Positions 1 to 64,000 of a DNA stretch of 64,000 nt are shown here, in pieces. The number at the start of each line of letters is the position of its first letter. Positions within the stretch are counted from its first letter, which is position 1. The stretch covers positions 248,001 to 312,000 of the forward strand of contig NZ_WTCR01000005.1 in NCBI RefSeq assembly GCF_009795715.1, written 5' to 3'. A program made the translations under genes and the position numbers. The notes under the pieces are model-generated. The model was not told where the DNA came from and did not search any database. It saw only the letters and a program-made list of their open reading frames with translations. This stretch comes from Labilibaculum euxinicum. Its GTDB lineage: Bacteria > Bacteroidota > Bacteroidia > Bacteroidales > Marinifilaceae.

Positions 1-745
1 ATCCCGTTACTACCTTCTTTTCGGGTATTGGAACCTCCTGTTGATAATTGATTGATTAACTTGCTAATCGGCATGGATTGCAGCCACACTTTTCCTGTTC
101 CCTGAAGAGTTGCCAGAAATAAACCTTCGCCTCCAAAAACCATCGATTTTAAATTTCCAGCCTGCTGAATACTAAAATCAATGCCTTCCTGAAAACCGAC
201 AACGCAGCCTGTATCCACTCTTATTGTTTCGCCATTCAACTCATGCTCGATAAGTGTACCTCCGGCATGAATAAAAGCATTTCCGTCTCCTTGCAGTTTC
301 TGAAGAATAAAACCTTCGCCTCCAAAGAAACCGGCACCCAATTTCCGGTTAAAATGCATACTGATTTTTGTTCCTAATGCAGCACACAAAAAAGCATCAC
401 GCTGCACAATCACGGTTCCACCTAATTGCTCTAAATCGATAGGAACAATTGTTCCCGGATAGGGTGCAGCAAAAGCAACCTGGCTTTTTCCTGTTCCCCG
501 GTGTGTAAAATGAGTTATAAATATTGACTCTCCGGTAATTTTTCTGGATGCAGCCGAGAGTAATTTGCCAAAAAGACCTTTGTCTGGCTCTGAGCCATCT
601 CCCATCTTTGCTTGAAAATCTATCCCTTCTTTCATGTATAACATCGCTCCTGCTTCAGCTATAACTGTTTCATTTGGATCCAATTCAATCTCTACCAACT
701 GAATATCGTGCCCTATAATCTTATAATCTATTTCGTGTGATTTCA
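1..745 (-). CDS. AIM24/TIGR00266 family protein, 3' end cut by the window
   Basis: The reading frame opens at an ATG read from 745 ([20 protein letters not shown]) and runs off the left edge, so about 248 residues are visible and the C-terminus is missing. The sequence is a series of short glycine-rich beta repeats such as [17 protein letters not shown] and [17 protein letters not shown]. These are typical of the TIGR00266/AIM24 beta-solenoid family, a conserved bacterial group with no agreed biochemical role. There is no signal peptide, so it is probably cytoplasmic. It lies 171 bases downstream of the DUF3592 gene on the same strand and may be separately transcribed. The family call is firm; the function is unknown. 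Confidence 0.85.
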
Positions 746-916
746 TGATTTCTGAATTTACTATTCGTTATTATATTTTAATAGTCTGTTGGATTTTAGC
801 AACTAACTTGATTTACAAAGTGCTTATTTTCCTCATTTTAACTAAAACACTCTATTCATATAACTTACTAATAGTTAAACACCAACAAACTACTGTTATT
901 GACAAAACATTTTAAT

Positions 917-1435
917 TTAACTTCGTGCCCCAACAAACAGAGCCAAAACAAACAATCCTATTTTCTTAACAAATTGCCACAACATCAGGAATCCAATTAA
1001 ACAAAACACTAACGGTCCGTAAGTAATCAAATAAGTAAAAAAATTGGGTCCGGGTTCAAGCAAGGAAGCATCAGGCAATTCCGGATCATAATAAACAGTA
1101 ACCGAACTTCCTGCTGCATATTTCTGAATATCTTTTTTTGCACTTGATGCACTGCTGCTGCTTCCATCAACAGTAGAAATTCGTGTTCCTGAATACTCCT
1201 TACCCTCAACAATATATTTGTAAACAATGTTGGATGCATACATTTTCGTTCCATCGCTTATCGATGTGCTAATATCCGCTAAAGTAACCGTGCCCTCTAC
1301 AGCAGGCCACGACTTTGAGGCATTTGCCTCTTCAACAATAGTCTGGCTGATATTTTTGTAAAAAAACCAACCTCCAATAATAAATGCTACAGCAAAAACC
1401 AGTGCTGCAGCCGATGAACTTTGCTTATTTTCCAT
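917..1435 (-). CDS. DUF3592 domain membrane protein
   Basis: This 172-residue protein has a hydrophobic segment at about residues 9-27, an extracytoplasmic beta-rich domain, and a second hydrophobic stretch at about residues 133-168. The central part (WPAVEGTVTLADIST, then VYKYIVEGKEYSGTRIS and VTVYYDPELPDASLLEPG) matches the DUF3592 pattern: a small domain of unknown function between two membrane helices. It begins 12 bases after the preceding gene at 1448, so the two are probably co-transcribed at the end of the envelope gene run. No catalytic residues are recognisable. The domain assignment is good; the function is unknown. Confidence 0.75.
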   Translation of the reverse strand: MENKQSSSAAALVFAVAFIIGGWFFYKNISQTIVEEANASKSWPAVEGTVTLADISTSISDGTKMYASNIVYKYIVEGKEYSGTRISTVDGSSSSASSAKKDIQKYAAGSSVTVYYDPELPDASLLEPGPNFFTYLITYGPLVFCLIGFLMLWQFVKKIGLFVLALFVGARS

Positions 1436-1447
1436 AGTCTATCTTTT

Positions 1448-2503
1448 TTAAAAATTAAAAGCATCCATTAGTTGAAGCATCTCTGGTTTAGTCTGAACAG
1501 AACTGGACACAAGTATAATATATGTATCGTAATTTGGGATTTCGATGATTAAAGAAATGCCTTCGTCTCCTTCCATTTTACCATACATACACTTTTTCCC
1601 GCTGTGTGTGAAAATTTCAAGGTTTCCTCCCTGATCAGGATTGCCGTTTTTACGTGATGTTGCTGCTACACCCAAACTACCATTCATTCCTTTCATAAAC
1701 ATGGCGCTATAGGTTCCCTCCATATTCATTACCATCATTTTTCGGTAATTATTGAAGCTGAAACCATTTGCTATTTTCTGGAACCTTTCATAAGGATACT
1801 TTACTGGAACTAAATCCATAGCTTCATCATCGCCATCATCATAACCACCATCATTAAAAGCATCACTCATACCTCCAAACATTTCTTGCTGATACTGATC
1901 CTGATCTTCATAATCGATACCAGAAGGAGGTGTAAATTTTGAACTTGACACAGAGATATTTTTGTCAAACCCGGCAGCTGTTTCGATCGCTTCAATACCC
2001 AATATTTTTGCTTCTGATTTTAATGTCACACCTTCGTAAATCCAACATTTAGCACCCATTAATTTTACAACTTCGCACTCATTCCCCAAAACATCTTCTT
2101 TGCCAACAATCTCGCCGCCAAAAGCTTCCAACAGATCTTTTCCCATCTTCTTCTTTTCTGCATCGGTCATATTATCAGTGATATCCTGAAAAGGAACAGT
2201 TCCTTTCTGCCCTTTGTTTTCAATTAAGTTGGCATTCCAAAATTTACCGTCTTTAATAATCGAGATATCATGCGTTTTTGTTTCACTCTTAATTCCAAAC
2301 ATTTTAGTTACGCTTACCGATTTGGTTTCCGTAAAAGATGAATTCCCATAGTTGTCCCACCAAACAGACTTGGTGCCAGTAGTATTTCCGCTGAGTTGAT
2401 ACTCAATATGCCCTGATTTGATGGCATATATCTGACTCTTTTGCTGAGCCGTCGCAACATAGGTAATTAGTAAATAGGTTACGATCAGAATAATTTGTTT
2501 CAT
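1448..2503 (-). CDS. exported protein, paralogue of the 5870-6532 lipoprotein
   Basis: This 351-residue protein begins with a signal peptide (MKQIILIVTYLLITYVATAQ) and has no lipobox, so it should be periplasmic or surface exposed. Residues around 25-200 match the lipoprotein at 5870-6532: an opening IKSGHIEYQLSG versus VESGIVHYETSIS, then LGNECEVVKLMG versus LGFDCEVWDLLG, then WIYEGVTLK versus WIYKGVTLK. The C-terminal half is an extra domain after an acidic linker rich in D, G and E near residue 215. The repeated cysteine-containing strand suggests a LolA-like or DUF4412-type lipid-binding fold, but that is inference. A structured spacer of 382 bases precedes it, so it may have its own promoter. 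Confidence 0.6.
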   Translation of the reverse strand: MKQIILIVTYLLITYVATAQQKSQIYAIKSGHIEYQLSGNTTGTKSVWWDNYGNSSFTETKSVSVTKMFGIKSETKTHDISIIKDGKFWNANLIENKGQKGTVPFQDITDNMTDAEKKKMGKDLLEAFGGEIVGKEDVLGNECEVVKLMGAKCWIYEGVTLKSEAKILGIEAIETAAGFDKNISVSSSKFTPPSGIDYEDQDQYQQEMFGGMSDAFNDGGYDDGDDEAMDLVPVKYPYERFQKIANGFSFNNYRKMMVMNMEGTYSAMFMKGMNGSLGVAATSRKNGNPDQGGNLEIFTHSGKKCMYGKMEGDEGISLIIEIPNYDTYIILVSSSVQTKPEMLQLMDAFNF

Positions 2504-2885
2504 CTGTTTATAATTTTAAGTTTTTGTCAGATGGAACTCCCAAATTACACTCATTCACCTGTGTGTAATACTTTTTACATGGTCGTTTCATATGATTATA
2601 ATTTGTTTTTTATGCCATATGGTCCCGAAAGCTCGGGATTACCATGCTGTAATAATCACCCTGCTGTATGTCAAAACACCTTGGCATGGACGTTTCATCT
2701 GTTAATGAATTTGAATTAAATGTTCTGGTTTATTTGTAAGCTCTAAGAATGGTTGAGAAAGGTTTGATTAGAAAGACTTCCTGTTTGGGACTTAAGTTAT
2801 TATGGTTGCTTGGTTGTAAAGTGAATTGGTTGACTGCCCAAACAGGAAGTACTAACTAACTAAATGTAACTAGTCAAATAGTTTT
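2504..2885. other. 382-base structured spacer inside the envelope gene run
   Basis: No gene is supported here. Besides the 14-bp inverted repeat it holds a hairpin at 2619-2645 (ATGGTCCCGA paired with TCGGG and ACCAT around a 3-base bulge, loop AAGC). It also holds two copies of a 14-base word differing at one position, CATGGTCGTTTCAT at 2578-2591 and CATGGACGTTTCAT at 2685-2698. The spacer probably separates two transcription units. Confidence 0.45.
2776..2850 (-). repeat. 14-bp perfect inverted repeat in an intergenic spacer
   Basis: ACTTCCTGTTTGGG at 2776-2789 is the exact reverse complement of 2837-2850, with a 47-base loop. It starts 36 bases past the stop of the beta-barrel gene at 2886. 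Read on the minus strand it could act as a transcript-end or mRNA-stabilising stem-loop. There is no clean U-run after it, so it is not a textbook terminator. Confidence 0.6.
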
Positions 2886-3404
2886 CTAGAAATGGTATAG
2901 TACGCCTACACCTGCTGACAAGTAGTTGGCGTTACCAATGGTATATTTCAAATCAGCATTAAAATACATTTTATCAGAAATTGCAAAGCGACTACCAACA
3001 CCAATATTTACACCAACATCACTTCCAGAAGCATCTAAATCAAAGCCTCCAAAATAATCATCAAGCTCACTTCCACCATCCATTTTAAATTTCCAGAAAG
3101 TCACATTCAAACCTCCAATGGCATAAAAAGTACTTTTGTCATCACTAGAAAATACATAATGTGCATCAAAATCTAATGTAGACCAGTTCACATTGTTTTT
3201 CTTGAAATAGTAAGTGAATGCAGGAGCAATTTCCCATGTATCGCTTGCTAAATAAACACCTTTAGCTTCAATACCCATAGTACTGATATCTGTTGCATAC
3301 TTAAGACCAGCTCCGGCCAGAATTTTTGAGTCTTGTGCTTTGGTTGTCAGGCTAAAAAATACAGAAAGCACGGTTGCAATTACTAAAATTAACTTGTTTT
3401 TCAT
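2886..3404 (-). CDS. small outer-membrane beta-barrel protein
   Basis: This 172-residue protein has a signal peptide (MKNKLILVIATVLSVFFSLT, cut near TKAQ) followed by alternating amphipathic strands. Examples are WEIAPAFTYYFKK, STFYAIGGLNVTFWKF, VGVNIGVGSRFAI and MYFNADLKYTIG, and it ends in the aromatic GVGVLYHF. A terminal phenylalanine and about eight strands fit the small OmpA/OmpX-like porin-family barrels of Bacteroidota. It sits in a same-strand run with lipoproteins and an OmpA-type protein, 37 bases after the gene at 3442. The barrel class is likely; ligand and partners are not evident. Confidence 0.7.
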   Translation of the reverse strand: MKNKLILVIATVLSVFFSLTTKAQDSKILAGAGLKYATDISTMGIEAKGVYLASDTWEIAPAFTYYFKKNNVNWSTLDFDAHYVFSSDDKSTFYAIGGLNVTFWKFKMDGGSELDDYFGGFDLDASGSDVGVNIGVGSRFAISDKMYFNADLKYTIGNANYLSAGVGVLYHF

Positions 3405-3441
3405 TTTTTTACTTTTACTTGTTATTAAAATTTAATTAGGA

Positions 3442-3972
3442 TTATAAAACTTTCACCTCTACATCTACTAAGGCTGTTGTTTCAATATTGAAACTAACCG
3501 GCTTTTCAGTAACTGTTCCTGAGATTATCATTTTTAGATTTTTGCTTTGTAACAATTCATTTGCAATTGCATCCAATTGCTCTGTAGTGAAATTCACAAA
3601 AAGAGCCTGATTTTCAGAAACAGTTGGAATATCAAAATCGAAATTCAAATCCGGCACACTTAGGTTTAATGAATTTACCTCTCCAGCCGATAGGTCTGTA
3701 ATTTTACAAGTCACAGAAGTAACATCTACAGCTTCCAACTTGTTCAGGTATTCCTTTACTTCGCTCAAGTCGTTAAAATCAAGACTAATTGTTTCGGAAA
3801 AAGGATGATTCTCTGCGCTCTTAATTGCGGCACTTTTATCGGAATTTACGGTAACAAGTGTTTTTTTCGATAATTTAAGATCATAAAAATCTTTTGTCTT
3901 CAAGTCATTAACCTTATCGCACGAAGCGAAACCAATTAGGATCGAAAATAAAATACAAAGTGTCTTTTTCAT
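3442..3972 (-). CDS. hypothetical lipoprotein
   Basis: This 176-residue protein opens with a lipoprotein signal (MKKTLCILFSILIGFASCDK), so the acylated cysteine is residue 18. The mature part is beta-rich with many short acidic strands, for example HPFSETISLDFNDLSEVKEYL and MIISGTVTEKPVSFNIETTAL. It contains no domain I can name. The theme SGTVTEKPVSF near the end looks like an immunoglobulin-like or adhesion-type beta-sandwich, but this is a guess. It is packed 3 bases after the stop of the gene at 3976, so it is almost certainly co-transcribed with its neighbours. Confidence 0.6.
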   Translation of the reverse strand: MKKTLCILFSILIGFASCDKVNDLKTKDFYDLKLSKKTLVTVNSDKSAAIKSAENHPFSETISLDFNDLSEVKEYLNKLEAVDVTSVTCKITDLSAGEVNSLNLSVPDLNFDFDIPTVSENQALFVNFTTEQLDAIANELLQSKNLKMIISGTVTEKPVSFNIETTALVDVEVKVL

Positions 3973-3975
3973 AGT

Positions 3976-5199
3976 TTAATTGTTTGTTATTATGTTCTTC
4001 AATTCATAAATATAGTAATGACCAAACATGCCTTCTTTGTCTTCAATTATCTTGGCATAAATTCCAGGTTTATCATTAATCATCCATAATTTATATTTCT
4101 CTTCGGAAGTGCCAACAGACTCAATTACGGTACAATCAAAAGTACCTGATGGTGTTGTGAGTTTCTCTTGTCCAGCCACCCGAAACGAATTCTCTTTTAA
4201 TGGATACAGGCGATTATAATAATTGAAATCCAAAACATTAGGAGGTAATTCCGTTTCATCAGGCAAATTGTATCTGTCGTATCCGTAAAAAATAAAATCG
4301 ATACTTACACTTTGTTCATCTTTATCGGTCTTAACATCGGCGGTCAGTTTTTTAGTTTCAAAAACTTTTGTCCCCTCTACTAATGCTGAAAAATTATATT
4401 CCAATTGACTCGTATTTACTAAAGACATCAGCATTTCGAAAGGATCAGTCCAAGGCAATTTTCCTTCCTCACTATCATACTTATAATCACCATTCTCATC
4501 GAAAAAATTATCTTCCGTAAAATTCAACCTTTCGATCTTTTGAGAGTTATCATCTGATTTCCGCATCGCTGTTTCCGATCCTGCATTCTCCAAAACCAAT
4601 TTTGTTTTACTGATTGTAAGGATTTTATTTTTACCGCCAATCTGGTCTATTCGGCCAATCAACAGCAGGCTTTGTTCTTTTGGATTAAAAATCCACATTC
4701 CACCCGTCTGACTCTGCATTCCTTCTTGTTTCTCTACCAGAGTAAAACTATCCGGAGCCTCAAAATTCAATACTTTGGTTCCCTCATAATTTGCATCATC
4801 GGCAAACTCCCATGATCCAATAAGACCTGATTCAGAATTAGTCTTAGCTATTTCAGACATATTTAGTCTGGATAGGAACCATTTCTGATCACCCTTTTCA
4901 AAGTTTAGCTCTTTCTGGTTCAAACTTATAATTTCACAATCTCCTCCAAAGTCTTTATCCATATCCGAGCTCATAATCAATTTTTCTTCTTTCTGATTAT
5001 GCGACCACGATCCTACTTCAATTCCCTGAGTTATAATAGATCCATCAGCACTGTAATCGATAACAAATAATGGTTCATCAATTTGATCGCCCACCACTAT
5101 TTTAGTAACCAGCCAGCTTCCACTTATTTTTGAATCCTGAGCATTTGTCACTTTTATCAGCGACAGCAAAACGATAAGAATAATTGTTGCTTTTTTCAT
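3976..5199 (-). CDS. exported protein with two lipocalin-like repeats
   Basis: This 407-residue protein has a signal peptide (MKKATIILIVLLSLIKVTNA). Two tandem regions each begin with a G-x-W signature, KISGSWLVTKIVVGD near residue 25 and GLIGSWEFADDANYEG near residue 126. Each continues with an internal GSWSHNQKEEKLIM or GGMWIFNPKEQSLLLIG strand, the pattern of Bacteroidota lipocalin-like domains. A third, C-terminal domain (TPSGTFDCTVIESVG, then YKLWMINDKPGIYAK) resembles the cysteine-strand motif of the two paralogues at 1448 and 5870. Both neighbours lie within 2-3 bases, indicating one operon. The role is unknown; binding of a small hydrophobic ligand is plausible. Confidence 0.6.
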   Translation of the reverse strand: MKKATIILIVLLSLIKVTNAQDSKISGSWLVTKIVVGDQIDEPLFVIDYSADGSIITQGIEVGSWSHNQKEEKLIMSSDMDKDFGGDCEIISLNQKELNFEKGDQKWFLSRLNMSEIAKTNSESGLIGSWEFADDANYEGTKVLNFEAPDSFTLVEKQEGMQSQTGGMWIFNPKEQSLLLIGRIDQIGGKNKILTISKTKLVLENAGSETAMRKSDDNSQKIERLNFTEDNFFDENGDYKYDSEEGKLPWTDPFEMLMSLVNTSQLEYNFSALVEGTKVFETKKLTADVKTDKDEQSVSIDFIFYGYDRYNLPDETELPPNVLDFNYYNRLYPLKENSFRVAGQEKLTTPSGTFDCTVIESVGTSEEKYKLWMINDKPGIYAKIIEDKEGMFGHYYIYELKNIITNN

Positions 5200-5201
5200 T
5201 T

Positions 5202-5813
5202 TTATTTGGTTTTAAATGGGTTACCTAACACTTTCATAACTTCATTATAAGCATCTCTAATTTCACTCTCGCTCAAATCAGGTTTCCTTTGTTTGGCTCG
5301 TTTTCTGAAATCTTCGTAAGACATAAAATTTGATTGATTTTGGAGCTTTTCAAATTCCTTTTCGGCTTCTTTCAGCATTCCTTCCAGTTCGGGTTTGGCT
5401 TCATCAAACTGCTTTTCAGCCTTTTTCAGTTCCTGATCCAATTGACTTTCCTGCACTGGTTTGTCTGGTTTTTCACCTTCTTTTCCAATGGACTTATCTG
5501 CATTGATGTATGCATTAATGAATTGAAAGGCATCCTCTTTCGTCAGGCCACTCTGATCATTTTTCACCTCATCCATAATTCCCATCTGATTCAACATCTG
5601 ATCGAAATCGCTTTGATTGGGCGCCTTTAAGCTATCTTTCTCATCATACTTTAAGAAAAAATCAATCATGGGTTTGGTCGAATCAATCATATTTTTGTTT
5701 GCCTTCATGTAGGTTTCCAGCATCACATCTACTCCTTCTTTTTCCACTTTCCCCTGAGCCAACAAGGCCGAATTGGCAACAAAACAAAGCACTATGACTA
5801 AAATTTGTTTCAT
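5202..5813 (-). CDS. exported charged helical protein
   Basis: This 203-residue protein has a signal peptide (MKQILVIVLCFVANSALLAQ) and a highly charged, mostly helical mature region. A stretch near residues 105-155 (DQELKKAEKQFDEAKPELEG followed by MLKEAEKEFEKLQNQ) has coiled-coil spacing. Near the C-terminus, YEDFRKRAKQRKPDLSESEI has the form of a short helix pair. I recognise no family. It lies 2 bases before the gene at 3976 and 56 bases after the lipoprotein at 5870, so it belongs to the same envelope operon and probably acts in the periplasm. Confidence 0.55.
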   Translation of the reverse strand: MKQILVIVLCFVANSALLAQGKVEKEGVDVMLETYMKANKNMIDSTKPMIDFFLKYDEKDSLKAPNQSDFDQMLNQMGIMDEVKNDQSGLTKEDAFQFINAYINADKSIGKEGEKPDKPVQESQLDQELKKAEKQFDEAKPELEGMLKEAEKEFEKLQNQSNFMSYEDFRKRAKQRKPDLSESEIRDAYNEVMKVLGNPFKTK

Positions 5814-5869
5814 GATTCTTTTTTTGATAATGAATACAAGCTGTGACTGTATTTTTATAAATGATTAAT

Positions 5870-6532
5870 TTACAGATCAGTAATATCCTTGTGAGGAAAA
5901 TTAGGCAACTCGAAATAGCTGTCGGCTACAGAAACATCAAATTTGACACTTGTTGCTTCCTTTATTACGGTAATTCCTGCCATATGAGAAACTACTTTAA
6001 GGGTTACCCCTTTGTAAATCCACTCCTTAACGCCAAGAAGATCCCATACTTCACAATCGAAACCCAAAATTTTTTCATTATCCAGTTGCACTCCTCCCAT
6101 ACTTACCATTGTCTCCTTCGCTGCTTCCAATGCATCTAAATTATTCTGGCGCATGTAATCAATTAGAGGATCTTCTTTGGTATAAATTATACTGTTTTTA
6201 TAATCAACCGAATAAAGTTTCTCATTATCAATTTTATAGGAACTACGGGCATTCGTAGTTGTCGATTCTTCTATTCCATTAACATTAACGATGGTAATTG
6301 TTTCCGATTTATCCTCAAAACTCATTTCCAGAGCTCCCCATTTTTTGAAATACAAATCTTCTGTGCCTGATCCATTCACATATGGACCGGATATTGAAGT
6401 TTCGTAGTGCACAATACCTGATTCTACGTTATAACGCTTGATGTCCTTACTCTGTAAATCATCGTCCTTATCGCACGAGAATAAAACGATACTTAATACT
6501 GCTATTACAAAGTACTTTAGAGTGTTTTTCAT
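5870..6532 (-). CDS. lipoprotein, paralogue of the 1448-2503 exported protein
   Basis: The ATG at 6532 is chosen because it places a lipoprotein signal (MKNTLKYFVIAVLSIVLFSC) at the N-terminus; an ATG 33 bases upstream would add a charged leader that spoils it. The 220-residue product shares an ordered set of motifs with the protein at 1448-2503: VESGIVHYE, GGVQLDNEKILGFDCEVW, EWIYKGVTLK and a final FDVSVADSYFELPN. It therefore appears to be the minimal version of that domain, anchored by lipid. It lies 69 bases downstream of the OmpA-type gene. The function is unknown; the paired duplication within one operon suggests related or sequential binding roles. Confidence 0.6.
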   Translation of the reverse strand: MKNTLKYFVIAVLSIVLFSCDKDDDLQSKDIKRYNVESGIVHYETSISGPYVNGSGTEDLYFKKWGALEMSFEDKSETITIVNVNGIEESTTTNARSSYKIDNEKLYSVDYKNSIIYTKEDPLIDYMRQNNLDALEAAKETMVSMGGVQLDNEKILGFDCEVWDLLGVKEWIYKGVTLKVVSHMAGITVIKEATSVKFDVSVADSYFELPNFPHKDITDL

Positions 6533-6601
6533 ATTTTCTATTTTTTGTATTGATGAGAATTTCATCTGTTTATTATAAAATTTTTATTTTTAGCCAGTTG
6601 A

Positions 6602-8320
6602 TTAGTTTGGGACTACATAGAAACCGGTATTTTCCCTTTGTACAATTGTTGTTGTTTTAGCGTCCGGTCTGCCCAACCAAAAATCTTCTTCCGACCTCGT
6701 CATGTCCCCGGTGCTTCCTTCATCCAAATCGCAGGTATAAGTTCCTCCAATGTCCAAATGATCAGATTTGCTGTGAACGGAACCATCATCATTATAAGTA
6801 ACATATCGAACTGTTAACCTGTAATTGTCACTTTCATCAACATTCAGAACTTCCATTTTACCCAAATTTCCATCCGATGATCCATAGATGATGGTAGTCC
6901 CATTTTTCAGAAGAATTCCCGATTGATTGGAAACCGGAATGTTCCCATCTGGCAAGCTTTCCATTTTAGTATCGATCGCTTTACGATCCAAAGAATCAAA
7001 AATTGAATTGCCTGAAGTATTTGGTTTGGCTGATGCTGCAATTCCTTCCACTTTCACAAACTCAACCCGTCGGTTATTCGCTTTTCCCTCCGGTGTGCTG
7101 TTGTTATCCAATGGCTTGCTTTCTCCAAAACCGGCATAACTCAATCGGTTCGATGAGATTCCCATCTGAATTAATTTCTCCATAACAACTTTAGCTCTCG
7201 CTTCCGATAAACTTTTGTTTGATGCATCATCACCATCGCTATCGGTATGACCTTCGACGCTAAAATTTAAATCAGGTTGTTTTTGCAGTAATTCGTAAAT
7301 TTTATTGATTGGCCCCATCGACTCGGGCTTTAAACTGGCCTTGTTTACATCGAAGCGGATACCGTTGCAGATAATCTTACCATCTTGAAGTACACGATCG
7401 TAATACTTAACACCACCTTTTGCAATGCGAATATTCTTGATGTATTTTTCGTAATCCGAAGAGGCATATTTTTCCATTTGTATGGTTAAACCAGTAGGAT
7501 TAGCTTCATAATGTGGAATATTGATCAAGCGGGTGTCATCCATATAAGCTTTCATCTTCCCTTTGGTAAAAGCAATCGAAATATGACGCCAACCACCAAC
7601 TGCATCCCAGTTCCCGTTAGATTTTCCGGGGTAATTAGTGGAACTAGAACCTAGAGTTAAGCTATTCACATATACATACAGCCTATCATTATTATTACAT
7701 CGTTGATTCTTCGCATCAAAAAAACTGATAAAATATCTTCCTGAATATCCTGTACCAAAAAAGGCATCGAACTCTATCGTGAAAATTTCTGGTAAATAAT
7801 CCTCCTTCGCATTTTTCAAATAAGGAACAATGGTCCCATGTTCAATAGAGTAAATTACATTTTCACCATCTACTTGAGCAATCTCTATATTTCCATCCTT
7901 TAAATCCCAACGACTTGGAAACTCACCATTCTCCTCTGTTACTGCAGGACCATCTTCAAAAATTACAACATCACCGGGAACAAAGTCAAATTTATTCCAA
8001 ACCACGTCAGGCTTTTTAGCAACTTGCTTTTCTACTCTCTCGTTACTATTATTCCCGTCATTTCTATTTGAGTCTTCATTATTTTCTGAAGTATTTTTTG
8101 ACTCGTCATTCGCAGCTTTCTTTTTCTTCTTCTTTTTACCGAATAAACTTCCAATACCTTCTTCCAGTTTATCAAAGCCTTTATCTACACCTCGTTCTAT
8201 TTTATTATTAGCACGACGTGTACCTTGTTTCTTTACTACTTTTTCCGGCTCCACTACTTGTCCATTTACAAGAGCAAAGCAAAATGTGAACAAAAGCGTA
8301 ATAAATATTCCTTTTTTCAT
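6602..8320 (-). CDS. OmpA family protein with jelly-roll domain
   Basis: The ATG at 8320 gives a clean signal peptide (MKKGIFITLLFTFCFALVNG); the frame extends further upstream but without one. In the 572-residue product, a lysine run and an N/E/D-rich linker near residues 60-105 are followed by a concanavalin-like region. That region (FTIEFDAFFGTGYSGRYFIS, then WRHISIAFTKGKMKAYMDD) spans about residues 110-310. An OmpA C-terminal peptidoglycan-binding domain follows at about 320-430 (FSVEGHTDSDGD, LSEARAKVVMEKL, GFGESKPLDNNSTPEGKANN, RRVEF). A C-terminal extension of about 130 residues is unassigned. It is the first gene after the regulator-side spacer and probably heads the envelope operon, anchoring it to peptidoglycan. 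Confidence 0.8.
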   Translation of the reverse strand: MKKGIFITLLFTFCFALVNGQVVEPEKVVKKQGTRRANNKIERGVDKGFDKLEEGIGSLFGKKKKKKKAANDESKNTSENNEDSNRNDGNNSNERVEKQVAKKPDVVWNKFDFVPGDVVIFEDGPAVTEENGEFPSRWDLKDGNIEIAQVDGENVIYSIEHGTIVPYLKNAKEDYLPEIFTIEFDAFFGTGYSGRYFISFFDAKNQRCNNNDRLYVYVNSLTLGSSSTNYPGKSNGNWDAVGGWRHISIAFTKGKMKAYMDDTRLINIPHYEANPTGLTIQMEKYASSDYEKYIKNIRIAKGGVKYYDRVLQDGKIICNGIRFDVNKASLKPESMGPINKIYELLQKQPDLNFSVEGHTDSDGDDASNKSLSEARAKVVMEKLIQMGISSNRLSYAGFGESKPLDNNSTPEGKANNRRVEFVKVEGIAASAKPNTSGNSIFDSLDRKAIDTKMESLPDGNIPVSNQSGILLKNGTTIIYGSSDGNLGKMEVLNVDESDNYRLTVRYVTYNDDGSVHSKSDHLDIGGTYTCDLDEGSTGDMTRSEEDFWLGRPDAKTTTIVQRENTGFYVVPN

Positions 8321-8387
8321 GACCTCTATTTTTTGATTTCGAATACAATGTAAATGTATGCTGCTAATCAATCCTCAAATAGGAAGC

Positions 8388-8420
8388 ATGTTCCAAAAAC
8401 AAAAACAAATGTTTAAAATA
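8388..8420. promoter_or_regulatory. 21-bp-phased direct repeat, candidate AraC-type operator 1
   Basis: ATGTTCCAAA at 8388 is followed exactly 21 bases later by ATGTTTAAAA at 8409. The site lies 68 bases upstream of the OmpA-type start at 8320. Direct half-sites two helical turns apart are the classic arrangement for AraC-family DNA-binding domains, and the adjacent upstream gene encodes one. Binding is inferred. Confidence 0.45.
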
Positions 8421-8668
8421 CTATATATTAATTCTTTAAGTTGATTTTATTTATCTGTATGTATAAATTGTGATTACATAACATGCACGCAAACGAAAGG
8501 CAGATGGGATGCTGATCAGACACAATCATGCAGTAAAATCCGATCAGTTTAAACATCATTACCTTCTGGACATGTGACTTTTAGTGAGATTTCCCGTCTG
8601 ATTTTTTTACTAATATATTTGTGGATTGACAGAGAAAAATAGAAAAGAAAGATATTGGAGTATTACAA

Positions 8669-8701
8669 ATGTTCCAAACAGCAAAACAAATGTTCCAAAA
8701 C
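8669..8701. promoter_or_regulatory. 21-bp-phased direct repeat, candidate AraC-type operator 2
   Basis: ATGTTCCAAA at 8669 recurs as ATGTTCCAAA at 8690, a 21-base period. The 33-base unit matches the element at 8388-8420 at most positions, including the shared 12-mer AAAACAAATGTT. Two independent copies of the same phased design make chance less likely. Confidence 0.45.
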
Positions 8702-9029
8702 AACACAATCAGCTGGCATTAAGATGATTGGTACAGAATTACAATTAACCATTTAAACAAGTATCGTAAAATAAATTGGCTCTGGTTTTAAGAGAGCACC
8801 ATTCTTGAGCCGATAACAATTAAAATTAGTTGGTTAATTAACAAACACAGGAACAATAACCCGTATGTATTTCGTGTAAGGTATTACACGAATATCCTCA
8901 ACAAAAAAGATTCTATAAAATTGAATGAACTAAATTTTGATGTTTACTTGGCAAGAGACCAAATAACAAATTGCCTACCTCCTAATCATCGGGTAAGCAG
9001 CAAGCGATTTGGTTCTCTTTATCTTTTTA

Positions 9030-9095
9030 ATTTTTAATGTACATCAAACTTTGCTTTGATGTACATTAAAATAAAGTTTGATGTACATTAAAAAT
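9030..9095. repeat. 23-bp perfect inverted repeat with a third copy in the loop
   Basis: TTTTTAATGTACATCAAACT begins at 9031 and its full 22-base arm (9031-9052) is the exact reverse complement of 9073-9094; positions 9030 and 9095 extend the pairing. The 20-base loop contains a third copy of the core TTTGATGTACATTAAA (9055-9070). The core includes the palindrome ATGTACAT. It lies 91 bases beyond the stop of the hybrid regulator gene. Confidence 0.7.
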
Positions 9096-9186
9096 AATTA
9101 TTGCCTAGATAAAACAAATAACTTTACCTGTACACAGTAAGGAATACTACTTAAGAATGTATCACAATAAGCCTACTTAAAAAGTT

Positions 9187-12051
9187 TTAATTGGAATGTT
9201 CCTTTATATACTCGGAGGGAGTACAACCTTGAATCTCTTTAAAGCATTTGGAAAAATACGAAGTATCGTTAAATCCGGTAGAAAAACAAACATCACTAAT
9301 ATTCACATCTGGGTTCAATAAAATTTCCGAGGCCATTTTTATTCTTTGCGTTCTGATGAATGCAGTAGCTGACAGTCCGGTTAAAGCTTTTAACTTACGA
9401 TGAAGTTGTGTTCGGCTCATTAAAGTCTCCTCGCAAAACTGATCTACAGTAAAATCCGGATTGTGTAAATTCGCTTCCAGAACTTTCTGCAATGTTCTTG
9501 CAAATTTCTCTTCTTCAGATGGAAACACAATATTTAAAGGACTGATAACTATTTCATTTTGATACTTTTTCTGCATCTCTTTTCTTGTGGCAATTAGTCT
9601 TTCAACCTTAACGATTAAAGCCTGAGCATTAAATGGTTTCACGATGTAATCATCTGCACCGGATTTAAGACCATCCAATTCATTGTCATCACCAACTTTG
9701 GCAGTCAATAAAATAATGGGTATGTGATTGGTTTTCACATCTGCTTTTAAGCAGGAACAAAGCTCAACACCACCAACTTTTGGCATCATTACATCCGAAA
9801 TAATCAAATCAGGAATATATTCGATTGCCATCTTAATCCCAATTTCCCCGTCTTCAGCTTCTAAAATTTTGTATTTATGAATAAAGTAAGTCTTGATGTA
9901 TTTCCGCATATCTAAATTATCCTCAACAAGCAACAATACGGGCAAATCTTCAATTTTCACCTCGTTTTCTTCTTCCGGGTTCAAATCTGAATTTACTTCA
10001 TAAAACTGCTCCTCTTTTTTTGCCAGAGGTAAAAACGATATTTCGTTTGCCTTAAAATGATCTTTAGATGTTGGCAACAACAATTCAAATTGAATGATTT
10101 GACTATTGGAACAACTAACCTTTATGGGTGCACGGTAAAGAGCACACAGTTCCTTCACCAAAGAGAGTCCAATACCGGTTCCTTGTGTTTCGTTTTCGCC
10201 TGCACGATAAAAACGATCAAAGATATGCGACAATTGCTCTTTGGTTAATGTGCAGCCCGAATTACTTACGGTGATTTTAATATGATCATTAAACGCAGCA
10301 AGCTTCAGTTCAACATTACCATTTCCGGGAACAAACTTAAATGCATTGGATAATAAATTGGTAATTATTATTTCGACAATATTCATATCGAACCAAACAT
10401 CTCCTGATTCATTTATTTCCAATTGATAATTTATCTTTTTCTCAGATGCCTGATAAGTAAACGAATTTGAAATTCCTTTAAGCAATGTTGACAAATCGCC
10501 TTCCTGAGCAGCAATAGCAAAATGACCGGCATCAATTTTAGAAAGGTTTAAAAGTTGATCGACTAATGCAAGTAATCTGTTGGTGTTACGTAGAATCAGT
10601 TTCATCTCATCCTGCTCCTCATTACTATGAGGCCGGGCTAAATGCTTTTCTACCGGACCTGTAATTAACGTTAAAGGTGTTCTAAATTCATGGGAGATAC
10701 TACTGAAAAATTTTGATTTCATCTGATTAACAATCTGTAACTCTCTTGAAACCTTTTGTTTGTTCTTGTATAAATAATAAAAAAATGCAGCCAATCCTCC
10801 AAAGAGCAAAAGCAGAACTCCAAACTGATTTCTCTGCATTTTTTTTGATTCTCCAATCAATTGATTTCTGGTATTCAACAGCTCAATCTGATGGGTTTTA
10901 TTTTCCGATTGATATTTAAATTCCAAATCATTCATTACGCGAACTGATTCGCTGTTGTATAACGAATCGGTATAATTTTTATGCAATAACAGAGCATCAC
11001 TTGCCTCCCGATATCTTCCTGTTGCATAATAGACTTCATACAAAACCTTATTCGCAAACATTAGATTATCAACAGAATGAATTTCTTTTGAAATTAATCG
11101 TCCTTCCAACAAATTCTTTTCAGCTTCCTTGTATCGTTTTAACTTCGAACAAACATTACCATGCTGAATTAGTATCGTACTTAAGTAACGCTTATCATTT
11201 TTTTTCCGCTGCAAAGCGAGTGCCTGCTCAAAATACCCATAAGCTTTCTCATATTCATTTTGAAACATTTTCACTTGTCCCAAAAGCTGATAACAAATAC
11301 CCTCACCAATAGGATTCCCACGTAATTTTGACAGCTCCAGCGATTTATTAATATAGTAATTGGCCGAATCAGCTTCCTGCAAATCAAGGTAGGCTTCTCC
11401 AACATTGCCATAACTAATCTCTAAATGATATTTATTGTCGCTGCTTACTCCATATTTTAAAGATTCCCGAAAATAGGATAAGGCCTTTTCATATTCTTTT
11501 TGCACCAAATAGATATTTCCAATTCCATTTTCAGCAATTGCCTTGCCATATAAATTGTTAGTAAATTCTGTTGTACTGATTGATGAAACAAAATAATTAA
11601 GAGCCTCTTCATTCCGATCGGTTTTTCGACAGACAACCCCCAGCTCATTGTAGATTCTGCCTAATTTATAGTGATCTTTTATTTTATGAGCAAAGGGCAG
11701 TGACTTTTGATAGTAATATTTAGCAGAATCGTAGCCATGTGTATATCGATGGTTTACCCCTATCCGATAATATATTTCTGCCAGGCCGGTAGTATCCTTA
11801 TCAGTTTTAATTTTATTCAAAAGCAGATGCAAATAAGACGGATATTCATCTTTTAAAATTTTCCGGTTATCAGATACAAGGCCGATTACACTATCAGAAT
11901 TTTTCATTTTCCCTTCAACCATAACCAGCTCATTTATGGCTGCTTTCAGGCTATCTAAATCATGAAACCGGACTTTCTTATAATCATCCTTAGCATAAGC
12001 TTCAGTAATTAGTATCGTGAAAAGAAAGAAAAAAAAGAAATTTTTTATCAT
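9187..12051 (-). CDS. hybrid two-component sensor kinase/AraC response regulator with TPR sensor
   Basis: This 954-residue one-protein phosphorelay has a signal peptide at 1-20 and TPR repeats at about 70-390 (for example AIAENGIGNIYLVQKEYEKA and LLGQVKMFQNEYEKAYGYFE). A transmembrane helix lies near 408-427. The HisKA domain has FFSSISHEFRTPLTLI with phospho-acceptor His454. The HATPase domain has NLLSNAFKFVPGNG and GTGIGLSLVKEL. The receiver domain has phospho-acceptor Asp753 in LIISDVMMP and the conserved KPF. The C-terminus is an AraC-type HTH (FCEETLMSRTQLHRKLKALT, then FNDTSYFSKCFKEIQGCTPS). The TPR sensor replaces the beta-propeller sensor usual in polysaccharide-utilisation HTCS proteins. 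No SusC/SusD pair adjoins; the neighbouring target is probably the envelope run at 917-8320. Confidence 0.93.
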   Translation of the reverse strand: MIKNFFFFFLFTILITEAYAKDDYKKVRFHDLDSLKAAINELVMVEGKMKNSDSVIGLVSDNRKILKDEYPSYLHLLLNKIKTDKDTTGLAEIYYRIGVNHRYTHGYDSAKYYYQKSLPFAHKIKDHYKLGRIYNELGVVCRKTDRNEEALNYFVSSISTTEFTNNLYGKAIAENGIGNIYLVQKEYEKALSYFRESLKYGVSSDNKYHLEISYGNVGEAYLDLQEADSANYYINKSLELSKLRGNPIGEGICYQLLGQVKMFQNEYEKAYGYFEQALALQRKKNDKRYLSTILIQHGNVCSKLKRYKEAEKNLLEGRLISKEIHSVDNLMFANKVLYEVYYATGRYREASDALLLHKNYTDSLYNSESVRVMNDLEFKYQSENKTHQIELLNTRNQLIGESKKMQRNQFGVLLLLFGGLAAFFYYLYKNKQKVSRELQIVNQMKSKFFSSISHEFRTPLTLITGPVEKHLARPHSNEEQDEMKLILRNTNRLLALVDQLLNLSKIDAGHFAIAAQEGDLSTLLKGISNSFTYQASEKKINYQLEINESGDVWFDMNIVEIIITNLLSNAFKFVPGNGNVELKLAAFNDHIKITVSNSGCTLTKEQLSHIFDRFYRAGENETQGTGIGLSLVKELCALYRAPIKVSCSNSQIIQFELLLPTSKDHFKANEISFLPLAKKEEQFYEVNSDLNPEEENEVKIEDLPVLLLVEDNLDMRKYIKTYFIHKYKILEAEDGEIGIKMAIEYIPDLIISDVMMPKVGGVELCSCLKADVKTNHIPIILLTAKVGDDNELDGLKSGADDYIVKPFNAQALIVKVERLIATRKEMQKKYQNEIVISPLNIVFPSEEEKFARTLQKVLEANLHNPDFTVDQFCEETLMSRTQLHRKLKALTGLSATAFIRTQRIKMASEILLNPDVNISDVCFSTGFNDTSYFSKCFKEIQGCTPSEYIKEHSN

Positions 12052-12485
12052 ATTATCAACTATAAATCTTCTTAAAAAAAACGACTAAAAAATACCCGTT
12101 AAATATAACACCAATCCTCAAAAGCAACCAAACTCCGTAAAAGATTGCCCTAAACATTCTGAATGAGTGAATTTAAGCCAAAAATAATGCAGATGCAAAT
12201 ATATCACAGAACTTAACAAAACAATAATCTTAGTGTGCATTTTAAACCTAAAATATTCCATATTCATCAAACAGTAATCCTAATTAAATATTTACCCTAC
12301 TACTTTTAGTAAAATTGATTGAAACCTTACACTGCAACTTATTTTATTAGTTCAGATTTTACCGGTTATCCGAAGCCACTCTACGCTTAAAATCTCCCTG
12401 ATTTGGAATATTTATTAGTATCTTTACCATCCCTTATATACACATTTACACGCCTTGTTATTTAGTAAGGCAAAAGGATTTTACA
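12052..12485. other. 434-base divergent spacer
   Basis: This separates the hybrid regulator from cysH. Apart from the candidate leftward promoter at 12196-12224 I see no hairpin, riboswitch-like structure or further gene. A rightward promoter for cysH is not obvious. Confidence 0.5.
12196..12224 (-). promoter_or_regulatory. candidate promoter of the hybrid regulator gene
   Basis: Read on the minus strand, TTG at 12222-12224 is followed after 18 bases by TATATTTG (12196-12203), matching the Bacteroidota -33/-7 pattern. The start codon at 12051 would leave a leader of about 140 bases. Confidence 0.4.
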
Positions 12486-13148
12486 ATGAATTTTGAAAGC
12501 ATAAAAAAGAAACTTGAGCAATACAAAGCCGAAGGAAAGACGATGTTTACCACATCCTCTTTTCAATCGCACAGTCTTGTTTTACTTCATATTATCAGCC
12601 GAATAGACAATACAATACCTGTTTATTTTATCAATACCGGATTTTTATTCCCTGAAACCATTCAGTTTAAAGATCAAATCGCCGAAGAATTTGGATTGAA
12701 AATTATCGATGCAAAATCTTCAATACCAAAAGCACAACAAAAAGATGCGAAAGGAAATTTTCTTTTCACCTCTGATCCTGATTACTGTTGTTTCCTAAAT
12801 AAAGTACAACCTCTGGATGGTGTTTTGGCAGATCACGATGTTTGGATCAATGGTGTTCGGGCAGATCAGTCGGCTGTTCGAAAAGCGATGAATATTGAAC
12901 AGGATGCTCCTCATGGTGTCACCCGGTTTCATCCGATGTTAGACTGGAGCAAGCAGGAAATTTACAAATACATTAAAGAGCACAATCTTCCCCGTCATCC
13001 GCTCGAAGCAAAAGGTTACGACAGCATTGGCTGTGAGCCTTGTACACGAAAAATGACTCTGGGCGATGATCGGTCGGCACGATGGTTTGGAATGAAAAAA
13101 ACCGAATGTGGTTTAAATACCGATTTGGTAATTAAAAAAGATAAATAA
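12486..13148 (+). CDS. cysH: adenylylsulfate/phosphoadenylylsulfate reductase family protein
   Basis: This 220-residue protein is of the thioredoxin-dependent APS/PAPS reductase family, which reduces activated sulfate to sulfite in the cytoplasm. It carries the cysteine pairs that bind a [4Fe-4S] cluster in APS-type enzymes: Cys101-Cys102 (DYCCFLNK) and Cys183/Cys186 (GCEPCTRK). The catalytic cysteine is in the C-terminal KKTECGLN motif (Cys208). The nucleotide-binding loop near residues 22-30 reads TTSSFQSHS. No other sulfate-assimilation gene is adjacent; the next gene is an SDR protein 39 bases downstream. The family is secure. The APS over PAPS preference follows from the cluster cysteines. 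Confidence 0.88.
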   Translation: MNFESIKKKLEQYKAEGKTMFTTSSFQSHSLVLLHIISRIDNTIPVYFINTGFLFPETIQFKDQIAEEFGLKIIDAKSSIPKAQQKDAKGNFLFTSDPDYCCFLNKVQPLDGVLADHDVWINGVRADQSAVRKAMNIEQDAPHGVTRFHPMLDWSKQEIYKYIKEHNLPRHPLEAKGYDSIGCEPCTRKMTLGDDRSARWFGMKKTECGLNTDLVIKKDK

Positions 13149-13187
13149 TAATTACAGCTAATAATCCGAAATTAAAACACAGATACA

Positions 13188-14105
13188 ATGAGAGTATTAA
13201 TTACAGGTGGTGCCGGTTACATTGGCACCGAATTATGCATAAAATTGAATCAGAATCCTGATGTAAAAGAGATTATTGTATTGGATAATCTGCATCAGGC
13301 TAACTTCAATCTGTTTTTACACTCCCAAATAAAACCTGGCAAACTAACTTTTGTTAGAGGTGAACTTTTGGATTCAAGAACTCTCGATAAAATTATAAAA
13401 GATATTGATGTAGTTTATCATCTTGCGGCTGAAAATTCGGACAACGATAAGCTTCATCATCTTCATGAGCAGGTTAATAATTGGGGAACTGCTGAGTTGG
13501 TTTATGCTATAGAAGAAAGCAAGGTAAAGCAATTGATATACGTTAGTTCAACCGCTGTTTACGGTTATTCTGATAATGAATTCGACATTTACTCCATTCC
13601 TGAACCAACAACTTCATTGGGAAGTTCTACATTAAGAGGAGAACAACATGTTGAACGAATCATGTCGAAAATAAACACTCAGATTATTCGTTTGGGAAAT
13701 GTTTTTGGTTACGGTGTAAGCATGAATATGAAAGGAATTTTAAACAGTTTACTTTTCGATTCTCATTTTGTGGGTCGTATTTCCATCCACGGAAGTGGAA
13801 ACCAAAAACGTCCGTTTATTTCTTTGGAAAAAACCAGCAGCATCTTAGCCAATCTTTTGGGTGGCAAATTAGATTCCGGAGTTTATAATCTGGTGGAATA
13901 CAACAAATCAATTATGGATATAGTGGAAGTTATTCAAGCCCAAAATCCGGATATGGAAATGATTTTCACCAACCAGCATCTTGAACTGCCACAACAATTG
14001 GTTACTGTTGATGAGCGAATTATGAAATTGTACGAAGGAGAAAAATTAGGCTTTGAAGAAGAACTAAAAATACTTAAAGAACATTTTGAGGCTTCAAGCC
14101 TATAA
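13188..14105 (+). CDS. extended SDR (NAD-dependent epimerase-like) protein lacking YxxxK
   Basis: This 305-residue protein begins with the Rossmann signature LITGGAGYIGTEL (GxxGxxG at about residues 7-13) and keeps VVYHLAAE and YVSSTAVYG, all typical of NAD(P)-dependent nucleotide-sugar epimerase/dehydratases. The expected catalytic YxxxK after that strand is missing. The corresponding segment is PEPTTSLGSSTLRGEQHVER, where the best alignment gives Ser146 and Arg150. It may therefore be a binding or scaffold protein, or use altered chemistry. It follows cysH by 39 bases on the same strand and ends just before a strong terminator hairpin. Confidence 0.8.
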   Translation: MRVLITGGAGYIGTELCIKLNQNPDVKEIIVLDNLHQANFNLFLHSQIKPGKLTFVRGELLDSRTLDKIIKDIDVVYHLAAENSDNDKLHHLHEQVNNWGTAELVYAIEESKVKQLIYVSSTAVYGYSDNEFDIYSIPEPTTSLGSSTLRGEQHVERIMSKINTQIIRLGNVFGYGVSMNMKGILNSLLFDSHFVGRISIHGSGNQKRPFISLEKTSSILANLLGGKLDSGVYNLVEYNKSIMDIVEVIQAQNPDMEMIFTNQHLELPQQLVTVDERIMKLYEGEKLGFEEELKILKEHFEASSL

Positions 14106-14126
14106 AAGCTATTTGTTGCCAGATAC

Positions 14127-14162
14127 AAAAAAGCTTGATTCGAGAATGAATCAAGCTTTTTT
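14127..14162. terminator. bidirectional terminator between convergent genes
   Basis: The arm AAAAAAGCTTGATTC (14127-14141) pairs perfectly with 14148-14162 around the loop GAGAAT. A-tract and T-tract flanks let it serve the SDR gene and the convergent lipoprotein gene. Confidence 0.9.
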
Positions 14163-14182
14163 TTGTTTTCTACCACGAGTCA

Positions 14183-14638
14183 TTATTTTATTCTTTTGTA
14201 AAATACCGTAGACTTTAATGGATCTGAAGTCCCTGAAGCCAAACCAATTGTATCATCATCAATAAACTCTAGCTTAAATTCCTTACTCGTATCTAATCCG
14301 TAAGTGGAAAATAATCCGGCTCCAATTTTTTTTTCCGTCAGTCGAAACTGAAAGTTTGAAGACCTTTTAATATTACTTACAAGAACATCACCTGGTTCCA
14401 AAAATAAGTTCACATATTTATTTGAGTTAATATTCAGAACCTTGCCTACAAAACCACCATTTTCGGTACGCTCTATAGATACTTTGATTCCATCCAGCAT
14501 CGATCGTCCTTTCAACTCCCAAATTCCAATAAACTTATCATCCGATACTTTTTTCATGTTTTCAGTATCGCAATTCGTAAAAAACAGAGCAAAGGATATC
14601 AGTATAATATTTTTTAAAAATATGTGGTAATATTTCAT
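14183..14638 (-). CDS. hypothetical lipoprotein
   Basis: This 151-residue protein has a hydrophobic leader ending in a lipobox (ILISFALFFTNC), so Cys23 is probably acylated. The mature domain starts FIGIWELKGRSMLDGIKVSI and is a compact beta-rich unit with a G-x-W start. This resembles the small lipocalin-like or DUF2147-like exported proteins, though I cannot assign it firmly. It is convergent with the SDR gene and shares its terminator. It follows the AI-2E transporter gene by 37 bases on the same strand, so it may be its operon partner. Confidence 0.55.
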   Translation of the reverse strand: MKYYHIFLKNIILISFALFFTNCDTENMKKVSDDKFIGIWELKGRSMLDGIKVSIERTENGGFVGKVLNINSNKYVNLFLEPGDVLVSNIKRSSNFQFRLTEKKIGAGLFSTYGLDTSKEFKLEFIDDDTIGLASGTSDPLKSTVFYKRIK

Positions 14639-14675
14639 TCTTAATTTAGATTAACTCATTAATAATTAATTTCAC

Positions 14676-15776
14676 TTATATCTTTTCCGTTAATTTCTTT
14701 ACAAACCGGTATTTGTTAAAAAACTCTTTTGCTATAACACGCATAATTGTGTAAGATGGTATTGCCAGCATCATTCCTAAAATACCTGCCATACTTCCTG
14801 CCATGATAATCACAATAAAAATCTCGAGAGGATGAGCATTTACACTATTGGAATAAATTAAGGGTTGAAACAAAATATTGTCGATAATCTGAACTGTGGC
14901 AAATACAAGTGCCATATATCCCAAAAGAGGAACAATTCCCGTATAAAAATCAATATCTAAATTGGTGGCAATTCCAATAATCATTCCAAAACAGGCTCCA
15001 ATAATTGGTCCTATATATGGAATCACATTCATGATTCCAGCAAACAGCCCAATTACAACTGCGGTACTAAAAGGCAAACCAACAATGGTAAGACCAATGG
15101 TTACCATAAAACCAACGAGTATCACCTCAAAAAACAGTCCTACAAAATAGCGCATTAACAGTTTTTTTATCGAGTCCAATACATGGCGAACACCTTCTTC
15201 GTTGCGGGCCGGAACCAAAACCACAACCCCCTCGGTAAACAAACTGCTGTCCTTCAAAAAGAAAAAAGTAATGAAAGAGATCGAAAACAAAGCAATAAAT
15301 GCATTTCCCAAAGTACCAACCAGCGAACCAAAAATATCCGAAACATCAGATATTTTCACAAATGATGAAATATTTTTAACCAGTACTGCTTTCAGGTCAA
15401 AAGTCTCGCCATTGGAAGAATACTTCACCACAAATGCTTCTATTTTTTGCATTGGTTCTTCAAGACTTTGAACTGCCGCATTCACATCTATATTTGATAG
15501 ATCCTGGGCCTGCGATGCAATCATTGGAATGAAGGTGCGGAAGAACATGATCATGACCATCCACAAAAGAATGAGTGTTATCCCCGCCGACAAAACCGAA
15601 GGGAATTGCCATTTCTTAATTTTTAAACCATTTAAAAAGTCGACAACCGGACGTCCGATGAAAGAAAGAACAACCGAAATTAAAACGTAGGTTACTATGT
15701 TACTGAAATACCAAAACAATAGCCCTAACAAGATTAAACCAAGAGCTACAATAAAATATTTTCCTTTTTCATTCAT
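14676..15776 (-). CDS. AI-2E family transporter (PF01594)
   Basis: The ATG at 15776 (MNEKGKYFIVALGLILLGLL) is preferred over one 69 bases upstream, because it puts the first membrane helix at the usual distance. The 366-residue product has about seven to eight membrane segments and the family's conserved late region. Key pieces there are FSTAVVIGLFAGIMNVIPYI with GPIIGA, then ILFQPLIYSNSVNAHPLEIF and GILGMMLAIPSYTIMRV. The family includes autoinducer exporters and sodium/proton antiporters, so the substrate cannot be named. It is flanked by the lon terminator upstream and a lipoprotein gene downstream. Confidence 0.85.
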   Translation of the reverse strand: MNEKGKYFIVALGLILLGLLFWYFSNIVTYVLISVVLSFIGRPVVDFLNGLKIKKWQFPSVLSAGITLILLWMVMIMFFRTFIPMIASQAQDLSNIDVNAAVQSLEEPMQKIEAFVVKYSSNGETFDLKAVLVKNISSFVKISDVSDIFGSLVGTLGNAFIALFSISFITFFFLKDSSLFTEGVVVLVPARNEEGVRHVLDSIKKLLMRYFVGLFFEVILVGFMVTIGLTIVGLPFSTAVVIGLFAGIMNVIPYIGPIIGACFGMIIGIATNLDIDFYTGIVPLLGYMALVFATVQIIDNILFQPLIYSNSVNAHPLEIFIVIIMAGSMAGILGMMLAIPSYTIMRVIAKEFFNKYRFVKKLTEKI

Positions 15777-15842
15777 AGGTTTGAAATTAAATTGGTATAA
15801 CAGTTTAAAAGTAAGAAATTTTATGGTTTCAAGGAACCGAAA

Positions 15843-15868
15843 CAAAAAAGGCTTTCTTTCGAAAGCCC
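15843..15868 (-). terminator. terminator after lon
   Basis: Minus-strand GGCTTTC-GAAA-GAAAGCC (plus 15850-15867) is followed by a run of Ts. It sits 21 bases past the lon stop. Confidence 0.85.
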
Positions 15869-15888
15869 TTTCCTAAATCTAATCCAAA

Positions 15889-18357
15889 TTATAATTTTAT
15901 GGGATTATCTACTTTCTGTTTCATCAAGGCAATATCCAAAACTTCCATAATCTCATCAACAAAGTGGAATTTAAGACCTTTTAAATAAATATCCTTAATT
16001 TCCTCAATGTCTTTTTTATTCTGATTGCAAAGTATAATTTCCTTAATTCCGGCTCTCTTGGCTGCAAGAATTTTTTCCTTAATTCCTCCAACCGGCAACA
16101 CTTTTCCGCGAAGAGTAATTTCACCAGTCATAGCCAAGTGTTTTTTCACTTTGCGTTGTGTGAAAATTGAAGCCATGGCAGTCACCATAGTAACTCCAGC
16201 TGAAGGTCCGTCTTTTGGAATTGCTCCTTCGGGTACGTGAACATGAAGATTCCACTCATCGAAAGTTTCCTTTTTAATCCCCAATGCACCACAGTGTGCT
16301 CTCAAATATTCTTGTGCCAGCAATGCTGATTCTTTCATAACATCGCCCAAGTTCCCGGTAAGAGTTAATTTCCCTTTACCAGCCGACAAACTTGATTCGA
16401 TGAACAAAATTTCACCACCAACCGAAGTCCAGGCCAAACCCGTAACCACACCGGCATATTCATTCCCTTGATATTTATCGCGGTTAAAGATTGGTGCACC
16501 TAAAAGTTCTTTAAGATCCAAAATCTTTATATTGATATCATATTCCTCTTCCATTGCAACCTTACGGGCAACACGTCTCATTAGCTTGGCAATTCGTTGA
16601 TCCAAGGCTCTTACACCCGACTCACGAGTATATTTATCGATGATTTCGGCAATTACCTCCTTCGAGATTTTAATATTATCAGCAGTAATACCATGATTCT
16701 CCATTTGCTTTGGAATCAAATGAGTCTTGGCAATCTGTACTTTTTCTTCCTGAATGTAACCACTTACATCAATCATTTCCATACGATCGCGAAGAGGAGC
16801 TGAAATCGCCCCAATATTATTGGCCGTTGCTACAAACATCACATTCGACAAATCGTAGTCTACATCCAAAAAATTATCATGAAACGCACTATTCTGCTCA
16901 GGATCAAGAACCTCTAATAAAGCCGAAGATGGATCTCCTCTAAAATCATTACTTACTTTATCAATCTCATCCAAAATAAAAACTGGATTGGATGAACCGG
17001 CTTTTTTCATTCCCTGAATAATTCTTCCCGGCATTGCACCAATATATGTCTTTCTGTGACCACGAATTTCTGACTCGTCATGCAAACCGCCTAGAGACAT
17101 TCTGGCATATTTTCGATCCAAGGCTCTCGCAATTGATTTTCCTAAAGATGTTTTACCCACTCCCGGAGGCCCGTACAAACATAAAATCGGTGATTTTAAA
17201 TCCCCTTTTAGTTTTAATACAGCCAAATGCTCAATAATTCTGTCTTTTACTTTTTCCAAACCAAAGTGATCCTGATCCAGAATTTTTTGAGCTCTTTTCA
17301 AGTTAAAATTATCCTTGGTGCATTCGCTCCATGGTAAATCAAGAAGCTCCTCAAGGTAATTTAACTGCACCGAATATTCTGCAGAAGCAGGATTCAGACG
17401 CTGAAGTTTATTCAATTCTTTTTCAAAAACAGCTGCAACCTCGTCGGTCCATTTTTTTGTTTGTGCCCTTTCTTCCAACTCCTCTACATCCTGATCATTT
17501 GGTCCTCCGCCCAATTCATCCTGAATGGTTTTCATTTGCTGGTGCAGCAAGTATTCTCTTTGCTGCTGATCCATATCGGTTTTCACCTTGGTCTGAATAT
17601 CATCTTTCAGCTCCAAAACCTGCACTTCACGAACCAATAACTCCAAAAGCTTCATTGCTCTGCCGGCAATCTCCTCAATCTCCAGCAACTTCTGTTTCTG
17701 GTTGTGCTTAATTTCAGAATTGCTTGAAATAAAGTTGATTAAAAAGGAAGATCCTTCGATATTCTTAATTGCAAAACTAGCCTCATTAGGAATGTGCGGC
17801 GATAATTTAATCACCTTAACTGCCATATCCTTAACAGAAGATATAAGAGCTTTAAACTCATTATCTTCCTCAACAGGACGAATATCTTTCAGCGTTTTAA
17901 TCTTAGCAATGTGGTAAGGCTCCTCTGAAATCATTTCCTGCAACTCAAATCTCTTTTTACCTTGTAAAATAACTGTGGTAGAACCATCAGGCATTTCCAA
18001 AATTTTGATAATTTGAGCTACCGTTCCAATTTTATAAATATCATCGAAATGCGGATCTTCAACGCTCAAATCTATTTGAGTGGCGGCTCCCAACATCCCC
18101 TTCTTGCTGTATACTTCACGAACTAATTTCAAGGATTTCTCTCTTCCTACCGAAATAGGGATTACTACACCAGGAAATAAAACCGTGTTACGAAGAGGCA
18201 AAATTGGCAAACTGTCAGGAACAACTAGTTCGTCCAGCGCATTTTCATCCTCATCGGTTATAATTGGAATAAAATCTGAATCTTCGTCAATCATATTCGT
18301 CAATGCGATATCACTTATATTGATTTCAATCTTTCTGCTCATTATTTCGCTTGTCAT
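15889..18357 (-). CDS. lon: ATP-dependent Lon protease
   Basis: This is a cytoplasmic AAA+ serine protease of about 823 residues that degrades misfolded and regulatory proteins. It has the Lon N-terminal substrate domain ([19 protein letters not shown]), an ATPase module with Walker [13 protein letters not shown] and Walker [10 protein letters not shown], and a C-terminal protease domain. The catalytic dyad is Ser719 ([10 protein letters not shown]) and a lysine 43 residues on ([14 protein letters not shown]). The start at 18357 ([12 protein letters not shown]) fits the family length and the promoter whose -7 box is at 18384-18391. The frame stays open to 18429 but that start would precede the promoter; 18342 is an alternative. 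Confidence 0.95.
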
Positions 18358-18383
18358 GTTCTCATTACTCACTATAAAGAAAA

Positions 18384-18413
18384 CAAACTTATGTCCTGTA
18401 AAAAGTGACAAAA
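18384..18413 (-). promoter_or_regulatory. candidate lon promoter
   Basis: On the minus strand, TTTTG (18409-18413) is separated by 17 bases from TAAGTTTG (18384-18391). The position implies a leader of about 20 bases and supports the downstream lon start. Confidence 0.5.
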
Positions 18414-18531
18414 TGTCTGTTTCCACCAATATTAATAGGTCACTATTTACTTGGCAATAGCTATGCCAAAATAAAAAATGAGTTCTATCAGTTAACAGAA
18501 AGAACTCATATTAATATAATAAGGATTTGTG

Positions 18532-19722
18532 CTAAAATGATTTCCGATACTCTTTGGTCATTTCAAATACATTTGTTAAGATATTTTTCTCCACCTCATT
18601 AAATTCCAAACCTCTGCGCCGCATTACCAAATCAGCAACTTCGAAAGTTGCTTTTAAGCGATATTCCTTAAAACCATGATTGCCGCCCATTGCAAAAGAG
18701 GGAATAAAATTACGGGGAAATCCGGCACCAAACACATTGGCACTCACACCAATAACAGTTCCTGTATTCAACATGGTATTAATGCCGCATTTAGAATGAT
18801 CACCCATGATAGTACCACAAAACTGCAGGCCTGTTTTTTCAAAACTTTCACTTGAGTAGTTCCACAACTTCACTTCCGAATAATTGTTTTTCAAATTTGA
18901 ATTATTTGTGTCAGCACCAATATTACACCATTCGCCCAATACTGCATTTCCTAAAAAACCATCATGAGCTTTGCTCGAATAACCAAACAACACCACATTA
19001 TTTAATTCTCCGCCACATTTGCAGTAGGGACCTAATGTAGTTGCACCATACACTTTGGCTCCCATTTTTAATTCTGCATGTTCGCACATGGCCAAAGGAC
19101 CACGCACCAAACATCCTTCCATAATAACTGCATCTTTTCCAATGTAAATTGGTCCGTCAACAGCATTAAGACATGCAAATTCTACTTTTGCTCCTTCTTC
19201 AAGAAATATATTCTCTTTTCCAAGAACATTTACCGTATCACTTATCTTCTGCGATTGTCTTCCTTTGGTCAGCAATTCAAAATCGGCACGAAGAGCCTTG
19301 TCATTACTTCCAAATATATCGTAAGGCATTGCTATTCGATCAACAGCCTGTTTATACGCAACTTTAACTTTTGCTTCAATTCCTTCCTTGTTCACCAACT
19401 CAAGGTCAGCAGTCAAAAAATTAGCCGCCAGAATAACTCCATCCTTTGCAAGATACTCTCCCACTTTTAAATTCAGAATTGCATCTTTCAACCTCTCATC
19501 CGGAAGTACCGAACCATTAATCAATACATTTTGTTCCTGAACAAAGATTGGATATTTTACAGATAAATAATCCTGCGTAAAATGACTTAAGCTGGCTGTA
19601 AGATATTTCTCCCATTTTTCGCGAATGCTTAAAATGCCAACCCGAATCTCTGATACCGGACGGGTAAATGTGAGTGGACGCAGATCATTCCAAGTCCCAT
19701 CATCAAAAAGAATATAATTCAT
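18532..19722 (-). CDS. alternative bacterial GlmU-like enzyme (TIGR03991 type)
   Basis: This 396-residue protein is of the Bacteroidota-type UDP-N-acetylglucosamine diphosphorylase/glucosamine-1-phosphate acetyltransferase family. The N-terminus (MNYILFDDGTWNDLRPLTFT, then RPVSEIRVGILSIREKWE) is the diagnostic start of that group, a divergent nucleotidyltransferase domain. From about residue 190 a left-handed beta-helix of hexapeptide repeats appears (GPIYIGKDAVIMEGCLVRGP, then LNTGTVIGVSANVFGAG). It would supply UDP-GlcNAc for peptidoglycan and glycans. It lies 102 bases downstream of the L31 gene, beyond that gene's terminator. Confidence 0.85.
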   Translation of the reverse strand: MNYILFDDGTWNDLRPLTFTRPVSEIRVGILSIREKWEKYLTASLSHFTQDYLSVKYPIFVQEQNVLINGSVLPDERLKDAILNLKVGEYLAKDGVILAANFLTADLELVNKEGIEAKVKVAYKQAVDRIAMPYDIFGSNDKALRADFELLTKGRQSQKISDTVNVLGKENIFLEEGAKVEFACLNAVDGPIYIGKDAVIMEGCLVRGPLAMCEHAELKMGAKVYGATTLGPYCKCGGELNNVVLFGYSSKAHDGFLGNAVLGEWCNIGADTNNSNLKNNYSEVKLWNYSSESFEKTGLQFCGTIMGDHSKCGINTMLNTGTVIGVSANVFGAGFPRNFIPSFAMGGNHGFKEYRLKATFEVADLVMRRRGLEFNEVEKNILTNVFEMTKEYRKSF

Positions 19723-19772
19723 AGTAGTAGTGATTTAAATCCGAAGGATTTTTATGTATGATCAAAAATAAA

Positions 19773-19796
19773 AAAAAGCCTCGAATAATCGAGGCT
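19773..19796 (-). terminator. terminator after rpmE2
   Basis: AAAAAGCCTCGA and TCGAGGCTTTTT flank the loop ATAA (19773-19800), with an A-tract on the left. Read leftward it ends the L31 transcript 25-50 bases past the stop. Confidence 0.85.
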
Positions 19797-19824
19797 TTTT
19801 CTTAATATGGTAGATTTTTTAATC

Positions 19825-20088
19825 TTACTTCTTGTTACCGTCCATGTGTTTCTTGTAACGATTCATGAACTTATCAACACGACCAGCAGTATCTACTAAT
19901 GTCATCTTACCTGTGTAGAAAGGGTGAGATGTATTAGAGATCTCAAGCTTAATAACTGGGTACTCAATGCCTTCGAACTCAATAGTTTCTTTAGTTCTAG
20001 CAGTCGACTTAGCAATAAAAACAGTTTCGTTTGACATGTCTTTAAAAGCTACAAGACGGTAATTTTCCGGATGTATTCCTTGTTTCAT
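19825..20088 (-). CDS. rpmE2: 50S ribosomal protein L31 type B
   Basis: This 87-residue bL31 starts MKQGIHPENYRLVAFKDMSN from the ATG at 20088; the frame remains open upstream but adds 12 residues absent from the family. It has the long type B form (TSHPFYTGKMTLVDTAGRVD, KFMNRYKKHMDG) and lacks the zinc-binding cysteines of type A L31. It is therefore the zinc-independent paralogue, often used when zinc is scarce. It has its own strong promoter and its own terminator, so it is monocistronic. Confidence 0.95.
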   Translation of the reverse strand: MKQGIHPENYRLVAFKDMSNETVFIAKSTARTKETIEFEGIEYPVIKLEISNTSHPFYTGKMTLVDTAGRVDKFMNRYKKHMDGNKK

Positions 20089-20131
20089 TTTAATATCCTT
20101 TAGTTTCTTATAATCTACTTCCAATAGGCTG

Positions 20132-20163
20132 CAAAGGTAAATATTGTAATCTGTTTTGCAAAA
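20132..20163 (-). promoter_or_regulatory. rpmE2 promoter
   Basis: On the minus strand, TTTTG (20159-20163) and TACCTTTG (20132-20139) are separated by 19 bases, a full match to the Bacteroidota consensus. It lies directly after the stop of the GNAT gene. Confidence 0.6.
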
Positions 20164-20174
20164 GAATAAATAAA

Positions 20175-21389
20175 TTATTCTCCACTTTCCATTACTTTTT
20201 TCTCTTTTGCCTTACTTCCCCTGTTTTCCAGAGGGATAATAGGTGTCCGCTTAAAGGGCTTATTTGGGTCAAAAAGCAAACGATAGGTATAATGTGTTTT
20301 CATTTTCACACCACCAACCGACTCATAAATAGAAATCATTTTCGGATTAAAATCTCCCACCCACGAAAGTTCCACTTCTTTATAATGCGGTTTTCTCTTC
20401 ATCACTTTATCCATGTGCCAGAAGATTGCCGACTCAATTCCAAACCTTTGATATTTAGGAACAACACCCATTATTGAGATTCGAGCGCGGGTAATTGTTT
20501 TCTTTTTTAAATGATATAAAAATTTCAGTTTACTCCAGAAATTAAATTTACCATCCATCTTTATCAAGATCTGATTGATATCCGGCATCATCACAAAAAA
20601 TGCAATTGGATTTCCTTCATGATAAGCAAACCAAATAAATTCTTCCTCGACTACTCCTTTTCCATCACGAGCCATTTTACGGATATCCTCAGGATCTATC
20701 GGCGAGAAATTATCATGAAATTTCCATGCTTCATTATAAATTGCAATTAAATCCTGAATGTATTTTTCCGATTTTGTATATGAAAAATGCTCAAAAGTAA
20801 ATCCAGGCTTTTTAGCAACCCACTCTGCAATTTTCCAAAATCGTTCAGGGAAAGGCTTTTTTAAATCAAGATGATAGCTATACTGTTCGAAGAACACCTT
20901 AAAGCCATACTCCTCGAAAAATGCCTTATAATATTTTTGATGATATGGCATTCCGTATCCCTGAGGCATAAAACCATCAACCAAAAGTCCCCAATGATTA
21001 TCATTTTCGCCAAAATTCACCGGACCATCCATGGCTTCCATACCACGCACAGTTAACCACTCTTTTGCTGTGTCAAACAAAAGAAAAGCTGCCTTTTTGT
21101 CATTTACACATTCAAAAAAACCACATCCGCCAGTCGGCTGATCAAAAGAAAAAGCTTTATTGGTATTGATAAATGCAGCTATGCGTCCAATTACTTTTCC
21201 TTTATCGTTTTGCAATATCCATCGGCCTGCCTCACCATGCTTAAAGAATGAATTTTCCTTCGGATCAAATATTCCTTCAATCTCAGCATCCAACGGACAC
21301 GCATAATTGGAATCATCCTTATAAAGGATTCTGGCAATATCTAAAAAATCTTTTTGATGCGTCTGATCTAAAACTTCAACTATCCTCAC
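20175..21389 (-). CDS. GNAT-fold protein of unknown substrate
   Basis: This 404-residue cytoplasmic protein appears to consist of two acetyltransferase-like halves. The N-terminal half has GRWILQNDKGKVIGRIAAFI. The C-terminal half has the clearer acetyl-CoA region: ARISIMGVVPKYQRFGIESA followed by NPKMISIYESVGGVKMKTHY. It matches a conserved Bacteroidota group usually annotated only as N-acetyltransferase. The acceptor substrate cannot be read from sequence. It lies 49 bases downstream of the BI-1 family gene, so the two may be co-transcribed. Confidence 0.7.
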   Translation of the reverse strand: MRIVEVLDQTHQKDFLDIARILYKDDSNYACPLDAEIEGIFDPKENSFFKHGEAGRWILQNDKGKVIGRIAAFINTNKAFSFDQPTGGCGFFECVNDKKAAFLLFDTAKEWLTVRGMEAMDGPVNFGENDNHWGLLVDGFMPQGYGMPYHQKYYKAFFEEYGFKVFFEQYSYHLDLKKPFPERFWKIAEWVAKKPGFTFEHFSYTKSEKYIQDLIAIYNEAWKFHDNFSPIDPEDIRKMARDGKGVVEEEFIWFAYHEGNPIAFFVMMPDINQILIKMDGKFNFWSKLKFLYHLKKKTITRARISIMGVVPKYQRFGIESAIFWHMDKVMKRKPHYKEVELSWVGDFNPKMISIYESVGGVKMKTHYTYRLLFDPNKPFKRTPIIPLENRGSKAKEKKVMESGE

Positions 21390-21438
21390 TCGATTCGTTT
21401 TTATTTAAGTTTTGTAATTTGGGGTTTCAATGTAAATT

Positions 21439-22188
21439 TTATCGTCTGGCCAATTTCGAGAGCAATCTCAACAATTCAACATACAACCAAACCAATGTTA
21501 CCATCAGCCCAAATGCACCATACCACTCCATATATTTTGGAGCTCCGGATTGGGCACCTTTTTCAATAAAATCGAAATCTAAAACCAGATTAAGTGCAGC
21601 TATAACAACAATAAACAGGCTGATCCCAATACTTAGTAAATCAGAACCATTTGCAATATTTAAGCCAATGCCAAACATGCTCAAAATCCAGTTCAACATG
21701 TAAAATATAAAAATACCTCCTGTAGCTGCAATAACACCAGACTTAAATTTTTCTGTTGCTTTAATTAATCCTGATTTATAGGCAAAAAGCATTGCGAACA
21801 ATGTGGCAAATGTTAAGCCAACCGCCTGCACCACAATACCCTGATTAGCGACATTCATCATCGCCGACAATCCACCCAACATTAAACCTTCGGCTAAAGC
21901 ATAAAAAGGAGCTGTGTAAGGAGACCAAGCCGGCTTAAAAGCAGTCGCAATAGCAAGAATTAAGCCTACAATAGCTCCACCTATTAACCACGGCATCACC
22001 ACTGATGAATCCATAGAATCATTGTATAATCCCCATGTGTAACTTGCTGCGGCTACAAGGAAAAACAGTAACAAACCGACTTTATTTACGGTTCCGTTTA
22101 CCGTCATTGCTTCACTGTACGATCCACTTCTTGAAGCGTAAAAAATTTTTTCGCTCAGAACAGGATTTGAACTTTTTGTATATCCCAT
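21439..22188 (-). CDS. Bax inhibitor-1/YccA family membrane protein
   Basis: This 249-residue protein has a soluble N-terminus (MGYTKSSNPVLSEKIFYASR) followed by seven predicted membrane helices. The order of segments matches the bacterial Bax1-I family: GLMLGGLSAMMNVANQGIV, then TLFAMLFAYKSGLIK, then the late acidic LNLVLDFDFIEKGAQSGAP. Family members are proposed pH-sensitive calcium leak channels, a role known from a few homologues and only inferred here. A -7-like box TAAATTTG (minus strand, 22244-22251) lies about 55 bases upstream. Confidence 0.88.
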   Translation of the reverse strand: MGYTKSSNPVLSEKIFYASRSGSYSEAMTVNGTVNKVGLLLFFLVAAASYTWGLYNDSMDSSVVMPWLIGGAIVGLILAIATAFKPAWSPYTAPFYALAEGLMLGGLSAMMNVANQGIVVQAVGLTFATLFAMLFAYKSGLIKATEKFKSGVIAATGGIFIFYMLNWILSMFGIGLNIANGSDLLSIGISLFIVVIAALNLVLDFDFIEKGAQSGAPKYMEWYGAFGLMVTLVWLYVELLRLLSKLARR

Positions 22189-22317
22189 ATGTGTTAACTA
22201 TTAATCTTTAAAATCTATTCTTAGATGTTGCAAAATTTTGTTTCAAATTTACTTTGTTTAATTTTCTTTTCCTAGATGTGAATGCCATATCACATCATAA
22301 AATATCTTAAAAAACAC

Positions 22318-22992
22318 TTACAAATTAAGTTCATATTGAAGATCAGCCCAAATCTCTTTCCAGTCCTCATCCCCTCTCTTTAATTCGCAAACCAAAGCAA
22401 CAAGCTTATTTACAACAACATCTCCTCTTCGGGCAATTTTTCCCAAGGCTCTTTTTACCTGATTCAAAAAGTAAGCATCCTCGAATTTCTTTGGAAGCAT
22501 TTCTATAAAATCAATAAACAGCCTGTCATTCTCCTCTTTTTTATCCATTGCCAGGCGTCCAACAACCATTACTGCACACACCTGTTTTGAGGCATCCTCA
22601 CTTTTCACCCACTCTTTAACAAGCTCCTTTATATTAGGCAGATACTGAAACAAATTCATACTTGCCTGCTCCAATAATTCATTTGAATCCATCTCGGCGA
22701 ACCAACGCTCTAACTGATCTCCTGTCACTTTTTCCGGTTCTTCGAGAAGAGTTGCCACGATTTTCGATTCGCGAAAGCCTTTTGTCCACAATTTATGTGC
22801 TAAAAGATGATCCTTCTGATAATCTTTCCCAATTTCCCGCAAATTTACAATTGTTGCTCCCAATGCTTTTGGGTAGTTCAATCCAAATTTTTTCATTTCA
22901 TGATGTGTCTCACCATTACGAAGAATTTGAATTTTCTTGAAAATTTCCTGAAACAATTCTTCTGTTTCTTTTTTATCGATAAAAAAATCCAT
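22318..22992 (-). CDS. AlkD-like HEAT-repeat DNA alkylation repair family protein
   Basis: This 224-residue, mostly helical protein is patterned like the HEAT-repeat DNA glycosylases of the AlkC/AlkD superfamily (PF08713). Segments include YQKDHLLAHKLWTKGFRESK, WFAEMDSNELLEQASMNLFQ, CAVMVVGRLAMDKKEENDRL and FLNQVKRALGKIARRGDVVV. AlkD proteins remove N3- and N7-alkylated bases without base flipping. The catalytic aspartate cannot be placed with certainty here. A -7-like TACCTTTG (minus, 23018-23025) lies upstream without a clear -33 box. Confidence 0.75.
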   Translation of the reverse strand: MDFFIDKKETEELFQEIFKKIQILRNGETHHEMKKFGLNYPKALGATIVNLREIGKDYQKDHLLAHKLWTKGFRESKIVATLLEEPEKVTGDQLERWFAEMDSNELLEQASMNLFQYLPNIKELVKEWVKSEDASKQVCAVMVVGRLAMDKKEENDRLFIDFIEMLPKKFEDAYFLNQVKRALGKIARRGDVVVNKLVALVCELKRGDEDWKEIWADLQYELNL

Positions 22993-23075
22993 TTTATTAA
23001 AATTAGTTAACTGCCTGCAAAGGTAGAGTTTATAATCCTTTCAGAATATATTTTTATATTTTTTTCATAAAACAC

Positions 23076-23107
23076 TTGGATAATAATTAAAGATTTCTCT
23101 ATATTTG
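23076..23107 (+). promoter_or_regulatory. tRNA-His promoter
   Basis: TTG (23076-23078), 21 bases, then TATATTTG (23100-23107), ending 20 bases before the tRNA. Confidence 0.6.
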
Positions 23108-23127
23108 CACCGCATTAGAGCAAAAAT

Positions 23128-23203
23128 GGTGATTGTAGCTCAGTTGGTTAGAGCGCTGGATTGTGGTTCCAGAGGTCGCCGGTTCGAGACCGGTCTTTCA
23201 CCC
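23128..23203 (+). tRNA. tRNA-His (GTG)
   Basis: The cloverleaf folds with D arm GCTC/GAGC, anticodon stem CTGGA/TCCAG around loop TTGTGGT (anticodon GTG, positions 23063+100 to 23165) and T arm GCCGG-TTCGAGA-CCGGT. The histidine-specific extra G at -1 (23128) and discriminator C are present, and CCA is not encoded. The acceptor stem GTGATTG/CTTTCAC leaves two adjacent U-U oppositions at pairs 5-68 and 6-67. It has its own promoter and a terminator hairpin. Confidence 0.95.
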
Positions 23204-23222
23204 TAGATAAAAAGTCAATGAA

Positions 23223-23247
23223 AATGCGCCTTACGGCGCATTTTTTT
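23223..23247 (+). terminator. terminator after tRNA-His
   Basis: AATGCGCC-TTAC-GGCGCATT followed by seven Ts, 20 bases past the tRNA. Confidence 0.9.
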
Positions 23248-23444
23248 ATGGCTAAAATTATAGACCTACTACGTAGCGAATACTCAAGCGAATACTTTGT
23301 GAAAAAATATACTACACCTTGTATTTATCCAAAAATTGTAATTTCCAAGCCACTTTCCTCATTCACAAATGATGAGAAAAATGCTATAATTGTTAAGATA
23401 ATATTTCATCGGAATTTTCTCGTAACACATCTATATCCCTTTTG

Positions 23445-23606
23445 TTATTGGTAATAAATTGAGGAATTCAATGATAAAGTCCAAGAATAAGATAACCAAA
23501 CCCAATATACAGCCAACAATAATATCACAAAAAATAATACAACCAAGAGTCTGTCAATCACTTTGGCTCTTTTACTAAAAACATCATAATTATTCATCTT
23601 AATCAT
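23445..23606 (-). CDS. small membrane protein of unknown function
   Basis: A 53-residue frame from the ATG at 23606 (MIKMNNYDVFSKRAKVIDRL). It has one strong hydrophobic helix (LVVLFFVILLLAVYWVWLSY) and a short polar tail. The positive N-terminus predicts an inner-membrane orientation with the N-terminus inside. It begins 50 bases after the HTH gene at 23657 on the same strand, so the two may be co-transcribed. No family is recognised; its small size makes the gene call moderate. Confidence 0.45.
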   Translation of the reverse strand: MIKMNNYDVFSKRAKVIDRLLVVLFFVILLLAVYWVWLSYSWTLSLNSSIYYQ

Positions 23607-23656
23607 ACTTACATTACAAATGTACAAAAAAAAGCAAATGTGTGATTTTTAATTTC

Positions 23657-23926
23657 TCAGTCATATTCTACATTAAACAACTCTTTTTTATTTATTGGTC
23701 GGGGTGGAGTATTATATAAATCTTCAGGATTGCATTCAAAAAAATCAGCAAGTCTTATAATTACTTCAGAAGGAAAATCTTTTGAAGAACCCTCCGGCGC
23801 ATTAAGAATCCTGCTAACATGCTCTCTTGTTCTACCCATCATCAGTGCAATTGCTTTTCTGAGAGCAGCTCCTTCCTTAGCTTTTAAATTCCCCAATCGA
23901 TCATTGATATTAAATTTTTTTTGCAT
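23657..23926 (-). CDS. small helix-turn-helix protein
   Basis: This 89-residue protein has a central region (ALRKAIALMMGRTREHVSRI) followed by FPSEVIIRLADFFECNPEDL. This has the spacing of a Cro/CI-type helix-turn-helix, with GRTREHVSRIL as the likely recognition segment. The last 15 residues are a polar tail. It is divergently arranged with the HTH gene at 24069 across a 142-base spacer. That arrangement is common for paired regulators of mobile elements. Its targets are unknown. Confidence 0.65.
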   Translation of the reverse strand: MQKKFNINDRLGNLKAKEGAALRKAIALMMGRTREHVSRILNAPEGSSKDFPSEVIIRLADFFECNPEDLYNTPPRPINKKELFNVEYD

Positions 23927-24068
23927 TGAATACCGCTATTTTAAAACTATTGCTTAATTTGTGCGCTAGAGATCACACAACTCTTATTCTATTTCATAAT
24001 AAAGATTACGAATTTCACAAAACTGTCCAAATTAAACAGACACTTTTTGATTAAATAATTCACACCTT

Positions 24069-24461
24069 ATGTCAAAAGGCGATATTATAAAAACATTAAT
24101 TACGGAATCGGGGTTGCCAATTACTGAAATTGCAAGAAGAATTAATGTTGACAGGCGAACAATATATGCCTATATGAAGAAAGACAATTGGAAACCTGAG
24201 ACCTTAAAACAGATTTCAATTGCCTGTAATAAAGATGCCAATTATTTGCTAAAAAAAATATTGGACAGCAACACTAAGCAAGGAGAAGATAAACAGATAA
24301 AAATAGAAGAACCAGATGTAATCTATCACAATACAAAAAAAATAAACGATCTTTTAAACGAAAATGCAGTCCTCTTACACAAATTGGTAGAATTACAGGA
24401 GAAACACATTTTACTGCACGAGGAGTATTTACAATTAAAAAAAAACAATTCCACCAAGTAA
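24069..24461 (+). CDS. HTH regulator with C-terminal coiled coil
   Basis: This 130-residue protein has an N-terminal helix-turn-helix (IIKTLITESGLPITEIARRI, then NVDRRTIYAYMKKDNWKPET) resembling XRE/CI-like repressors of Bacteroidota mobile elements. A polar linker follows, then a leucine-rich helix at about residues 90-125 (INDLLNENAVLLHKLVELQE) with heptad spacing for dimerisation. It is divergent from the HTH gene at 23657. Gene structure and fold class are good; the regulated promoter is unknown, but autoregulation through the shared spacer is plausible. Confidence 0.7.
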   Translation: MSKGDIIKTLITESGLPITEIARRINVDRRTIYAYMKKDNWKPETLKQISIACNKDANYLLKKILDSNTKQGEDKQIKIEEPDVIYHNTKKINDLLNENAVLLHKLVELQEKHILLHEEYLQLKKNNSTK

Positions 24462-24724
24462 TAATTCGCACAGACAATTTCCTCTAAATTCAATTCTAAA
24501 ACAGGTGTTTTAAAAACTCAACACATTCAAAATATTAGTCTAAAAGGGATTATTAATTACATCGAGGCAACAAAAAAAAACAACTCCACCTACGCTTAGG
24601 CCTTAAAAATTTTAACTGACGCAAACCTGGCAGACATATTTTTTTAGACATAAGAATATTGGAGCTATTGCAAATACCAATAATCACATCCATGCAATTC
24701 CATCAATGAAAATTTCACCCCATA

Positions 24725-24949
24725 TTAATTTGGGGAATTATCTTCACACGGTATATAATCCAAAATGTCAGCTGGTTTGCAATCTAGTTCCCTGCAAATA
24801 GCCTCCAATGTTGAAAAACGAATGGCTTTCGCTTTACCACTCTTCAGAATAGACAAATTGGCTACCGTTATCCCAATTCGATCTGCAAGCTCTTTCGAAC
24901 TCATCTTTCGCTTGGCCAGCATCACATCTAAATTTGTTATTATAGGCAT
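24725..24949 (-). CDS. XRE family regulator
   Basis: This 74-residue protein is an almost bare Cro/CI helix-turn-helix: MLAKRKMSSKELADRIGITV, then ANLSILKSGKAKAIRFSTLE and AICRELDCKPADILDYI. This is the YozG-like type that is regularly found beside DUF2975 membrane proteins, as here: the DUF2975 gene ends 13 bases upstream on the same strand. The pair is likely one operon in which the membrane protein modulates the regulator. No ligand is known. Confidence 0.85.
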   Translation of the reverse strand: MPIITNLDVMLAKRKMSSKELADRIGITVANLSILKSGKAKAIRFSTLEAICRELDCKPADILDYIPCEDNSPN

Positions 24950-24962
24950 CTAAATCTCTCCC

Positions 24963-25592
24963 TTAAATTGTTAATTCAGCATCATTTTTCATATCCAACC
25001 CAAGCTTATAAACTTCAGCTACAACAAAAAGAATCATCGACTTGTAAACACCTGCTAGAATTAAACCATCCGGCATAAGCTGTAAAAGATTACCCGCTAC
25101 CTTAAAATCCTCTATTAAAAACACAGAAAAACCAAAAGATATAACAAAAGTATAAACAGAATAAGTTAAAATCAAAAATGCCAATTTTCGGATTCGAATA
25201 TAATTCTCTTTGCAAAAATAACTCTTCTCTCGATTTTCTTCTTTTAATGTATTAAAAATATCCTTTAGCTGCTTAACGCTAAAAATAAAGAATCCAATAA
25301 GAATTAACTTATTCAATACTGCAGCAATTCGAAACCAAATATTACTTGAAATAATAGACTCGGGTCTAACAATAAATTCACGAACTCCTTCCATGTGTTC
25401 TCCCCATAGAAAAGAAAAAGAATACTGCAGCTCTACTGTGCTGTAAAATGGTAACCTAAGCCCGATATCGTCCCCGACAATAAGGAATACAATTCCAGAA
25501 ATCGCACCCACCACACCAATCAAAACACTCAAAAAAAACACAATATTAAACAGTCCGTAAAGAAACCCAATAATTCTGTTACTATTTTTCAT
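24963..25592 (-). CDS. DUF2975 membrane protein
   Basis: This 209-residue protein has four hydrophobic segments at about residues 8-35, 88-108, 130-155 and 175-200. Its overall architecture matches DUF2975, including a long extracytoplasmic loop between the first two helices. It is followed by an XRE regulator, the standard partner of this family. Two operator-like repeats lie 59-95 bases upstream of its start. Function is unknown; a sensory role coupled to the regulator is the common proposal. Confidence 0.8.
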   Translation of the reverse strand: MKNSNRIIGFLYGLFNIVFFLSVLIGVVGAISGIVFLIVGDDIGLRLPFYSTVELQYSFSFLWGEHMEGVREFIVRPESIISSNIWFRIAAVLNKLILIGFFIFSVKQLKDIFNTLKEENREKSYFCKENYIRIRKLAFLILTYSVYTFVISFGFSVFLIEDFKVAGNLLQLMPDGLILAGVYKSMILFVVAEVYKLGLDMKNDAELTI

Positions 25593-25927
25593 TTATTAAA
25601 AAATTAGTTAATATTAGAGAAACAAATATAATTAATAAATTCTCGTTTTACAATTATTTATTATTGTTTTGCAATAATTTATGATTGAATATCAACAAAC
25701 GCCTCAACAACATTCAATTTTCCAAAACACGAAATTCAGTTTGCAATTCGAGTCCGTTTTTTAGCTATAGATCAATGAAAAACAGTCTTTTTTTGACGGT
25801 TGACGGCACAATTCCATGCACTCATGCATGGAAAATGAGAATTTTGACACTAAATTTGGTCCGTAATATTCAGAACAACTGTTTATTTCACAAAGAGTCA
25901 AACTGTTTTTTAACCCGGAATTACGTA
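25593..25927. other. 335-base divergent spacer
   Basis: This holds the tandem repeat at 25651-25687 and a small hairpin at 25814-25831 (CCATGCA-CTCA-TGCATGG) with no U-run. No gene is supported. The frame open upstream of the YkgJ-type start has no conserved extension. Confidence 0.5.
25651..25687. promoter_or_regulatory. tandem operator-like repeat upstream of DUF2975 gene
   Basis: CAATTATTTATTATTG (25651-25666) and CAATAATTTATGATTG (25672-25687) match at 14 of 16 bases, 21 bases apart. Each has the dyad CAAT...ATTG. They lie just upstream of the DUF2975-XRE operon, so XRE autoregulation is a reasonable inference. Confidence 0.4.
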
Positions 25928-26434
25928 ATGAGCAAAATAAAGATCGATTTAGAGTTGTTAAAGCAGAATGCAAAAAATACCGAAACTGCTACCAAAGAAT
26001 TATTCACCAGATTTAAAAAAAAGAAACCCAAACAATTGGATTCTATTGTTCACACACTTCATGATGAAGTATTCGAAGATCTGGATTGCCTGGAATGTGC
26101 CAATTGCTGCAAGAGCATTAGTCCGATTGTTATTGATAAGGACATTGAACGCCTGGCAAAACAGTTTAGAATGAAACCTTCCGAATTCATCAATCAATAT
26201 TTATATATGGACAATGAAAACGATTATGTGTTTAAGGAAACCCCTTGTCCGTTTTTGATGCCTGACAATTACTGTATGGTTTATGAAAATCGTCCCCGTG
26301 CCTGCCGTGAATATCCACATACCGACCGCAAACGCTTTTATCAAATACTCGATCTCACATTAAAAAATACACATTACTGTCCTGCTGTTTACGAAGTAGT
26401 CGATCGCCTTAAAAAGAAAAAAGAACAACTATAA
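25928..26434 (+). CDS. YkgJ family cysteine-cluster protein
   Basis: This 168-residue protein starts at the ATG at 25928 (MSKIKIDLELLKQNAKNTET), since the open frame before it carries no family sequence. It has the metal-binding pattern of the YkgJ (UPF0153) family: CLECANCCKSISPIV near the middle, then CPFL...YCMVYENRPRACREYP and a late HYCPAV. The cysteines probably bind zinc or an iron-sulfur cluster. No enzymatic role is established. It precedes porQ by 55 bases on the same strand. Confidence 0.82.
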   Translation: MSKIKIDLELLKQNAKNTETATKELFTRFKKKKPKQLDSIVHTLHDEVFEDLDCLECANCCKSISPIVIDKDIERLAKQFRMKPSEFINQYLYMDNENDYVFKETPCPFLMPDNYCMVYENRPRACREYPHTDRKRFYQILDLTLKNTHYCPAVYEVVDRLKKKKEQL

Positions 26435-26489
26435 GCAAGAATTTTTTCATTCGGATTTCTATCTTTAGAATGCCTAAGCAATCAATTCC

Positions 26490-27515
26490 ATGAATAAAAC
26501 AGCAATTCTCATCCTCATTTCTCTTCTTGCAAGCCTTACGCTGAAAGGCCAAAGTGGTGGAGAAAACATCTACGAATTCCTGAATTTAGGAAGTTCGGCC
26601 AGAGTTGCTGCCATGGGAGGAGATCAAATTGCACTGAACAATGTTGATGCAGATTACTCTTTTTACAATCCAGCGGCCCTTCATCCCGATTTGGATCAAA
26701 AAGTGGCATTAAATTACGTAATTTACCTTACGGATATCAATTACGGATATGCTTCCTACACTAAAGATTATGCTAAAATCGGCACCTTTTCATTGGCAAT
26801 GCATTACGTAAACTATGGAAAATTTACAGAAGCAAACGAATTTGGAGAAATAACAGGCAATTTTAAAGCTTCCGATTACGCGCTGATTATTAGTTATGGC
26901 AGGCAATTGAATAAGAATATTCGTGTGGGAGCTTCAATTAAACCAATTTATTCTGCCTTAGAAAAATACAGCTCTTTTGGTTTGGCTACCGATTTGGCCT
27001 TGATCTACGACAGTTCCGATGAACTATTCAGAGCTTCAATTGTGGCGCGGAATTTTGGTTATCAGATAAAAGCCTACTACGGATCGCACCGTGAAGATCT
27101 TCCGAATGAAATTTTAATTGGAATGAGTACCAAACTACAGCACGCTCCGTTTCGTTTTGCAATCACCTACCGCCATCTGGAAGAATTCGATCTGACTTAC
27201 GAATCAGAATTAAATAAAACGGACGATTCCTTCTCAAAATCAAGCAAAGACGGATTCTCCGACAAAGCCCTGAAACACTTCATTTTAGGTACAGAATTTT
27301 TACCATCGAAGAATTTTAGCATTCGGCTGGGGTACAACTTTCAGCGAAGAATGGAACTTAAAGTTGATGAAAAAACTTCGACTGTTGGATTCACATGGGG
27401 ATTTGGAGTTAAAGTATCTCGTTTTCAGGTGAGTTTTGCCTCGGCAAAGTATCATTTGGCAGGCGCAAGCAATCATTTCTCAATCAGCACACGATTAAGC
27501 GACTTTAATTTCTAA
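26490..27515 (+). CDS. porQ: type IX secretion protein PorQ
   Basis: This 341-residue protein has a signal peptide (MNKTAILILISLLASLTLKG) and then a FadL/PorV-like 14-stranded barrel. The N-terminal FLNLGSSARVAAMGGDQIAL and the following SFYNPAALHPDLDQKV are the signature of the PorV/PorQ family. PorQ forms part of the attachment and shuttle complex of the type IX secretion system with PorU, PorV and PorZ at the outer membrane. The length and this motif fit PorQ better than PorV. A second, shorter member is encoded at 51299. Confidence 0.85.
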   Translation: MNKTAILILISLLASLTLKGQSGGENIYEFLNLGSSARVAAMGGDQIALNNVDADYSFYNPAALHPDLDQKVALNYVIYLTDINYGYASYTKDYAKIGTFSLAMHYVNYGKFTEANEFGEITGNFKASDYALIISYGRQLNKNIRVGASIKPIYSALEKYSSFGLATDLALIYDSSDELFRASIVARNFGYQIKAYYGSHREDLPNEILIGMSTKLQHAPFRFAITYRHLEEFDLTYESELNKTDDSFSKSSKDGFSDKALKHFILGTEFLPSKNFSIRLGYNFQRRMELKVDEKTSTVGFTWGFGVKVSRFQVSFASAKYHLAGASNHFSISTRLSDFNF

Positions 27516-27618
27516 AAAAATAATTCAAATTGCGCATTTCAATCGTTTACAGGAAACTATAATCTTTCACACCTCCTATTTTTAGTTCCAAATCTCATAT
27601 TTTGATCGATTTTCTTTA

Positions 27619-27626
27619 TACTTTTG
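27619..27626 (+). promoter_or_regulatory. candidate -7 box of cmk
   Basis: TACTTTTG matches TAnnTTTG and lies 37 bases before the cmk ATG. No well-spaced -33 element is seen. Confidence 0.3.
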
Positions 27627-27662
27627 TACCCAATTGCACAAAAAAACCGAGCAATAACTAGA

Positions 27663-28355
27663 ATGGATATACCTGAAAAGAAACTAATTATAGCAATCGA
27701 CGGACATTCGTCGTGCGGAAAAAGTACTGTTGCCAAGGATTTGGCAAAAAAAATTAAATACACTTATATTGACAGTGGCGCAATGTATCGGGTGGTTACT
27801 CTTTTTGCAATGAGAAACAACTTAATTTCCAGCGACAAAGTAGATGAAAATAAGTTGGCTCATTTGATCGATCAAGTAAACATCTCTTTTAAATACAACA
27901 CTGAAAAACAGCGTCACGAGACTTATTTAAATGCTGAATTGGTTGAAGATGAGATTCGCCAAATGGCTGTTTCGAACAACGTAAGTTTGATTGCTAAAAT
28001 CAAATTTGTTCGTGAGAAAATGGTGGCTTTTCAACGTGAATTGAGCAAAGAAGGTGGAGTTATAATGGACGGCAGGGATATTGGAACTGTGGTTTTCCCA
28101 AATGCCGATTTAAAAATATTTATGACAGCCGATGTGGAAATAAGAGCCATTCGCCGTTACAAAGAATTAAAAGATAAAGGAGAAAACATTTCATTGGACG
28201 AAATCAGAGAAAACGTTTCAAAAAGAGATTATATCGATGAAAACCGTGATGAAAGTCCGCTCCGAAAAGCTGATGATGCAATTGTACTTAACAACAGCCA
28301 TTTAACTCCGGACGAACAATTGGATTGGATTGTTGATCGCATGAATGAGCTGTAA
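27663..28355 (+). CDS. cmk: cytidylate kinase
   Basis: This 230-residue protein phosphorylates CMP and dCMP in the cytoplasm. The start at 27663 (MDIPEKKLIIAIDGHSSCGK) is chosen because a -7 box lies immediately upstream and the extra N-terminal frame is not conserved. It has the P-loop GHSSCGKSTVAKDL, the Cmk segment YIDSGAMYRVVTLFA, and MDGRDIGTVVFPNADLKIF. A lid follows with ISLDEIRENVSKRDYIDENR. It is followed 23 bases later by the ispH-pfkA frame, consistent with one operon. Confidence 0.93.
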   Translation: MDIPEKKLIIAIDGHSSCGKSTVAKDLAKKIKYTYIDSGAMYRVVTLFAMRNNLISSDKVDENKLAHLIDQVNISFKYNTEKQRHETYLNAELVEDEIRQMAVSNNVSLIAKIKFVREKMVAFQRELSKEGGVIMDGRDIGTVVFPNADLKIFMTADVEIRAIRRYKELKDKGENISLDEIRENVSKRDYIDENRDESPLRKADDAIVLNNSHLTPDEQLDWIVDRMNEL

Positions 28356-28378
28356 GTAATCAACCGACAGGATAAAAA

Positions 28379-30226
28379 ATGAATATTGAAATTGATCCTA
28401 ACGCCGGATTCTGCTTTGGTGTTGTAAATGCCATAAATAAAGCGGAAGAAATACTGAAAGAGGACAATCAACTCTTCTGTATTGGTGATATCGTTCACAA
28501 CAATATCGAAGTTGATCGTCTTAATACTCAAGGGTTACAAGCCATCAATCACGATCAGTTTGCAAAACTGTCAGGAAAAAAAGTTTTATTTAGAGCACAT
28601 GGAGAACCTCCAACCTCTTACGAAACAGCAAAAAAGCAAAATATAGAAATTATTGATGCTTCGTGCCCGGTAGTTTTAAAACTGCAAAAAAAGATAAAAA
28701 AAGCATATCAGGAGATTAAGAAGTCAAACGGTCAAATAATTATATACGGTAAAAAAGGTCATGCCGAGGTAAATGGTTTAGTCGGTCAAACCGAAGGCAA
28801 GGCAATTGTTGTTGAAAATACAGATGATTTAAAATTGGTGAACTTTAGCTTGCCGGTTGTTCTGTTTTCACAAACAACAAAAACCATTTCAGGCTTTGCT
28901 GAAATTTCAGAATATCTGAAAAAGGAATGCAAAAACAGCCTTAGTATTAATGATACAATTTGCAGAAAGGTATCGAATCGTGTTCCCTTAATTAAGGATT
29001 TTGCAGGCAAACACGATGTGATCATTTTTGTGAGCGGAAAAAAAAGTTCGAACGGAAAATTACTGTTCGATGTCTGTAAAAGAACAAATCAGAACAGTCA
29101 CTTTATCACTTGCCCCGATGAACTGAATATGGACTGGTTTGCGAATGCGAAATCGGTTGGTGTAAGCGGAGCAACATCCACTCCCACCTGGCTGATGAAT
29201 GATACAATTGAAAAAATAAAACTTGAAAATAAAAACGATTTAAGCATGTCTAAAATTAAGAAAATTGGAGTTTTAACTTCAGGAGGCGATGCTCCAGGAA
29301 TGAATGCAGCTATCAGAGCTGTTGTTCGTGCTGCTATCTATAACAAAATTGAAGTTGTAGGTGTACTGCAAGGATACGAAGGCTTAATTCATGGTGATTT
29401 TAAGAAAATGAAATCTCATGATGTAAGCAACATTATTCAAAAAGGCGGAACTATTCTTCGTTCGGCCAGAAGTGAAGAATTCAGAACTGTTGAGGGAAGA
29501 AAAAAAGCACATGAGCAAATGATTGCCAATAAAATAGATGCTCTTGTGGTTATTGGTGGTGACGGTACATTTTCAGGAGCCCGTATTTTTACACAAGAAT
29601 TTGATATCCCTGTAGTGGGAATTCCGGGTACTATCGACAATGATTTGTTTGGTACCGATTACACGATTGGTTACGACACGGCAATCAACACAGTAATTGA
29701 TGCTGTTGATAAAATCCGCGATACTGCGAGTGCTCACAACCGTTTGTTCTTTATTGAAGTAATGGGCCGTGATGCTGGTTTTATTGCTTTGCGAAGTGGA
29801 ATTGCAACAGGAGCTGAAGCTATTTTAATTCCTGAAAAAGAAACCCACACTCAGGAATTGCAAAAATATCTTGAAAAAGGGTACAAAGAACACAAATCAA
29901 GCGGAATTGTAATTGTTGCAGAAGGTGACAAATCTGGTGGTGCTTACACAATTGCAAAGGAAATTGGAAAAGAACATCCTGAATACGACATTCGTGTATC
30001 TGTTCTGGGACACATGCAAAGAGGAGGTTCTCCATCGGCTTTCGACCGCGTAACTGCATCTACTTTGGGCGTTGCTGCTGTTGAAGCTTTACTGGATGAT
30101 CAAAAGAGTATCATGGTTGGAATTGTTAACGGTGAGGTTTCACATGTTTCATTCAACAAAACAATTAAAAACAAGAAGAAAGTTAAGGATTCACTGATGA
30201 GTCTTAACGATATTCTTTCTATCTAA
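28379..30226 (+). CDS. ispH-pfkA: in-frame fusion of IspH and 6-phosphofructokinase
   Basis: One uninterrupted 615-codon frame. Residues 1-289 are IspH, the [4Fe-4S] enzyme making IPP and DMAPP at the end of the MEP isoprenoid pathway. Its cluster cysteines are in AGFCFG, DASCPVV and DTICRKVSNR, and it keeps RAHGEPP, KKGHAEVNG and GATSTP. Residues 290-615 are a complete PfkA beginning with its own Met (MSKIKKIGVLTSGGDAPGMN), with GGDGTFSGA and PGTIDNDLFGT. No linker separates the parts, so it looks like loss of the ispH stop rather than an old fusion. A TAA out of frame by one sits at 29241-29243. Whether two proteins are also made from the internal ATG is open. Confidence 0.85.
   Translation: MNIEIDPNAGFCFGVVNAINKAEEILKEDNQLFCIGDIVHNNIEVDRLNTQGLQAINHDQFAKLSGKKVLFRAHGEPPTSYETAKKQNIEIIDASCPVVLKLQKKIKKAYQEIKKSNGQIIIYGKKGHAEVNGLVGQTEGKAIVVENTDDLKLVNFSLPVVLFSQTTKTISGFAEISEYLKKECKNSLSINDTICRKVSNRVPLIKDFAGKHDVIIFVSGKKSSNGKLLFDVCKRTNQNSHFITCPDELNMDWFANAKSVGVSGATSTPTWLMNDTIEKIKLENKNDLSMSKIKKIGVLTSGGDAPGMNAAIRAVVRAAIYNKIEVVGVLQGYEGLIHGDFKKMKSHDVSNIIQKGGTILRSARSEEFRTVEGRKKAHEQMIANKIDALVVIGGDGTFSGARIFTQEFDIPVVGIPGTIDNDLFGTDYTIGYDTAINTVIDAVDKIRDTASAHNRLFFIEVMGRDAGFIALRSGIATGAEAILIPEKETHTQELQKYLEKGYKEHKSSGIVIVAEGDKSGGAYTIAKEIGKEHPEYDIRVSVLGHMQRGGSPSAFDRVTASTLGVAAVEALLDDQKSIMVGIVNGEVSHVSFNKTIKNKKKVKDSLMSLNDILSI
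29246..30226 (+). CDS. pfkA: 6-phosphofructokinase moiety, with its own ATG
   Basis: This 326-residue segment is a full-length ATP-type phosphofructokinase, the committed step of glycolysis. It has the ATP loop LTSGGDAPGMNAAIRAV, GGDGTFSGARIF, the catalytic aspartate region PGTIDNDLFGTDYTIGYDTA, and the substrate segment EVMGRDAGFIALRSG. Its initiator ATG at 29246 is in frame with, and follows without a stop, the ispH coding region. It is listed separately because translation from this ATG would give a normal PfkA, whatever the fate of the longer frame. Confidence 0.8.
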   Translation: MSKIKKIGVLTSGGDAPGMNAAIRAVVRAAIYNKIEVVGVLQGYEGLIHGDFKKMKSHDVSNIIQKGGTILRSARSEEFRTVEGRKKAHEQMIANKIDALVVIGGDGTFSGARIFTQEFDIPVVGIPGTIDNDLFGTDYTIGYDTAINTVIDAVDKIRDTASAHNRLFFIEVMGRDAGFIALRSGIATGAEAILIPEKETHTQELQKYLEKGYKEHKSSGIVIVAEGDKSGGAYTIAKEIGKEHPEYDIRVSVLGHMQRGGSPSAFDRVTASTLGVAAVEALLDDQKSIMVGIVNGEVSHVSFNKTIKNKKKVKDSLMSLNDILSI

Positions 30227-30311
30227 ATGATTTGAGAACGGTGGTTTTTGTTCATGCCTGTTTTCGTATCAGGATTTAATGCCCAAATGATGAGATTCTA
30301 ATCAGAACTCA

Positions 30312-30319
30312 TAACTTTG
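30312..30319 (+). promoter_or_regulatory. candidate -7 box of priA
   Basis: TAACTTTG, 19 bases before the chosen priA ATG. A start site near 30326 would exclude the ATG at 30317. No -33 match. Confidence 0.3.
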
Positions 30320-30337
30320 AGGAAAATGCTCACAGTA

Positions 30338-32812
30338 ATGAACAAGACTACCGAATTCGCAGATATTATACTGCCACTTCCATTGGCCCGGCTTTTTACC
30401 TACTCTATTCCGGAGGAACTAAAAGCTGATGTGGCCATTGGAAAAAGGGTAGTTGTTCCCTTCGGCAGTAAAAAATTCTACACAGGCATTGTGAAAAACA
30501 TTCACAATACAGCTCCTGAAGATTATTCAACCAAAGATATTATTACCTGTCTGGATGAATCTCCGATTATCAATTCTTTTCAATTCAATTTTTGGGATTG
30601 GATATCACAATATTACCAATGTGCTTTAGGTGATGTTTTTAAAGCAGCACTTCCTTCAGGATTAAAGCTGGAAAGCCAAACCAAGATAACTGCAAACGAA
30701 GATTTTCAGACTCAGGAAACTCTAAGTAAAACCGAGGCGCAAATTTTGAATGTACTAAAGCATTCAAAAGACGTGAACATCTTTGCATTAAATCAGGCCA
30801 CAGGATTAAAAAATACGCTTCCTCAAGTAAAATCACTACTCGAAAAAGGAGCCGTTTCCATCGAAGAACAAATCATTAACCATTACAAGGAAAAGAAAAA
30901 AGAGTTTGTTCGATTGGTATATGATTTTAGCGAATCGGAAATGGGAAATCTGATTAATGACTTAAAAAGAGCAAAAAAACAGCAGGAGATACTCCTCTCC
31001 TATCTTAATCTTTCCAAACATTACTTCGAAGAAAATGCTCTAAAAGTTTCAGCCCTCGAACTTCTAACGTCAACAGCAGCTTCCAAAAGCATTTTAAAAA
31101 GTTTGGTGGAAAAAAACATTCTTGAAATTTACCATGAGAAAATGGATCGAATCGATCTGTCTCAAACAGAAACTTCAGGACTTAAAGAATTGAATGAATA
31201 TCAGGAAAAAGCAATTGCTGAGATCCGTGAAAACTTTGAAGAGAAGAACTGTGTACTGCTCCACGGAGTCACCTCAAGTGGAAAAACAGAAATATACATC
31301 CATCTGATTCAGGAGCAGTTACAACTTGGGAAACAGGTACTTTACCTGTTGCCGGAAATTGCTTTAACAACTCAGATCATCAATCGGCTGCGAACTGTAT
31401 TTGGAAATAAAGTAGGAATCTATCATTCGAAATTTAACGATGCCGAACGGGTAGAAATTTACAACAATATCAATCAAAACAATCCTGATAATGCCTATCA
31501 GGTAATATTAGGTGTTCGTTCATCAATATTTTTGCCTTTCAAAAATTTAGGATTAATTATTGTCGATGAAGAACACGAAAACACATACAAACAATTCGAT
31601 CCGGCTCCGCGATACCACGCACGCGATGCTTCTATTTATCTGGCTCATTTGCATCAGGCAAAAACTTTATTGGGCACTGCTACCCCCGCAATAGAAACCT
31701 ACTATAATGCCAAAACGGGCAAATACGGTTTGGTAGAATTGTTTCAGCGTCACCAAAATCTGGAAATGCCCGAAATAATTATTGCTGATGTAAAGGAAGC
31801 CAAACGGAAAAAACGGATGAAATCCATGTTCTCTCCTGAGTTGATGCAAATGATGGAAACTTGCCTGGAAAATAAGGAACAGATCATTTTATTTCAAAAC
31901 AGAAGAGGATATTCGCCCTATCTGGAATGCAAAAGCTGCGGGTGGGTTCCTCATTGCCCAAACTGTGCTGTCAGCTTAACATACCACCAATTCAACAATC
32001 AATTGGTTTGCCATTACTGTGCTTACAGTATTCATCCACCAACCAGCTGTGAACATTGCAGTTCAACCGAAATTGAAGACAAAGGTTTTGGAACTGAAAA
32101 AATTGAAGAGGAATTAACAGGTTTCTTTCCTGATGCAAGAATTGCAAGAATGGATTTGGATACCACCCGCAAAAAAATGGCCTATGAAAAACTCATTTAC
32201 AAATTCGAAAATCAGGAACTCGATATTTTAGTGGGTACACAAATGGTTTCGAAGGGACTCGATTTTGATAATGTGAGTTTGGTTGGTGTGCTAAATGCTG
32301 ACTCAATGCTGAATTACCCGGATTTTCGTGCCTACGAACGGAGTTTTCAGATGATGGCTCAGGTTTCCGGACGTGCCGGCCGAAAAAAGAAAAGAGGCAA
32401 AGTTCTGATACAAACTTATACTCCTGAACACCCAATCATAAAAAATGTAATTGGGAACGATTATATTTCGATGTACTCCGACCAATTGGCAGAAAGAAAA
32501 GAATTTATTTATCCACCTTTTTACCGCTTAATCAACATCTGTTTAAAACACAAAAACCAAACTCTGGTGAATCAGGCGTCAGAAACCTTGGCAAAATCTT
32601 TACGGAAAATTTTTGGCATTCGTGTATTTGGGCCTCAATCGCCTGTTATTAACCGAATTCAAAACTTATACATCGTTAACATCCTTTTAAAAATAGAGAA
32701 GAAAAGCTCCCCATCTAAAGCCAAATGGATTTTAAATCAACATGCAAATCATCTAAAAAGCATGGATCAATTTAAATCCATTCAAATTAATTTCGACGTC
32801 GATCCGATGTAA
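30338..32812 (+). CDS. priA: primosomal protein N', replication restart helicase PriA
   Basis: This 824-residue SF2 helicase reloads the replisome at stalled forks. The start at 30338 (MNKTTEFADIILPLPLARLF) fits the conserved N-terminal DNA-binding domain. It shows Walker A HGVTSSGKTE, the helicase motif IIVDEEHENTYKQ, and the two zinc-binding clusters CKSCGWVPHCPNC and CHYCAYS...CEHC inserted in the helicase core. The family motif GTEKIEEEL comes before the C-terminal domain. It lies downstream of pfkA with a short spacer carrying its own -7-like box. Confidence 0.95.
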   Translation: MNKTTEFADIILPLPLARLFTYSIPEELKADVAIGKRVVVPFGSKKFYTGIVKNIHNTAPEDYSTKDIITCLDESPIINSFQFNFWDWISQYYQCALGDVFKAALPSGLKLESQTKITANEDFQTQETLSKTEAQILNVLKHSKDVNIFALNQATGLKNTLPQVKSLLEKGAVSIEEQIINHYKEKKKEFVRLVYDFSESEMGNLINDLKRAKKQQEILLSYLNLSKHYFEENALKVSALELLTSTAASKSILKSLVEKNILEIYHEKMDRIDLSQTETSGLKELNEYQEKAIAEIRENFEEKNCVLLHGVTSSGKTEIYIHLIQEQLQLGKQVLYLLPEIALTTQIINRLRTVFGNKVGIYHSKFNDAERVEIYNNINQNNPDNAYQVILGVRSSIFLPFKNLGLIIVDEEHENTYKQFDPAPRYHARDASIYLAHLHQAKTLLGTATPAIETYYNAKTGKYGLVELFQRHQNLEMPEIIIADVKEAKRKKRMKSMFSPELMQMMETCLENKEQIILFQNRRGYSPYLECKSCGWVPHCPNCAVSLTYHQFNNQLVCHYCAYSIHPPTSCEHCSSTEIEDKGFGTEKIEEELTGFFPDARIARMDLDTTRKKMAYEKLIYKFENQELDILVGTQMVSKGLDFDNVSLVGVLNADSMLNYPDFRAYERSFQMMAQVSGRAGRKKKRGKVLIQTYTPEHPIIKNVIGNDYISMYSDQLAERKEFIYPPFYRLINICLKHKNQTLVNQASETLAKSLRKIFGIRVFGPQSPVINRIQNLYIVNILLKIEKKSSPSKAKWILNQHANHLKSMDQFKSIQINFDVDPM

Positions 32813-32914
32813 ACAACATCGTTTACAAGCATTTAAGACTTGTAATTGAATTTTCTAAATGTGTTAAAAATACATAAGGAATGTGCTAAAGATTCGCCAA
32901 CACACGAATTTGTT

Positions 32915-32922
32915 TATCTTTG
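32915..32922 (+). promoter_or_regulatory. candidate -7 box of the heptose-kinase-like gene
   Basis: TATCTTTG, 27 bases before the GTG start at 32950. No well-spaced -33 element. Confidence 0.35.
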
Positions 32923-32949
32923 CTGACATAATTCAAAAACCAGGAAATA

Positions 32950-33951
32950 GTGAATAAAATTGAATTAGAACAAATATTCGAATCCTTCTCTAAATTAAAT
33001 GTGTTGGTTATCGGCGATGTTATGGTCGACGCCTACGTTTGGGGTAAAGTAGATCGGATATCGCCGGAAGCCCCGGTACCAATTGTTTCTTGCGTTAAGC
33101 GCGAAAGCAGATTAGGGGGAGCCGCCAATGTAGCTCTAAATATCAAATCGTTAGGTGCAAGCCCTATTCTTTGTTCAGTAATTGGTGAGGATGAAAAAGG
33201 CAAAGAATTTTTAAACCTTTTAACTGAGATTGAAGAAGAGCAATATGGAATAGTTGTTAGCAACAAACGGAGAACAACGGTAAAAACGCGCTTCATAAGC
33301 AACAATCAACACCTTATTCGTGTTGATGAAGAAGATACTCATGAATTAGCGGATGAAATAGAAGCTGAATTTATTGATCACATCAAAAGCTTAATCGAAA
33401 AGCATGAAATTCATGCAATTATTTTTGAAGATTACGACAAAGGAGTAATCACTAAAAATCTGATTGATGAAATTGTTCATCTTGCTAACAGCAAAGCAAT
33501 TCCTGTTGCGGTAGATCCTAAAAAACGTCATTACAACGATTATAAAAATGTAAGCCTTTTCAAACCAAACTTCAAAGAATTTGTGGAAGGTTCCAATCTA
33601 CTGCTTGAAAAAGGAGATATTCACGGATTGTTTGACGAAGCCAAGAAGTTTCAGAATGAGATGGGCATTAAAAAACTATTTATTACGTTATCAGAGTTAG
33701 GCGTTTTTATCAGCAATGAAAAAACCTACGAACACATTCCTGCAGTGGTTAGACAAATTGCGGATGTTTCAGGAGCCGGCGATACTGTAATCAGCGTTGC
33801 TGCCTTGTGTTTGGCCACCGGTATGAATGCAAGGCAGATTGCTGCAATCTCGAACCTTGCAGGAGGAATTGTATGTGAAATTCCTGTTGTTGTACCTATT
33901 AACAAGGATCAACTTTTAGCTGAAAGCAGTAAGATAATCGACAAGCTTTAG
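32950..33951 (+). CDS. PfkB-family kinase, HldE domain I-like heptose-7-phosphate kinase
   Basis: This 333-residue protein uses a GTG start at 32950. It has the RfaE/HldE kinase-domain signature GDVMVDAYVWGKVDRISPEA with PVPIVS, the ADP-ribokinase-type GGAANVALNIKSLG, and the catalytic C-terminal DVSGAGDTVISVAALCL. Domain I enzymes phosphorylate D-glycero-beta-D-manno-heptose 7-phosphate for heptose-containing glycans. The nucleotidyltransferase domain II of the bifunctional form is absent. Substrate is inferred from the family; other sugar phosphates are possible. Confidence 0.82.
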   Translation: MNKIELEQIFESFSKLNVLVIGDVMVDAYVWGKVDRISPEAPVPIVSCVKRESRLGGAANVALNIKSLGASPILCSVIGEDEKGKEFLNLLTEIEEEQYGIVVSNKRRTTVKTRFISNNQHLIRVDEEDTHELADEIEAEFIDHIKSLIEKHEIHAIIFEDYDKGVITKNLIDEIVHLANSKAIPVAVDPKKRHYNDYKNVSLFKPNFKEFVEGSNLLLEKGDIHGLFDEAKKFQNEMGIKKLFITLSELGVFISNEKTYEHIPAVVRQIADVSGAGDTVISVAALCLATGMNARQIAAISNLAGGIVCEIPVVVPINKDQLLAESSKIIDKL

Positions 33952-34111
33952 AAAAGCGTACAAGTTATTTCTCAATTATGAAAAACGCTCATCCCCAGGG
34001 AGTTCTGTTTCCTTATGATTTTAGTCTTGCAGCACTATAATATGTTGATAATTCTCTTGCATTTGTTACTATTTTAGATCGCTTCAAAATTTTAAATATG
34101 CTTTAAAATAG

Positions 34112-34119
34112 TATCTTTG
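34112..34119 (+). promoter_or_regulatory. candidate -7 box of the parA operon
   Basis: TATCTTTG, 47 bases before the parA ATG, in an otherwise featureless 215-base spacer. Confidence 0.3.
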
Positions 34120-34166
34120 GAACAAGTTCATTTTTATAATATAAAACCTTGTAATCAGAATTGTTT

Positions 34167-34970
34167 ATGGCTAAAATAATTGCTCTGGCAAACCAAAAAG
34201 GAGGGGTTGGGAAAACCACTACAGCAATAAACCTTGCTTCAAGTCTTGCTGTTTTGGAGTATAAGGTTTTAATTGTTGATGCTGATCCACAGGCGAATTC
34301 GACCTCAGGCATTGGCTTTGATGTTCGAAACATTGAAAAAAGCATTTACGAATGTATTGTTGATGGAATTGAACCCAAAGAAGCCATTCTACATAGTGAG
34401 ATTGAAGGATTTGATATTCTTCCTTCGCACATCGACTTGGTAGGTGCTGAAATTGAGATGTTGAATCTTGCAAATCGTGAGCAAATCTTATTGAAAGTTC
34501 TTGAAAAATTAAGTCCTGATTATGATTTTATTCTAATTGACTGTTCGCCTTCACTTGGTTTAATTACTGTGAATGCGCTAACAGCAGCTAATTCAATAAT
34601 CATTCCTGTTCAGTGTGAATATTTTGCATTGGAAGGCTTGGGAAAACTTCTGAATACAATTAAAATTATTCAGAACCGTTTAAATCAGGATTTGGAAATT
34701 GAAGGATTTCTTTTGACGATGTATGACAGCCGTTTACGATTATCAAATCAAGTTGTAAGTGAAGTTAAAAAACACTTTCAGGATATGGTTTTCGAAACAA
34801 TCATTCAACGTAACACCAAGCTAGGTGAGGCTCCAAGTTACGGTAAACCAGCAATTCTTTATGATGCAGAATCGGCCGGAGCAGTTAATTACTTAAATTT
34901 GGCTCGTGAATTATTGAAAAATAATAACCTGACAAAAACAAGCACCAAAGCAAAACTCATTAGCGAATAA
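34167..34970 (+). CDS. parA: chromosome partitioning ATPase ParA/Soj
   Basis: This 267-residue Walker-type ATPase segregates the chromosome origin with ParB. It starts at the ATG at 34167 (MAKIIALANQKGGVGKTTTA); a TTG two codons upstream is unnecessary. It has the deviant Walker A KGGVGKTT, DADPQANST, the switch-like LIDCSPSLGLITVNAL, and PVQCEYFALEGL, all standard for the chromosomal Soj group. parB follows after 15 bases. The order parA-parB-DUF5683-lytic transglycosylase is the usual Bacteroidota chromosomal arrangement. Confidence 0.95.
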   Translation: MAKIIALANQKGGVGKTTTAINLASSLAVLEYKVLIVDADPQANSTSGIGFDVRNIEKSIYECIVDGIEPKEAILHSEIEGFDILPSHIDLVGAEIEMLNLANREQILLKVLEKLSPDYDFILIDCSPSLGLITVNALTAANSIIIPVQCEYFALEGLGKLLNTIKIIQNRLNQDLEIEGFLLTMYDSRLRLSNQVVSEVKKHFQDMVFETIIQRNTKLGEAPSYGKPAILYDAESAGAVNYLNLARELLKNNNLTKTSTKAKLISE

Positions 34971-34985
34971 TATTGAAATAGTAAG

Positions 34986-35864
34986 ATGGTAAAAAAGAGC
35001 GCATTAGGAAGAGGATTAGGAGCACTGATTAATGATATCGATGATGTTCAGGCAAGACCTGAAAAAGATCTAAGTAACGAAATCGAGATCTCAAAAATTG
35101 AAGCAAATCCCTATCAGCCAAGAACTAAATTTGATGAGGAAGCTTTGAATGAATTGGCTCAATCTATTAAAGAATTAGGAATTGTTCAGCCAATTACGGT
35201 TCGAAAAATTCATAATAACTCCTACCAGCTTATTGCCGGAGAAAGACGTTATCGGGCAGCTAAAATTGCCGGATTAACAAAAATTCCAGCTTACGTTCGA
35301 TTGGCTGAAGATGATAAAATGCTGGAACTTGCCTTGGTTGAAAATATCCAACGTGAAGACCTTGATTCTATTGAAATAGCCATTAGTTACCAAAGATTAA
35401 TTGAAGAGTGTAAACTGACACAAGAGAGTTTATCTGACCGCGTAGGCAAAAAACGCTCTACAGTATCCAACTATTTACGATTACTAAGACTACCTGCTGA
35501 AATCCAAAAAGGAATTCGCGAGAAAAAACTACTTATGGGCCATGCCCGAGCATTGGTAAATGTTGATGATCCAAGAACTCAACTTGAAATTTTTCAAGTA
35601 ACCGTTGAAAATGATTTCTCAGTTCGAAAAGTTGAAGAATTGGTTCGTAATTTCAACCAAGCAACGGAAGAAAAACCTGCTCCGGAGAAAGCGACAGCGC
35701 TTCCGAAAGAGTATGAATCTTTAAAAGATCATTTAGCCAATCATTTTAGCGCAAAAGTTGATCTTAAACGTACAAAAAACGGCAAAGGAAAAATCATTAT
35801 CCCATTTACATCCGATGATGATTTAGAACGTATCCTTGCTGTATTGGATCAAATGAAATCATAA
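34986..35864 (+). CDS. parB: chromosome partitioning protein ParB/Spo0J
   Basis: This 292-residue DNA-binding CTPase spreads from parS sites and is moved by ParA. It begins with KKSALGRGLGALINDID, then the ParB N-terminal domain (ISKIEANPYQPRTKFDEEAL, SIKELGIVQPITVRKI) and the CTP/arginine motif IAGERRYRAAKIAG. The helix-turn-helix follows (LTQESLSDRVGKKRSTVSNY), with a C-terminal dimerisation domain after a variable linker near residue 230. I find no canonical parS site in the window. Confidence 0.95.
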   Translation: MVKKSALGRGLGALINDIDDVQARPEKDLSNEIEISKIEANPYQPRTKFDEEALNELAQSIKELGIVQPITVRKIHNNSYQLIAGERRYRAAKIAGLTKIPAYVRLAEDDKMLELALVENIQREDLDSIEIAISYQRLIEECKLTQESLSDRVGKKRSTVSNYLRLLRLPAEIQKGIREKKLLMGHARALVNVDDPRTQLEIFQVTVENDFSVRKVEELVRNFNQATEEKPAPEKATALPKEYESLKDHLANHFSAKVDLKRTKNGKGKIIIPFTSDDDLERILAVLDQMKS

Positions 35865-35892
35865 GTTAGTTAAACTTTTAAAAATTTAAACA

Positions 35893-36552
35893 TTGAATAA
35901 TTTGCGCCTGGTAATTCTCCTTGGGCTGATCTTTCTTATGCTTTTTGGCAAGTCAAACAATGCCATTTCTCAGCAATTAGTAGAAGCAGACACTGTAGCG
36001 GTAGAATCAATTGTTAAAGTTCATTCTCCGCATAAAGCAACCATGTACTCTGTTATATTTCCTGGTTTAGGACAAGCCTACAACAAGAAGTACTGGAAAA
36101 TACCTATTCTATACTTAGGAATTGGCTTGGATATTTACGCAATTAACTGGAATACAAAAAATTATAAAAAATACAAAAGTGGCTTTAAAGATTTTTCTGA
36201 ATTTTACGATTGGAAAACTCTCTCTGCAGAAGAAAAACTTGTGACCGAAAAACCTACTGCAGACAGCTATCAGAAAATTCTGGAAAATGATTGGGATACC
36301 ACAACAACATCCTATGATACCTGGTTTAAAACCACTTTACAAAATGGTAAAGACTCTTATAAGCACGATCGCGATCTTAGCTATATCATTTTGGTCGGAG
36401 TTTACGTACTAAATATTGTTGATGCTGCGGTTGATGCACATTTTACCAATTTTAATGTGAACAATGACTTGACTATTAAAGTAGAACCTGCAGTTAGTTA
36501 TTCTGCTTTTTCGGGCAATTCTATTGGCTTTAGATGCCAAATTACCTTTTAA
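35893..36552 (+). CDS. DUF5683 domain membrane-associated protein
   Basis: This 219-residue protein uses a TTG start at 35893 (MNNLRLVILLGLIFLMLFGK), needed to include the signal sequence. The conserved core (ATMYSVIFPGLGQAYNKKYW, KIPILYLGIGLDIYA) marks DUF5683, a Bacteroidota family found between parB and a lytic transglycosylase. A later hydrophobic segment (YIILVGVYVLNIVDAAVDAH) is conserved too. It is 28 bases after parB and 6 bases before the transglycosylase, so it is an operon member. The function is unknown; the context suggests a role at the envelope during division. Confidence 0.8.
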   Translation: MNNLRLVILLGLIFLMLFGKSNNAISQQLVEADTVAVESIVKVHSPHKATMYSVIFPGLGQAYNKKYWKIPILYLGIGLDIYAINWNTKNYKKYKSGFKDFSEFYDWKTLSAEEKLVTEKPTADSYQKILENDWDTTTTSYDTWFKTTLQNGKDSYKHDRDLSYIILVGVYVLNIVDAAVDAHFTNFNVNNDLTIKVEPAVSYSAFSGNSIGFRCQITF

Positions 36553-36558
36553 AAAACA

Positions 36559-38265
36559 ATGATGAAAAGAAAACAATATATTTTACCCCTTATTTTTTTA
36601 GGGACAGCATTTGCTTGCGGCACCATCAAACCGGCAGGTCCAGAACAAACACTCAAGACAGAATCTGAAATTAAACAAGTAACTCTTTCTGAAATTGACA
36701 CCTTATCGAAAGTTGCAGAAAATGTAATTGAGGAAACTGAAAAGGACTCTTTGGATTTTCTGAAAATTAATCCTGTTGATGTTCGCTGGGATTTAAATGA
36801 CAGTATCAATACAACTTTCTCAAACAACTTAGACAGTCTGCTTTATTCGTGGTACGCAAAAAACACGTTTAAAACAAAAAAATACAATCAGGGCTCTATT
36901 TCGGTTCAAACAGAAAAAATTCCAGATTCCGTTTATATCAAACGATTGGAACAAATTCCTTCTTTAATCGATTTATCCTACAATAAAATCGTTCGAAACT
37001 ACATTGAACTATATTCGCAAAAAAGAAGATCTCAGGTAGAAATGATGATGGGATTGTCGGAATACTACTTCCCGATTATCGAAGAGATTTTGGACAAAGA
37101 AGGCCTGCCTCAGGAATTAAAATACTTACCCATCATCGAATCGGCTTTGAATCCAAAAGCACTATCCAGAGCCGGAGCTAGTGGTTTATGGCAATTTATG
37201 TATGGAACCGGGCGAATGTATAAGCTTGACATTAATACTTTTATTGATGAGCGAAGAGATCCTGTAAAAGCCAGTTATGCGGCAGTAAAATATTTGAAGG
37301 ATATGTACCGGGTTTACGGAAATTGGCATTTGGTAATTGCTGCTTACAACTGTGGACCGGGTAATGTGAATAAAGCAATCAGACGAAGTGGCGGTAAGAA
37401 AAACTATTGGGATATCTATTTTCATTTACCAAAAGAAACAAGAGGATATGTACCTGCATTTATAGCCGCTCTTTATACTTTTAATTATCACAAAGAGCAT
37501 CAGTTATTCCCGCAGCCATCTAATTTACCCGTTGCATGCGACACGCTGCTAATTAATGAACAACTTCACTTTGATCAGGTCGCTAATGTAATCAACATTT
37601 CAAAAGAACAATTAAGAGAATTAAACCCTCAATACAGAGCAGATATTATTCCTGCAAGTAAAAACGGCTACGCATTAAAAATACCACTGCAATACACAGC
37701 AAAATTTATCGATAATCAAGACTCCATTTTTGCTTACAAAAAGGAGTATTATTTTAGCATGAAAGATAAGGTGGTAAATCCCAATGACCGTTACCAAAAG
37801 TTTGCCCATGTTACTCCAAAGAATAAAGCTAAGGTGTATTACAAAGTAAAATCGGGTGATGCTATAGGACTTATTGCTTCCTGGTTTCATGTTCGAACGT
37901 CGGATCTTAGATATTGGAATAACGTAAGAAGAAACTTAATTAAAGTTGGCCAAAAACTAGTGCTGTATGTCCCTAAAGGAAAAGAATCCTATTATAATAG
38001 CTTCAATACAATGAGTTACAGTCAAAAACAAGCTACATTAGGAAAAACAGTTGCATCAACAACACAAACCACAGCGAAATCAACTTCAACTGCTAACAGT
38101 AACGGATCATACATTTACTATACAGTGAAAAGAGGTGACAACTTCTGGACTATTGCCAAGAAATTTCCGGGCATTTCCAACTCCGACATTATGAAAATTA
38201 ATAATATAAAAGATGATGGAAGTCTTAAGGTGGGGCAAAAATTAAAGATTCAACCCAAAAGCTAA
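36559..38265 (+). CDS. lytic murein transglycosylase with LysM domains (MltD type)
   Basis: This 568-residue lipoprotein (signal ending LGTAFAC) cleaves peptidoglycan glycan strands from the outer membrane side. The SLT domain spans about residues 185-310: catalytic Glu in YLPIIESALNPKALS, then GASGLWQFMYGTGR and VIAAYNCGPGNVNKAI. Three LysM units follow: a weaker one near 335-380, then VYYKVKSGDAIGLIASWF near 430, and YYTVKRGDNFWTIAKKF near 520. A serine/threonine-rich linker sits before the last. It ends the parAB operon and is followed by a terminator. Confidence 0.92.
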   Translation: MMKRKQYILPLIFLGTAFACGTIKPAGPEQTLKTESEIKQVTLSEIDTLSKVAENVIEETEKDSLDFLKINPVDVRWDLNDSINTTFSNNLDSLLYSWYAKNTFKTKKYNQGSISVQTEKIPDSVYIKRLEQIPSLIDLSYNKIVRNYIELYSQKRRSQVEMMMGLSEYYFPIIEEILDKEGLPQELKYLPIIESALNPKALSRAGASGLWQFMYGTGRMYKLDINTFIDERRDPVKASYAAVKYLKDMYRVYGNWHLVIAAYNCGPGNVNKAIRRSGGKKNYWDIYFHLPKETRGYVPAFIAALYTFNYHKEHQLFPQPSNLPVACDTLLINEQLHFDQVANVINISKEQLRELNPQYRADIIPASKNGYALKIPLQYTAKFIDNQDSIFAYKKEYYFSMKDKVVNPNDRYQKFAHVTPKNKAKVYYKVKSGDAIGLIASWFHVRTSDLRYWNNVRRNLIKVGQKLVLYVPKGKESYYNSFNTMSYSQKQATLGKTVASTTQTTAKSTSTANSNGSYIYYTVKRGDNFWTIAKKFPGISNSDIMKINNIKDDGSLKVGQKLKIQPKS

Positions 38266-38290
38266 AAATTAATCCAATTAAAACAATATA

Positions 38291-38320
38291 AAAAAAACGA
38301 AGTAATTGCTTCGTTTTTTT
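38291..38320. terminator. terminator after the parAB-mltD operon
   Basis: AAAAAAACGAAG and CTTCGTTTTTTT are perfect complements around TAATTG (38303-38308). Confidence 0.9.
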
Positions 38321-38643
38321 TATGCTATATTATTAACAATACTAAATGTTTTATTAACAACGATTAGATGTCTTTATTTTAATTCCTTTTAAATAACACT
38401 AATAAAAAGTGCTGTACATCCATATTTTACAGACCAACAACATTTTTACTATAACAAAAAATCCAAACATTAATCAAAAAATTTTGATCGGAATGGAATA
38501 TATAATTAAATTGCAATTAATAAATAAAATCAGGCTCAACCTGATTCATTTATCCCGATTTATTGATATGCTAATAAGCTTCTGGTATATTCTTTCCCGG
38601 AATTGCCAGAAGCCGGGATAAAACAACTCTTCCTACACCCGTT
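38321..38643. other. 323-base convergent spacer with overlapping hairpins
   Basis: No gene is supported. It contains AATCAGG-CTCAA-CCTGATT at 38528-38546. It also has two mutually exclusive stems: GCTTCTGG/CCAGAAGC (38578-38585 and 38606-38613) and TCCCGG/CCGGGA (38595-38600 and 38613-38618). These lie just beyond the gldG stop and may help end the gld transcript. Confidence 0.45.
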
Positions 38644-40158
38644 CTACTTTATAAAACCAGGTTTCATTCTTTTAGTTCTCTTCCTTCGTCTTCTTTCAAA
38701 ACGGAACAAACCATATGCAATTATTAGCACAAGGGGAAGTAAAAAATTAAGATACTTCAAAAAGAAAACTCTGGCATCGGTAATTTCTTTTATTGGGCGT
38801 GAAGAAACGCCTTTTGTTCTTAGCGACATCAATCCGGTATCATCACTTAGCCAATCTACCGCATTCGCTAAAAAATTAATATTATCTCTCTGAATTGCAA
38901 TTTTACTGGCACCTAAACCATTTACAATAAAATTTCCATCACCTACAACACAAATTCGCGCTTCTTTTTCACCACCCATATTTCCTCTTATTGTTGCCGC
39001 AACGGTTAAATCCGGATAAAGAAAATCCTGCGCACGCCATATTCTTCCAATATTAAAACTAATTGGTGCTTTTAATTTCCCCGAAATGTCGGATGTAAAG
39101 GCAAGTGGCTGATAATTCATCGTACTATCACCCATGAAACTAATTGGGCTTGCAAACTGCAACACAACTGTTTCTATACCATCTGTAATAGTATGGTTTG
39201 AAAATTTTGATATCACAGGTAAAAAAGGAAAATTAATTTGCTGTGGATAGGAAAAATATCCTTGCTGCTGAACTGTTACGGTTCCACATTTTTTATCAAC
39301 AATAAAAGAATCATCTACATATAAGCCTTTGGTTTGCAACCATGTTTCCAAACCGGTATTCACCGAAACACCAATTCCATCATTCAACATGCCGTTTACC
39401 CGCTCGATAGCTATAAATAGATTCCCTCCGCCAGCTAAATATTTATCCAGTCGTGATAATTGTGTTGATGAAATGGTTGCCATGGGCCCAATTAACATCA
39501 AAGACTTGTATTCCGAAAGATCAGGCTCAGATAACAAATGAATCTGCTTAACATCGTACAAAACGGATAATTCAGCAATGGCCTGTTCCAATTTTCCAAG
39601 TGCAGGCTCACCGTGTCCAACAATGTAGCCAATTTTAGGTTTATCCTTAATAGTTAGTCTTTTAATTAAGGTAGACAAAGTATATTCCATAACTATTCCA
39701 GGTTTAATTAATGGAATAATTTCTGACTTATCTCCAACTTGAATAGACATTCCCAAAAAGATCCTTTGCACTTTAATCTGATCCTTTTCCCGAACTTCCA
39801 ACGGCACCGGATTGATCCCAGCCTCGATGGCCTCTTGCTCCAACTCCTCATTCGCATTGGGGTTGATAAATTCAAAATCAATTTTCTTCTTACTGTAATT
39901 ATTATATTCTGTTAAAAGATTTTTCAGATCCTGTACCGTCCTGTTAACGTCCGGAGGTAGATTATCAGACACATACAAAGTTATTATAATAGGTGTCTCC
40001 ACCTCTCTTAAAATGCGTTTGGTTGAACGATCCAATGTATATCTCTTATCCTCGGTAAAATCAGCTCGAAAGAAAAAAACCGAAGAAATAAAATTCAGGA
40101 TAATTAAAATCCCTGCTACAACTAAGCTGCTATATATTATATTTTTTCTTTTAGTCAT
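38644..40158 (-). CDS. gldG: gliding motility ABC transporter protein GldG
   Basis: This 504-residue protein has a single N-terminal membrane helix (IIYSSLVVAGILIILNFISS), a large extracytoplasmic domain, and a C-terminal helix (YLNFLLPLVLIIAYGLFRF) with a basic tail. The ordered motifs FTEDKRYTLDRSTKRILREV, FEFINPN, KPKIGYIVGHGEPALGKLEQ and LMLIGPMATISSTQLSRL are those of the ABC-type auxiliary protein GldG (PF09822). GldG works with GldA and GldF in gliding motility. It lies 10 bases after gldF at the end of the operon. Confidence 0.9.
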   Translation of the reverse strand: MTKRKNIIYSSLVVAGILIILNFISSVFFFRADFTEDKRYTLDRSTKRILREVETPIIITLYVSDNLPPDVNRTVQDLKNLLTEYNNYSKKKIDFEFINPNANEELEQEAIEAGINPVPLEVREKDQIKVQRIFLGMSIQVGDKSEIIPLIKPGIVMEYTLSTLIKRLTIKDKPKIGYIVGHGEPALGKLEQAIAELSVLYDVKQIHLLSEPDLSEYKSLMLIGPMATISSTQLSRLDKYLAGGGNLFIAIERVNGMLNDGIGVSVNTGLETWLQTKGLYVDDSFIVDKKCGTVTVQQQGYFSYPQQINFPFLPVISKFSNHTITDGIETVVLQFASPISFMGDSTMNYQPLAFTSDISGKLKAPISFNIGRIWRAQDFLYPDLTVAATIRGNMGGEKEARICVVGDGNFIVNGLGASKIAIQRDNINFLANAVDWLSDDTGLMSLRTKGVSSRPIKEITDARVFFLKYLNFLLPLVLIIAYGLFRFERRRRKRTKRMKPGFIK

Positions 40159-40168
40159 AAATCAGGAT

Positions 40169-40888
40169 TTACAGATTACGATTTGATAAAATCATTTTTG
40201 ACGTAAAAAGACAGAAAAACACAAGAGAGAAAAAATAAATCAGATCTTTTGTATCAACAACACCTCTTGAAATCGATTCGAAATGAGTTGAAAGACTCAA
40301 ATAACTAAAGAAACTCCCAATGAGACCTACAAAGTTAGAAGCCAACACATCAAAAATAATGTGAAAAAAAATACCTATTGACAAGGCTGCTAAAGATGCA
40401 ATTATTGGATTGGAAGCAATACAGGAGGCAAGCAATCCAATACTAATATAAACCATACTCATAAGCAATAAGCCCACGTATCCCAACAAAATTGCCGAAT
40501 GATCTACCGGACCAATTGCCCATAAAGTGAAATAATAAATTACTGTCGGAGCCAGTGCTATTGCAATTAACAGTAAAGTGGATAAAAACTTACCAAAAAT
40601 TAATTGCCAATCGCTAACGGGTTTAGTAAGAAGGAGCTCAAGTGTTCCTGCCTTTAATTCCCCGGCAATTGAACGCATAGTAAGAGCCGGAATAAAAATA
40701 AACAAACTCCAGTATGCAACAGTAAAAAATGTATTGAGATTAGCTTGCCCTACAAAAAAGACATCAGCCCCGTAAATCCATGTAAAAAAACCACTAAATC
40801 CTAAAAAAATAACGATCAATACATAAGCTGTTAATGAATCAAAAAAAGTGCTTAGCTCTCGGCTGGCAATGTGCAAAATCTGTTTCAT
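40169..40888 (-). CDS. gldF: gliding motility ABC transporter permease GldF
   Basis: This 239-residue membrane protein has six helices of the ABC-2 permease type. Landmarks are the cytoplasmic start KQILHIASRELSTFFDSLTA, the conserved FIFIPALTMRSIAGELKAGT, and LELLLTKPVSDWQLIFGKFL. With GldA and GldG it forms a transporter needed for gliding in Flavobacteria. The three genes are spaced by 6 and 10 bases, so they form one operon. Confidence 0.9.
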   Translation of the reverse strand: MKQILHIASRELSTFFDSLTAYVLIVIFLGFSGFFTWIYGADVFFVGQANLNTFFTVAYWSLFIFIPALTMRSIAGELKAGTLELLLTKPVSDWQLIFGKFLSTLLLIAIALAPTVIYYFTLWAIGPVDHSAILLGYVGLLLMSMVYISIGLLASCIASNPIIASLAALSIGIFFHIIFDVLASNFVGLIGSFFSYLSLSTHFESISRGVVDTKDLIYFFSLVFFCLFTSKMILSNRNL

Positions 40889-40894
40889 AAAGAT

Positions 40895-41824
40895 CTAATG
40901 AAGGGTTAATATCCGAAATATATCCTCCAGTTTTTTTTCTGTAGGGGTCAGCTCAGTAATGTAATAATTATTTCGAACACAAGTATCAAATATTGCTTTA
41001 ACTGATGTTGTATTGGGCAAAGACTGGATCTCAAACAATTGTTTATCAACATCAATAATATCAATAGAATCGATGGTTTCAATCTCAAATAAGGACTCAA
41101 AGATGTGATCAATATCACCTCCTTGCACTCCCAATTTCAGAATTTCATTTCCCTGGGCCTGCTTCCTTAATTCTGCAGCGGTTCCGTCCACAACAATTCT
41201 ACCATTATTAATGATTAAAATACGATCGCAGGTGGCTTCAACCTCAGCTAAAATATGAGAACTTAAGATAACCGTTTTTTCCTTTCCAATACGCTTAATA
41301 AGCTCCCGAATCTCAACAATCTGATTTGGATCAAGTCCTGTTGTCGGCTCATCAAGAATTAAGATATCCGGATCATGAATTAAAGCCTGCGCCAACCCTA
41401 CTCTTTGCTGATAACCTTTTGACAGCTCACCAATTAATTTGTGTTTCTCCCCCTCTAAACCACATGTCCGAATCATATCCAATATCCTTTCAGGAATAAG
41501 ATATTTAGGTATCCCATGAATTTTCGCAATGAATTCCAGAAAATCGATAATGTTCATTTCCTGATACAATGGATTATTTTCGGCCAGATATCCAATATTT
41601 TTCTTTATGATTTCGGGATGATCATGAATAGAGTAACCACCAACCAATATGTCTCCTTCTTCAGGTTTAATAAAACATGCCATTGCTTTCATGGTAGTGG
41701 TTTTTCCTGCTCCGTTAGGACCCAAAAAACCTAAAACCTCTCCTGCTTTCACACGAAAAGATACATTATCAACAGCCTTTTGAGGACCATATCTTTTGGT
41801 AAGATGTTCAACAACAATATCCAT
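40895..41824 (-). CDS. gldA: gliding motility ABC transporter ATPase GldA
   Basis: This 309-residue ATP-binding subunit has Walker A GFLGPNGAGKTTTMKAM, the ABC signature LSKGYQQRVGLAQALIHDPD, Walker B ILILDEPTTGLDPNQ and the switch histidine ILSSHILAEVE. The C-terminal 90 residues form the regulatory extension typical of GldA/ABC-2 exporters. It is the first gene of gldA-gldF-gldG and has its own candidate promoter. In Flavobacterium, gldA is separate from gldFG, so the contiguous order is worth noting. Confidence 0.9.
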   Translation of the reverse strand: MDIVVEHLTKRYGPQKAVDNVSFRVKAGEVLGFLGPNGAGKTTTMKAMACFIKPEEGDILVGGYSIHDHPEIIKKNIGYLAENNPLYQEMNIIDFLEFIAKIHGIPKYLIPERILDMIRTCGLEGEKHKLIGELSKGYQQRVGLAQALIHDPDILILDEPTTGLDPNQIVEIRELIKRIGKEKTVILSSHILAEVEATCDRILIINNGRIVVDGTAAELRKQAQGNEILKLGVQGGDIDHIFESLFEIETIDSIDIIDVDKQLFEIQSLPNTTSVKAIFDTCVRNNYYITELTPTEKKLEDIFRILTLH

Positions 41825-41849
41825 ATACGAAAAATCTAATTGTATCTAA

Positions 41850-41878
41850 CAAATTTAGAAAAAAGCCCATCTATCCAA
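41850..41878 (-). promoter_or_regulatory. candidate gldA-gldF-gldG promoter
   Basis: On the minus strand, TTG (41876-41878), 18 bases, TAAATTTG (41850-41857), with a leader of about 20 bases. Confidence 0.45.
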
Positions 41879-41961
41879 CTGAACTGTTAGCGATTTAACA
41901 ATTATTAACAGTAAATAATCAGATGTGATTGCGCTCTTCTCTATCGTATACTTAAAATAAG

Positions 41962-41969
41962 TATTTTTG
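41962..41969 (+). promoter_or_regulatory. candidate -7 box of the HAD phosphatase gene
   Basis: TATTTTTG, 23 bases before the ATG at 41993. No suitably spaced -33 match. Confidence 0.3.
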
Positions 41970-41992
41970 CAAGCTAAATGTAAAATGTAACT

Positions 41993-42646
41993 ATGATTAA
42001 AGCAGTAATTTTTGATATGGATGGTCTTTTGATAAATTCCGAACCATTCTGGCAGGAGAGTGAAACAAAAGTATTCTCTTCACTTGGACTTGATGTTAAC
42101 AATAAAATGTTTGAACAGTTCATGGGAAAAAGAATAGACGAGGTAGTTGAAGTGATGTATAAAATGACGCCCTGGAATCATGTTTCGAAAGAGAAAGTTA
42201 CAGAAGATATTGTTGAAAATGTTATTCGTTTGGTATTGGAAAAAGGAGCTTGTTTGGATGGCGTGAATAAAACTCTGGAGAATTTACAGCAGGCTTCCTT
42301 TAAAATTGGACTTGCCTCATCCTCGAAAATGAAAATTATCTCAGCTGTTTTGGAAAAACTACAACTTCAAGATTATTTCGAAGTGATTCATTCGGCCGAA
42401 TTTGAAAAGTATGGAAAACCACATCCACAGGTTTTTATAACAACAGCGGAATTACTCGGCATTCACCCTTCAGAATGTTTAGTTTTCGAAGATTCTTTAA
42501 ATGGTGTAATCTCTGCTCTTGCTGCAGGTATGAAATGCATTGCAGTTCCTGAGAAAGATGCCTATAATCTTGACAAGTTTATAATCGCAAATAAAGTTCT
42601 TGGTAGTTTGAATGATTTTGAAATTCCTCAACTTACGGATTTATAA
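41993..42646 (+). CDS. HAD-superfamily sugar phosphatase (beta-phosphoglucomutase-like)
   Basis: This 217-residue protein has the HAD nucleophile motif VIFDMDGLLINSEPFWQE, motif II ASSSK, and motif III/IV (KPHPQVF, then CLVFEDSLNGVISALAAGM). Motif order and length match the hexitol/2-deoxyglucose-6-phosphate phosphatases of the YniC type. The cap is the small helical type. Its 3' end overlaps the convergent shikimate kinase gene by 14 bases. Substrate specificity cannot be fixed from sequence. Confidence 0.82.
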   Translation: MIKAVIFDMDGLLINSEPFWQESETKVFSSLGLDVNNKMFEQFMGKRIDEVVEVMYKMTPWNHVSKEKVTEDIVENVIRLVLEKGACLDGVNKTLENLQQASFKIGLASSSKMKIISAVLEKLQLQDYFEVIHSAEFEKYGKPHPQVFITTAELLGIHPSECLVFEDSLNGVISALAAGMKCIAVPEKDAYNLDKFIIANKVLGSLNDFEIPQLTDL

Positions 42647-43145
42647 TTGGATCCAGAATTACGATAAAGTCTTCTAATTCCAGGTTACCAGAGACCATTT
42701 TATACTGTGCCTTTTCATAAAAAGGCATTCTGGTCTTTAAATGGCTTACTATGTAGTCCAGAAGTTCATCCTGAGAAAAATTTTTCACTAAAGGACGCTC
42801 GGTATCTGAGTTCGTAATTCGCTCCCGAAGCAACGAAGGACTGCATTCGATAAACAAAGTAACCCCCAAGCGATTCATCTCCTCCATGTTGTTGTTGAAA
42901 CATGGAGCTCCGCCTCCGGTAGCTACAATAAGATTTTCTGTATCAGAAATTGACTTCAATGCATCATGTTCCCGTTGCCGAAAACCTGATTCTCCGAATT
43001 TTTCGAAAATTTCCGGGATCGTTAAATTCTCTCTCTTTTCAATCAGAGTATCAAGATCAGCAAATCGAAAACCATAATGAGCCGCAATCATTTTACCCCA
43101 GCGTGATTTACCACAGCCCATATATCCAATCAAAAAAATCTTCAT
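42633..43145 (-). CDS. aroK: shikimate kinase
   Basis: This 170-residue cytoplasmic enzyme phosphorylates shikimate in aromatic amino acid synthesis. It has P-loop FLIGYMGCGKSRWGKMIA, the shikimate-binding FADLDTLIEKRENLTIPEIF, GESGFRQREHDAL, and ATGGGAPCFN. The lid-region arginines are in ERITNSDTERPL. It lies 48 bases downstream of parC on the same strand. The convergent HAD gene overlaps its end. Confidence 0.93.
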   Translation of the reverse strand: MKIFLIGYMGCGKSRWGKMIAAHYGFRFADLDTLIEKRENLTIPEIFEKFGESGFRQREHDALKSISDTENLIVATGGGAPCFNNNMEEMNRLGVTLFIECSPSLLRERITNSDTERPLVKNFSQDELLDYIVSHLKTRMPFYEKAQYKMVSGNLELEDFIVILDPIINP

Positions 43146-43193
43146 TGCAAAATTTTAAATAAATCAAGGAATAAGAATTCGCTGAAAAGAAAA

Positions 43194-45794
43194 TTAATCT
43201 TGATTATTTTCAGCGTTATCATCAACCTCAACGCCTTCAACATCTTCAATATTTTCATCTTCCTCTTCGCGAGGTAAAGGTTCAATTTCTTTTATTTCAG
43301 ATACTTCGTAAACCGATAATCTTTTTCCTCTTGCTTTGTATGATTTCACACCAATAAACTCATTTCCATCTACAATTTCATTAGGCCGGTCTTCATTTTT
43401 ACCTCCATATGAAATTTCGAATCTTGGATACTGCTCATCGGTTAAGCAAACCAGTCTGTTAGCAGGATTTTCACCTAAGAAACTTACCTCTTTGCCATTT
43501 CCTTCCATGGTAAAGCGTTTTAGGTAGTAATAATCCTGATCAGCATCAAAAAAGACAGCAGACCAAATTTTTTCATCGTCGTATTTTTCAATAATACTGA
43601 TATTATCAGGATAGTGATTGCTTAAATCGAAGCTTGTAAAATGAAATGATGATGCTCTTGTTACAACAAGAATTTTGTCATCTCCTGTAAATTCACCAAT
43701 AAAATCACCTCTTTGGTCTGTATTTATACGTAAAACATCTGGATCAAACCATATTTTTCGTCCTCCCAAAGTAGAAACCCCTTCTTGTTTCAGAGTAATC
43801 TTATGAACGTCATTTCTGGATAATATATTCCCCATTGAAGCACGTCCTTTGACAGCCAATTCTGCAAAATCAAATTCAAATACTGTTTTTTTCAAACGAG
43901 GTTTTGGTTTTAAAACTACACGAACAACTTCAGCCTCCCCGTTTGGATTCGCACTAAAATACAGAATTCGAGAACCATCTGTAGATTTGGTGATATCGTA
44001 CTCCTTGTCACGAGTAATACTGGTAACAGAAAAACGTTTTACGTAAGAGTTTCCAGCTTTTCCATCCCGATAAGCTACATTATAAATAGTTCTTTTATCG
44101 TTCTTTCTGAACACTGCTATGTGCAACAGGTTCTTTCCAACAAAACACTTATCAGCAACCTTGGTCACAAAATAAGTACCGTCTTTTCTAATCACAATAA
44201 TATCATCGATATCAGAACAATCACAGATGTACTCATCCTTCTTCAGACCTGTTCCAATAAAGCCTTCCTCTCTGTTAACGTATAATTTTTCGTTGGCAAC
44301 CACTACTTTGGTTGCTACAATATTTTCGAAACTTCTGATTTCAGTTTTTCTTTCCCGTCCAATTCCATATTTCTTCTTTATGGATTTATAGTACCTGATT
44401 GTGAAAGGAATAATATTGGCCAGATGAACTTCGATTTCCGCAATCTCATCTTCAATAGATTGAATAAAATCCTTGGCTTTATTAATATCGAATTTAGAAA
44501 TTCTTTTAATTTTAATCTCAGTCAACCGTACAACATCATCACGGGTTACAGCACGCATTAAGTTTGCCGTAAAGGGTTTTAAACCAGTATCGATGGTTTC
44601 AATAACCTCTTCCCATGTTTCACACTCCTCAATGTCCCGATAGATTCTGTTTTCAATAAAAATTCGCTCCAAAGAAGCATAATGCCACGACTCTTCGAGT
44701 TCATTTTTGCGTATTTCAAGCTCGAGTTTCAGTAAAGCAACCGTATTATCGGCAGCGCGTCTTAAAATTTCAGCAACGCCAATAAATTTCGGTTTATCAT
44801 TCTCAACAATACATGCATTGGGAGAAATGGAAATTTCACAATCTGTAAAAGCATAAAGAGCATCAATGGTATTATCAGAAGAAATACCATTGGCCAAATG
44901 AATCTGGATTTCTACAAATTCAGCCGTATTGTCATCAATCTTTTTGATCTTAATTTTCCCTTTATCATTTGCTTTGATAATGGATTCAATTACGCTTGAT
45001 GTTGTTTTTCCAAATGGAATTTCAGTTATTTTAAGAGTCCGGTTATCGAACTTTTCAATTCTAGCTCTCACTTTCACCGCACCACCACGCAAACCATCAT
45101 TGTAACGGCTTACTTCAACCAATCCAGCTGTTGGGAAATCCGGATAAAGTTCAAACTCCTCACCACTCAGGTAGGACACACAAGCATCAATTAATTCGTT
45201 GAAATTATGCGGTAAAATTTTGGATGCCAGCCCAACTGCAATACCTTCTACCCCTTGCGCCAATAATAATGGAAATTTTACCGGAAGCGTAATTGGTTCT
45301 TTGTTACGCCCGTCGTAAGATTGTTTCCAATTGGTTGTTTTTGGATTAAAAAGAACCTCCAAAGCAAATTTAGATAAACGTGCTTCAATATATCTTGGTG
45401 CGGCAGCAGAATCACCGGTAAGGATATTCCCCCAGTTTCCCTGCATGTCAATCAACAAATCTTTTTGTCCCAGCTGAACCAGCGCATCGCCAATTGAAGC
45501 ATCGCCATGAGGATGATACTGCATGGTGTTACCAATAATATTGGCTACCTTATTGTATCGCCCATCATCCAATTGCTTCATGGCATGCAAAATTCTTCGC
45601 TGAACAGGCTTTAACCCATCATTTACATAGGGTACAGCTCGTTCTAAAATCACATAGGATGCATAATCCAGAAACCAATTTTGATACATCCCGGAAAGAT
45701 ATGTCACATTCCTCATTGTTTCGGAGTGCACGCCATTCACATCATTATCCATTTCCTCTGGGATTTCCATACCATTTGTCTCGTCGTTACTCAT
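43194..45794 (-). CDS. parC: DNA topoisomerase IV subunit A
   Basis: This 866-residue type IIA topoisomerase subunit decatenates daughter chromosomes with ParE. The breakage-reunion domain has YVILERAVPYVNDGLKPVQR, QYHPHGDASIGDALV, and the catalytic tyrosine in DSAAAPRYIEARLSKFA. The C-terminal region is a beta-pinwheel, ending with an acidic tail (EEEDENIEDVEGVEVDDN). It lies 50 bases downstream of parE. The divergent subfamily of Bacteroidota ParC fits the lack of a longer pinwheel. Confidence 0.95.
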   Translation of the reverse strand: MSNDETNGMEIPEEMDNDVNGVHSETMRNVTYLSGMYQNWFLDYASYVILERAVPYVNDGLKPVQRRILHAMKQLDDGRYNKVANIIGNTMQYHPHGDASIGDALVQLGQKDLLIDMQGNWGNILTGDSAAAPRYIEARLSKFALEVLFNPKTTNWKQSYDGRNKEPITLPVKFPLLLAQGVEGIAVGLASKILPHNFNELIDACVSYLSGEEFELYPDFPTAGLVEVSRYNDGLRGGAVKVRARIEKFDNRTLKITEIPFGKTTSSVIESIIKANDKGKIKIKKIDDNTAEFVEIQIHLANGISSDNTIDALYAFTDCEISISPNACIVENDKPKFIGVAEILRRAADNTVALLKLELEIRKNELEESWHYASLERIFIENRIYRDIEECETWEEVIETIDTGLKPFTANLMRAVTRDDVVRLTEIKIKRISKFDINKAKDFIQSIEDEIAEIEVHLANIIPFTIRYYKSIKKKYGIGRERKTEIRSFENIVATKVVVANEKLYVNREEGFIGTGLKKDEYICDCSDIDDIIVIRKDGTYFVTKVADKCFVGKNLLHIAVFRKNDKRTIYNVAYRDGKAGNSYVKRFSVTSITRDKEYDITKSTDGSRILYFSANPNGEAEVVRVVLKPKPRLKKTVFEFDFAELAVKGRASMGNILSRNDVHKITLKQEGVSTLGGRKIWFDPDVLRINTDQRGDFIGEFTGDDKILVVTRASSFHFTSFDLSNHYPDNISIIEKYDDEKIWSAVFFDADQDYYYLKRFTMEGNGKEVSFLGENPANRLVCLTDEQYPRFEISYGGKNEDRPNEIVDGNEFIGVKSYKARGKRLSVYEVSEIKEIEPLPREEEDENIEDVEGVEVDDNAENNQD

Positions 45795-45844
45795 AGAGGT
45801 ATTTGGGTTTATTTAGTTCTAAAAAATCGATTGATGAAATTTGC

Positions 45845-47677
45845 TTAAAGCTCATCTCTTTCAATATGAAGATTACCGATGATAAATTCTTGTCTTAAAG
45901 GAGTATTTTTCCCCATGTAGAATTCCAGCATGTCCGGAACAGAATCATCTTTCTTCATCACAACAGGATCAAGCCTGATGTCTTTACCAATAAAGTGTTT
46001 AAATTCACTTGGTGAGATTTCACCTAAACCTTTAAATCGGGTTATTTCAGGGTTAGCACCAACACTTTTCATTGCCTTCACTCTTTCCTCTTCGGAGTAA
46101 CAATAATGAGTTATTTTTTTATTCCGAACCCGAAACAGCGGTGTTTGTAAAATATACAAATGTCCGCTTCTAACAACATCAGGGAAAAACTGCAAAAAGA
46201 AAGTAATCAACAACAAGCGAATATGCATTCCATCCACATCGGCATCGGTTGCAATAATCACATTGTTATAGCGTAAACCTTCCAATCCATCCTCGATGTT
46301 TAAAGCTGCCTGCAACAGATTGAATTCTTCATTCTCGTAAACAATCTTTTTCGTTAACCCATATGTATTTAAAGGTTTCCCTTTTAAACTAAAAACAGCC
46401 TGGGTATTTACATCTCTGGATTTGGTGATTGATCCACTAGCCGAATCTCCCTCAGTAATAAAAAGAGACGCTTCTGATTTTTGTTCGTGTTTGGAATCGA
46501 AATGAACCCGGCAATCACGTAATTTTTTATTGTGTAAGCTAGCCGTTTTTGCTCGTTCTTTGGCAATTTTTTTAATGCCGGAAATGGCCTTTCGTTCTTT
46601 TTCTGACTCAATAATTTTCTGGAGAATAGCCTCGGCTACACTTGGGTTTTTATGCAGATAATTATCCAAATTAGAAGTCACGAAATCCATTATGAAATTC
46701 CGAACAGATGGCCCTTCCGGACCTATATCTTTAGAACCTAATTTTGTTTTGGTTTGTGATTCAAAAACCGGCTCCTGTACTTTAATACTAATTGCTGATA
46801 TAATAGAAGTCCTGATATCTGATGTATCAAAATCCTTTTTAAAAAAATCCCGAATCCCTTTCACCAAGGCCTCTCTAAATGCAGCAAGGTGAGTTCCCCC
46901 TTGCGTTGTATGCTGTCCGTTTACAAAAGAATAGTACTCTTCGCCATACTGTCTGCCATGGGTCATAGCAACTTCGATATCCTCACCTTTCAAATGAATG
47001 ATATCATATAATCCCTCCGAATTCATATTCTCATTCAAAAGATCAAGCAATCCGTTCTTCGAAAAGAATCTTTGACCATTAAAGTAAATAGACAGCCCTG
47101 CGTTTAGATAAACGTAGTTTTTAAGCAACGTTTCAATATATTCAGAAATAAACCTATAATTTAAAAACAACTCCTCGTCAGGATGAAAAACGATTCTCAC
47201 ACCATTTTTTTCCTCGGTAGGCTCAATTTCATTTTCCTCAACAAGAACACCTCTTGAGAAAACAGCTTTCTTAACCTCTCCTTCGCGAAAAGATTCAATA
47301 ATGAACTGATCGGACAAGGCATTTACGGCCTTTATCCCCACTCCATTAAGACCTACGGATTTTTTAAATACTTCAGAATCGTATTTTGCTCCTGTATTCA
47401 TTTTAGAAGTTACATCAATTAACTTCCCAAGGGGAATACCACGGCCAAAATCACGAACAGTTACGTTCCTGTCTGTAATACTAACTTCGATTGATTTGCC
47501 CACTCCCATAGCAAACTCATCAATTGAGTTATCAATTACTTCTTTCAATAAAATATAAATACCGTCATCATGAGAAGATCCATCGCCAAGTTTCCCGATA
47601 TACATACCAGGGCGTTTGCGAATGTGTTCTTTCCAATCTAATGTACGGATTGAGTCTTCAGAATATTTTGCAGTCAT
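45845..47677 (-). CDS. parE: DNA topoisomerase IV subunit B
   Basis: This 610-residue ATPase subunit starts at the ATG at 47677 ([20 protein letters not shown]), because a -7 box lies just upstream at 47695-47702 and the longer frame would begin inside it. It has the GHKL motifs [13 protein letters not shown] and [12 protein letters not shown], plus [14 protein letters not shown]. The TOPRIM metal-binding residues are in [12 protein letters not shown] and [15 protein letters not shown]. It forms a two-gene operon with parC. Confidence 0.95.
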
Positions 47678-47694
47678 GAAAAATCGCGTTTTTA

Positions 47695-47702
47695 CAAATA
47701 TA
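47695..47702 (-). promoter_or_regulatory. candidate -7 box of parE-parC
   Basis: Minus-strand TATATTTG, 18 bases before the chosen parE ATG. No well-spaced -33 match. Confidence 0.35.
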
Positions 47703-48055
47703 GTTAAAAGAACCATTCGTTAGGAAGTAGTTTATCAACAGCCTGTTGAAATGCGCTTACTTAAAGCAATATTCCGGAAATAAAGCCATTCCTATTTCCC
47801 TAAAAATCAACGAAAAAAGATATTGCAACACCCAGTAATTCAGAACAAACACAAATAAAATTCAATCTAAAAAACTTAATTGTATTGACTATTGCCTTTT
47901 TTTAGTTTTGCTAAATCAAGAAAAAGACAAAGGAATAAAGAAAATAAACACTGGAAGAATCGAAAACAAGGCAAAATTACTGATGTAAAAAAGCTTCTTT
48001 CTCATCAGTAATTGGAGAAAGAAGCCCTAAGTTATTTTAATGCTATTTAAAGCTT
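47703..48055. other. 353-base spacer between parE and obgE
   Basis: It holds the obgE terminator at 47986-48025. The remainder is AT-rich with no supported gene. Confidence 0.5.
47986..48025 (-). terminator. terminator after hpt-adk-obgE
   Basis: GCTTCTTTCTC (plus 47993-48003) pairs with 48015-48025; on the minus strand the stem is followed by six Ts. It begins 30 bases past the obgE stop. Confidence 0.85.
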
Positions 48056-49045
48056 TTACTCATTAATAGCTTTCCAAAGCATATCTTTTAATTCGGTAAG
48101 TCCTTTTTGAGCCACTGAAGAAATAAAAACATGCGGTATTTCAGGTAAATCCTGTTTCATCTCATCAATCAACTCCTGATCCAACATATCGGATTTTGTA
48201 ATTGCCAGCAAGCGCTGTTTGTCCAGAAGTTCCGGGTTAAACTGTTTTAGTTCGTTCAACAGAATTTTGTATTCATTATGAATGTCGTCGCTATCGGCAG
48301 CTACCATAAACAGAAGAACTGAATTTCGCTCAATGTGTCGTAAAAACCGCAATCCAAGTCCACGCCCTTCGTGCGCACCTTCAATAATACCAGGAATATC
48401 TGCCATCACAAATGAGCGATTGTCACGGTAAGACACGATACCTAAATTAGGAACCAATGTGGTAAAAGGATAATCAGCAATTTTAGGTTTTGCCGCAGAT
48501 ACTACGGAAAGTAAAGTAGATTTACCTACGCTTGGAAAACCAACTAAACCAACATCTGCAAGAACCTTTAATTCTAGTATTACCGGTCGTTCCACTCTTT
48601 CTTCTCCGCTTTGAGCATAACGAGGTGTTTGATTTGTTGAAGATCTGAAATTCCAGTTTCCCAGACCTCCACGACCACCTTTCACTAAGATTTTCTCTTC
48701 GCCATCTTCGGTTACATCAAAAATAACTTCACCAGTTTCAGCATCGCGGGCAACAGTACCCAATGGTACTTCAATCACCTTATCCTCTCCTTCTTTACCC
48801 GTACTTCGGCTCTGCCCACCATCACCTCCATCACCAGAAAAGACGTGACGACTGTATTTTAAATGCACCAGAGTCCAAAGTTGCTTATTTGCACGTATGA
48901 TAACATGTCCTCCCCGGCCACCATCACCACCATCCGGTCCACCGGTCATTGTCAACTTATCCCTGAAAAGGTGAGTTGACCCGGCACCTCCTGCACCCGA
49001 ACGACAAAATATTTTTACGTAATCAACAAAATTAGACCCAGCCAT
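48056..49045 (-). CDS. obgE: GTPase ObgE/CgtA
   Basis: This 329-residue GTPase acts in large ribosomal subunit assembly and stress control. The start at 49045 ([20 protein letters not shown]) restores the standard Obg N-terminus. The glycine-rich Obg fold spans residues 1-158 ([20 protein letters not shown]). The G domain has [37 protein letters not shown] and the guanine motif TKSD. The extended C-terminal domain of some homologues is absent. It is the last gene of hpt-adk-obgE, 16 bases after adk. Confidence 0.95.
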
Positions 49046-49061
49046 AATATATATTTTTAAT

Positions 49062-49667
49062 CTATTGTACTTCAACAGGAACTAATTGTCCCGTTAAACA
49101 TTTTTCCAGCAATAAGCTAATTCGTTCAAGTACATCATCTAATGATCCTATTGCATCGAGAGAGTGATACACACCCTTTTCTTTATACCGCTTTGCAATC
49201 GGAGCAGTAACATCTTCATAAATCCGAAGTCGTTTTTCAATTACTTCTCTTCCTGAATCATCCGGCCGACCGGAAGATTCTCCTCTTTTTAAAAGTCGTT
49301 GAATTAATTCTTCTTCTTCCACTTTTAATTCGATAACTATATCAACAACACTGTCCCTTTTAGCAAGCATTCCGTCAAACACATCAATCTGACCTTCGTG
49401 ACGCGGCATGCCATCGTATACAAAACCCTTTGCTTCGATATTGCTGTCTAAAAATTTCTCAACAATTCGATATGCTAATTTATCCGGAAAAAAATTTCCT
49501 CCATCAATCAATCTTTTTGCTTCCAATCCTTCGGGTGTTGCCAGCTTAATTTCTTCTCTGCACACATCGCCTGTAGAAAGGTGAATCAACCCATATTTTT
49601 TCTGAAGCAACTTAGATTGAGTTCCTTTTCCCGAACCAGGAGGTCCAAACAAAACAATGTTCAACAT
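49062..49667 (-). CDS. adk: adenylate kinase
   Basis: This 201-residue protein interconverts ATP, ADP and AMP. It has P-loop [15 protein letters not shown], the AMP-binding [17 protein letters not shown], and a short LID ([20 protein letters not shown]) without zinc cysteines. The AMP-binding loop reads [10 protein letters not shown] instead of the usual DGFPRT-x-x-Q; the critical arginine and glutamine remain. The start codon abuts the hpt stop exactly, indicating translational coupling. Confidence 0.9.
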
Positions 49668-50210
49668 TTACTTTTCAATTACAGTATACACATCCGGAAG
49701 GTTTCTACCCATTCCATCGTAATCCAATCCTCTTCCAACAATAAAATCATTCGGTATTTCCATACCTACGTAATTTAATTTCACATCACGAATCAAAGCA
49801 TCTGGTTTAAACAACATGGTTGCAATCAAAACTTCTTTGGCTTCGTAATCTTTAATTTGTTCCAGTGTATTTGTGATCGTAATTCCTGTATCAACAATAT
49901 CTTCCAACAACACAACCGTTCTGTCTTTTAAATCTTCTGTAAAACCCATTAGTTTTTTCACTTTCCCAGTTGTTCCCATTCCATCGTATGAAGACAATCT
50001 CATAAATGTAATCTGAGCATTTTCAACAGTAATCTGCTTCATCAAATCCGATGCAAACATGAAAGAACCATTTAAAATACAAATAAATAACGGATTTGTC
50101 CCAGCAAGATCCTTATTCATTTTTTCAGCCATTTCGGCAATTACATTGTCAATATCCTCAGAAGGAATAGACACTCTAAATTCTCGATCCAGAAGTTTTA
50201 CAGTTTTCAT
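49668..50210 (-). CDS. hpt: hypoxanthine phosphoribosyltransferase
   Basis: This 180-residue salvage enzyme makes IMP and GMP from hypoxanthine and guanine with PRPP. The PRPP-binding motif is VVLLEDIVDTGITITNTLEQ, with the flexible-loop region MRLSSYDGMGTTGKV and base-binding PNDFIVGRGLDYDGMGRNLP. It heads hpt-adk-obgE. A -7-like TACTTTTG (minus, 50453-50460) lies far upstream, so the leader may be long, or the true promoter closer and not recognised. Confidence 0.93.
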   Translation of the reverse strand: MKTVKLLDREFRVSIPSEDIDNVIAEMAEKMNKDLAGTNPLFICILNGSFMFASDLMKQITVENAQITFMRLSSYDGMGTTGKVKKLMGFTEDLKDRTVVLLEDIVDTGITITNTLEQIKDYEAKEVLIATMLFKPDALIRDVKLNYVGMEIPNDFIVGRGLDYDGMGRNLPDVYTVIEK

Positions 50211-50504
50211 TGATTCAATTTTTGTCTTAGTTGTCCGATTTCCCCCAACAAGATTTCCCTTGAAATATCGGGCGTTTAAGGCAATGCCCTAAAATATCGT
50301 AAAATAAATATGTCTCACTCTTAAAAAACAGAAATAAAAAATGTTTCAATTCCACAGTGTTACATACATATTTTTTTTTCAATTTTACGCTTGAAAAAAT
50401 AGTAAGTGATGCAAGTAACATTGGAATTAAAACAATTCCTTAATTTTAGCTGCAAAAGTACAATTTTTTGTCATTTTATTTACCAAATCCACGAATAAAA
50501 CCAT

Positions 50505-51011
50505 ATGAAAGCAAAAGTAAGTATCATAATGGGAAGTACATCCGACCTTCCGGTTATGGAAAAAGCCGCCAAAGTCTTAAACGACTTCAAAATCCCTTTC
50601 GAGATTCATGCATTATCTGCTCACCGAACACCTGAAGAAGTTGAGAAATTTGCCAAAGGAGCATTCGATCGTGGAATAAAAGCCATTATTGCCGGAGCAG
50701 GAATGGCAGCACATCTGCCTGGTGTAATTGCTGCAATGACACCAGTACCGGTAATTGGAGTACCAATCAATGCATCCTTAGATGGTATGGATGCGCTTTT
50801 AAGTATTGCTCAAATGCCTCCGGGAATTCCTGTTGCAACAGTTGGCATTAACGGTGCTATGAATGCAGGTATTCTTGCCGGACAAATGCTTGCCATAGCG
50901 AATAGCGAATTGCAAAAAGATGTTATCGCGTTTAAAGAAAGTCTCAAAGAAAAAATCGTTAAAGCGAACGAAGAATTATCTTCTATCAAATACGAATTCA
51001 AGACCAACTAG
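50505..51011 (+). CDS. purE: N5-carboxyaminoimidazole ribonucleotide mutase
   Basis: This 168-residue class I PurE converts N5-CAIR to CAIR in purine synthesis. It has IIMGSTSDLPVMEKAAKVLN, HALSAHRTPEEVEKFAKGAF, IIAGAGMAAHLPGVIAAMTP and GVPINASLDGMDALLSIAQM, all standard and in order. No purK is adjacent. It is divergent from hpt and ends at a strong terminator, so it is monocistronic. Confidence 0.95.
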   Translation: MKAKVSIIMGSTSDLPVMEKAAKVLNDFKIPFEIHALSAHRTPEEVEKFAKGAFDRGIKAIIAGAGMAAHLPGVIAAMTPVPVIGVPINASLDGMDALLSIAQMPPGIPVATVGINGAMNAGILAGQMLAIANSELQKDVIAFKESLKEKIVKANEELSSIKYEFKTN

Positions 51012-51036
51012 GAAACAAAATAAAACCCACCACTAC

Positions 51037-51074
51037 AAAACCACAAAACATAATTCTGTTTTGTGGTTTTTTTT
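51037..51074 (+). terminator. terminator after purE
   Basis: AAAACCACAAAACA and TGTTTTGTGGTTTT pair perfectly around TAATTC, followed by Ts. Confidence 0.9.
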
Positions 51075-51298
51075 ATTATATTTACCACCAATATAATTCT
51101 GATTAACATTTAAACAATGTAATCCTACTTATAACAAACAATCAGTGCTTATAAGATTACACAATTACTATTTTCAATAATAATATTTTTTCATAGGTTC
51201 AAGGGTATCAATACATTAAAGTTTTCTCGAAATAAATAATAATCATAAGAGGAAAGGTGTTCATTTACTCTTTCTATGACTTGGACAATAATCTCAGG

Positions 51299-52111
51299 AT
51301 GAAAAAAACATATCTTCTTCTTCTTCTTTTACTCCCAATTCATTTATTCGCATCAAATGAAAATCATTTAGCTGGTGCCCGCTCGCATGCAATGGGAAAT
51401 TCAAGTGTTGCATTATTAGATATTTGGGCAGGTTTCCACAATCAGGCAATACTGGCAAAATTGGATGAAAAATCTTTTGGAGCGTACTACGAAAATCGGT
51501 TTGAAGTAAAAGAACTAAGCACAAAAGCATTTCATTTTAACTATCCGACTCAACTGGGAACTTTCAGTATGACTTATACACAATTTGGTTTTAATCTATA
51601 TAAAGAAACCAAAATTGGTATCGCTTATTCCCGTGCTTTAGGGAAACACTTTTGGGCAGGATTGCAATTTGATCAAATCCGACAAGAATTGAATCAATCC
51701 TACGGATCACAGAGCAAATACACATTCGAAGCTGGAATTCTCGCAGAAATATTTCCTGATATTCACTTAGGCTTTCATATTTTCAACCCAAGTCAAACAA
51801 ATTTCACCACTGCAGATTATAAAGATAAAATTCCCTGTACTGCAAGATTTGGTCTTTCGTGGAAGATGTCCGATCAAACGATTATCACCTCTGAAATTGA
51901 AAAGGATTTGGATCATGACATGAGAAGCAAATTTGGCATTGAATACGGAATAACTGAAAAAATATCCCTACGCGCCGGAGTTTACAATCATCCGAATTCA
52001 ATTAGCATGGGAATGGGATTTTCTTTTAAAATTGTGAAAGCCAACATTTCCTTTTCCCGGCATCCGGTATTGGGTTATACTCCTTCGGCTGATATCAATA
52101 TAACCTTTTAG
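51299..52111 (+). CDS. PorV/PorQ-like outer-membrane barrel protein
   Basis: This 270-residue protein has a signal peptide (MKKTYLLLLLLLPIHLFASN) from the ATG at 51299; an upstream GTG would spoil it. The N-terminal LAGARSHAMGNSSVALLDIW corresponds to the SARVAAMGG signature of the PorV/PorQ family. Repeated beta strands follow, ending with SADINITF. Its next gene starts 9 bases on, so the two form an operon. Length is shorter than PorQ, and a type IX role is not established. Confidence 0.7.
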   Translation: MKKTYLLLLLLLPIHLFASNENHLAGARSHAMGNSSVALLDIWAGFHNQAILAKLDEKSFGAYYENRFEVKELSTKAFHFNYPTQLGTFSMTYTQFGFNLYKETKIGIAYSRALGKHFWAGLQFDQIRQELNQSYGSQSKYTFEAGILAEIFPDIHLGFHIFNPSQTNFTTADYKDKIPCTARFGLSWKMSDQTIITSEIEKDLDHDMRSKFGIEYGITEKISLRAGVYNHPNSISMGMGFSFKIVKANISFSRHPVLGYTPSADINITF

Positions 52112-52120
52112 TTTGTGCGC

Positions 52121-54160
52121 ATGAATACCTCAAAACATTTAATAATCCTCTTTTGTTTACTTTGTTGCGCACTAATAACCAAATCACAAAATACAGCATC
52201 ACAAAATGATTTGATTGAAAATTTAATTGAATCAATTGCAGAACAAAGCGAAGAAGATTTGGATTACTCAAATCTGCTCGACGAATTAAACATCCTTTTA
52301 ACTGATCCAATAAATTTAAATAGTGCGAATGAAAATGATCTTAATAAGCTGTTTATTCTCAACAAAAATCAAATTACCAATTTCATTAAATACAGAGAAA
52401 GTACCGGACAAATCTTTAGTCTTTATGAATTACAGCTAATACCCGGATTTTCATCGGAAATCATTCGAACCATTGCTCCTTTTGTTAGTCTAAAACAAAT
52501 GGCACAAGATACTCTCAGCAAAAGAAAAAAAGCAAAGCACATTCTGCTTTTAAAATCCGAAAGAACAATTGAGGAAGAAAAAGGCTACACTACTGAAAAT
52601 GCAAACTCAAGATATCTTGGAAACCCATGGAAATATTATTCGCGCTACCAATATACATCTCCTGAAAAAAATGTCTCTTTTGGCTTCACATCTGAAAAAG
52701 ACAAAGGAGAACCGTTTTTTGAAGCAGAAAATAAGAATGGTTTCGATTTTTACTCAGCCTACATTCAATACAATTCCAAAGGAATTTTAAAACGAGTAAA
52801 TCTTGGTGATTATCAGATCAAATTTGGACAAGGACTGAGTATTTGGTCTGGATTGGGAGGTGGAAAATCCTCTTTAACAACCCATAACGCATACAAATCT
52901 CAAGGAATTAAAAGCTATAAATCTACTGATGAAAACCAGTTCCATCGTGGCATATCGTTACTATTAGCACCTCTTAAAAATGTAAATTTTGCACTGTTCA
53001 CCTCCTACAAAAAGAAAGACGGCACTCTTCAATCCGATTCCATAAAACCTTTTATATCCAGCATTGTAAACACAGGCTTTCATAGAAATTCCAGCGAATT
53101 TGATAAAAAACACAAATTAGAAGAAATGATTTTTGGCTCCTATTTATCAGCCAATCTGAAAAAGATAGAACTGGGAATATCATTTCTGCAATCTAAACAT
53201 ACACCTGAAATAAAAGGAACCGATGTTGCTTACAATTTTCACGGTTTTAAGGGAAGTGAAAACCGTAATATTAGTCTTTACTACGAAACTCAATTTCGAT
53301 CGATACACTTATACGGAGAAATAGCTCAAAGCAAATCCGGAGGCAAGGCACTTTTGCAAGGGGCAAATATTCAGGCTCACCCACAGCTTAACTTCGAGCT
53401 GATCTACCGAAAATACGATCCGGATTATCATGCCTTATTCTCGAATGCATTTGCAGAACAAAGTAAAACTCAAAACGAAGAAGGTTTCTACATGGGCGTC
53501 GAATTTCATCCTTATCCAAAATGGACACTAAAAGCTTATTACGATCAGTTCCAATTTCCCTGGCTGAGATATTCAGCCAACTCACCCAGTGAAGGACATG
53601 AATATTTCTCACAGCTTGAATTTACTCCTAACAATTCGGTTTCGGTTTATTTTAGGTACAAGCAGGAGAGCAAACCAGAAAATGACAGTTCAGGTGTTAT
53701 CAAAAGTCTGGTCGACCAGAAGAAAAATCAATACCGTCTTCATTTGTCGGCAAAACTGAATGAGAATTGGGAAATTAGAAACCGAATTGAAATCTCACAA
53801 TACCAAAAAGAAAATATCAATGAAAATGGTTATCTCCTTTATCAGGATTTAATTTATCACTTTACGAACAAACCTATTTCCCTGAATCTTCGTTACGCTT
53901 TATTCGACACAGATTCTTTTAATTCGAGAATTTACGCGTACGAAAATGACATTCTTTACGCCTACTCCGTGCCTGCCTACTATCTAAAAGGAAATCGTTT
54001 TTATATCAATTTTAACTGGGAATTAAACAGGCATCTTAAATTATACGCAAGATATTCTCAAACAAAATATTCCAACCAAACAAGCATAGGCTCCAGCAAC
54101 TCAGAAATCAAAGGCGACACAAAATCAGAGATTAAATTATTACTCAAATTTCGTTTTTAA
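52121..54160 (+). CDS. outer-membrane barrel with N-terminal ComEA-like helix-hairpin-helix
   Basis: This 679-residue protein has a signal peptide (MNTSKHLIILFCLLCCALIT). Residues 55-125 form tandem helix-hairpin-helix motifs of the ComEA/T2SK type: INLNSANENDLNKLFILNKN, then YRESTGQIFSLYELQLIPGF. From about residue 165 to the end there are many beta strands with aromatic girdles (VNLGDYQIKFGQGLSIWSGL), and the last residue is phenylalanine, typical of outer-membrane barrels. HhH motifs usually bind DNA. It follows the barrel gene at 51299 by 9 bases. The function is unknown. Confidence 0.75.
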   Translation: MNTSKHLIILFCLLCCALITKSQNTASQNDLIENLIESIAEQSEEDLDYSNLLDELNILLTDPINLNSANENDLNKLFILNKNQITNFIKYRESTGQIFSLYELQLIPGFSSEIIRTIAPFVSLKQMAQDTLSKRKKAKHILLLKSERTIEEEKGYTTENANSRYLGNPWKYYSRYQYTSPEKNVSFGFTSEKDKGEPFFEAENKNGFDFYSAYIQYNSKGILKRVNLGDYQIKFGQGLSIWSGLGGGKSSLTTHNAYKSQGIKSYKSTDENQFHRGISLLLAPLKNVNFALFTSYKKKDGTLQSDSIKPFISSIVNTGFHRNSSEFDKKHKLEEMIFGSYLSANLKKIELGISFLQSKHTPEIKGTDVAYNFHGFKGSENRNISLYYETQFRSIHLYGEIAQSKSGGKALLQGANIQAHPQLNFELIYRKYDPDYHALFSNAFAEQSKTQNEEGFYMGVEFHPYPKWTLKAYYDQFQFPWLRYSANSPSEGHEYFSQLEFTPNNSVSVYFRYKQESKPENDSSGVIKSLVDQKKNQYRLHLSAKLNENWEIRNRIEISQYQKENINENGYLLYQDLIYHFTNKPISLNLRYALFDTDSFNSRIYAYENDILYAYSVPAYYLKGNRFYINFNWELNRHLKLYARYSQTKYSNQTSIGSSNSEIKGDTKSEIKLLLKFRF

Positions 54161-54286
54161 CGACCGATAGCTAAATGAATTTCGCGACAAGTTCATTATA
54201 CTCCTTGGCTTTGTTCATTTATACATCGGCAATAATTTCGCAATTCAAGAATCCTTTCTTACTTTCGAACCCCAAATTCAATAAGC

Positions 54287-54760
54287 ATGAAAAAAATAAT
54301 CAATCCTTATATCGAAACCGAAAATGGAAACTGCTTTGGCTGCTCCCCAAAAAATGAGCAGGGTTTGCAAATGGAATTCTTCGAAGACGGCGATTTCATT
54401 GTCTCTCACTGGAATCCGAAAGCTCATTTGTCGGGTTTTAAAAATGTATTGCACGGAGGAGTTCAGACTACTATTCTTGATGAAATTGCTTGCTGGGTAG
54501 TATTTGTAAAATGCCAAACCAGTGGAGTAACCACAGCCTTAAATGCAAAATTCAGAAGCTCTGCTTTTACAGATAAAGGATTGCTGACAGTGCGGGCTCA
54601 ATTAATTTCTCAGGAAAAGAAATTTGCGAACATTCATGCAGAAATATTGGATGAAAATGGAAAAGTCTGCTCTGAAGCCGAAATCCAGTATATGATATTT
54701 CCTCCTGAAATGGCAAAGAAAAAGTTTGGATATCCAGGAATCGAAGCATTCTATGAGTAA
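54287..54760 (+). CDS. PaaI-type hotdog thioesterase
   Basis: This 157-residue protein has a hotdog fold with the PaaI-like pattern NCFGCSPKNEQGLQMEFFED, then FKNVLHGGVQTTILDEIACW and LNAKFRSSAFTDKGLLTVRA. The acidic residue in HGGVQTTILDE is the likely catalytic base for acyl-CoA hydrolysis. The N-terminal cysteine pair is unusual and may bind metal. It ends 2 bases before the stop of the convergent pseudouridine synthase gene. Confidence 0.8.
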   Translation: MKKIINPYIETENGNCFGCSPKNEQGLQMEFFEDGDFIVSHWNPKAHLSGFKNVLHGGVQTTILDEIACWVVFVKCQTSGVTTALNAKFRSSAFTDKGLLTVRAQLISQEKKFANIHAEILDENGKVCSEAEIQYMIFPPEMAKKKFGYPGIEAFYE

Positions 54761-54762
54761 AA

Positions 54763-55668
54763 TTACACGAGATTAAGATCTTCATTGTATCTCTTCCATC
54801 GTTTTTCTTCCATCTCCATAAAACGGCCGAACTTATAAGGTGGATCTATCGATATATCCATCTTCTCGTTTGTAACCGGATGATGAAACTGAAGCCCTGT
54901 TGCGCACAGGAACAATCCTTTCCTGCGCAAAATCTCACCTTCACTTCCATATAGTTTATCGCCCAAAATTGGAGTTCCCATTCCTGCCATATGAATTCTC
55001 AACTGATGAGTTCTTCCCGTTTTTGGAAACAAATGAACCATATTTAAGGTTTGATTGCGAATCGAATTATTTCTTTGAATCACCTGAAATGAACTTACAG
55101 CATCCTTACCTTCAACGGGCATATCAACCTTACCTTTATCAGGCAAACTGCCTATAACTACTGCTGTATATTGCTTGCTGACAGTTCTATTTTCGAATTG
55201 CGCTCCTAAGCACTTAATTGCATGGGATGTTTTTGCTATCAATAACAATCCACAAGTAGGATTATCCAAACGATGAACCGGACGAAAAACCGTCAAAGCA
55301 TCAATACATGTTGACAGCTTTAAATTAAACGGCAAAGTATTCTGTATAGTACGAAATAAATTTCCACTTACCGAAATACCGGCAGGTTTATTAATCACGG
55401 CAATATGCTCATCTTCATAAATTACCTCGAGTTCCAATTCAAATACCTTTGCCGGAGGTAATTCCAAATCACACATGTCAATTCGCTGCCCTGATTCTAC
55501 CCACAAACCAGTTTTTGCAACAACTCCATTCACCAGTACCATTCCCTTCTTTATTGCCTTTTTCATCCCCTGATGAGATGAAATTGAAACAAAAACAGAA
55601 GGAGCATAATCCTGCAAACGAATATCGCTTATGCCGTCTGGAACAATATGCGTTTCGATTACTTTCAC
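54763..55668 (-). CDS. RluA family RNA pseudouridine synthase
   Basis: This 301-residue enzyme has an N-terminal S4-like RNA-binding region (MKKAIKKGMVLVNGVVAKTG) and a catalytic RluA domain. The active-site aspartate is in VHRLDNPTCGLLLIAKTSHA. Other conserved pieces are INKPAGISVSGN, FPKTGRTHQLRIHMAGMGTP and ILGDKLYGSEGEIL. It isomerises uridines in rRNA or tRNA; the exact target cannot be read. It is convergent with the thioesterase gene. Confidence 0.9.
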   Translation of the reverse strand: MKVIETHIVPDGISDIRLQDYAPSVFVSISSHQGMKKAIKKGMVLVNGVVAKTGLWVESGQRIDMCDLELPPAKVFELELEVIYEDEHIAVINKPAGISVSGNLFRTIQNTLPFNLKLSTCIDALTVFRPVHRLDNPTCGLLLIAKTSHAIKCLGAQFENRTVSKQYTAVVIGSLPDKGKVDMPVEGKDAVSSFQVIQRNNSIRNQTLNMVHLFPKTGRTHQLRIHMAGMGTPILGDKLYGSEGEILRRKGLFLCATGLQFHHPVTNEKMDISIDPPYKFGRFMEMEEKRWKRYNEDLNLV

Positions 55669-56030
55669 AATATTTTAGTTTAAGTTTCTATACCTGAAAG
55701 ATAAAACAAAATCAGGACAGTATTTGCCTTAGATCGACACCCGATAAAAAAATGTCGTAATTCTGTAACAATACGATTCAAACATCTAATCTGCTTTCTC
55801 TTAAATATGTAATTTTAATTCTTAACAAATTAAAACAATAATAATATTTCCTCCTGCAAACCTTTGTTTCTGATAAATATCAGCTTTTTAATGGGCAGAC
55901 AAAAAAGTTTTTAATTTTGAAATTTAAAAATTTTACTACTTTTGCGCCTTATTATAAAGGCATCATCTGGGAAACTGGTAGTTTCCAGTAAAAAAGCAAT
56001 TGTTTTTTTAACTGGCCAAAAAACAAAAGG
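55669..56030. other. 362-base divergent spacer with ybaK leader hairpin
   Basis: It holds the ybaK promoter and, inside the predicted leader, a small hairpin near 55966-55988 (CTGGGAAACT/AGTTTCCAG with one bulge). No gene is supported. Confidence 0.45.
55915..55944 (+). promoter_or_regulatory. candidate ybaK operon promoter
   Basis: TTTTG (55915-55919), 17 bases, TACTTTTG (55937-55944); leader of about 80 bases. Confidence 0.5.
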
Positions 56031-56519
56031 ATGAAAAAGACAAATGCGGCCCGCATTTTAGATCGGGCAAAAATTGAATACGAAATTATCGATTACGATG
56101 TGGATCCAATAGAATTGGGAGCCGAACGCGTAGCTGAAAAAACAGGTCAGCATATTCAATTTATCTTCAAAACACTTGTCCTTACCGGAGATAAAACAGG
56201 CACAATTGTCGCTTGCATTCCCGGAGCCTCCGAACTTGATCTTAAAGCATTCGCAACTCTTAGCGGCAATAAAAAATGTGCAATGGTTCCCATGAAAAAT
56301 ATTCAGGAACTAACAGGCTATATTCGTGGTGGCTGTTCTCCTCTGGGAATGAAAAAAGATTATCCTATCTTTATGGATATGAGTGCTCTTAAGCTTGACT
56401 ACGTGTTAATCAGTGCCGGCATCAGAGGCAAACAACTAAAGCTAAATCCACATGATCTGCTAAAAGTATCAGGTGCAGCAACCGGAGCAATAGCCACCCT
56501 AAAATCCCAAACTACATGA
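56031..56519 (+). CDS. ybaK: Cys-tRNA(Pro)/Cys-tRNA(Cys) deacylase YbaK
   Basis: This 162-residue trans-editing enzyme hydrolyses mischarged aminoacyl-tRNA(Pro). It has the YbaK/EbsC fold with KTNAARILDRAKIEYEIIDY, the catalytic lysine in FIFKTLVLTGD, and the substrate pocket GYIRGGCSPLGMKKDYPIFM. Length and motifs match the YbaK subfamily rather than ProX. Its stop overlaps the next start as ATGA (56516-56519). Confidence 0.9.
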   Translation: MKKTNAARILDRAKIEYEIIDYDVDPIELGAERVAEKTGQHIQFIFKTLVLTGDKTGTIVACIPGASELDLKAFATLSGNKKCAMVPMKNIQELTGYIRGGCSPLGMKKDYPIFMDMSALKLDYVLISAGIRGKQLKLNPHDLLKVSGAATGAIATLKSQTT

Positions 56520-57154
56520 TAAAAAGTAAAGCGATTATTTGGGATTACAACGGAACACTTTTGGATGATCTGTCGATAGGACTTAAGAGTATCAACCAAA
56601 TGCTGATTAAAAGAGAGCTTCCTATACTAAGCACGGAAAGCTATAGAGACATTTTTACTTTTCCGGTAAAAAAATATTACGAATCTGTTGGATTCAATTT
56701 TGAAAAGGAAGATTGGGATCTTACAGCAAAAGAATTTATCTCCAATTACAAATCCTTATTACCTGAATCAAGCATATTTCCTGAAGCTATTCAGCTTCTT
56801 TCCCATTTTTCGTCCTTAGGTAAAAAACAATTTATCCTGTCGGCAATGGAACAGAACATGCTGAACGCTTCGGTTGCAAATGAAAATATTGGCAGTTTTT
56901 TCTCAGAAATTTCCGGCATTGATAATATTTATGCCAGTTCGAAAATTGCAAATGGAATTAAAATGATTGAAAGTCATCAGCTTACTCCAAAAGATGTTTG
57001 CCTGTTTGGTGACACCACTCACGACTACGAAGTTGCTCAGGAATTAGGCTGTAATTGTATATTAATTGCTGCAGGTCATCAATCCATCAAAAAATTAAAT
57101 GAGACAGGTTGCCCTATTGTGGTCAATCACCTTAACGATATTATAAAGAATTAA
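56516..57154 (+). CDS. HAD-superfamily hydrolase
   Basis: This 212-residue protein opens with the HAD nucleophile motif AIIWDYNGTLLDDLSIGLKS. A helical cap follows, then FILSAMEQNMLNASVANENI for motif II and VCLFGDTTHDYEVAQELGCN for motif IV. Size and cap resemble phosphoglycolate phosphatase-like enzymes, but the substrate is uncertain. It overlaps ybaK by four bases, so translation is coupled. Confidence 0.82.
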   Translation: MIKSKAIIWDYNGTLLDDLSIGLKSINQMLIKRELPILSTESYRDIFTFPVKKYYESVGFNFEKEDWDLTAKEFISNYKSLLPESSIFPEAIQLLSHFSSLGKKQFILSAMEQNMLNASVANENIGSFFSEISGIDNIYASSKIANGIKMIESHQLTPKDVCLFGDTTHDYEVAQELGCNCILIAAGHQSIKKLNETGCPIVVNHLNDIIKN

Positions 57155-57205
57155 AACAACCATTTTTAGTAACTACTATTTTTAAACCTAAACAATCATT
57201 TTAAG

Positions 57206-57874
57206 ATGAAAAAATTACTTGTAATCTTTGCTGTTCTGGCTTCCTTCGCAGTGAATGCTCAAAACTTTCAGTTGCACCGCGATTTCGACAGAGATCAATT
57301 CACCTCCACTTTCGAAATGTTTAAAATGGACAAATGGGGTAACACGTTTACTTTCGTAGATTTTGATTACAATTCAGAAAACGGAATCAACCAAGGTTAT
57401 TTTGAGATTGCCCGTGTCTTAAAAACAGAAAAAATGCCTGTCGGTATCCATATTGAATTCAATGGTGGTGTTGGAAATGCCACAAACTTCGGATACACCA
57501 TTACAAATGCCTGGATTTATGGTTTGAACTATTCTAAAGGAAATGCAAAATGTGGATTTTCGGCTTATGCAGGTTACAAATCTTTTAAAAATGCCGGCAA
57601 AGGTAATTTTCAGGTAACAGGAACCTGGTATGCAAACCTGTTTAAAAATAAAGTAACACTATCTGGTTTTGCTGATCTTTGGTCAGAAAATGGAGACAAT
57701 GAAGCCATTGCCTCAGGTATTGTTTCAGACAAACTGGTTTTCTTAGCTGAACCTCAATTTTGGTATAATGCCACAGAAAATATATCTCTTGGTGGAGAAA
57801 TTGAAATCTCTAACAATTTTGCTGGTGACGACTTTAAAGTTCGTCCTACTTTAGCTGTAAAATGGAATTTCTAA
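57206..57874 (+). CDS. DUF5020 family outer-membrane protein
   Basis: This 222-residue protein has a signal peptide (MKKLLVIFAVLASFAVNAQN) and a beta-barrel body. Typical segments are FDRDQFTSTFEMFKMDKWGN, TFTFVDFDYNSENGINQGYF, AWIYGLNYSKG and a final RPTLAVKWNF. This is the DUF5020/Tsx-like family, proposed to pass nucleosides across the outer membrane. The next gene, 24 bases on, is a purine-type permease, which supports that inference. Confidence 0.85.
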   Translation: MKKLLVIFAVLASFAVNAQNFQLHRDFDRDQFTSTFEMFKMDKWGNTFTFVDFDYNSENGINQGYFEIARVLKTEKMPVGIHIEFNGGVGNATNFGYTITNAWIYGLNYSKGNAKCGFSAYAGYKSFKNAGKGNFQVTGTWYANLFKNKVTLSGFADLWSENGDNEAIASGIVSDKLVFLAEPQFWYNATENISLGGEIEISNNFAGDDFKVRPTLAVKWNF

Positions 57875-57898
57875 TCGGAAAACTAATTATAAACAACC

Positions 57899-59221
57899 AT
57901 GTTAGATAAATTTTTTAATATCACCGGGCAAGGTTCAAACATGAAGACAGAGATTGTCGCCGGTTTAACCACCTTTGCTACGATGGCCTATATTTTGGCT
58001 GTAAATCCATACTTTCTCTCCGTTGCAGGAATGGATTATGGTGCTGTAATGACTGCAACTGCATTATCTGCAGTGATTGCTACATTAGTTATGGCATTGG
58101 TTGCTAAACTTCCTTTTGCTTTAGCTCCGGGGATGGGACTAAATGCCTTTTTTGCATTCACCGTATGTGGTGTAATGGGATGCAGCTGGCAGTTAGCTCT
58201 TACCGCAGTATTTGCTGAAGGTATCATCTTTCTTTTACTTACGTTCTTTAACGTTCGCGAAGCCATTATCAACTCAATTCCTACCAATATTAAACATGCT
58301 ATTTCTGTAGGTATTGGTCTGTTTATTGCTTTTATAGGATTGGCACATAAAGATGTTGCAATTATTGTACAAGGACAAGGAGTTCCTGTTCACTTAGGAA
58401 ATCTTCATTCTGCAGGGGCATTGCTTTGTATTTTAGGTATCATTATTATTGGCCTGCTTTTGGTTCGCAATGTAAAAGGTGCAATTTTAATTGGTCTTCT
58501 GGCTGTAACTGCAGTTGGATTGATTCCAGGAATAGACGTTACAAGTCTTCCTAAGGATGGTGGTATTGTAAGTCTTCCTCCATCATTAGAGCCTATCTTT
58601 TTCAAATTTGTAGGATTTGAGGAGGTTCTTTCATGGAAATTTGTTTCTATCCTATTCGTTTTCCTTTTTGTAGATATGTTCGACACTGTTGGAACTCTTG
58701 TAGGTGTATCTTCAAAAGCAAATCTTTTGGATGAAAAAGGAAGAGTACCCCGTGTTAAACAAGCTCTTTTTGCCGATGCTATTGGTACTACTGTAGGTGC
58801 AGTATTGGGAACATCAACTGTAACAACTTACGTTGAAAGTGCTGCCGGTGTAGCCGAAGGTGGAAAAACAGGTATGACCTCATTGGTTGTGGCATTCATG
58901 TTCTTTCTTGCCTTATTTTTCACACCGCTTTTCACAATGATTCCTGCGGCTGCCAGTTCATCAGTTCTTGTAATCATCGGTATTTTCATGATGAGTCCAA
59001 TCACAAAAATCAACTTTGATGATTACTCAGAATTCATTCCGGCTTTCCTTACCATGATTATGATGCCTCTTGCATACAGTATCGCAGAAGGTATTGCATT
59101 CGGTATGCTTTCCTATGTAATCTTAAAAGTACTAACAGGCCGTTACAAAGAACTAAACATTGCAATGATTTGTATTGCCTTTTTATTCGTACTGAAATAC
59201 ATTTATAATATTGGTGAGTAA
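57899..59221 (+). CDS. NCS2 family purine permease (AzgA type)
   Basis: This 440-residue inner-membrane transporter has 12-14 helices. It has the AzgA-type start KTEIVAGLTTFATMAYILAV with NPYFLSVAGM, then ALAPGMGLNAFFAFTVCG, FVDMFDTVGTLVGVSSKANL, and the substrate-site LGTSTVTTYVESAAGVAEGG. This subfamily imports guanine, hypoxanthine or adenine by proton symport. With the outer-membrane protein upstream it forms a plausible two-step purine uptake unit. A terminator follows. Confidence 0.92.
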   Translation: MLDKFFNITGQGSNMKTEIVAGLTTFATMAYILAVNPYFLSVAGMDYGAVMTATALSAVIATLVMALVAKLPFALAPGMGLNAFFAFTVCGVMGCSWQLALTAVFAEGIIFLLLTFFNVREAIINSIPTNIKHAISVGIGLFIAFIGLAHKDVAIIVQGQGVPVHLGNLHSAGALLCILGIIIIGLLLVRNVKGAILIGLLAVTAVGLIPGIDVTSLPKDGGIVSLPPSLEPIFFKFVGFEEVLSWKFVSILFVFLFVDMFDTVGTLVGVSSKANLLDEKGRVPRVKQALFADAIGTTVGAVLGTSTVTTYVESAAGVAEGGKTGMTSLVVAFMFFLALFFTPLFTMIPAAASSSVLVIIGIFMMSPITKINFDDYSEFIPAFLTMIMMPLAYSIAEGIAFGMLSYVILKVLTGRYKELNIAMICIAFLFVLKYIYNIGE

Positions 59222-59241
59222 TTACTTCCCAAAACATTTAC

Positions 59242-59275
59242 AATCCCTCATACAATGTATGGGGGATTTTTTTAT
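59242..59275 (+). terminator. terminator after the NCS2 permease
   Basis: AATCCCTCATAC (59242-59253) pairs with GTATGGGGGATT (59257-59268), then seven Ts. Confidence 0.88.
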
Positions 59276-59417
59276 CCTTTCTTTTTCAACTTCACAAAAA
59301 TAAAACCACACTCAATCATCAGATATCAACCATCAGTCACTATTATGAATTCATTCATCAGAACTTTATTGTTTTTTGTCCGTTTAAGAATACGTGTTGA
59401 AATAAATAAGGAAAGAT

Positions 59418-60290
59418 ATGAGAGCGAGCAAATTAATAGGTTGGGCATTTCTTATTATACCAGGAATAATTTCCTGTTCCACATCGGAAGAGGATATGAA
59501 TATGGAGATTCAAATTACCAATTCTGTGAATATTGAAGAAAATGCGATGGTGAACTGCATTTTGGAAGACCTTCTTTGCGAGGTGGAAAAAAATGTGATT
59601 GCAACCGATTATGGTACAAAGTCAAAAGACAATACCAAAAGAGATTCAATTCCAGTTATTAAAGTAAGCGGTGACAATGAACCTCCAACATCCACAAAAA
59701 CAATAAGTATCAACTATGGATCAAGTAATCATACCGATCATCTGGGAAGATTAAAACGTGGACAAATACACAATGAAATTTCAGGGAGATACATGACGAA
59801 TCAGACTCTTCAATCTATTCATTTTGAAGAATTTTGTATTAATGATCTAAAAATAGAAGGTCGTATTGAAATTACATCGAATGGATTCAACGAATTTGAT
59901 CAGCTAAGCTTTACTATTTCGTACGACAATATTGTTTTCACCTCTTCAAACGGATTACAATACAGTATTTCAGGTACAAAAACCAAAGAATGGATTGACG
60001 GATACAGCACCCCGGAAAACCCATGGGATGATCAATTTCTGGTTTCCGGTGAATGCCATGGAATCAATTCTGAAAACAGAGAATATCATTCAAAGATATC
60101 AACACCATTGTTAATAAGTCGCTCGTGCGAATTCATTTTATCCGGCGAAACTGAATTTCAAATAGAAAATGAATCGGTATTTTATAGTTTTGGAGATAGG
60201 ATGTGCGATAATAAAGGATACTACATCCGAAATGGCAAGACAAATAATTTTGAATTTGGCAGATATTCTTTTAGAAAAATAACCCAATAA
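59418..60290 (+). CDS. hypothetical lipoprotein
   Basis: This 290-residue protein has a lipoprotein leader (MRASKLIGWAFLIIPGIISC), acylated at Cys20. The mature part is acidic and beta-rich with repeated polar strands such as GRIEITSNGFNEFDQLSFTI and YSISGTKTKEWIDGYSTPEN. It has no recognised domain. It stands alone between two terminators (59242 and 60334). I see no clear promoter, and the role is unknown. Confidence 0.6.
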   Translation: MRASKLIGWAFLIIPGIISCSTSEEDMNMEIQITNSVNIEENAMVNCILEDLLCEVEKNVIATDYGTKSKDNTKRDSIPVIKVSGDNEPPTSTKTISINYGSSNHTDHLGRLKRGQIHNEISGRYMTNQTLQSIHFEEFCINDLKIEGRIEITSNGFNEFDQLSFTISYDNIVFTSSNGLQYSISGTKTKEWIDGYSTPENPWDDQFLVSGECHGINSENREYHSKISTPLLISRSCEFILSGETEFQIENESVFYSFGDRMCDNKGYYIRNGKTNNFEFGRYSFRKITQ

Positions 60291-60333
60291 ATTTCTTGAT
60301 GCATAAATGGTAATTTAGTTAGTATTAGACAAG

Positions 60334-60357
60334 AAAAGCCCCAAATTGGGGCTTTTT
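60334..60357. terminator. bidirectional terminator
   Basis: AAAAGCCCC-AAATT-GGGGCTTTT with A and T flanks, between the lipoprotein gene and the convergent permease gene. Confidence 0.9.
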
Positions 60358-60380
60358 ATTTATATCATTGAGATTCTTCT

Positions 60381-61613
60381 TTATTTTTCCTTGCTTCCTT
60401 TTATTGGCCTGGAAGTATCTGGTAAAATTAAATTCAATATAACTCCTACCAAAGAAGCAAGACCAATTCCTGCCAAAGAGAAGGTTCCATATGAAATTTG
60501 TGCTCCACCAATTCCTACGGTTAGCACAATAGAAATAATCACCTGATTTCTGGTTTTTGAGAAATCTGTCTTGGCATCAATTAATGTTTTGATTCCGATA
60601 CTGGCAATCATACCGAACAACAGCAGCATAATTCCACCCAAAACAGCTTGTGGAATTGTTTTAAGAAATGCACTTACTTTTCCGATAAGGGAAAATACTA
60701 CTGCCGTAATTGCAGCAATTCTCAATACTCGCGGATCGGTAACTTTAGTTAATGCTATTGCTCCGGTTACCTCAGAATAAGTTGTATTTGGTGGTCCGCC
60801 AAAAAATCCAGCGAAAGCTGTAGCAATACCATCACCAAGCAGAGTTCTGTGCAAACCTGGATCTTTTACAAATTTCTTATTCGCCACTCCTCCAATTGCA
60901 TACATATCACCCACATGTTCTATAATCGGGGCAAAAGCAACAGGAAGCATATACAATACAGCACCCCAGTTTAATTCCGGACGAACAAAATCAGGCAACG
61001 CAAACCATGCAGCATCATTAATTGACGTAAAATCAACTTTCCCTAATACTATAGAGAGAATGTAACCAACAATAATTCCCACAAAAATAGGAATCAGCTT
61101 AATCATTCCTTTGCTGTAAACCACAACTAGAACTGCAGTTAATAAGGAAACAGAAGAAATAATCCAATTCGTTTTTGCCATATTTACAGCAACAGGAGCC
61201 AGTGAAAGACCAATAATCATGATTACAGGCCCCACCACAATAGAAGGAAATATTTTCTCGATTACGCCTAAGCCCCAAACTTTGATTATTGCAGAGACAA
61301 CGCCATACACCAAACCAACGGCAATTAAACCAGAAAGAGCTCCCGGCAAACCATACAATTCCGTAGCGGCTACAATTGGAGCAATAAATGCAAAACTACT
61401 GCCCAAAAAAACAGGAACCTTACCTTTTGTGATTAAATGAAAAATCAAGGTTCCGATTCCTGCTGTAAATAATGCGACTGATGGGTCAATACCGACTAAT
61501 AACGGGACAAGGACTGTTGCGCCAAAGGCAACAAATAAGAACTGAATCCCGATAATAATTCTTTTCGCGGGACTATCAAAGTTCGGTGTGCTGGTTTCTT
61601 GAGACAGGATCAT
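60381..61613 (-). CDS. uracil/xanthine permease family transporter
   Basis: This 410-residue NCS2 transporter is of the UraA/nucleobase-cation symporter type with 14 segments. It has IQFLFVAFGATVLVPLLVGI, the conserved GSSFAFIAPI, PVAFAPIIEHVGDMYAIGGV (substrate-site glutamate) and DGIATAFAGFFGGPPNTTYS with the second glutamate in SEVTG. Uracil is the likely substrate by family; xanthine is possible. It is one of two NCS2 members in the last 7 kb, with its own promoter. Confidence 0.9.
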   Translation of the reverse strand: MILSQETSTPNFDSPAKRIIIGIQFLFVAFGATVLVPLLVGIDPSVALFTAGIGTLIFHLITKGKVPVFLGSSFAFIAPIVAATELYGLPGALSGLIAVGLVYGVVSAIIKVWGLGVIEKIFPSIVVGPVIMIIGLSLAPVAVNMAKTNWIISSVSLLTAVLVVVYSKGMIKLIPIFVGIIVGYILSIVLGKVDFTSINDAAWFALPDFVRPELNWGAVLYMLPVAFAPIIEHVGDMYAIGGVANKKFVKDPGLHRTLLGDGIATAFAGFFGGPPNTTYSEVTGAIALTKVTDPRVLRIAAITAVVFSLIGKVSAFLKTIPQAVLGGIMLLLFGMIASIGIKTLIDAKTDFSKTRNQVIISIVLTVGIGGAQISYGTFSLAGIGLASLVGVILNLILPDTSRPIKGSKEK

Positions 61614-61644
61614 AAAATAGGTTTAGATTTTTTACAAATTGGCG

Positions 61645-61675
61645 CAAATATAGCAAGGATGCCTCGAAGAACAAA
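61645..61675 (-). promoter_or_regulatory. uracil permease promoter
   Basis: On the minus strand, TTTG (61672-61675) and TATATTTG (61645-61652) are 19 bases apart, a full Bacteroidota match, with a leader of about 25 bases. Confidence 0.6.
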
Positions 61676-61843
61676 TCCGAATAGTTGTTTTTAAAGAAGT
61701 TCTCTTTATGATGATCATGCTCAACACACAACAAAACCAAGCGTTTCAAACACTCAGGCTATCGAAATAAAACAATCAAAAAAATGGAAAAAAATTAATG
61801 AGCGGGAAAAAACCAAATCAATTCCTGATAAATCTAAAATTAT

Positions 61844-63553
61844 TTAGAACTTGATATCACGAACCATTAACTGAGTTTCAACTTTTCCCATGTACTCATT
61901 CTCCTGAAGTGAGTAACAGACATCAAATGGAACACCACTCGAAATTTTAGGATACAAATTCCCCATTGAAAAAGCAATTCCTGCTTTTACATCTCCTTCG
62001 CGAATATCGTCAACAACTGAAAGTTTAAGATGTTCCTTATTTCTTCCTACCGGACGACTATAACCATAATCGAGAACTTGTTCGCTCACAAAAACCGGGG
62101 TCATGTTTTTTGGGCCGAAAGGCTCAAACTGTTTAATAATCCGGAAAAATTTAGGGGTAATATCAGATAATTTTATATTTGCATCAATCTTAACCTGAGG
62201 AACCAACATATCTTCTGAAATGTTATTTACCACATAATCTTCGAAACGTTTTTGGAACTCTCCAACATTCTCGATTTTCATAGTTAAACCTGCAGCATAC
62301 TTGTGACCACCAAAGTTTTCCAGTAAATCACTACATTCCGAAATTGCATTGTACAAATCAAAACCGTCAACCGAACGAGCGCTGCCTGTAGCAAAACCAT
62401 TCGATTCGGTAAGAATTACTGTTGGTTTATAATAATTCTCAATCATTCGAGAAGCAACAATACCAATCACTCCTTTGTGCCAGTTACGATCAAAAAGAAC
62501 AGTGCTTTTTTTAGCAAGCAACGCGCTGCTTTTTGCAACTCTTTCCAACGCTTCATCCGTAATACTATGATCCAATTCTTTGCGATCTTCGTTCATCACA
62601 TCAATTGTATCTCCTATTAATATGGCCGACTCCTCAGTATCGGCAATCAGCAATTGAACTGCCCGGTTGCCCGATTGAATTCTTCCGGCAGCATTAATTC
62701 TTGGACCGACTTTAAAAACAATATCGTTTACTGTCAGATCTTTGTCAACTCCGGCTAAATTTAATATTGTTTTCAGTCCTAGTCTCGGAGAATTATTCAG
62801 TTGTATTAATCCAAAATAGGTCAGCACTCTGTTCTCGCCGGTAATTGGGACAATATCCGAAGCTATACTAACAGCCAATAAATCAAGCAATGGTATCAAC
62901 TCCTCAAATGGCCATCCCATTTTCTGAGCCAATCCCTGCATTAACTTAAAGCCAACTCCACAACCCGATAACGCATCACAAGGATAATCGCAATCCAATC
63001 TTTTAGGATCGAGAACTGCAATTGCCTCTGGCAAAATATCGCCTGGTGTATGATGATCGCAAACTATAAAATCGATGCCTTTTTCATTCGCGTATGCAAT
63101 TTTACCAACGGCCTTAATACCGCAGTCCAATGCAATTATCAATTTAAAATTGTTATCCGCGGCGTAATCAATCCCTGCTGTTGAAACGCCGTAACCTTCC
63201 GAGTACCGATCAGGAATATAATAATCTATAAAATCGAAGTGTTTTTTAAGATAAGTGTAAACAAGAGAAACAGATGTGGTTCCATCAACGTCATAATCAC
63301 CATAGATCATAACTCTTTCTTGTTTCTGAATTGCTGTCTCTATTCTTTCAACAGCTTTATCCATATCTTTCATTAGAAAAGGATCGTGCAGATCATCGAG
63401 GCTGGGACGAAAAAACTTCTTTGCCATATCGAATGTAGTAATCCCACGTTGCACCAGCAAATCAGCGACTAAACGGTCAACACCAAGTGATTTCATAAGT
63501 GTTATAACCGTTCCTTCATCTCCCGGCTCATTGATTACCCATCTCTTTTCCAT
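61844..63553 (-). CDS. recJ: single-stranded-DNA-specific exonuclease RecJ
   Basis: This 569-residue 5'-3' exonuclease acts in recombination and mismatch repair. DHH motifs are YGDYDVDGTTSVSLVYTYLK, ALDCGIK, VCDHHTPGDILPEAIAVLDP and the DHHA1 region with FGGHKYAAGLTM. The C-terminal OB domain follows. It lies 23 bases downstream of lipB on the same strand. Confidence 0.95.
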   Translation of the reverse strand: MEKRWVINEPGDEGTVITLMKSLGVDRLVADLLVQRGITTFDMAKKFFRPSLDDLHDPFLMKDMDKAVERIETAIQKQERVMIYGDYDVDGTTSVSLVYTYLKKHFDFIDYYIPDRYSEGYGVSTAGIDYAADNNFKLIIALDCGIKAVGKIAYANEKGIDFIVCDHHTPGDILPEAIAVLDPKRLDCDYPCDALSGCGVGFKLMQGLAQKMGWPFEELIPLLDLLAVSIASDIVPITGENRVLTYFGLIQLNNSPRLGLKTILNLAGVDKDLTVNDIVFKVGPRINAAGRIQSGNRAVQLLIADTEESAILIGDTIDVMNEDRKELDHSITDEALERVAKSSALLAKKSTVLFDRNWHKGVIGIVASRMIENYYKPTVILTESNGFATGSARSVDGFDLYNAISECSDLLENFGGHKYAAGLTMKIENVGEFQKRFEDYVVNNISEDMLVPQVKIDANIKLSDITPKFFRIIKQFEPFGPKNMTPVFVSEQVLDYGYSRPVGRNKEHLKLSVVDDIREGDVKAGIAFSMGNLYPKISSGVPFDVCYSLQENEYMGKVETQLMVRDIKF

Positions 63554-63576
63554 ATTCTAGAATTTGGCTAGCTAAA

Positions 63577-64000
63577 TTAGTCAATTTCAAGCGTCATATC
63601 AAACAGTTTAGTGATATGGCTCTTCAAATTATGTTTTACTTCTTCAATATCAAGCTCTTTGCCCAATTCTTTTTTTAAGGATGTTACCCCTTTATCAACA
63701 AATCCACACGGATTAATGTACTCAAAATATTTTAAATCGGTATTTACATTAAAAGCAAAACCATGCATGCTTACCCATCTGCTGATTCGCACACCAATAG
63801 CACAAATTTTGCGAACAGTCGGCTTTCCAACATCCAACCAAACTCCTGTTGCACCTTCCAACCGCGTTCCAACAATTCCATAATCGGCAATACAATTAAT
63901 AACAGCTTGCTCCAGAGTTTCGATGTATTTTTTAATTCCCATATCGTAGGTTTCCAAATTTAAGATTGGATACCCAACAATCTGTCCCGGCCCATGATAG
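63577..64000 (-). CDS. lipB: octanoyltransferase LipB, 5' end cut by the window
   Basis: The frame runs off the right edge, so about 140 C-terminal residues are visible. The edge encodes YHGPGQIVGYPILNLETYDM, the octanoyl-ACP binding motif. Then come the catalytic lysine region GKPTVRKICAIGVRISRWVS and the catalytic cysteine in INPCGFVDKGVTSLKKELGK. LipB moves octanoyl from ACP to lipoyl domains. It is upstream of recJ. Confidence 0.93.
   Translation of the reverse strand, partial: YHGPGQIVGYPILNLETYDMGIKKYIETLEQAVINCIADYGIVGTRLEGATGVWLDVGKPTVRKICAIGVRISRWVSMHGFAFNVNTDLKYFEYINPCGFVDKGVTSLKKELGKELDIEEVKHNLKSHITKLFDMTLEID

Follow-up and report, generated by a model that had tools for sequence, protein, structure and literature searches.

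Published partners of IspH in fusion proteins are S1, UbiA, CMP kinase, a helicase, fructose bisphosphatase (FBP) and UDP phosphorylase (PMC4746011). In IspH-RPS1 (NF000907) and IspH-UbiA, IspH is followed by the second domain in one lineage-restricted chain, and no other ispH was found in the organisms that carry IspH-RPS1 (PMC4746011). The rare fusions, i.e., CMP kinase-IspH-RPS1, IspH-helicase (Bacteroidales bacterium CF), FBP-IspH and UDP phosphorylase-IspH, were each reported in one species or its strains (PMC4746011). The main text of the same source does not name phosphofructokinase, and literature searches that combined IspH, HMBPP reductase or lytB with phosphofructokinase or pfkA fusion returned no title or abstract on such a protein, subscription journals lying mostly outside their scope. 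Another kind of relevant system is provided by Cas11b (PMC11899642) and RpnL/RpnS (PMC10327210), in which a full-length chain is accompanied by its C-terminal part, made from an in-frame internal start.

The gene described here lies in a window of 64,000 nucleotides from Labilibaculum euxinicum (contig NZ_WTCR01000005.1), with the following features:

28379..30226, plus strand: fused gene ispH-pfkA, 615 codons plus a TAA stop, open in 18 distinct genomes
28379..29221, plus strand: IspH (LytB) domain, residues 1-281 (PF02401, NF002187, Foldseek 3dnf)
29228..29245, plus strand: connector, residues 284-289 (NKNDLS), predicted to be flexible; codon 286 is TAA in Ancylomarina
29213..29284, plus strand: putative pfkA translation start region kept in-frame, codons 279-302, with few third-position changes, A-rich and with little predicted structure near the ATG
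29246..29248, plus strand: internal ATG (Met290), the PfkA start in unfused relatives, ATG in 18/18 fused rows
29246..30226, plus strand: PfkA domain with stop, ATP-type 6-phosphofructokinase (PF00365, TIGR02482, Foldseek 4i4i)
29241..29243, plus strand: TAA in the +1 frame, two bases before the codon-290 ATG; unfused relatives use another stop
27663..28355, plus strand: cmk, (d)CMP kinase, upstream on the same strand (TIGR00017, 232.4 bits against a cut-off of 135.55)
30326..32812, plus strand: priA, replication restart helicase, downstream on the same strand (TIGR00595, 597 bits against a cut-off of 230.35)

Phosphofructokinase is thus a new partner for a known kind of IspH fusion. As in IspH-RPS1 and IspH-UbiA, IspH is followed by a second domain in one chain of restricted distribution; unlike in these, the partner is a PF00365 phosphofructokinase without S1 repeats or UbiA, and its start region appears to be kept. 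The chain also falls short of the full-length cut-off of NF000907 (234.7 against 624 bits). Two of the partners in the rare fusions resemble the neighbors of ispH in the window, namely cmk upstream and the helicase gene priA downstream, a match that suggests fusion between adjacent genes as far as these partners are described in PMC4746011. With Cas11b (PMC11899642) and RpnL/RpnS (PMC10327210) the gene would share the full-length chain plus a C-terminal part from an in-frame internal start, the difference being that the inner product would be a complete, formerly independent metabolic enzyme, and that both products of the gene are predicted ones.

Both halves are recognized by their respective profiles. 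PF02401 covers residues 5-281 (E 2.8e-81, 273.2 bits against a cut-off of 24.5) and PF00365 residues 295-571, which agrees with the preliminary description of IspH and PfkA in one stop-less frame, with the ATG of pfkA as codon 290. The IspH half exceeds the curated cut-offs of NF002187 (352.4 against 276 bits) and TIGR00216 (221.3 against 187.85), and the PfkA half that of TIGR02482 (423.6 against 371.35 bits). C12, C96 and C195, which we take to be the three cluster-binding cysteines of IspH, are invariant in 14 fused rows, and the PfkA half contains GGDGT and PGTIDND, presumably marking the ATP type as opposed to GGDD and PKTIDND. The AlphaFold model, built on an alignment of ten fused rows and 27 stand-alone PfkA sequences, has a mean pLDDT of 80.9 and predicts two ordinary domains with a low-confidence join; a model on 14 fused rows alone gave a poor PFK half and was not used, and a mixed alignment of both stand-alone halves, misaligned by MAFFT, was likewise left unused. 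Foldseek matched the PFK half to 4i4i (Bacillus stearothermophilus PFK, TM by target 0.91) and the IspH half to 3dnf_B (0.81). The earlier statement that there is no linker is nearly right, except that in the predicted structure residues ~284-293 follow the final helix of IspH, precede the initial strand of PfkA and separate the domains, with pLDDT under 50 at residues 286-290.

The full 615-codon frame is open in 16 of the 56 family genomes searched, with protein identities of 81-100%; the fused loci of Marinifilum caeruleilacunae and M. breve bring the number to 18 distinct genomes, all of the Labilibaculum/Marinifilum group of marine sediment bacteria. By genus, the fusion is found in eight of nine genomes of the window's own genus g1 (the ninth is 63% complete and gave no match), in four of five of g5 (the fifth is 80% complete, again with no match), and in all genomes of g10 (2/2), g7 (1/1) and g9 (1/1). 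Four of the g1 genomes are named Labilibaculum, the four matching g5 genomes Marinifilum, and the g9 genome is Marinifilum sp. N1E240. In a sample of the order, 9 of 393 genomes had a joined match at 1e-165, i.e., the own genome and eight with stops inside, and in a sample of the window's own phylum only the own genome of 395 had one at 1e-150, both cut-offs being strict enough to miss strongly diverged fusions; an additional scan of contigs detects close relatives only. Long open frames had made G018, G036, G040 and G048 candidates for further fusions, and the junctions, once read, showed separate genes in each.

The closest unfused arrangement occurs in genus g17, one member of which is Ancylomarina sp. 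DW003. All five g17 genomes match the fused gene in total length and frame, except that codon 286 is an in-frame TAA, the only one, which precedes the pfkA ATG by 9 nt. Reading of the junction in a further 25 genomes of the family showed separate genes, spaced by -14 to +115 nt and often in different frames. The TAA at 29241-29243 had been put forward as the stop of separate genes, to be brought in frame by one base fewer in relatives. Its place is as described, in the +1 frame and two bases ahead of the ATG, but the Ancylomarina relatives use the in-frame TAA at codon 286 instead, and in the 18 fused genomes the junction is open. The junction states, compared directly in living relatives, apparently show the locus prior to and following the fusion, resolved to a single codon; the direction, loss of a stop, is inferred from the outgroups. 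One outgroup genome, G066, encodes another close PfkA homologue (69% identity) in addition to the ispH-adjacent one (C11:1599367-1601244, 2299624-2300616).

A single fusion through loss of one stop codon is the best reading of these states, with moderate tree support. In a tree of Cmk, IspH, PfkA and PriA that still included G028 (see below), the fused rows form one clade with support 87; without G028 and four long or distant rows (G009, G011, G015, G027), the support is 71/65, and it is 84/85 when RpoB, taken from 29 genomes, is added to the four proteins. With RpoB alone, the core genera stay unresolved, and the best tree requires two changes. In AU tests, a grouping of Ancylomarina with Marinifilum was rejected (p 0.024) and one with Labilibaculum was kept (p 0.31). 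Ancylomarina as the outer branch fits the published mean amino-acid identities of 72.0% for Ancylomarina-Marinifilum and 75.4% for Labilibaculum-Marinifilum (PMC12325347). Since the clade support is moderate, RpoB is unresolved and Ancylomarina+Labilibaculum was kept, the alternative that the genes were split again in Ancylomarina may also apply.

The former start codon of pfkA has a context that resembles a translation start. Against a reference set from 264 kb of the own genome, with 128 unambiguous starts and 1471 internal in-frame ATGs, Met290 of the window scores 5.76 bits, a value at the 88th percentile among starts and at the 99.9th among internal ATGs. None of the 18 fused rows falls below the 90th percentile of internal ATGs; three of them, G017, G001 and G028, have a weaker context (27th-34th percentile among starts), the lowest score being that of G001 (27th among starts, 90th among internal ATGs). 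Adenine at positions -3, -6, -12 and -13 is reported to favor initiation in Flavobacterium johnsoniae (PMC6847099), and the fused rows have adenine at -3 and -13 in 18/18, at -12 in 15/18 and at -6 in 8/18. Predicted structure from -20 to +20 around the ATG amounts to -0.6 kcal/mol in the window, compared with medians of -1.65 kcal/mol at the 128 starts and -4.6 at 1415 internal ATGs. The g10 genomes and G001 (together L008, L009, L010) have a Shine-Dalgarno-like GAGGAG 6 nt before the internal ATG, which was not used as start evidence because Bacteroidia ribosomes are reported not to recognize such sites (PMC9976891). A sigma-70-type scan found no consensus promoter near 29200, with 4 in the region against 9.3 expected by chance.

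A second line of evidence comes from third codon positions, for which changes were counted by parsimony in 17 related fused sequences (without G028) and corrected for residue type. Codons 278-289 show 10 changes where 28.3 are expected (0.35) and codons 291-302 show 14 instead of 32.5 (0.43); none of 3000 random draws was as low as either stretch. In five Ancylomarina rows, where these stretches flank the real pfkA start, the ratios are 0.18 and 0.26. Of the twelve 12-codon windows with the lowest values in the gene, ten begin at codons 278-290 and two at 450 and 451, the lowest of the whole gene lying elsewhere, at codons 451-462 (0.30); in an uncorrected count, the eight lowest 13-codon windows begin at codons 278-285. 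The start-like context could simply be inertia from the former intergenic region, against which the third-position test argues, as far as 17 related sequences and a parsimony count carry it.

Neutral simulations of the fused clade, which spans 4.4 four-fold substitutions per site in total, bear on the same point. At the four-fold rate, the seven connector codons stayed stop-free in 1.4% of 20,000 runs, and at 0.3 times that rate in 19% (P 0.19 vs 0.014); since the connector itself changes slowly, its freedom from stops is weak evidence. The ATG was kept in all 17 rows in 0 of 20,000 simulations at the four-fold rate and in 1.5% at 0.3 times the rate. A conserved internal ATG (codon 290 in 18/18, with adjoining residues 286-289 varying), a start-like context and lowered synonymous change, which together we take as the mark of a dual start, are all found here.

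The gene fusion is genuine, and we regard it as likely that the gene has a dual start, yielding both IspH-PfkA and free PfkA; the dual-start version is favored by the start context, the third-position constraint and the low predicted structure. The preliminary description had proposed a bifunctional or dual-start protein as one of two possibilities, and the same open frame in 18 genomes supports it. The ancestor would have carried ispH and pfkA in one frame with just one TAA between them, a few codons ahead of the ATG of pfkA, comparable to Ancylomarina, and loss of that TAA would have fused the two. Ribosomes starting at the ispH ATG would read through into the 615-residue IspH-PfkA chain, which, barring frameshifting, must be made because no in-frame stop is left. 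Ribosomes probably also start at Met290 and release a free PfkA of 326 residues, given that the old start region is kept with its start-like context and third-position constraint. PfkA-type enzymes form tetramers, so mixed PfkA tetramers, in which some subunits bear IspH on a short flexible tether, would be the likely product, and the usual activity of each enzyme is probably retained. The fusion can be accounted for without any special metabolic coupling. The start region of the downstream gene is seemingly still constrained within the new frame, which makes the locus a testable case of adjacent genes that fuse while the second enzyme keeps independent expression.

Alternatively, the gene might encode an obligate bifunctional enzyme, i.e., the 615-residue chain only, with a fixed 1:1 ratio of both activities and Met290 as a merely inherited residue. 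The uninterrupted frame in 18 genomes would be expected of such an enzyme, and in the predicted structure of the chain each half has the fold of an ordinary enzyme. However, an ATG retained in every fused row next to changing residues 286-289, and third-position change that is lowered before and after it, as it is around the true pfkA start of Ancylomarina, make this reading unlikely.

More improbable is a separation of the chain into two enzymes, either because ribosomes shift frame or slip on the A-rich tract and reach an off-frame stop, or because a protease cuts the connector, the predicted flexibility of which would suit the latter. For the former, the window offers AAAAA at 29231-29235, and every fused row has a +1-frame TAA shortly before the ATG: at 2 nt in 10 of the 18 rows and at 8 nt in the other eight, which also have a +2-frame TAG at 1 nt. 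However, the run of A is not kept, genus g10 and G001 having TAAAGAGGAG in its place, so that there is no shared slippery site among the relatives read, and a programmed frameshift was rejected. Moreover, this AT-rich stretch abounds in off-frame stops, in unfused rows as well; the TAA at 29241-29243 is one of five between codon 276 and the ATG in the window gene, and its presence therefore means little.

Any functional link between the two halves has to be seen against the gene content of the own genome (G000). As in the organisms with IspH-RPS1 described in PMC4746011, IspH is present in a single copy, which is the fused one. Four genes match PF00365, of which only the fused one passes TIGR02482; the other three (254.8 bits, 187 bits, and one unlisted at E 1e-30) have PKTIDND or PKTMDND in place of the PGTIDND of the fused gene. 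Two of these three pass NF002872, a broader 'ATP-dependent' subfamily model (358.3 and 254.6 against a cut-off of 253), and PFK activity therefore need not depend on the fusion. Were the frame annotated under a single name, either the sole IspH of such a genome or its sole TIGR02482-type PfkA would go unseen. Changes per site in IspH are 0.78, 0.41 and 2.65 at first, second and third codon positions, a pattern that indicates selection still acting on IspH.

The own genome also contains ispG (GcpE). It lies in a 651-residue open frame (G000:C6:127921-129780) that the profile matches in two separate parts, which points to a long insertion. Besides ispG and ispH, there is a mevalonate-pathway gene cluster (L135:7852-12302, G000:C9), comprising an HMG-CoA reductase (the best NCBI model being the degradative TIGR00532), a diphosphomevalonate decarboxylase (172 against a cut-off of 171.35 bits), a GHMP kinase and a protein that resembles type 2 IPP isomerase but stays under its cut-off (204.2 against 281.3 bits). 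All ten core-group genomes tested (seven fused, three Ancylomarina) gave a match to HMG-CoA reductase, and none of six outgroup genomes tested, from six genera, did. Isoprenoid supply may thus not depend on IspH, which is perhaps non-essential, and such dispensability could have eased the fusion.

A further possibility, which we consider decidedly unlikely, would extend the dual-start gene into a two-product hinge: free and IspH-tethered PfkA would meet in mixed tetramers, and the ratio of the two starts, possibly together with the state of the Fe-S cluster in the IspH arm, would tune glycolysis. If true, glycolytic flux would be set by oxygen or by the need for isoprenoids in bacteria with genes of both isoprenoid pathways. 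Very unlikely is a functional coupling in which the IspH arm tethers PfkA or senses for it, e.g., through its iron-sulphur cluster, so that glycolysis is tuned to the need for isoprenoids or to oxygen. The fusion has been kept across a clade of the depth given above, each half is the sole copy of its type, and a sensor role was proposed for other IspH fusions in PMC4746011. However, the loss of one stop codon between adjacent genes requires no such function, and the mevalonate-pathway cluster may allow isoprenoid supply to bypass IspH. Finally, a sequencing or assembly error, the second possibility of the preliminary description and one suggested by an A-rich tract where a one-base indel would bring a stop in frame, has a negligible probability: the open junction is common to 18 distinct genomes, including three that are assembled as single contigs (G004, G007, G014) and named isolates sequenced in different projects, and the frame at 28379-30226 is real, neither an indel artefact nor the accident of a single assembly.

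One of the 18, G028, may itself be misassembled, either as an assembly mixture or, alternatively, as a product of very recent recombination, and was left out of the rate analyses. The genome (region C1:2430001-2450000) looks like a fine mosaic, in which blocks 97-100% identical to G017, a member of its genus, are interspersed with others that match G061 (Ancylomarina sp. DW003) at 100% and with some stretches like neither. The PfkA half of its fusion gene agrees with the stand-alone pfkA of G061 without a difference over nearly its whole length, and the switch points lie at the pfkA ATG and a few codons before the end of pfkA.
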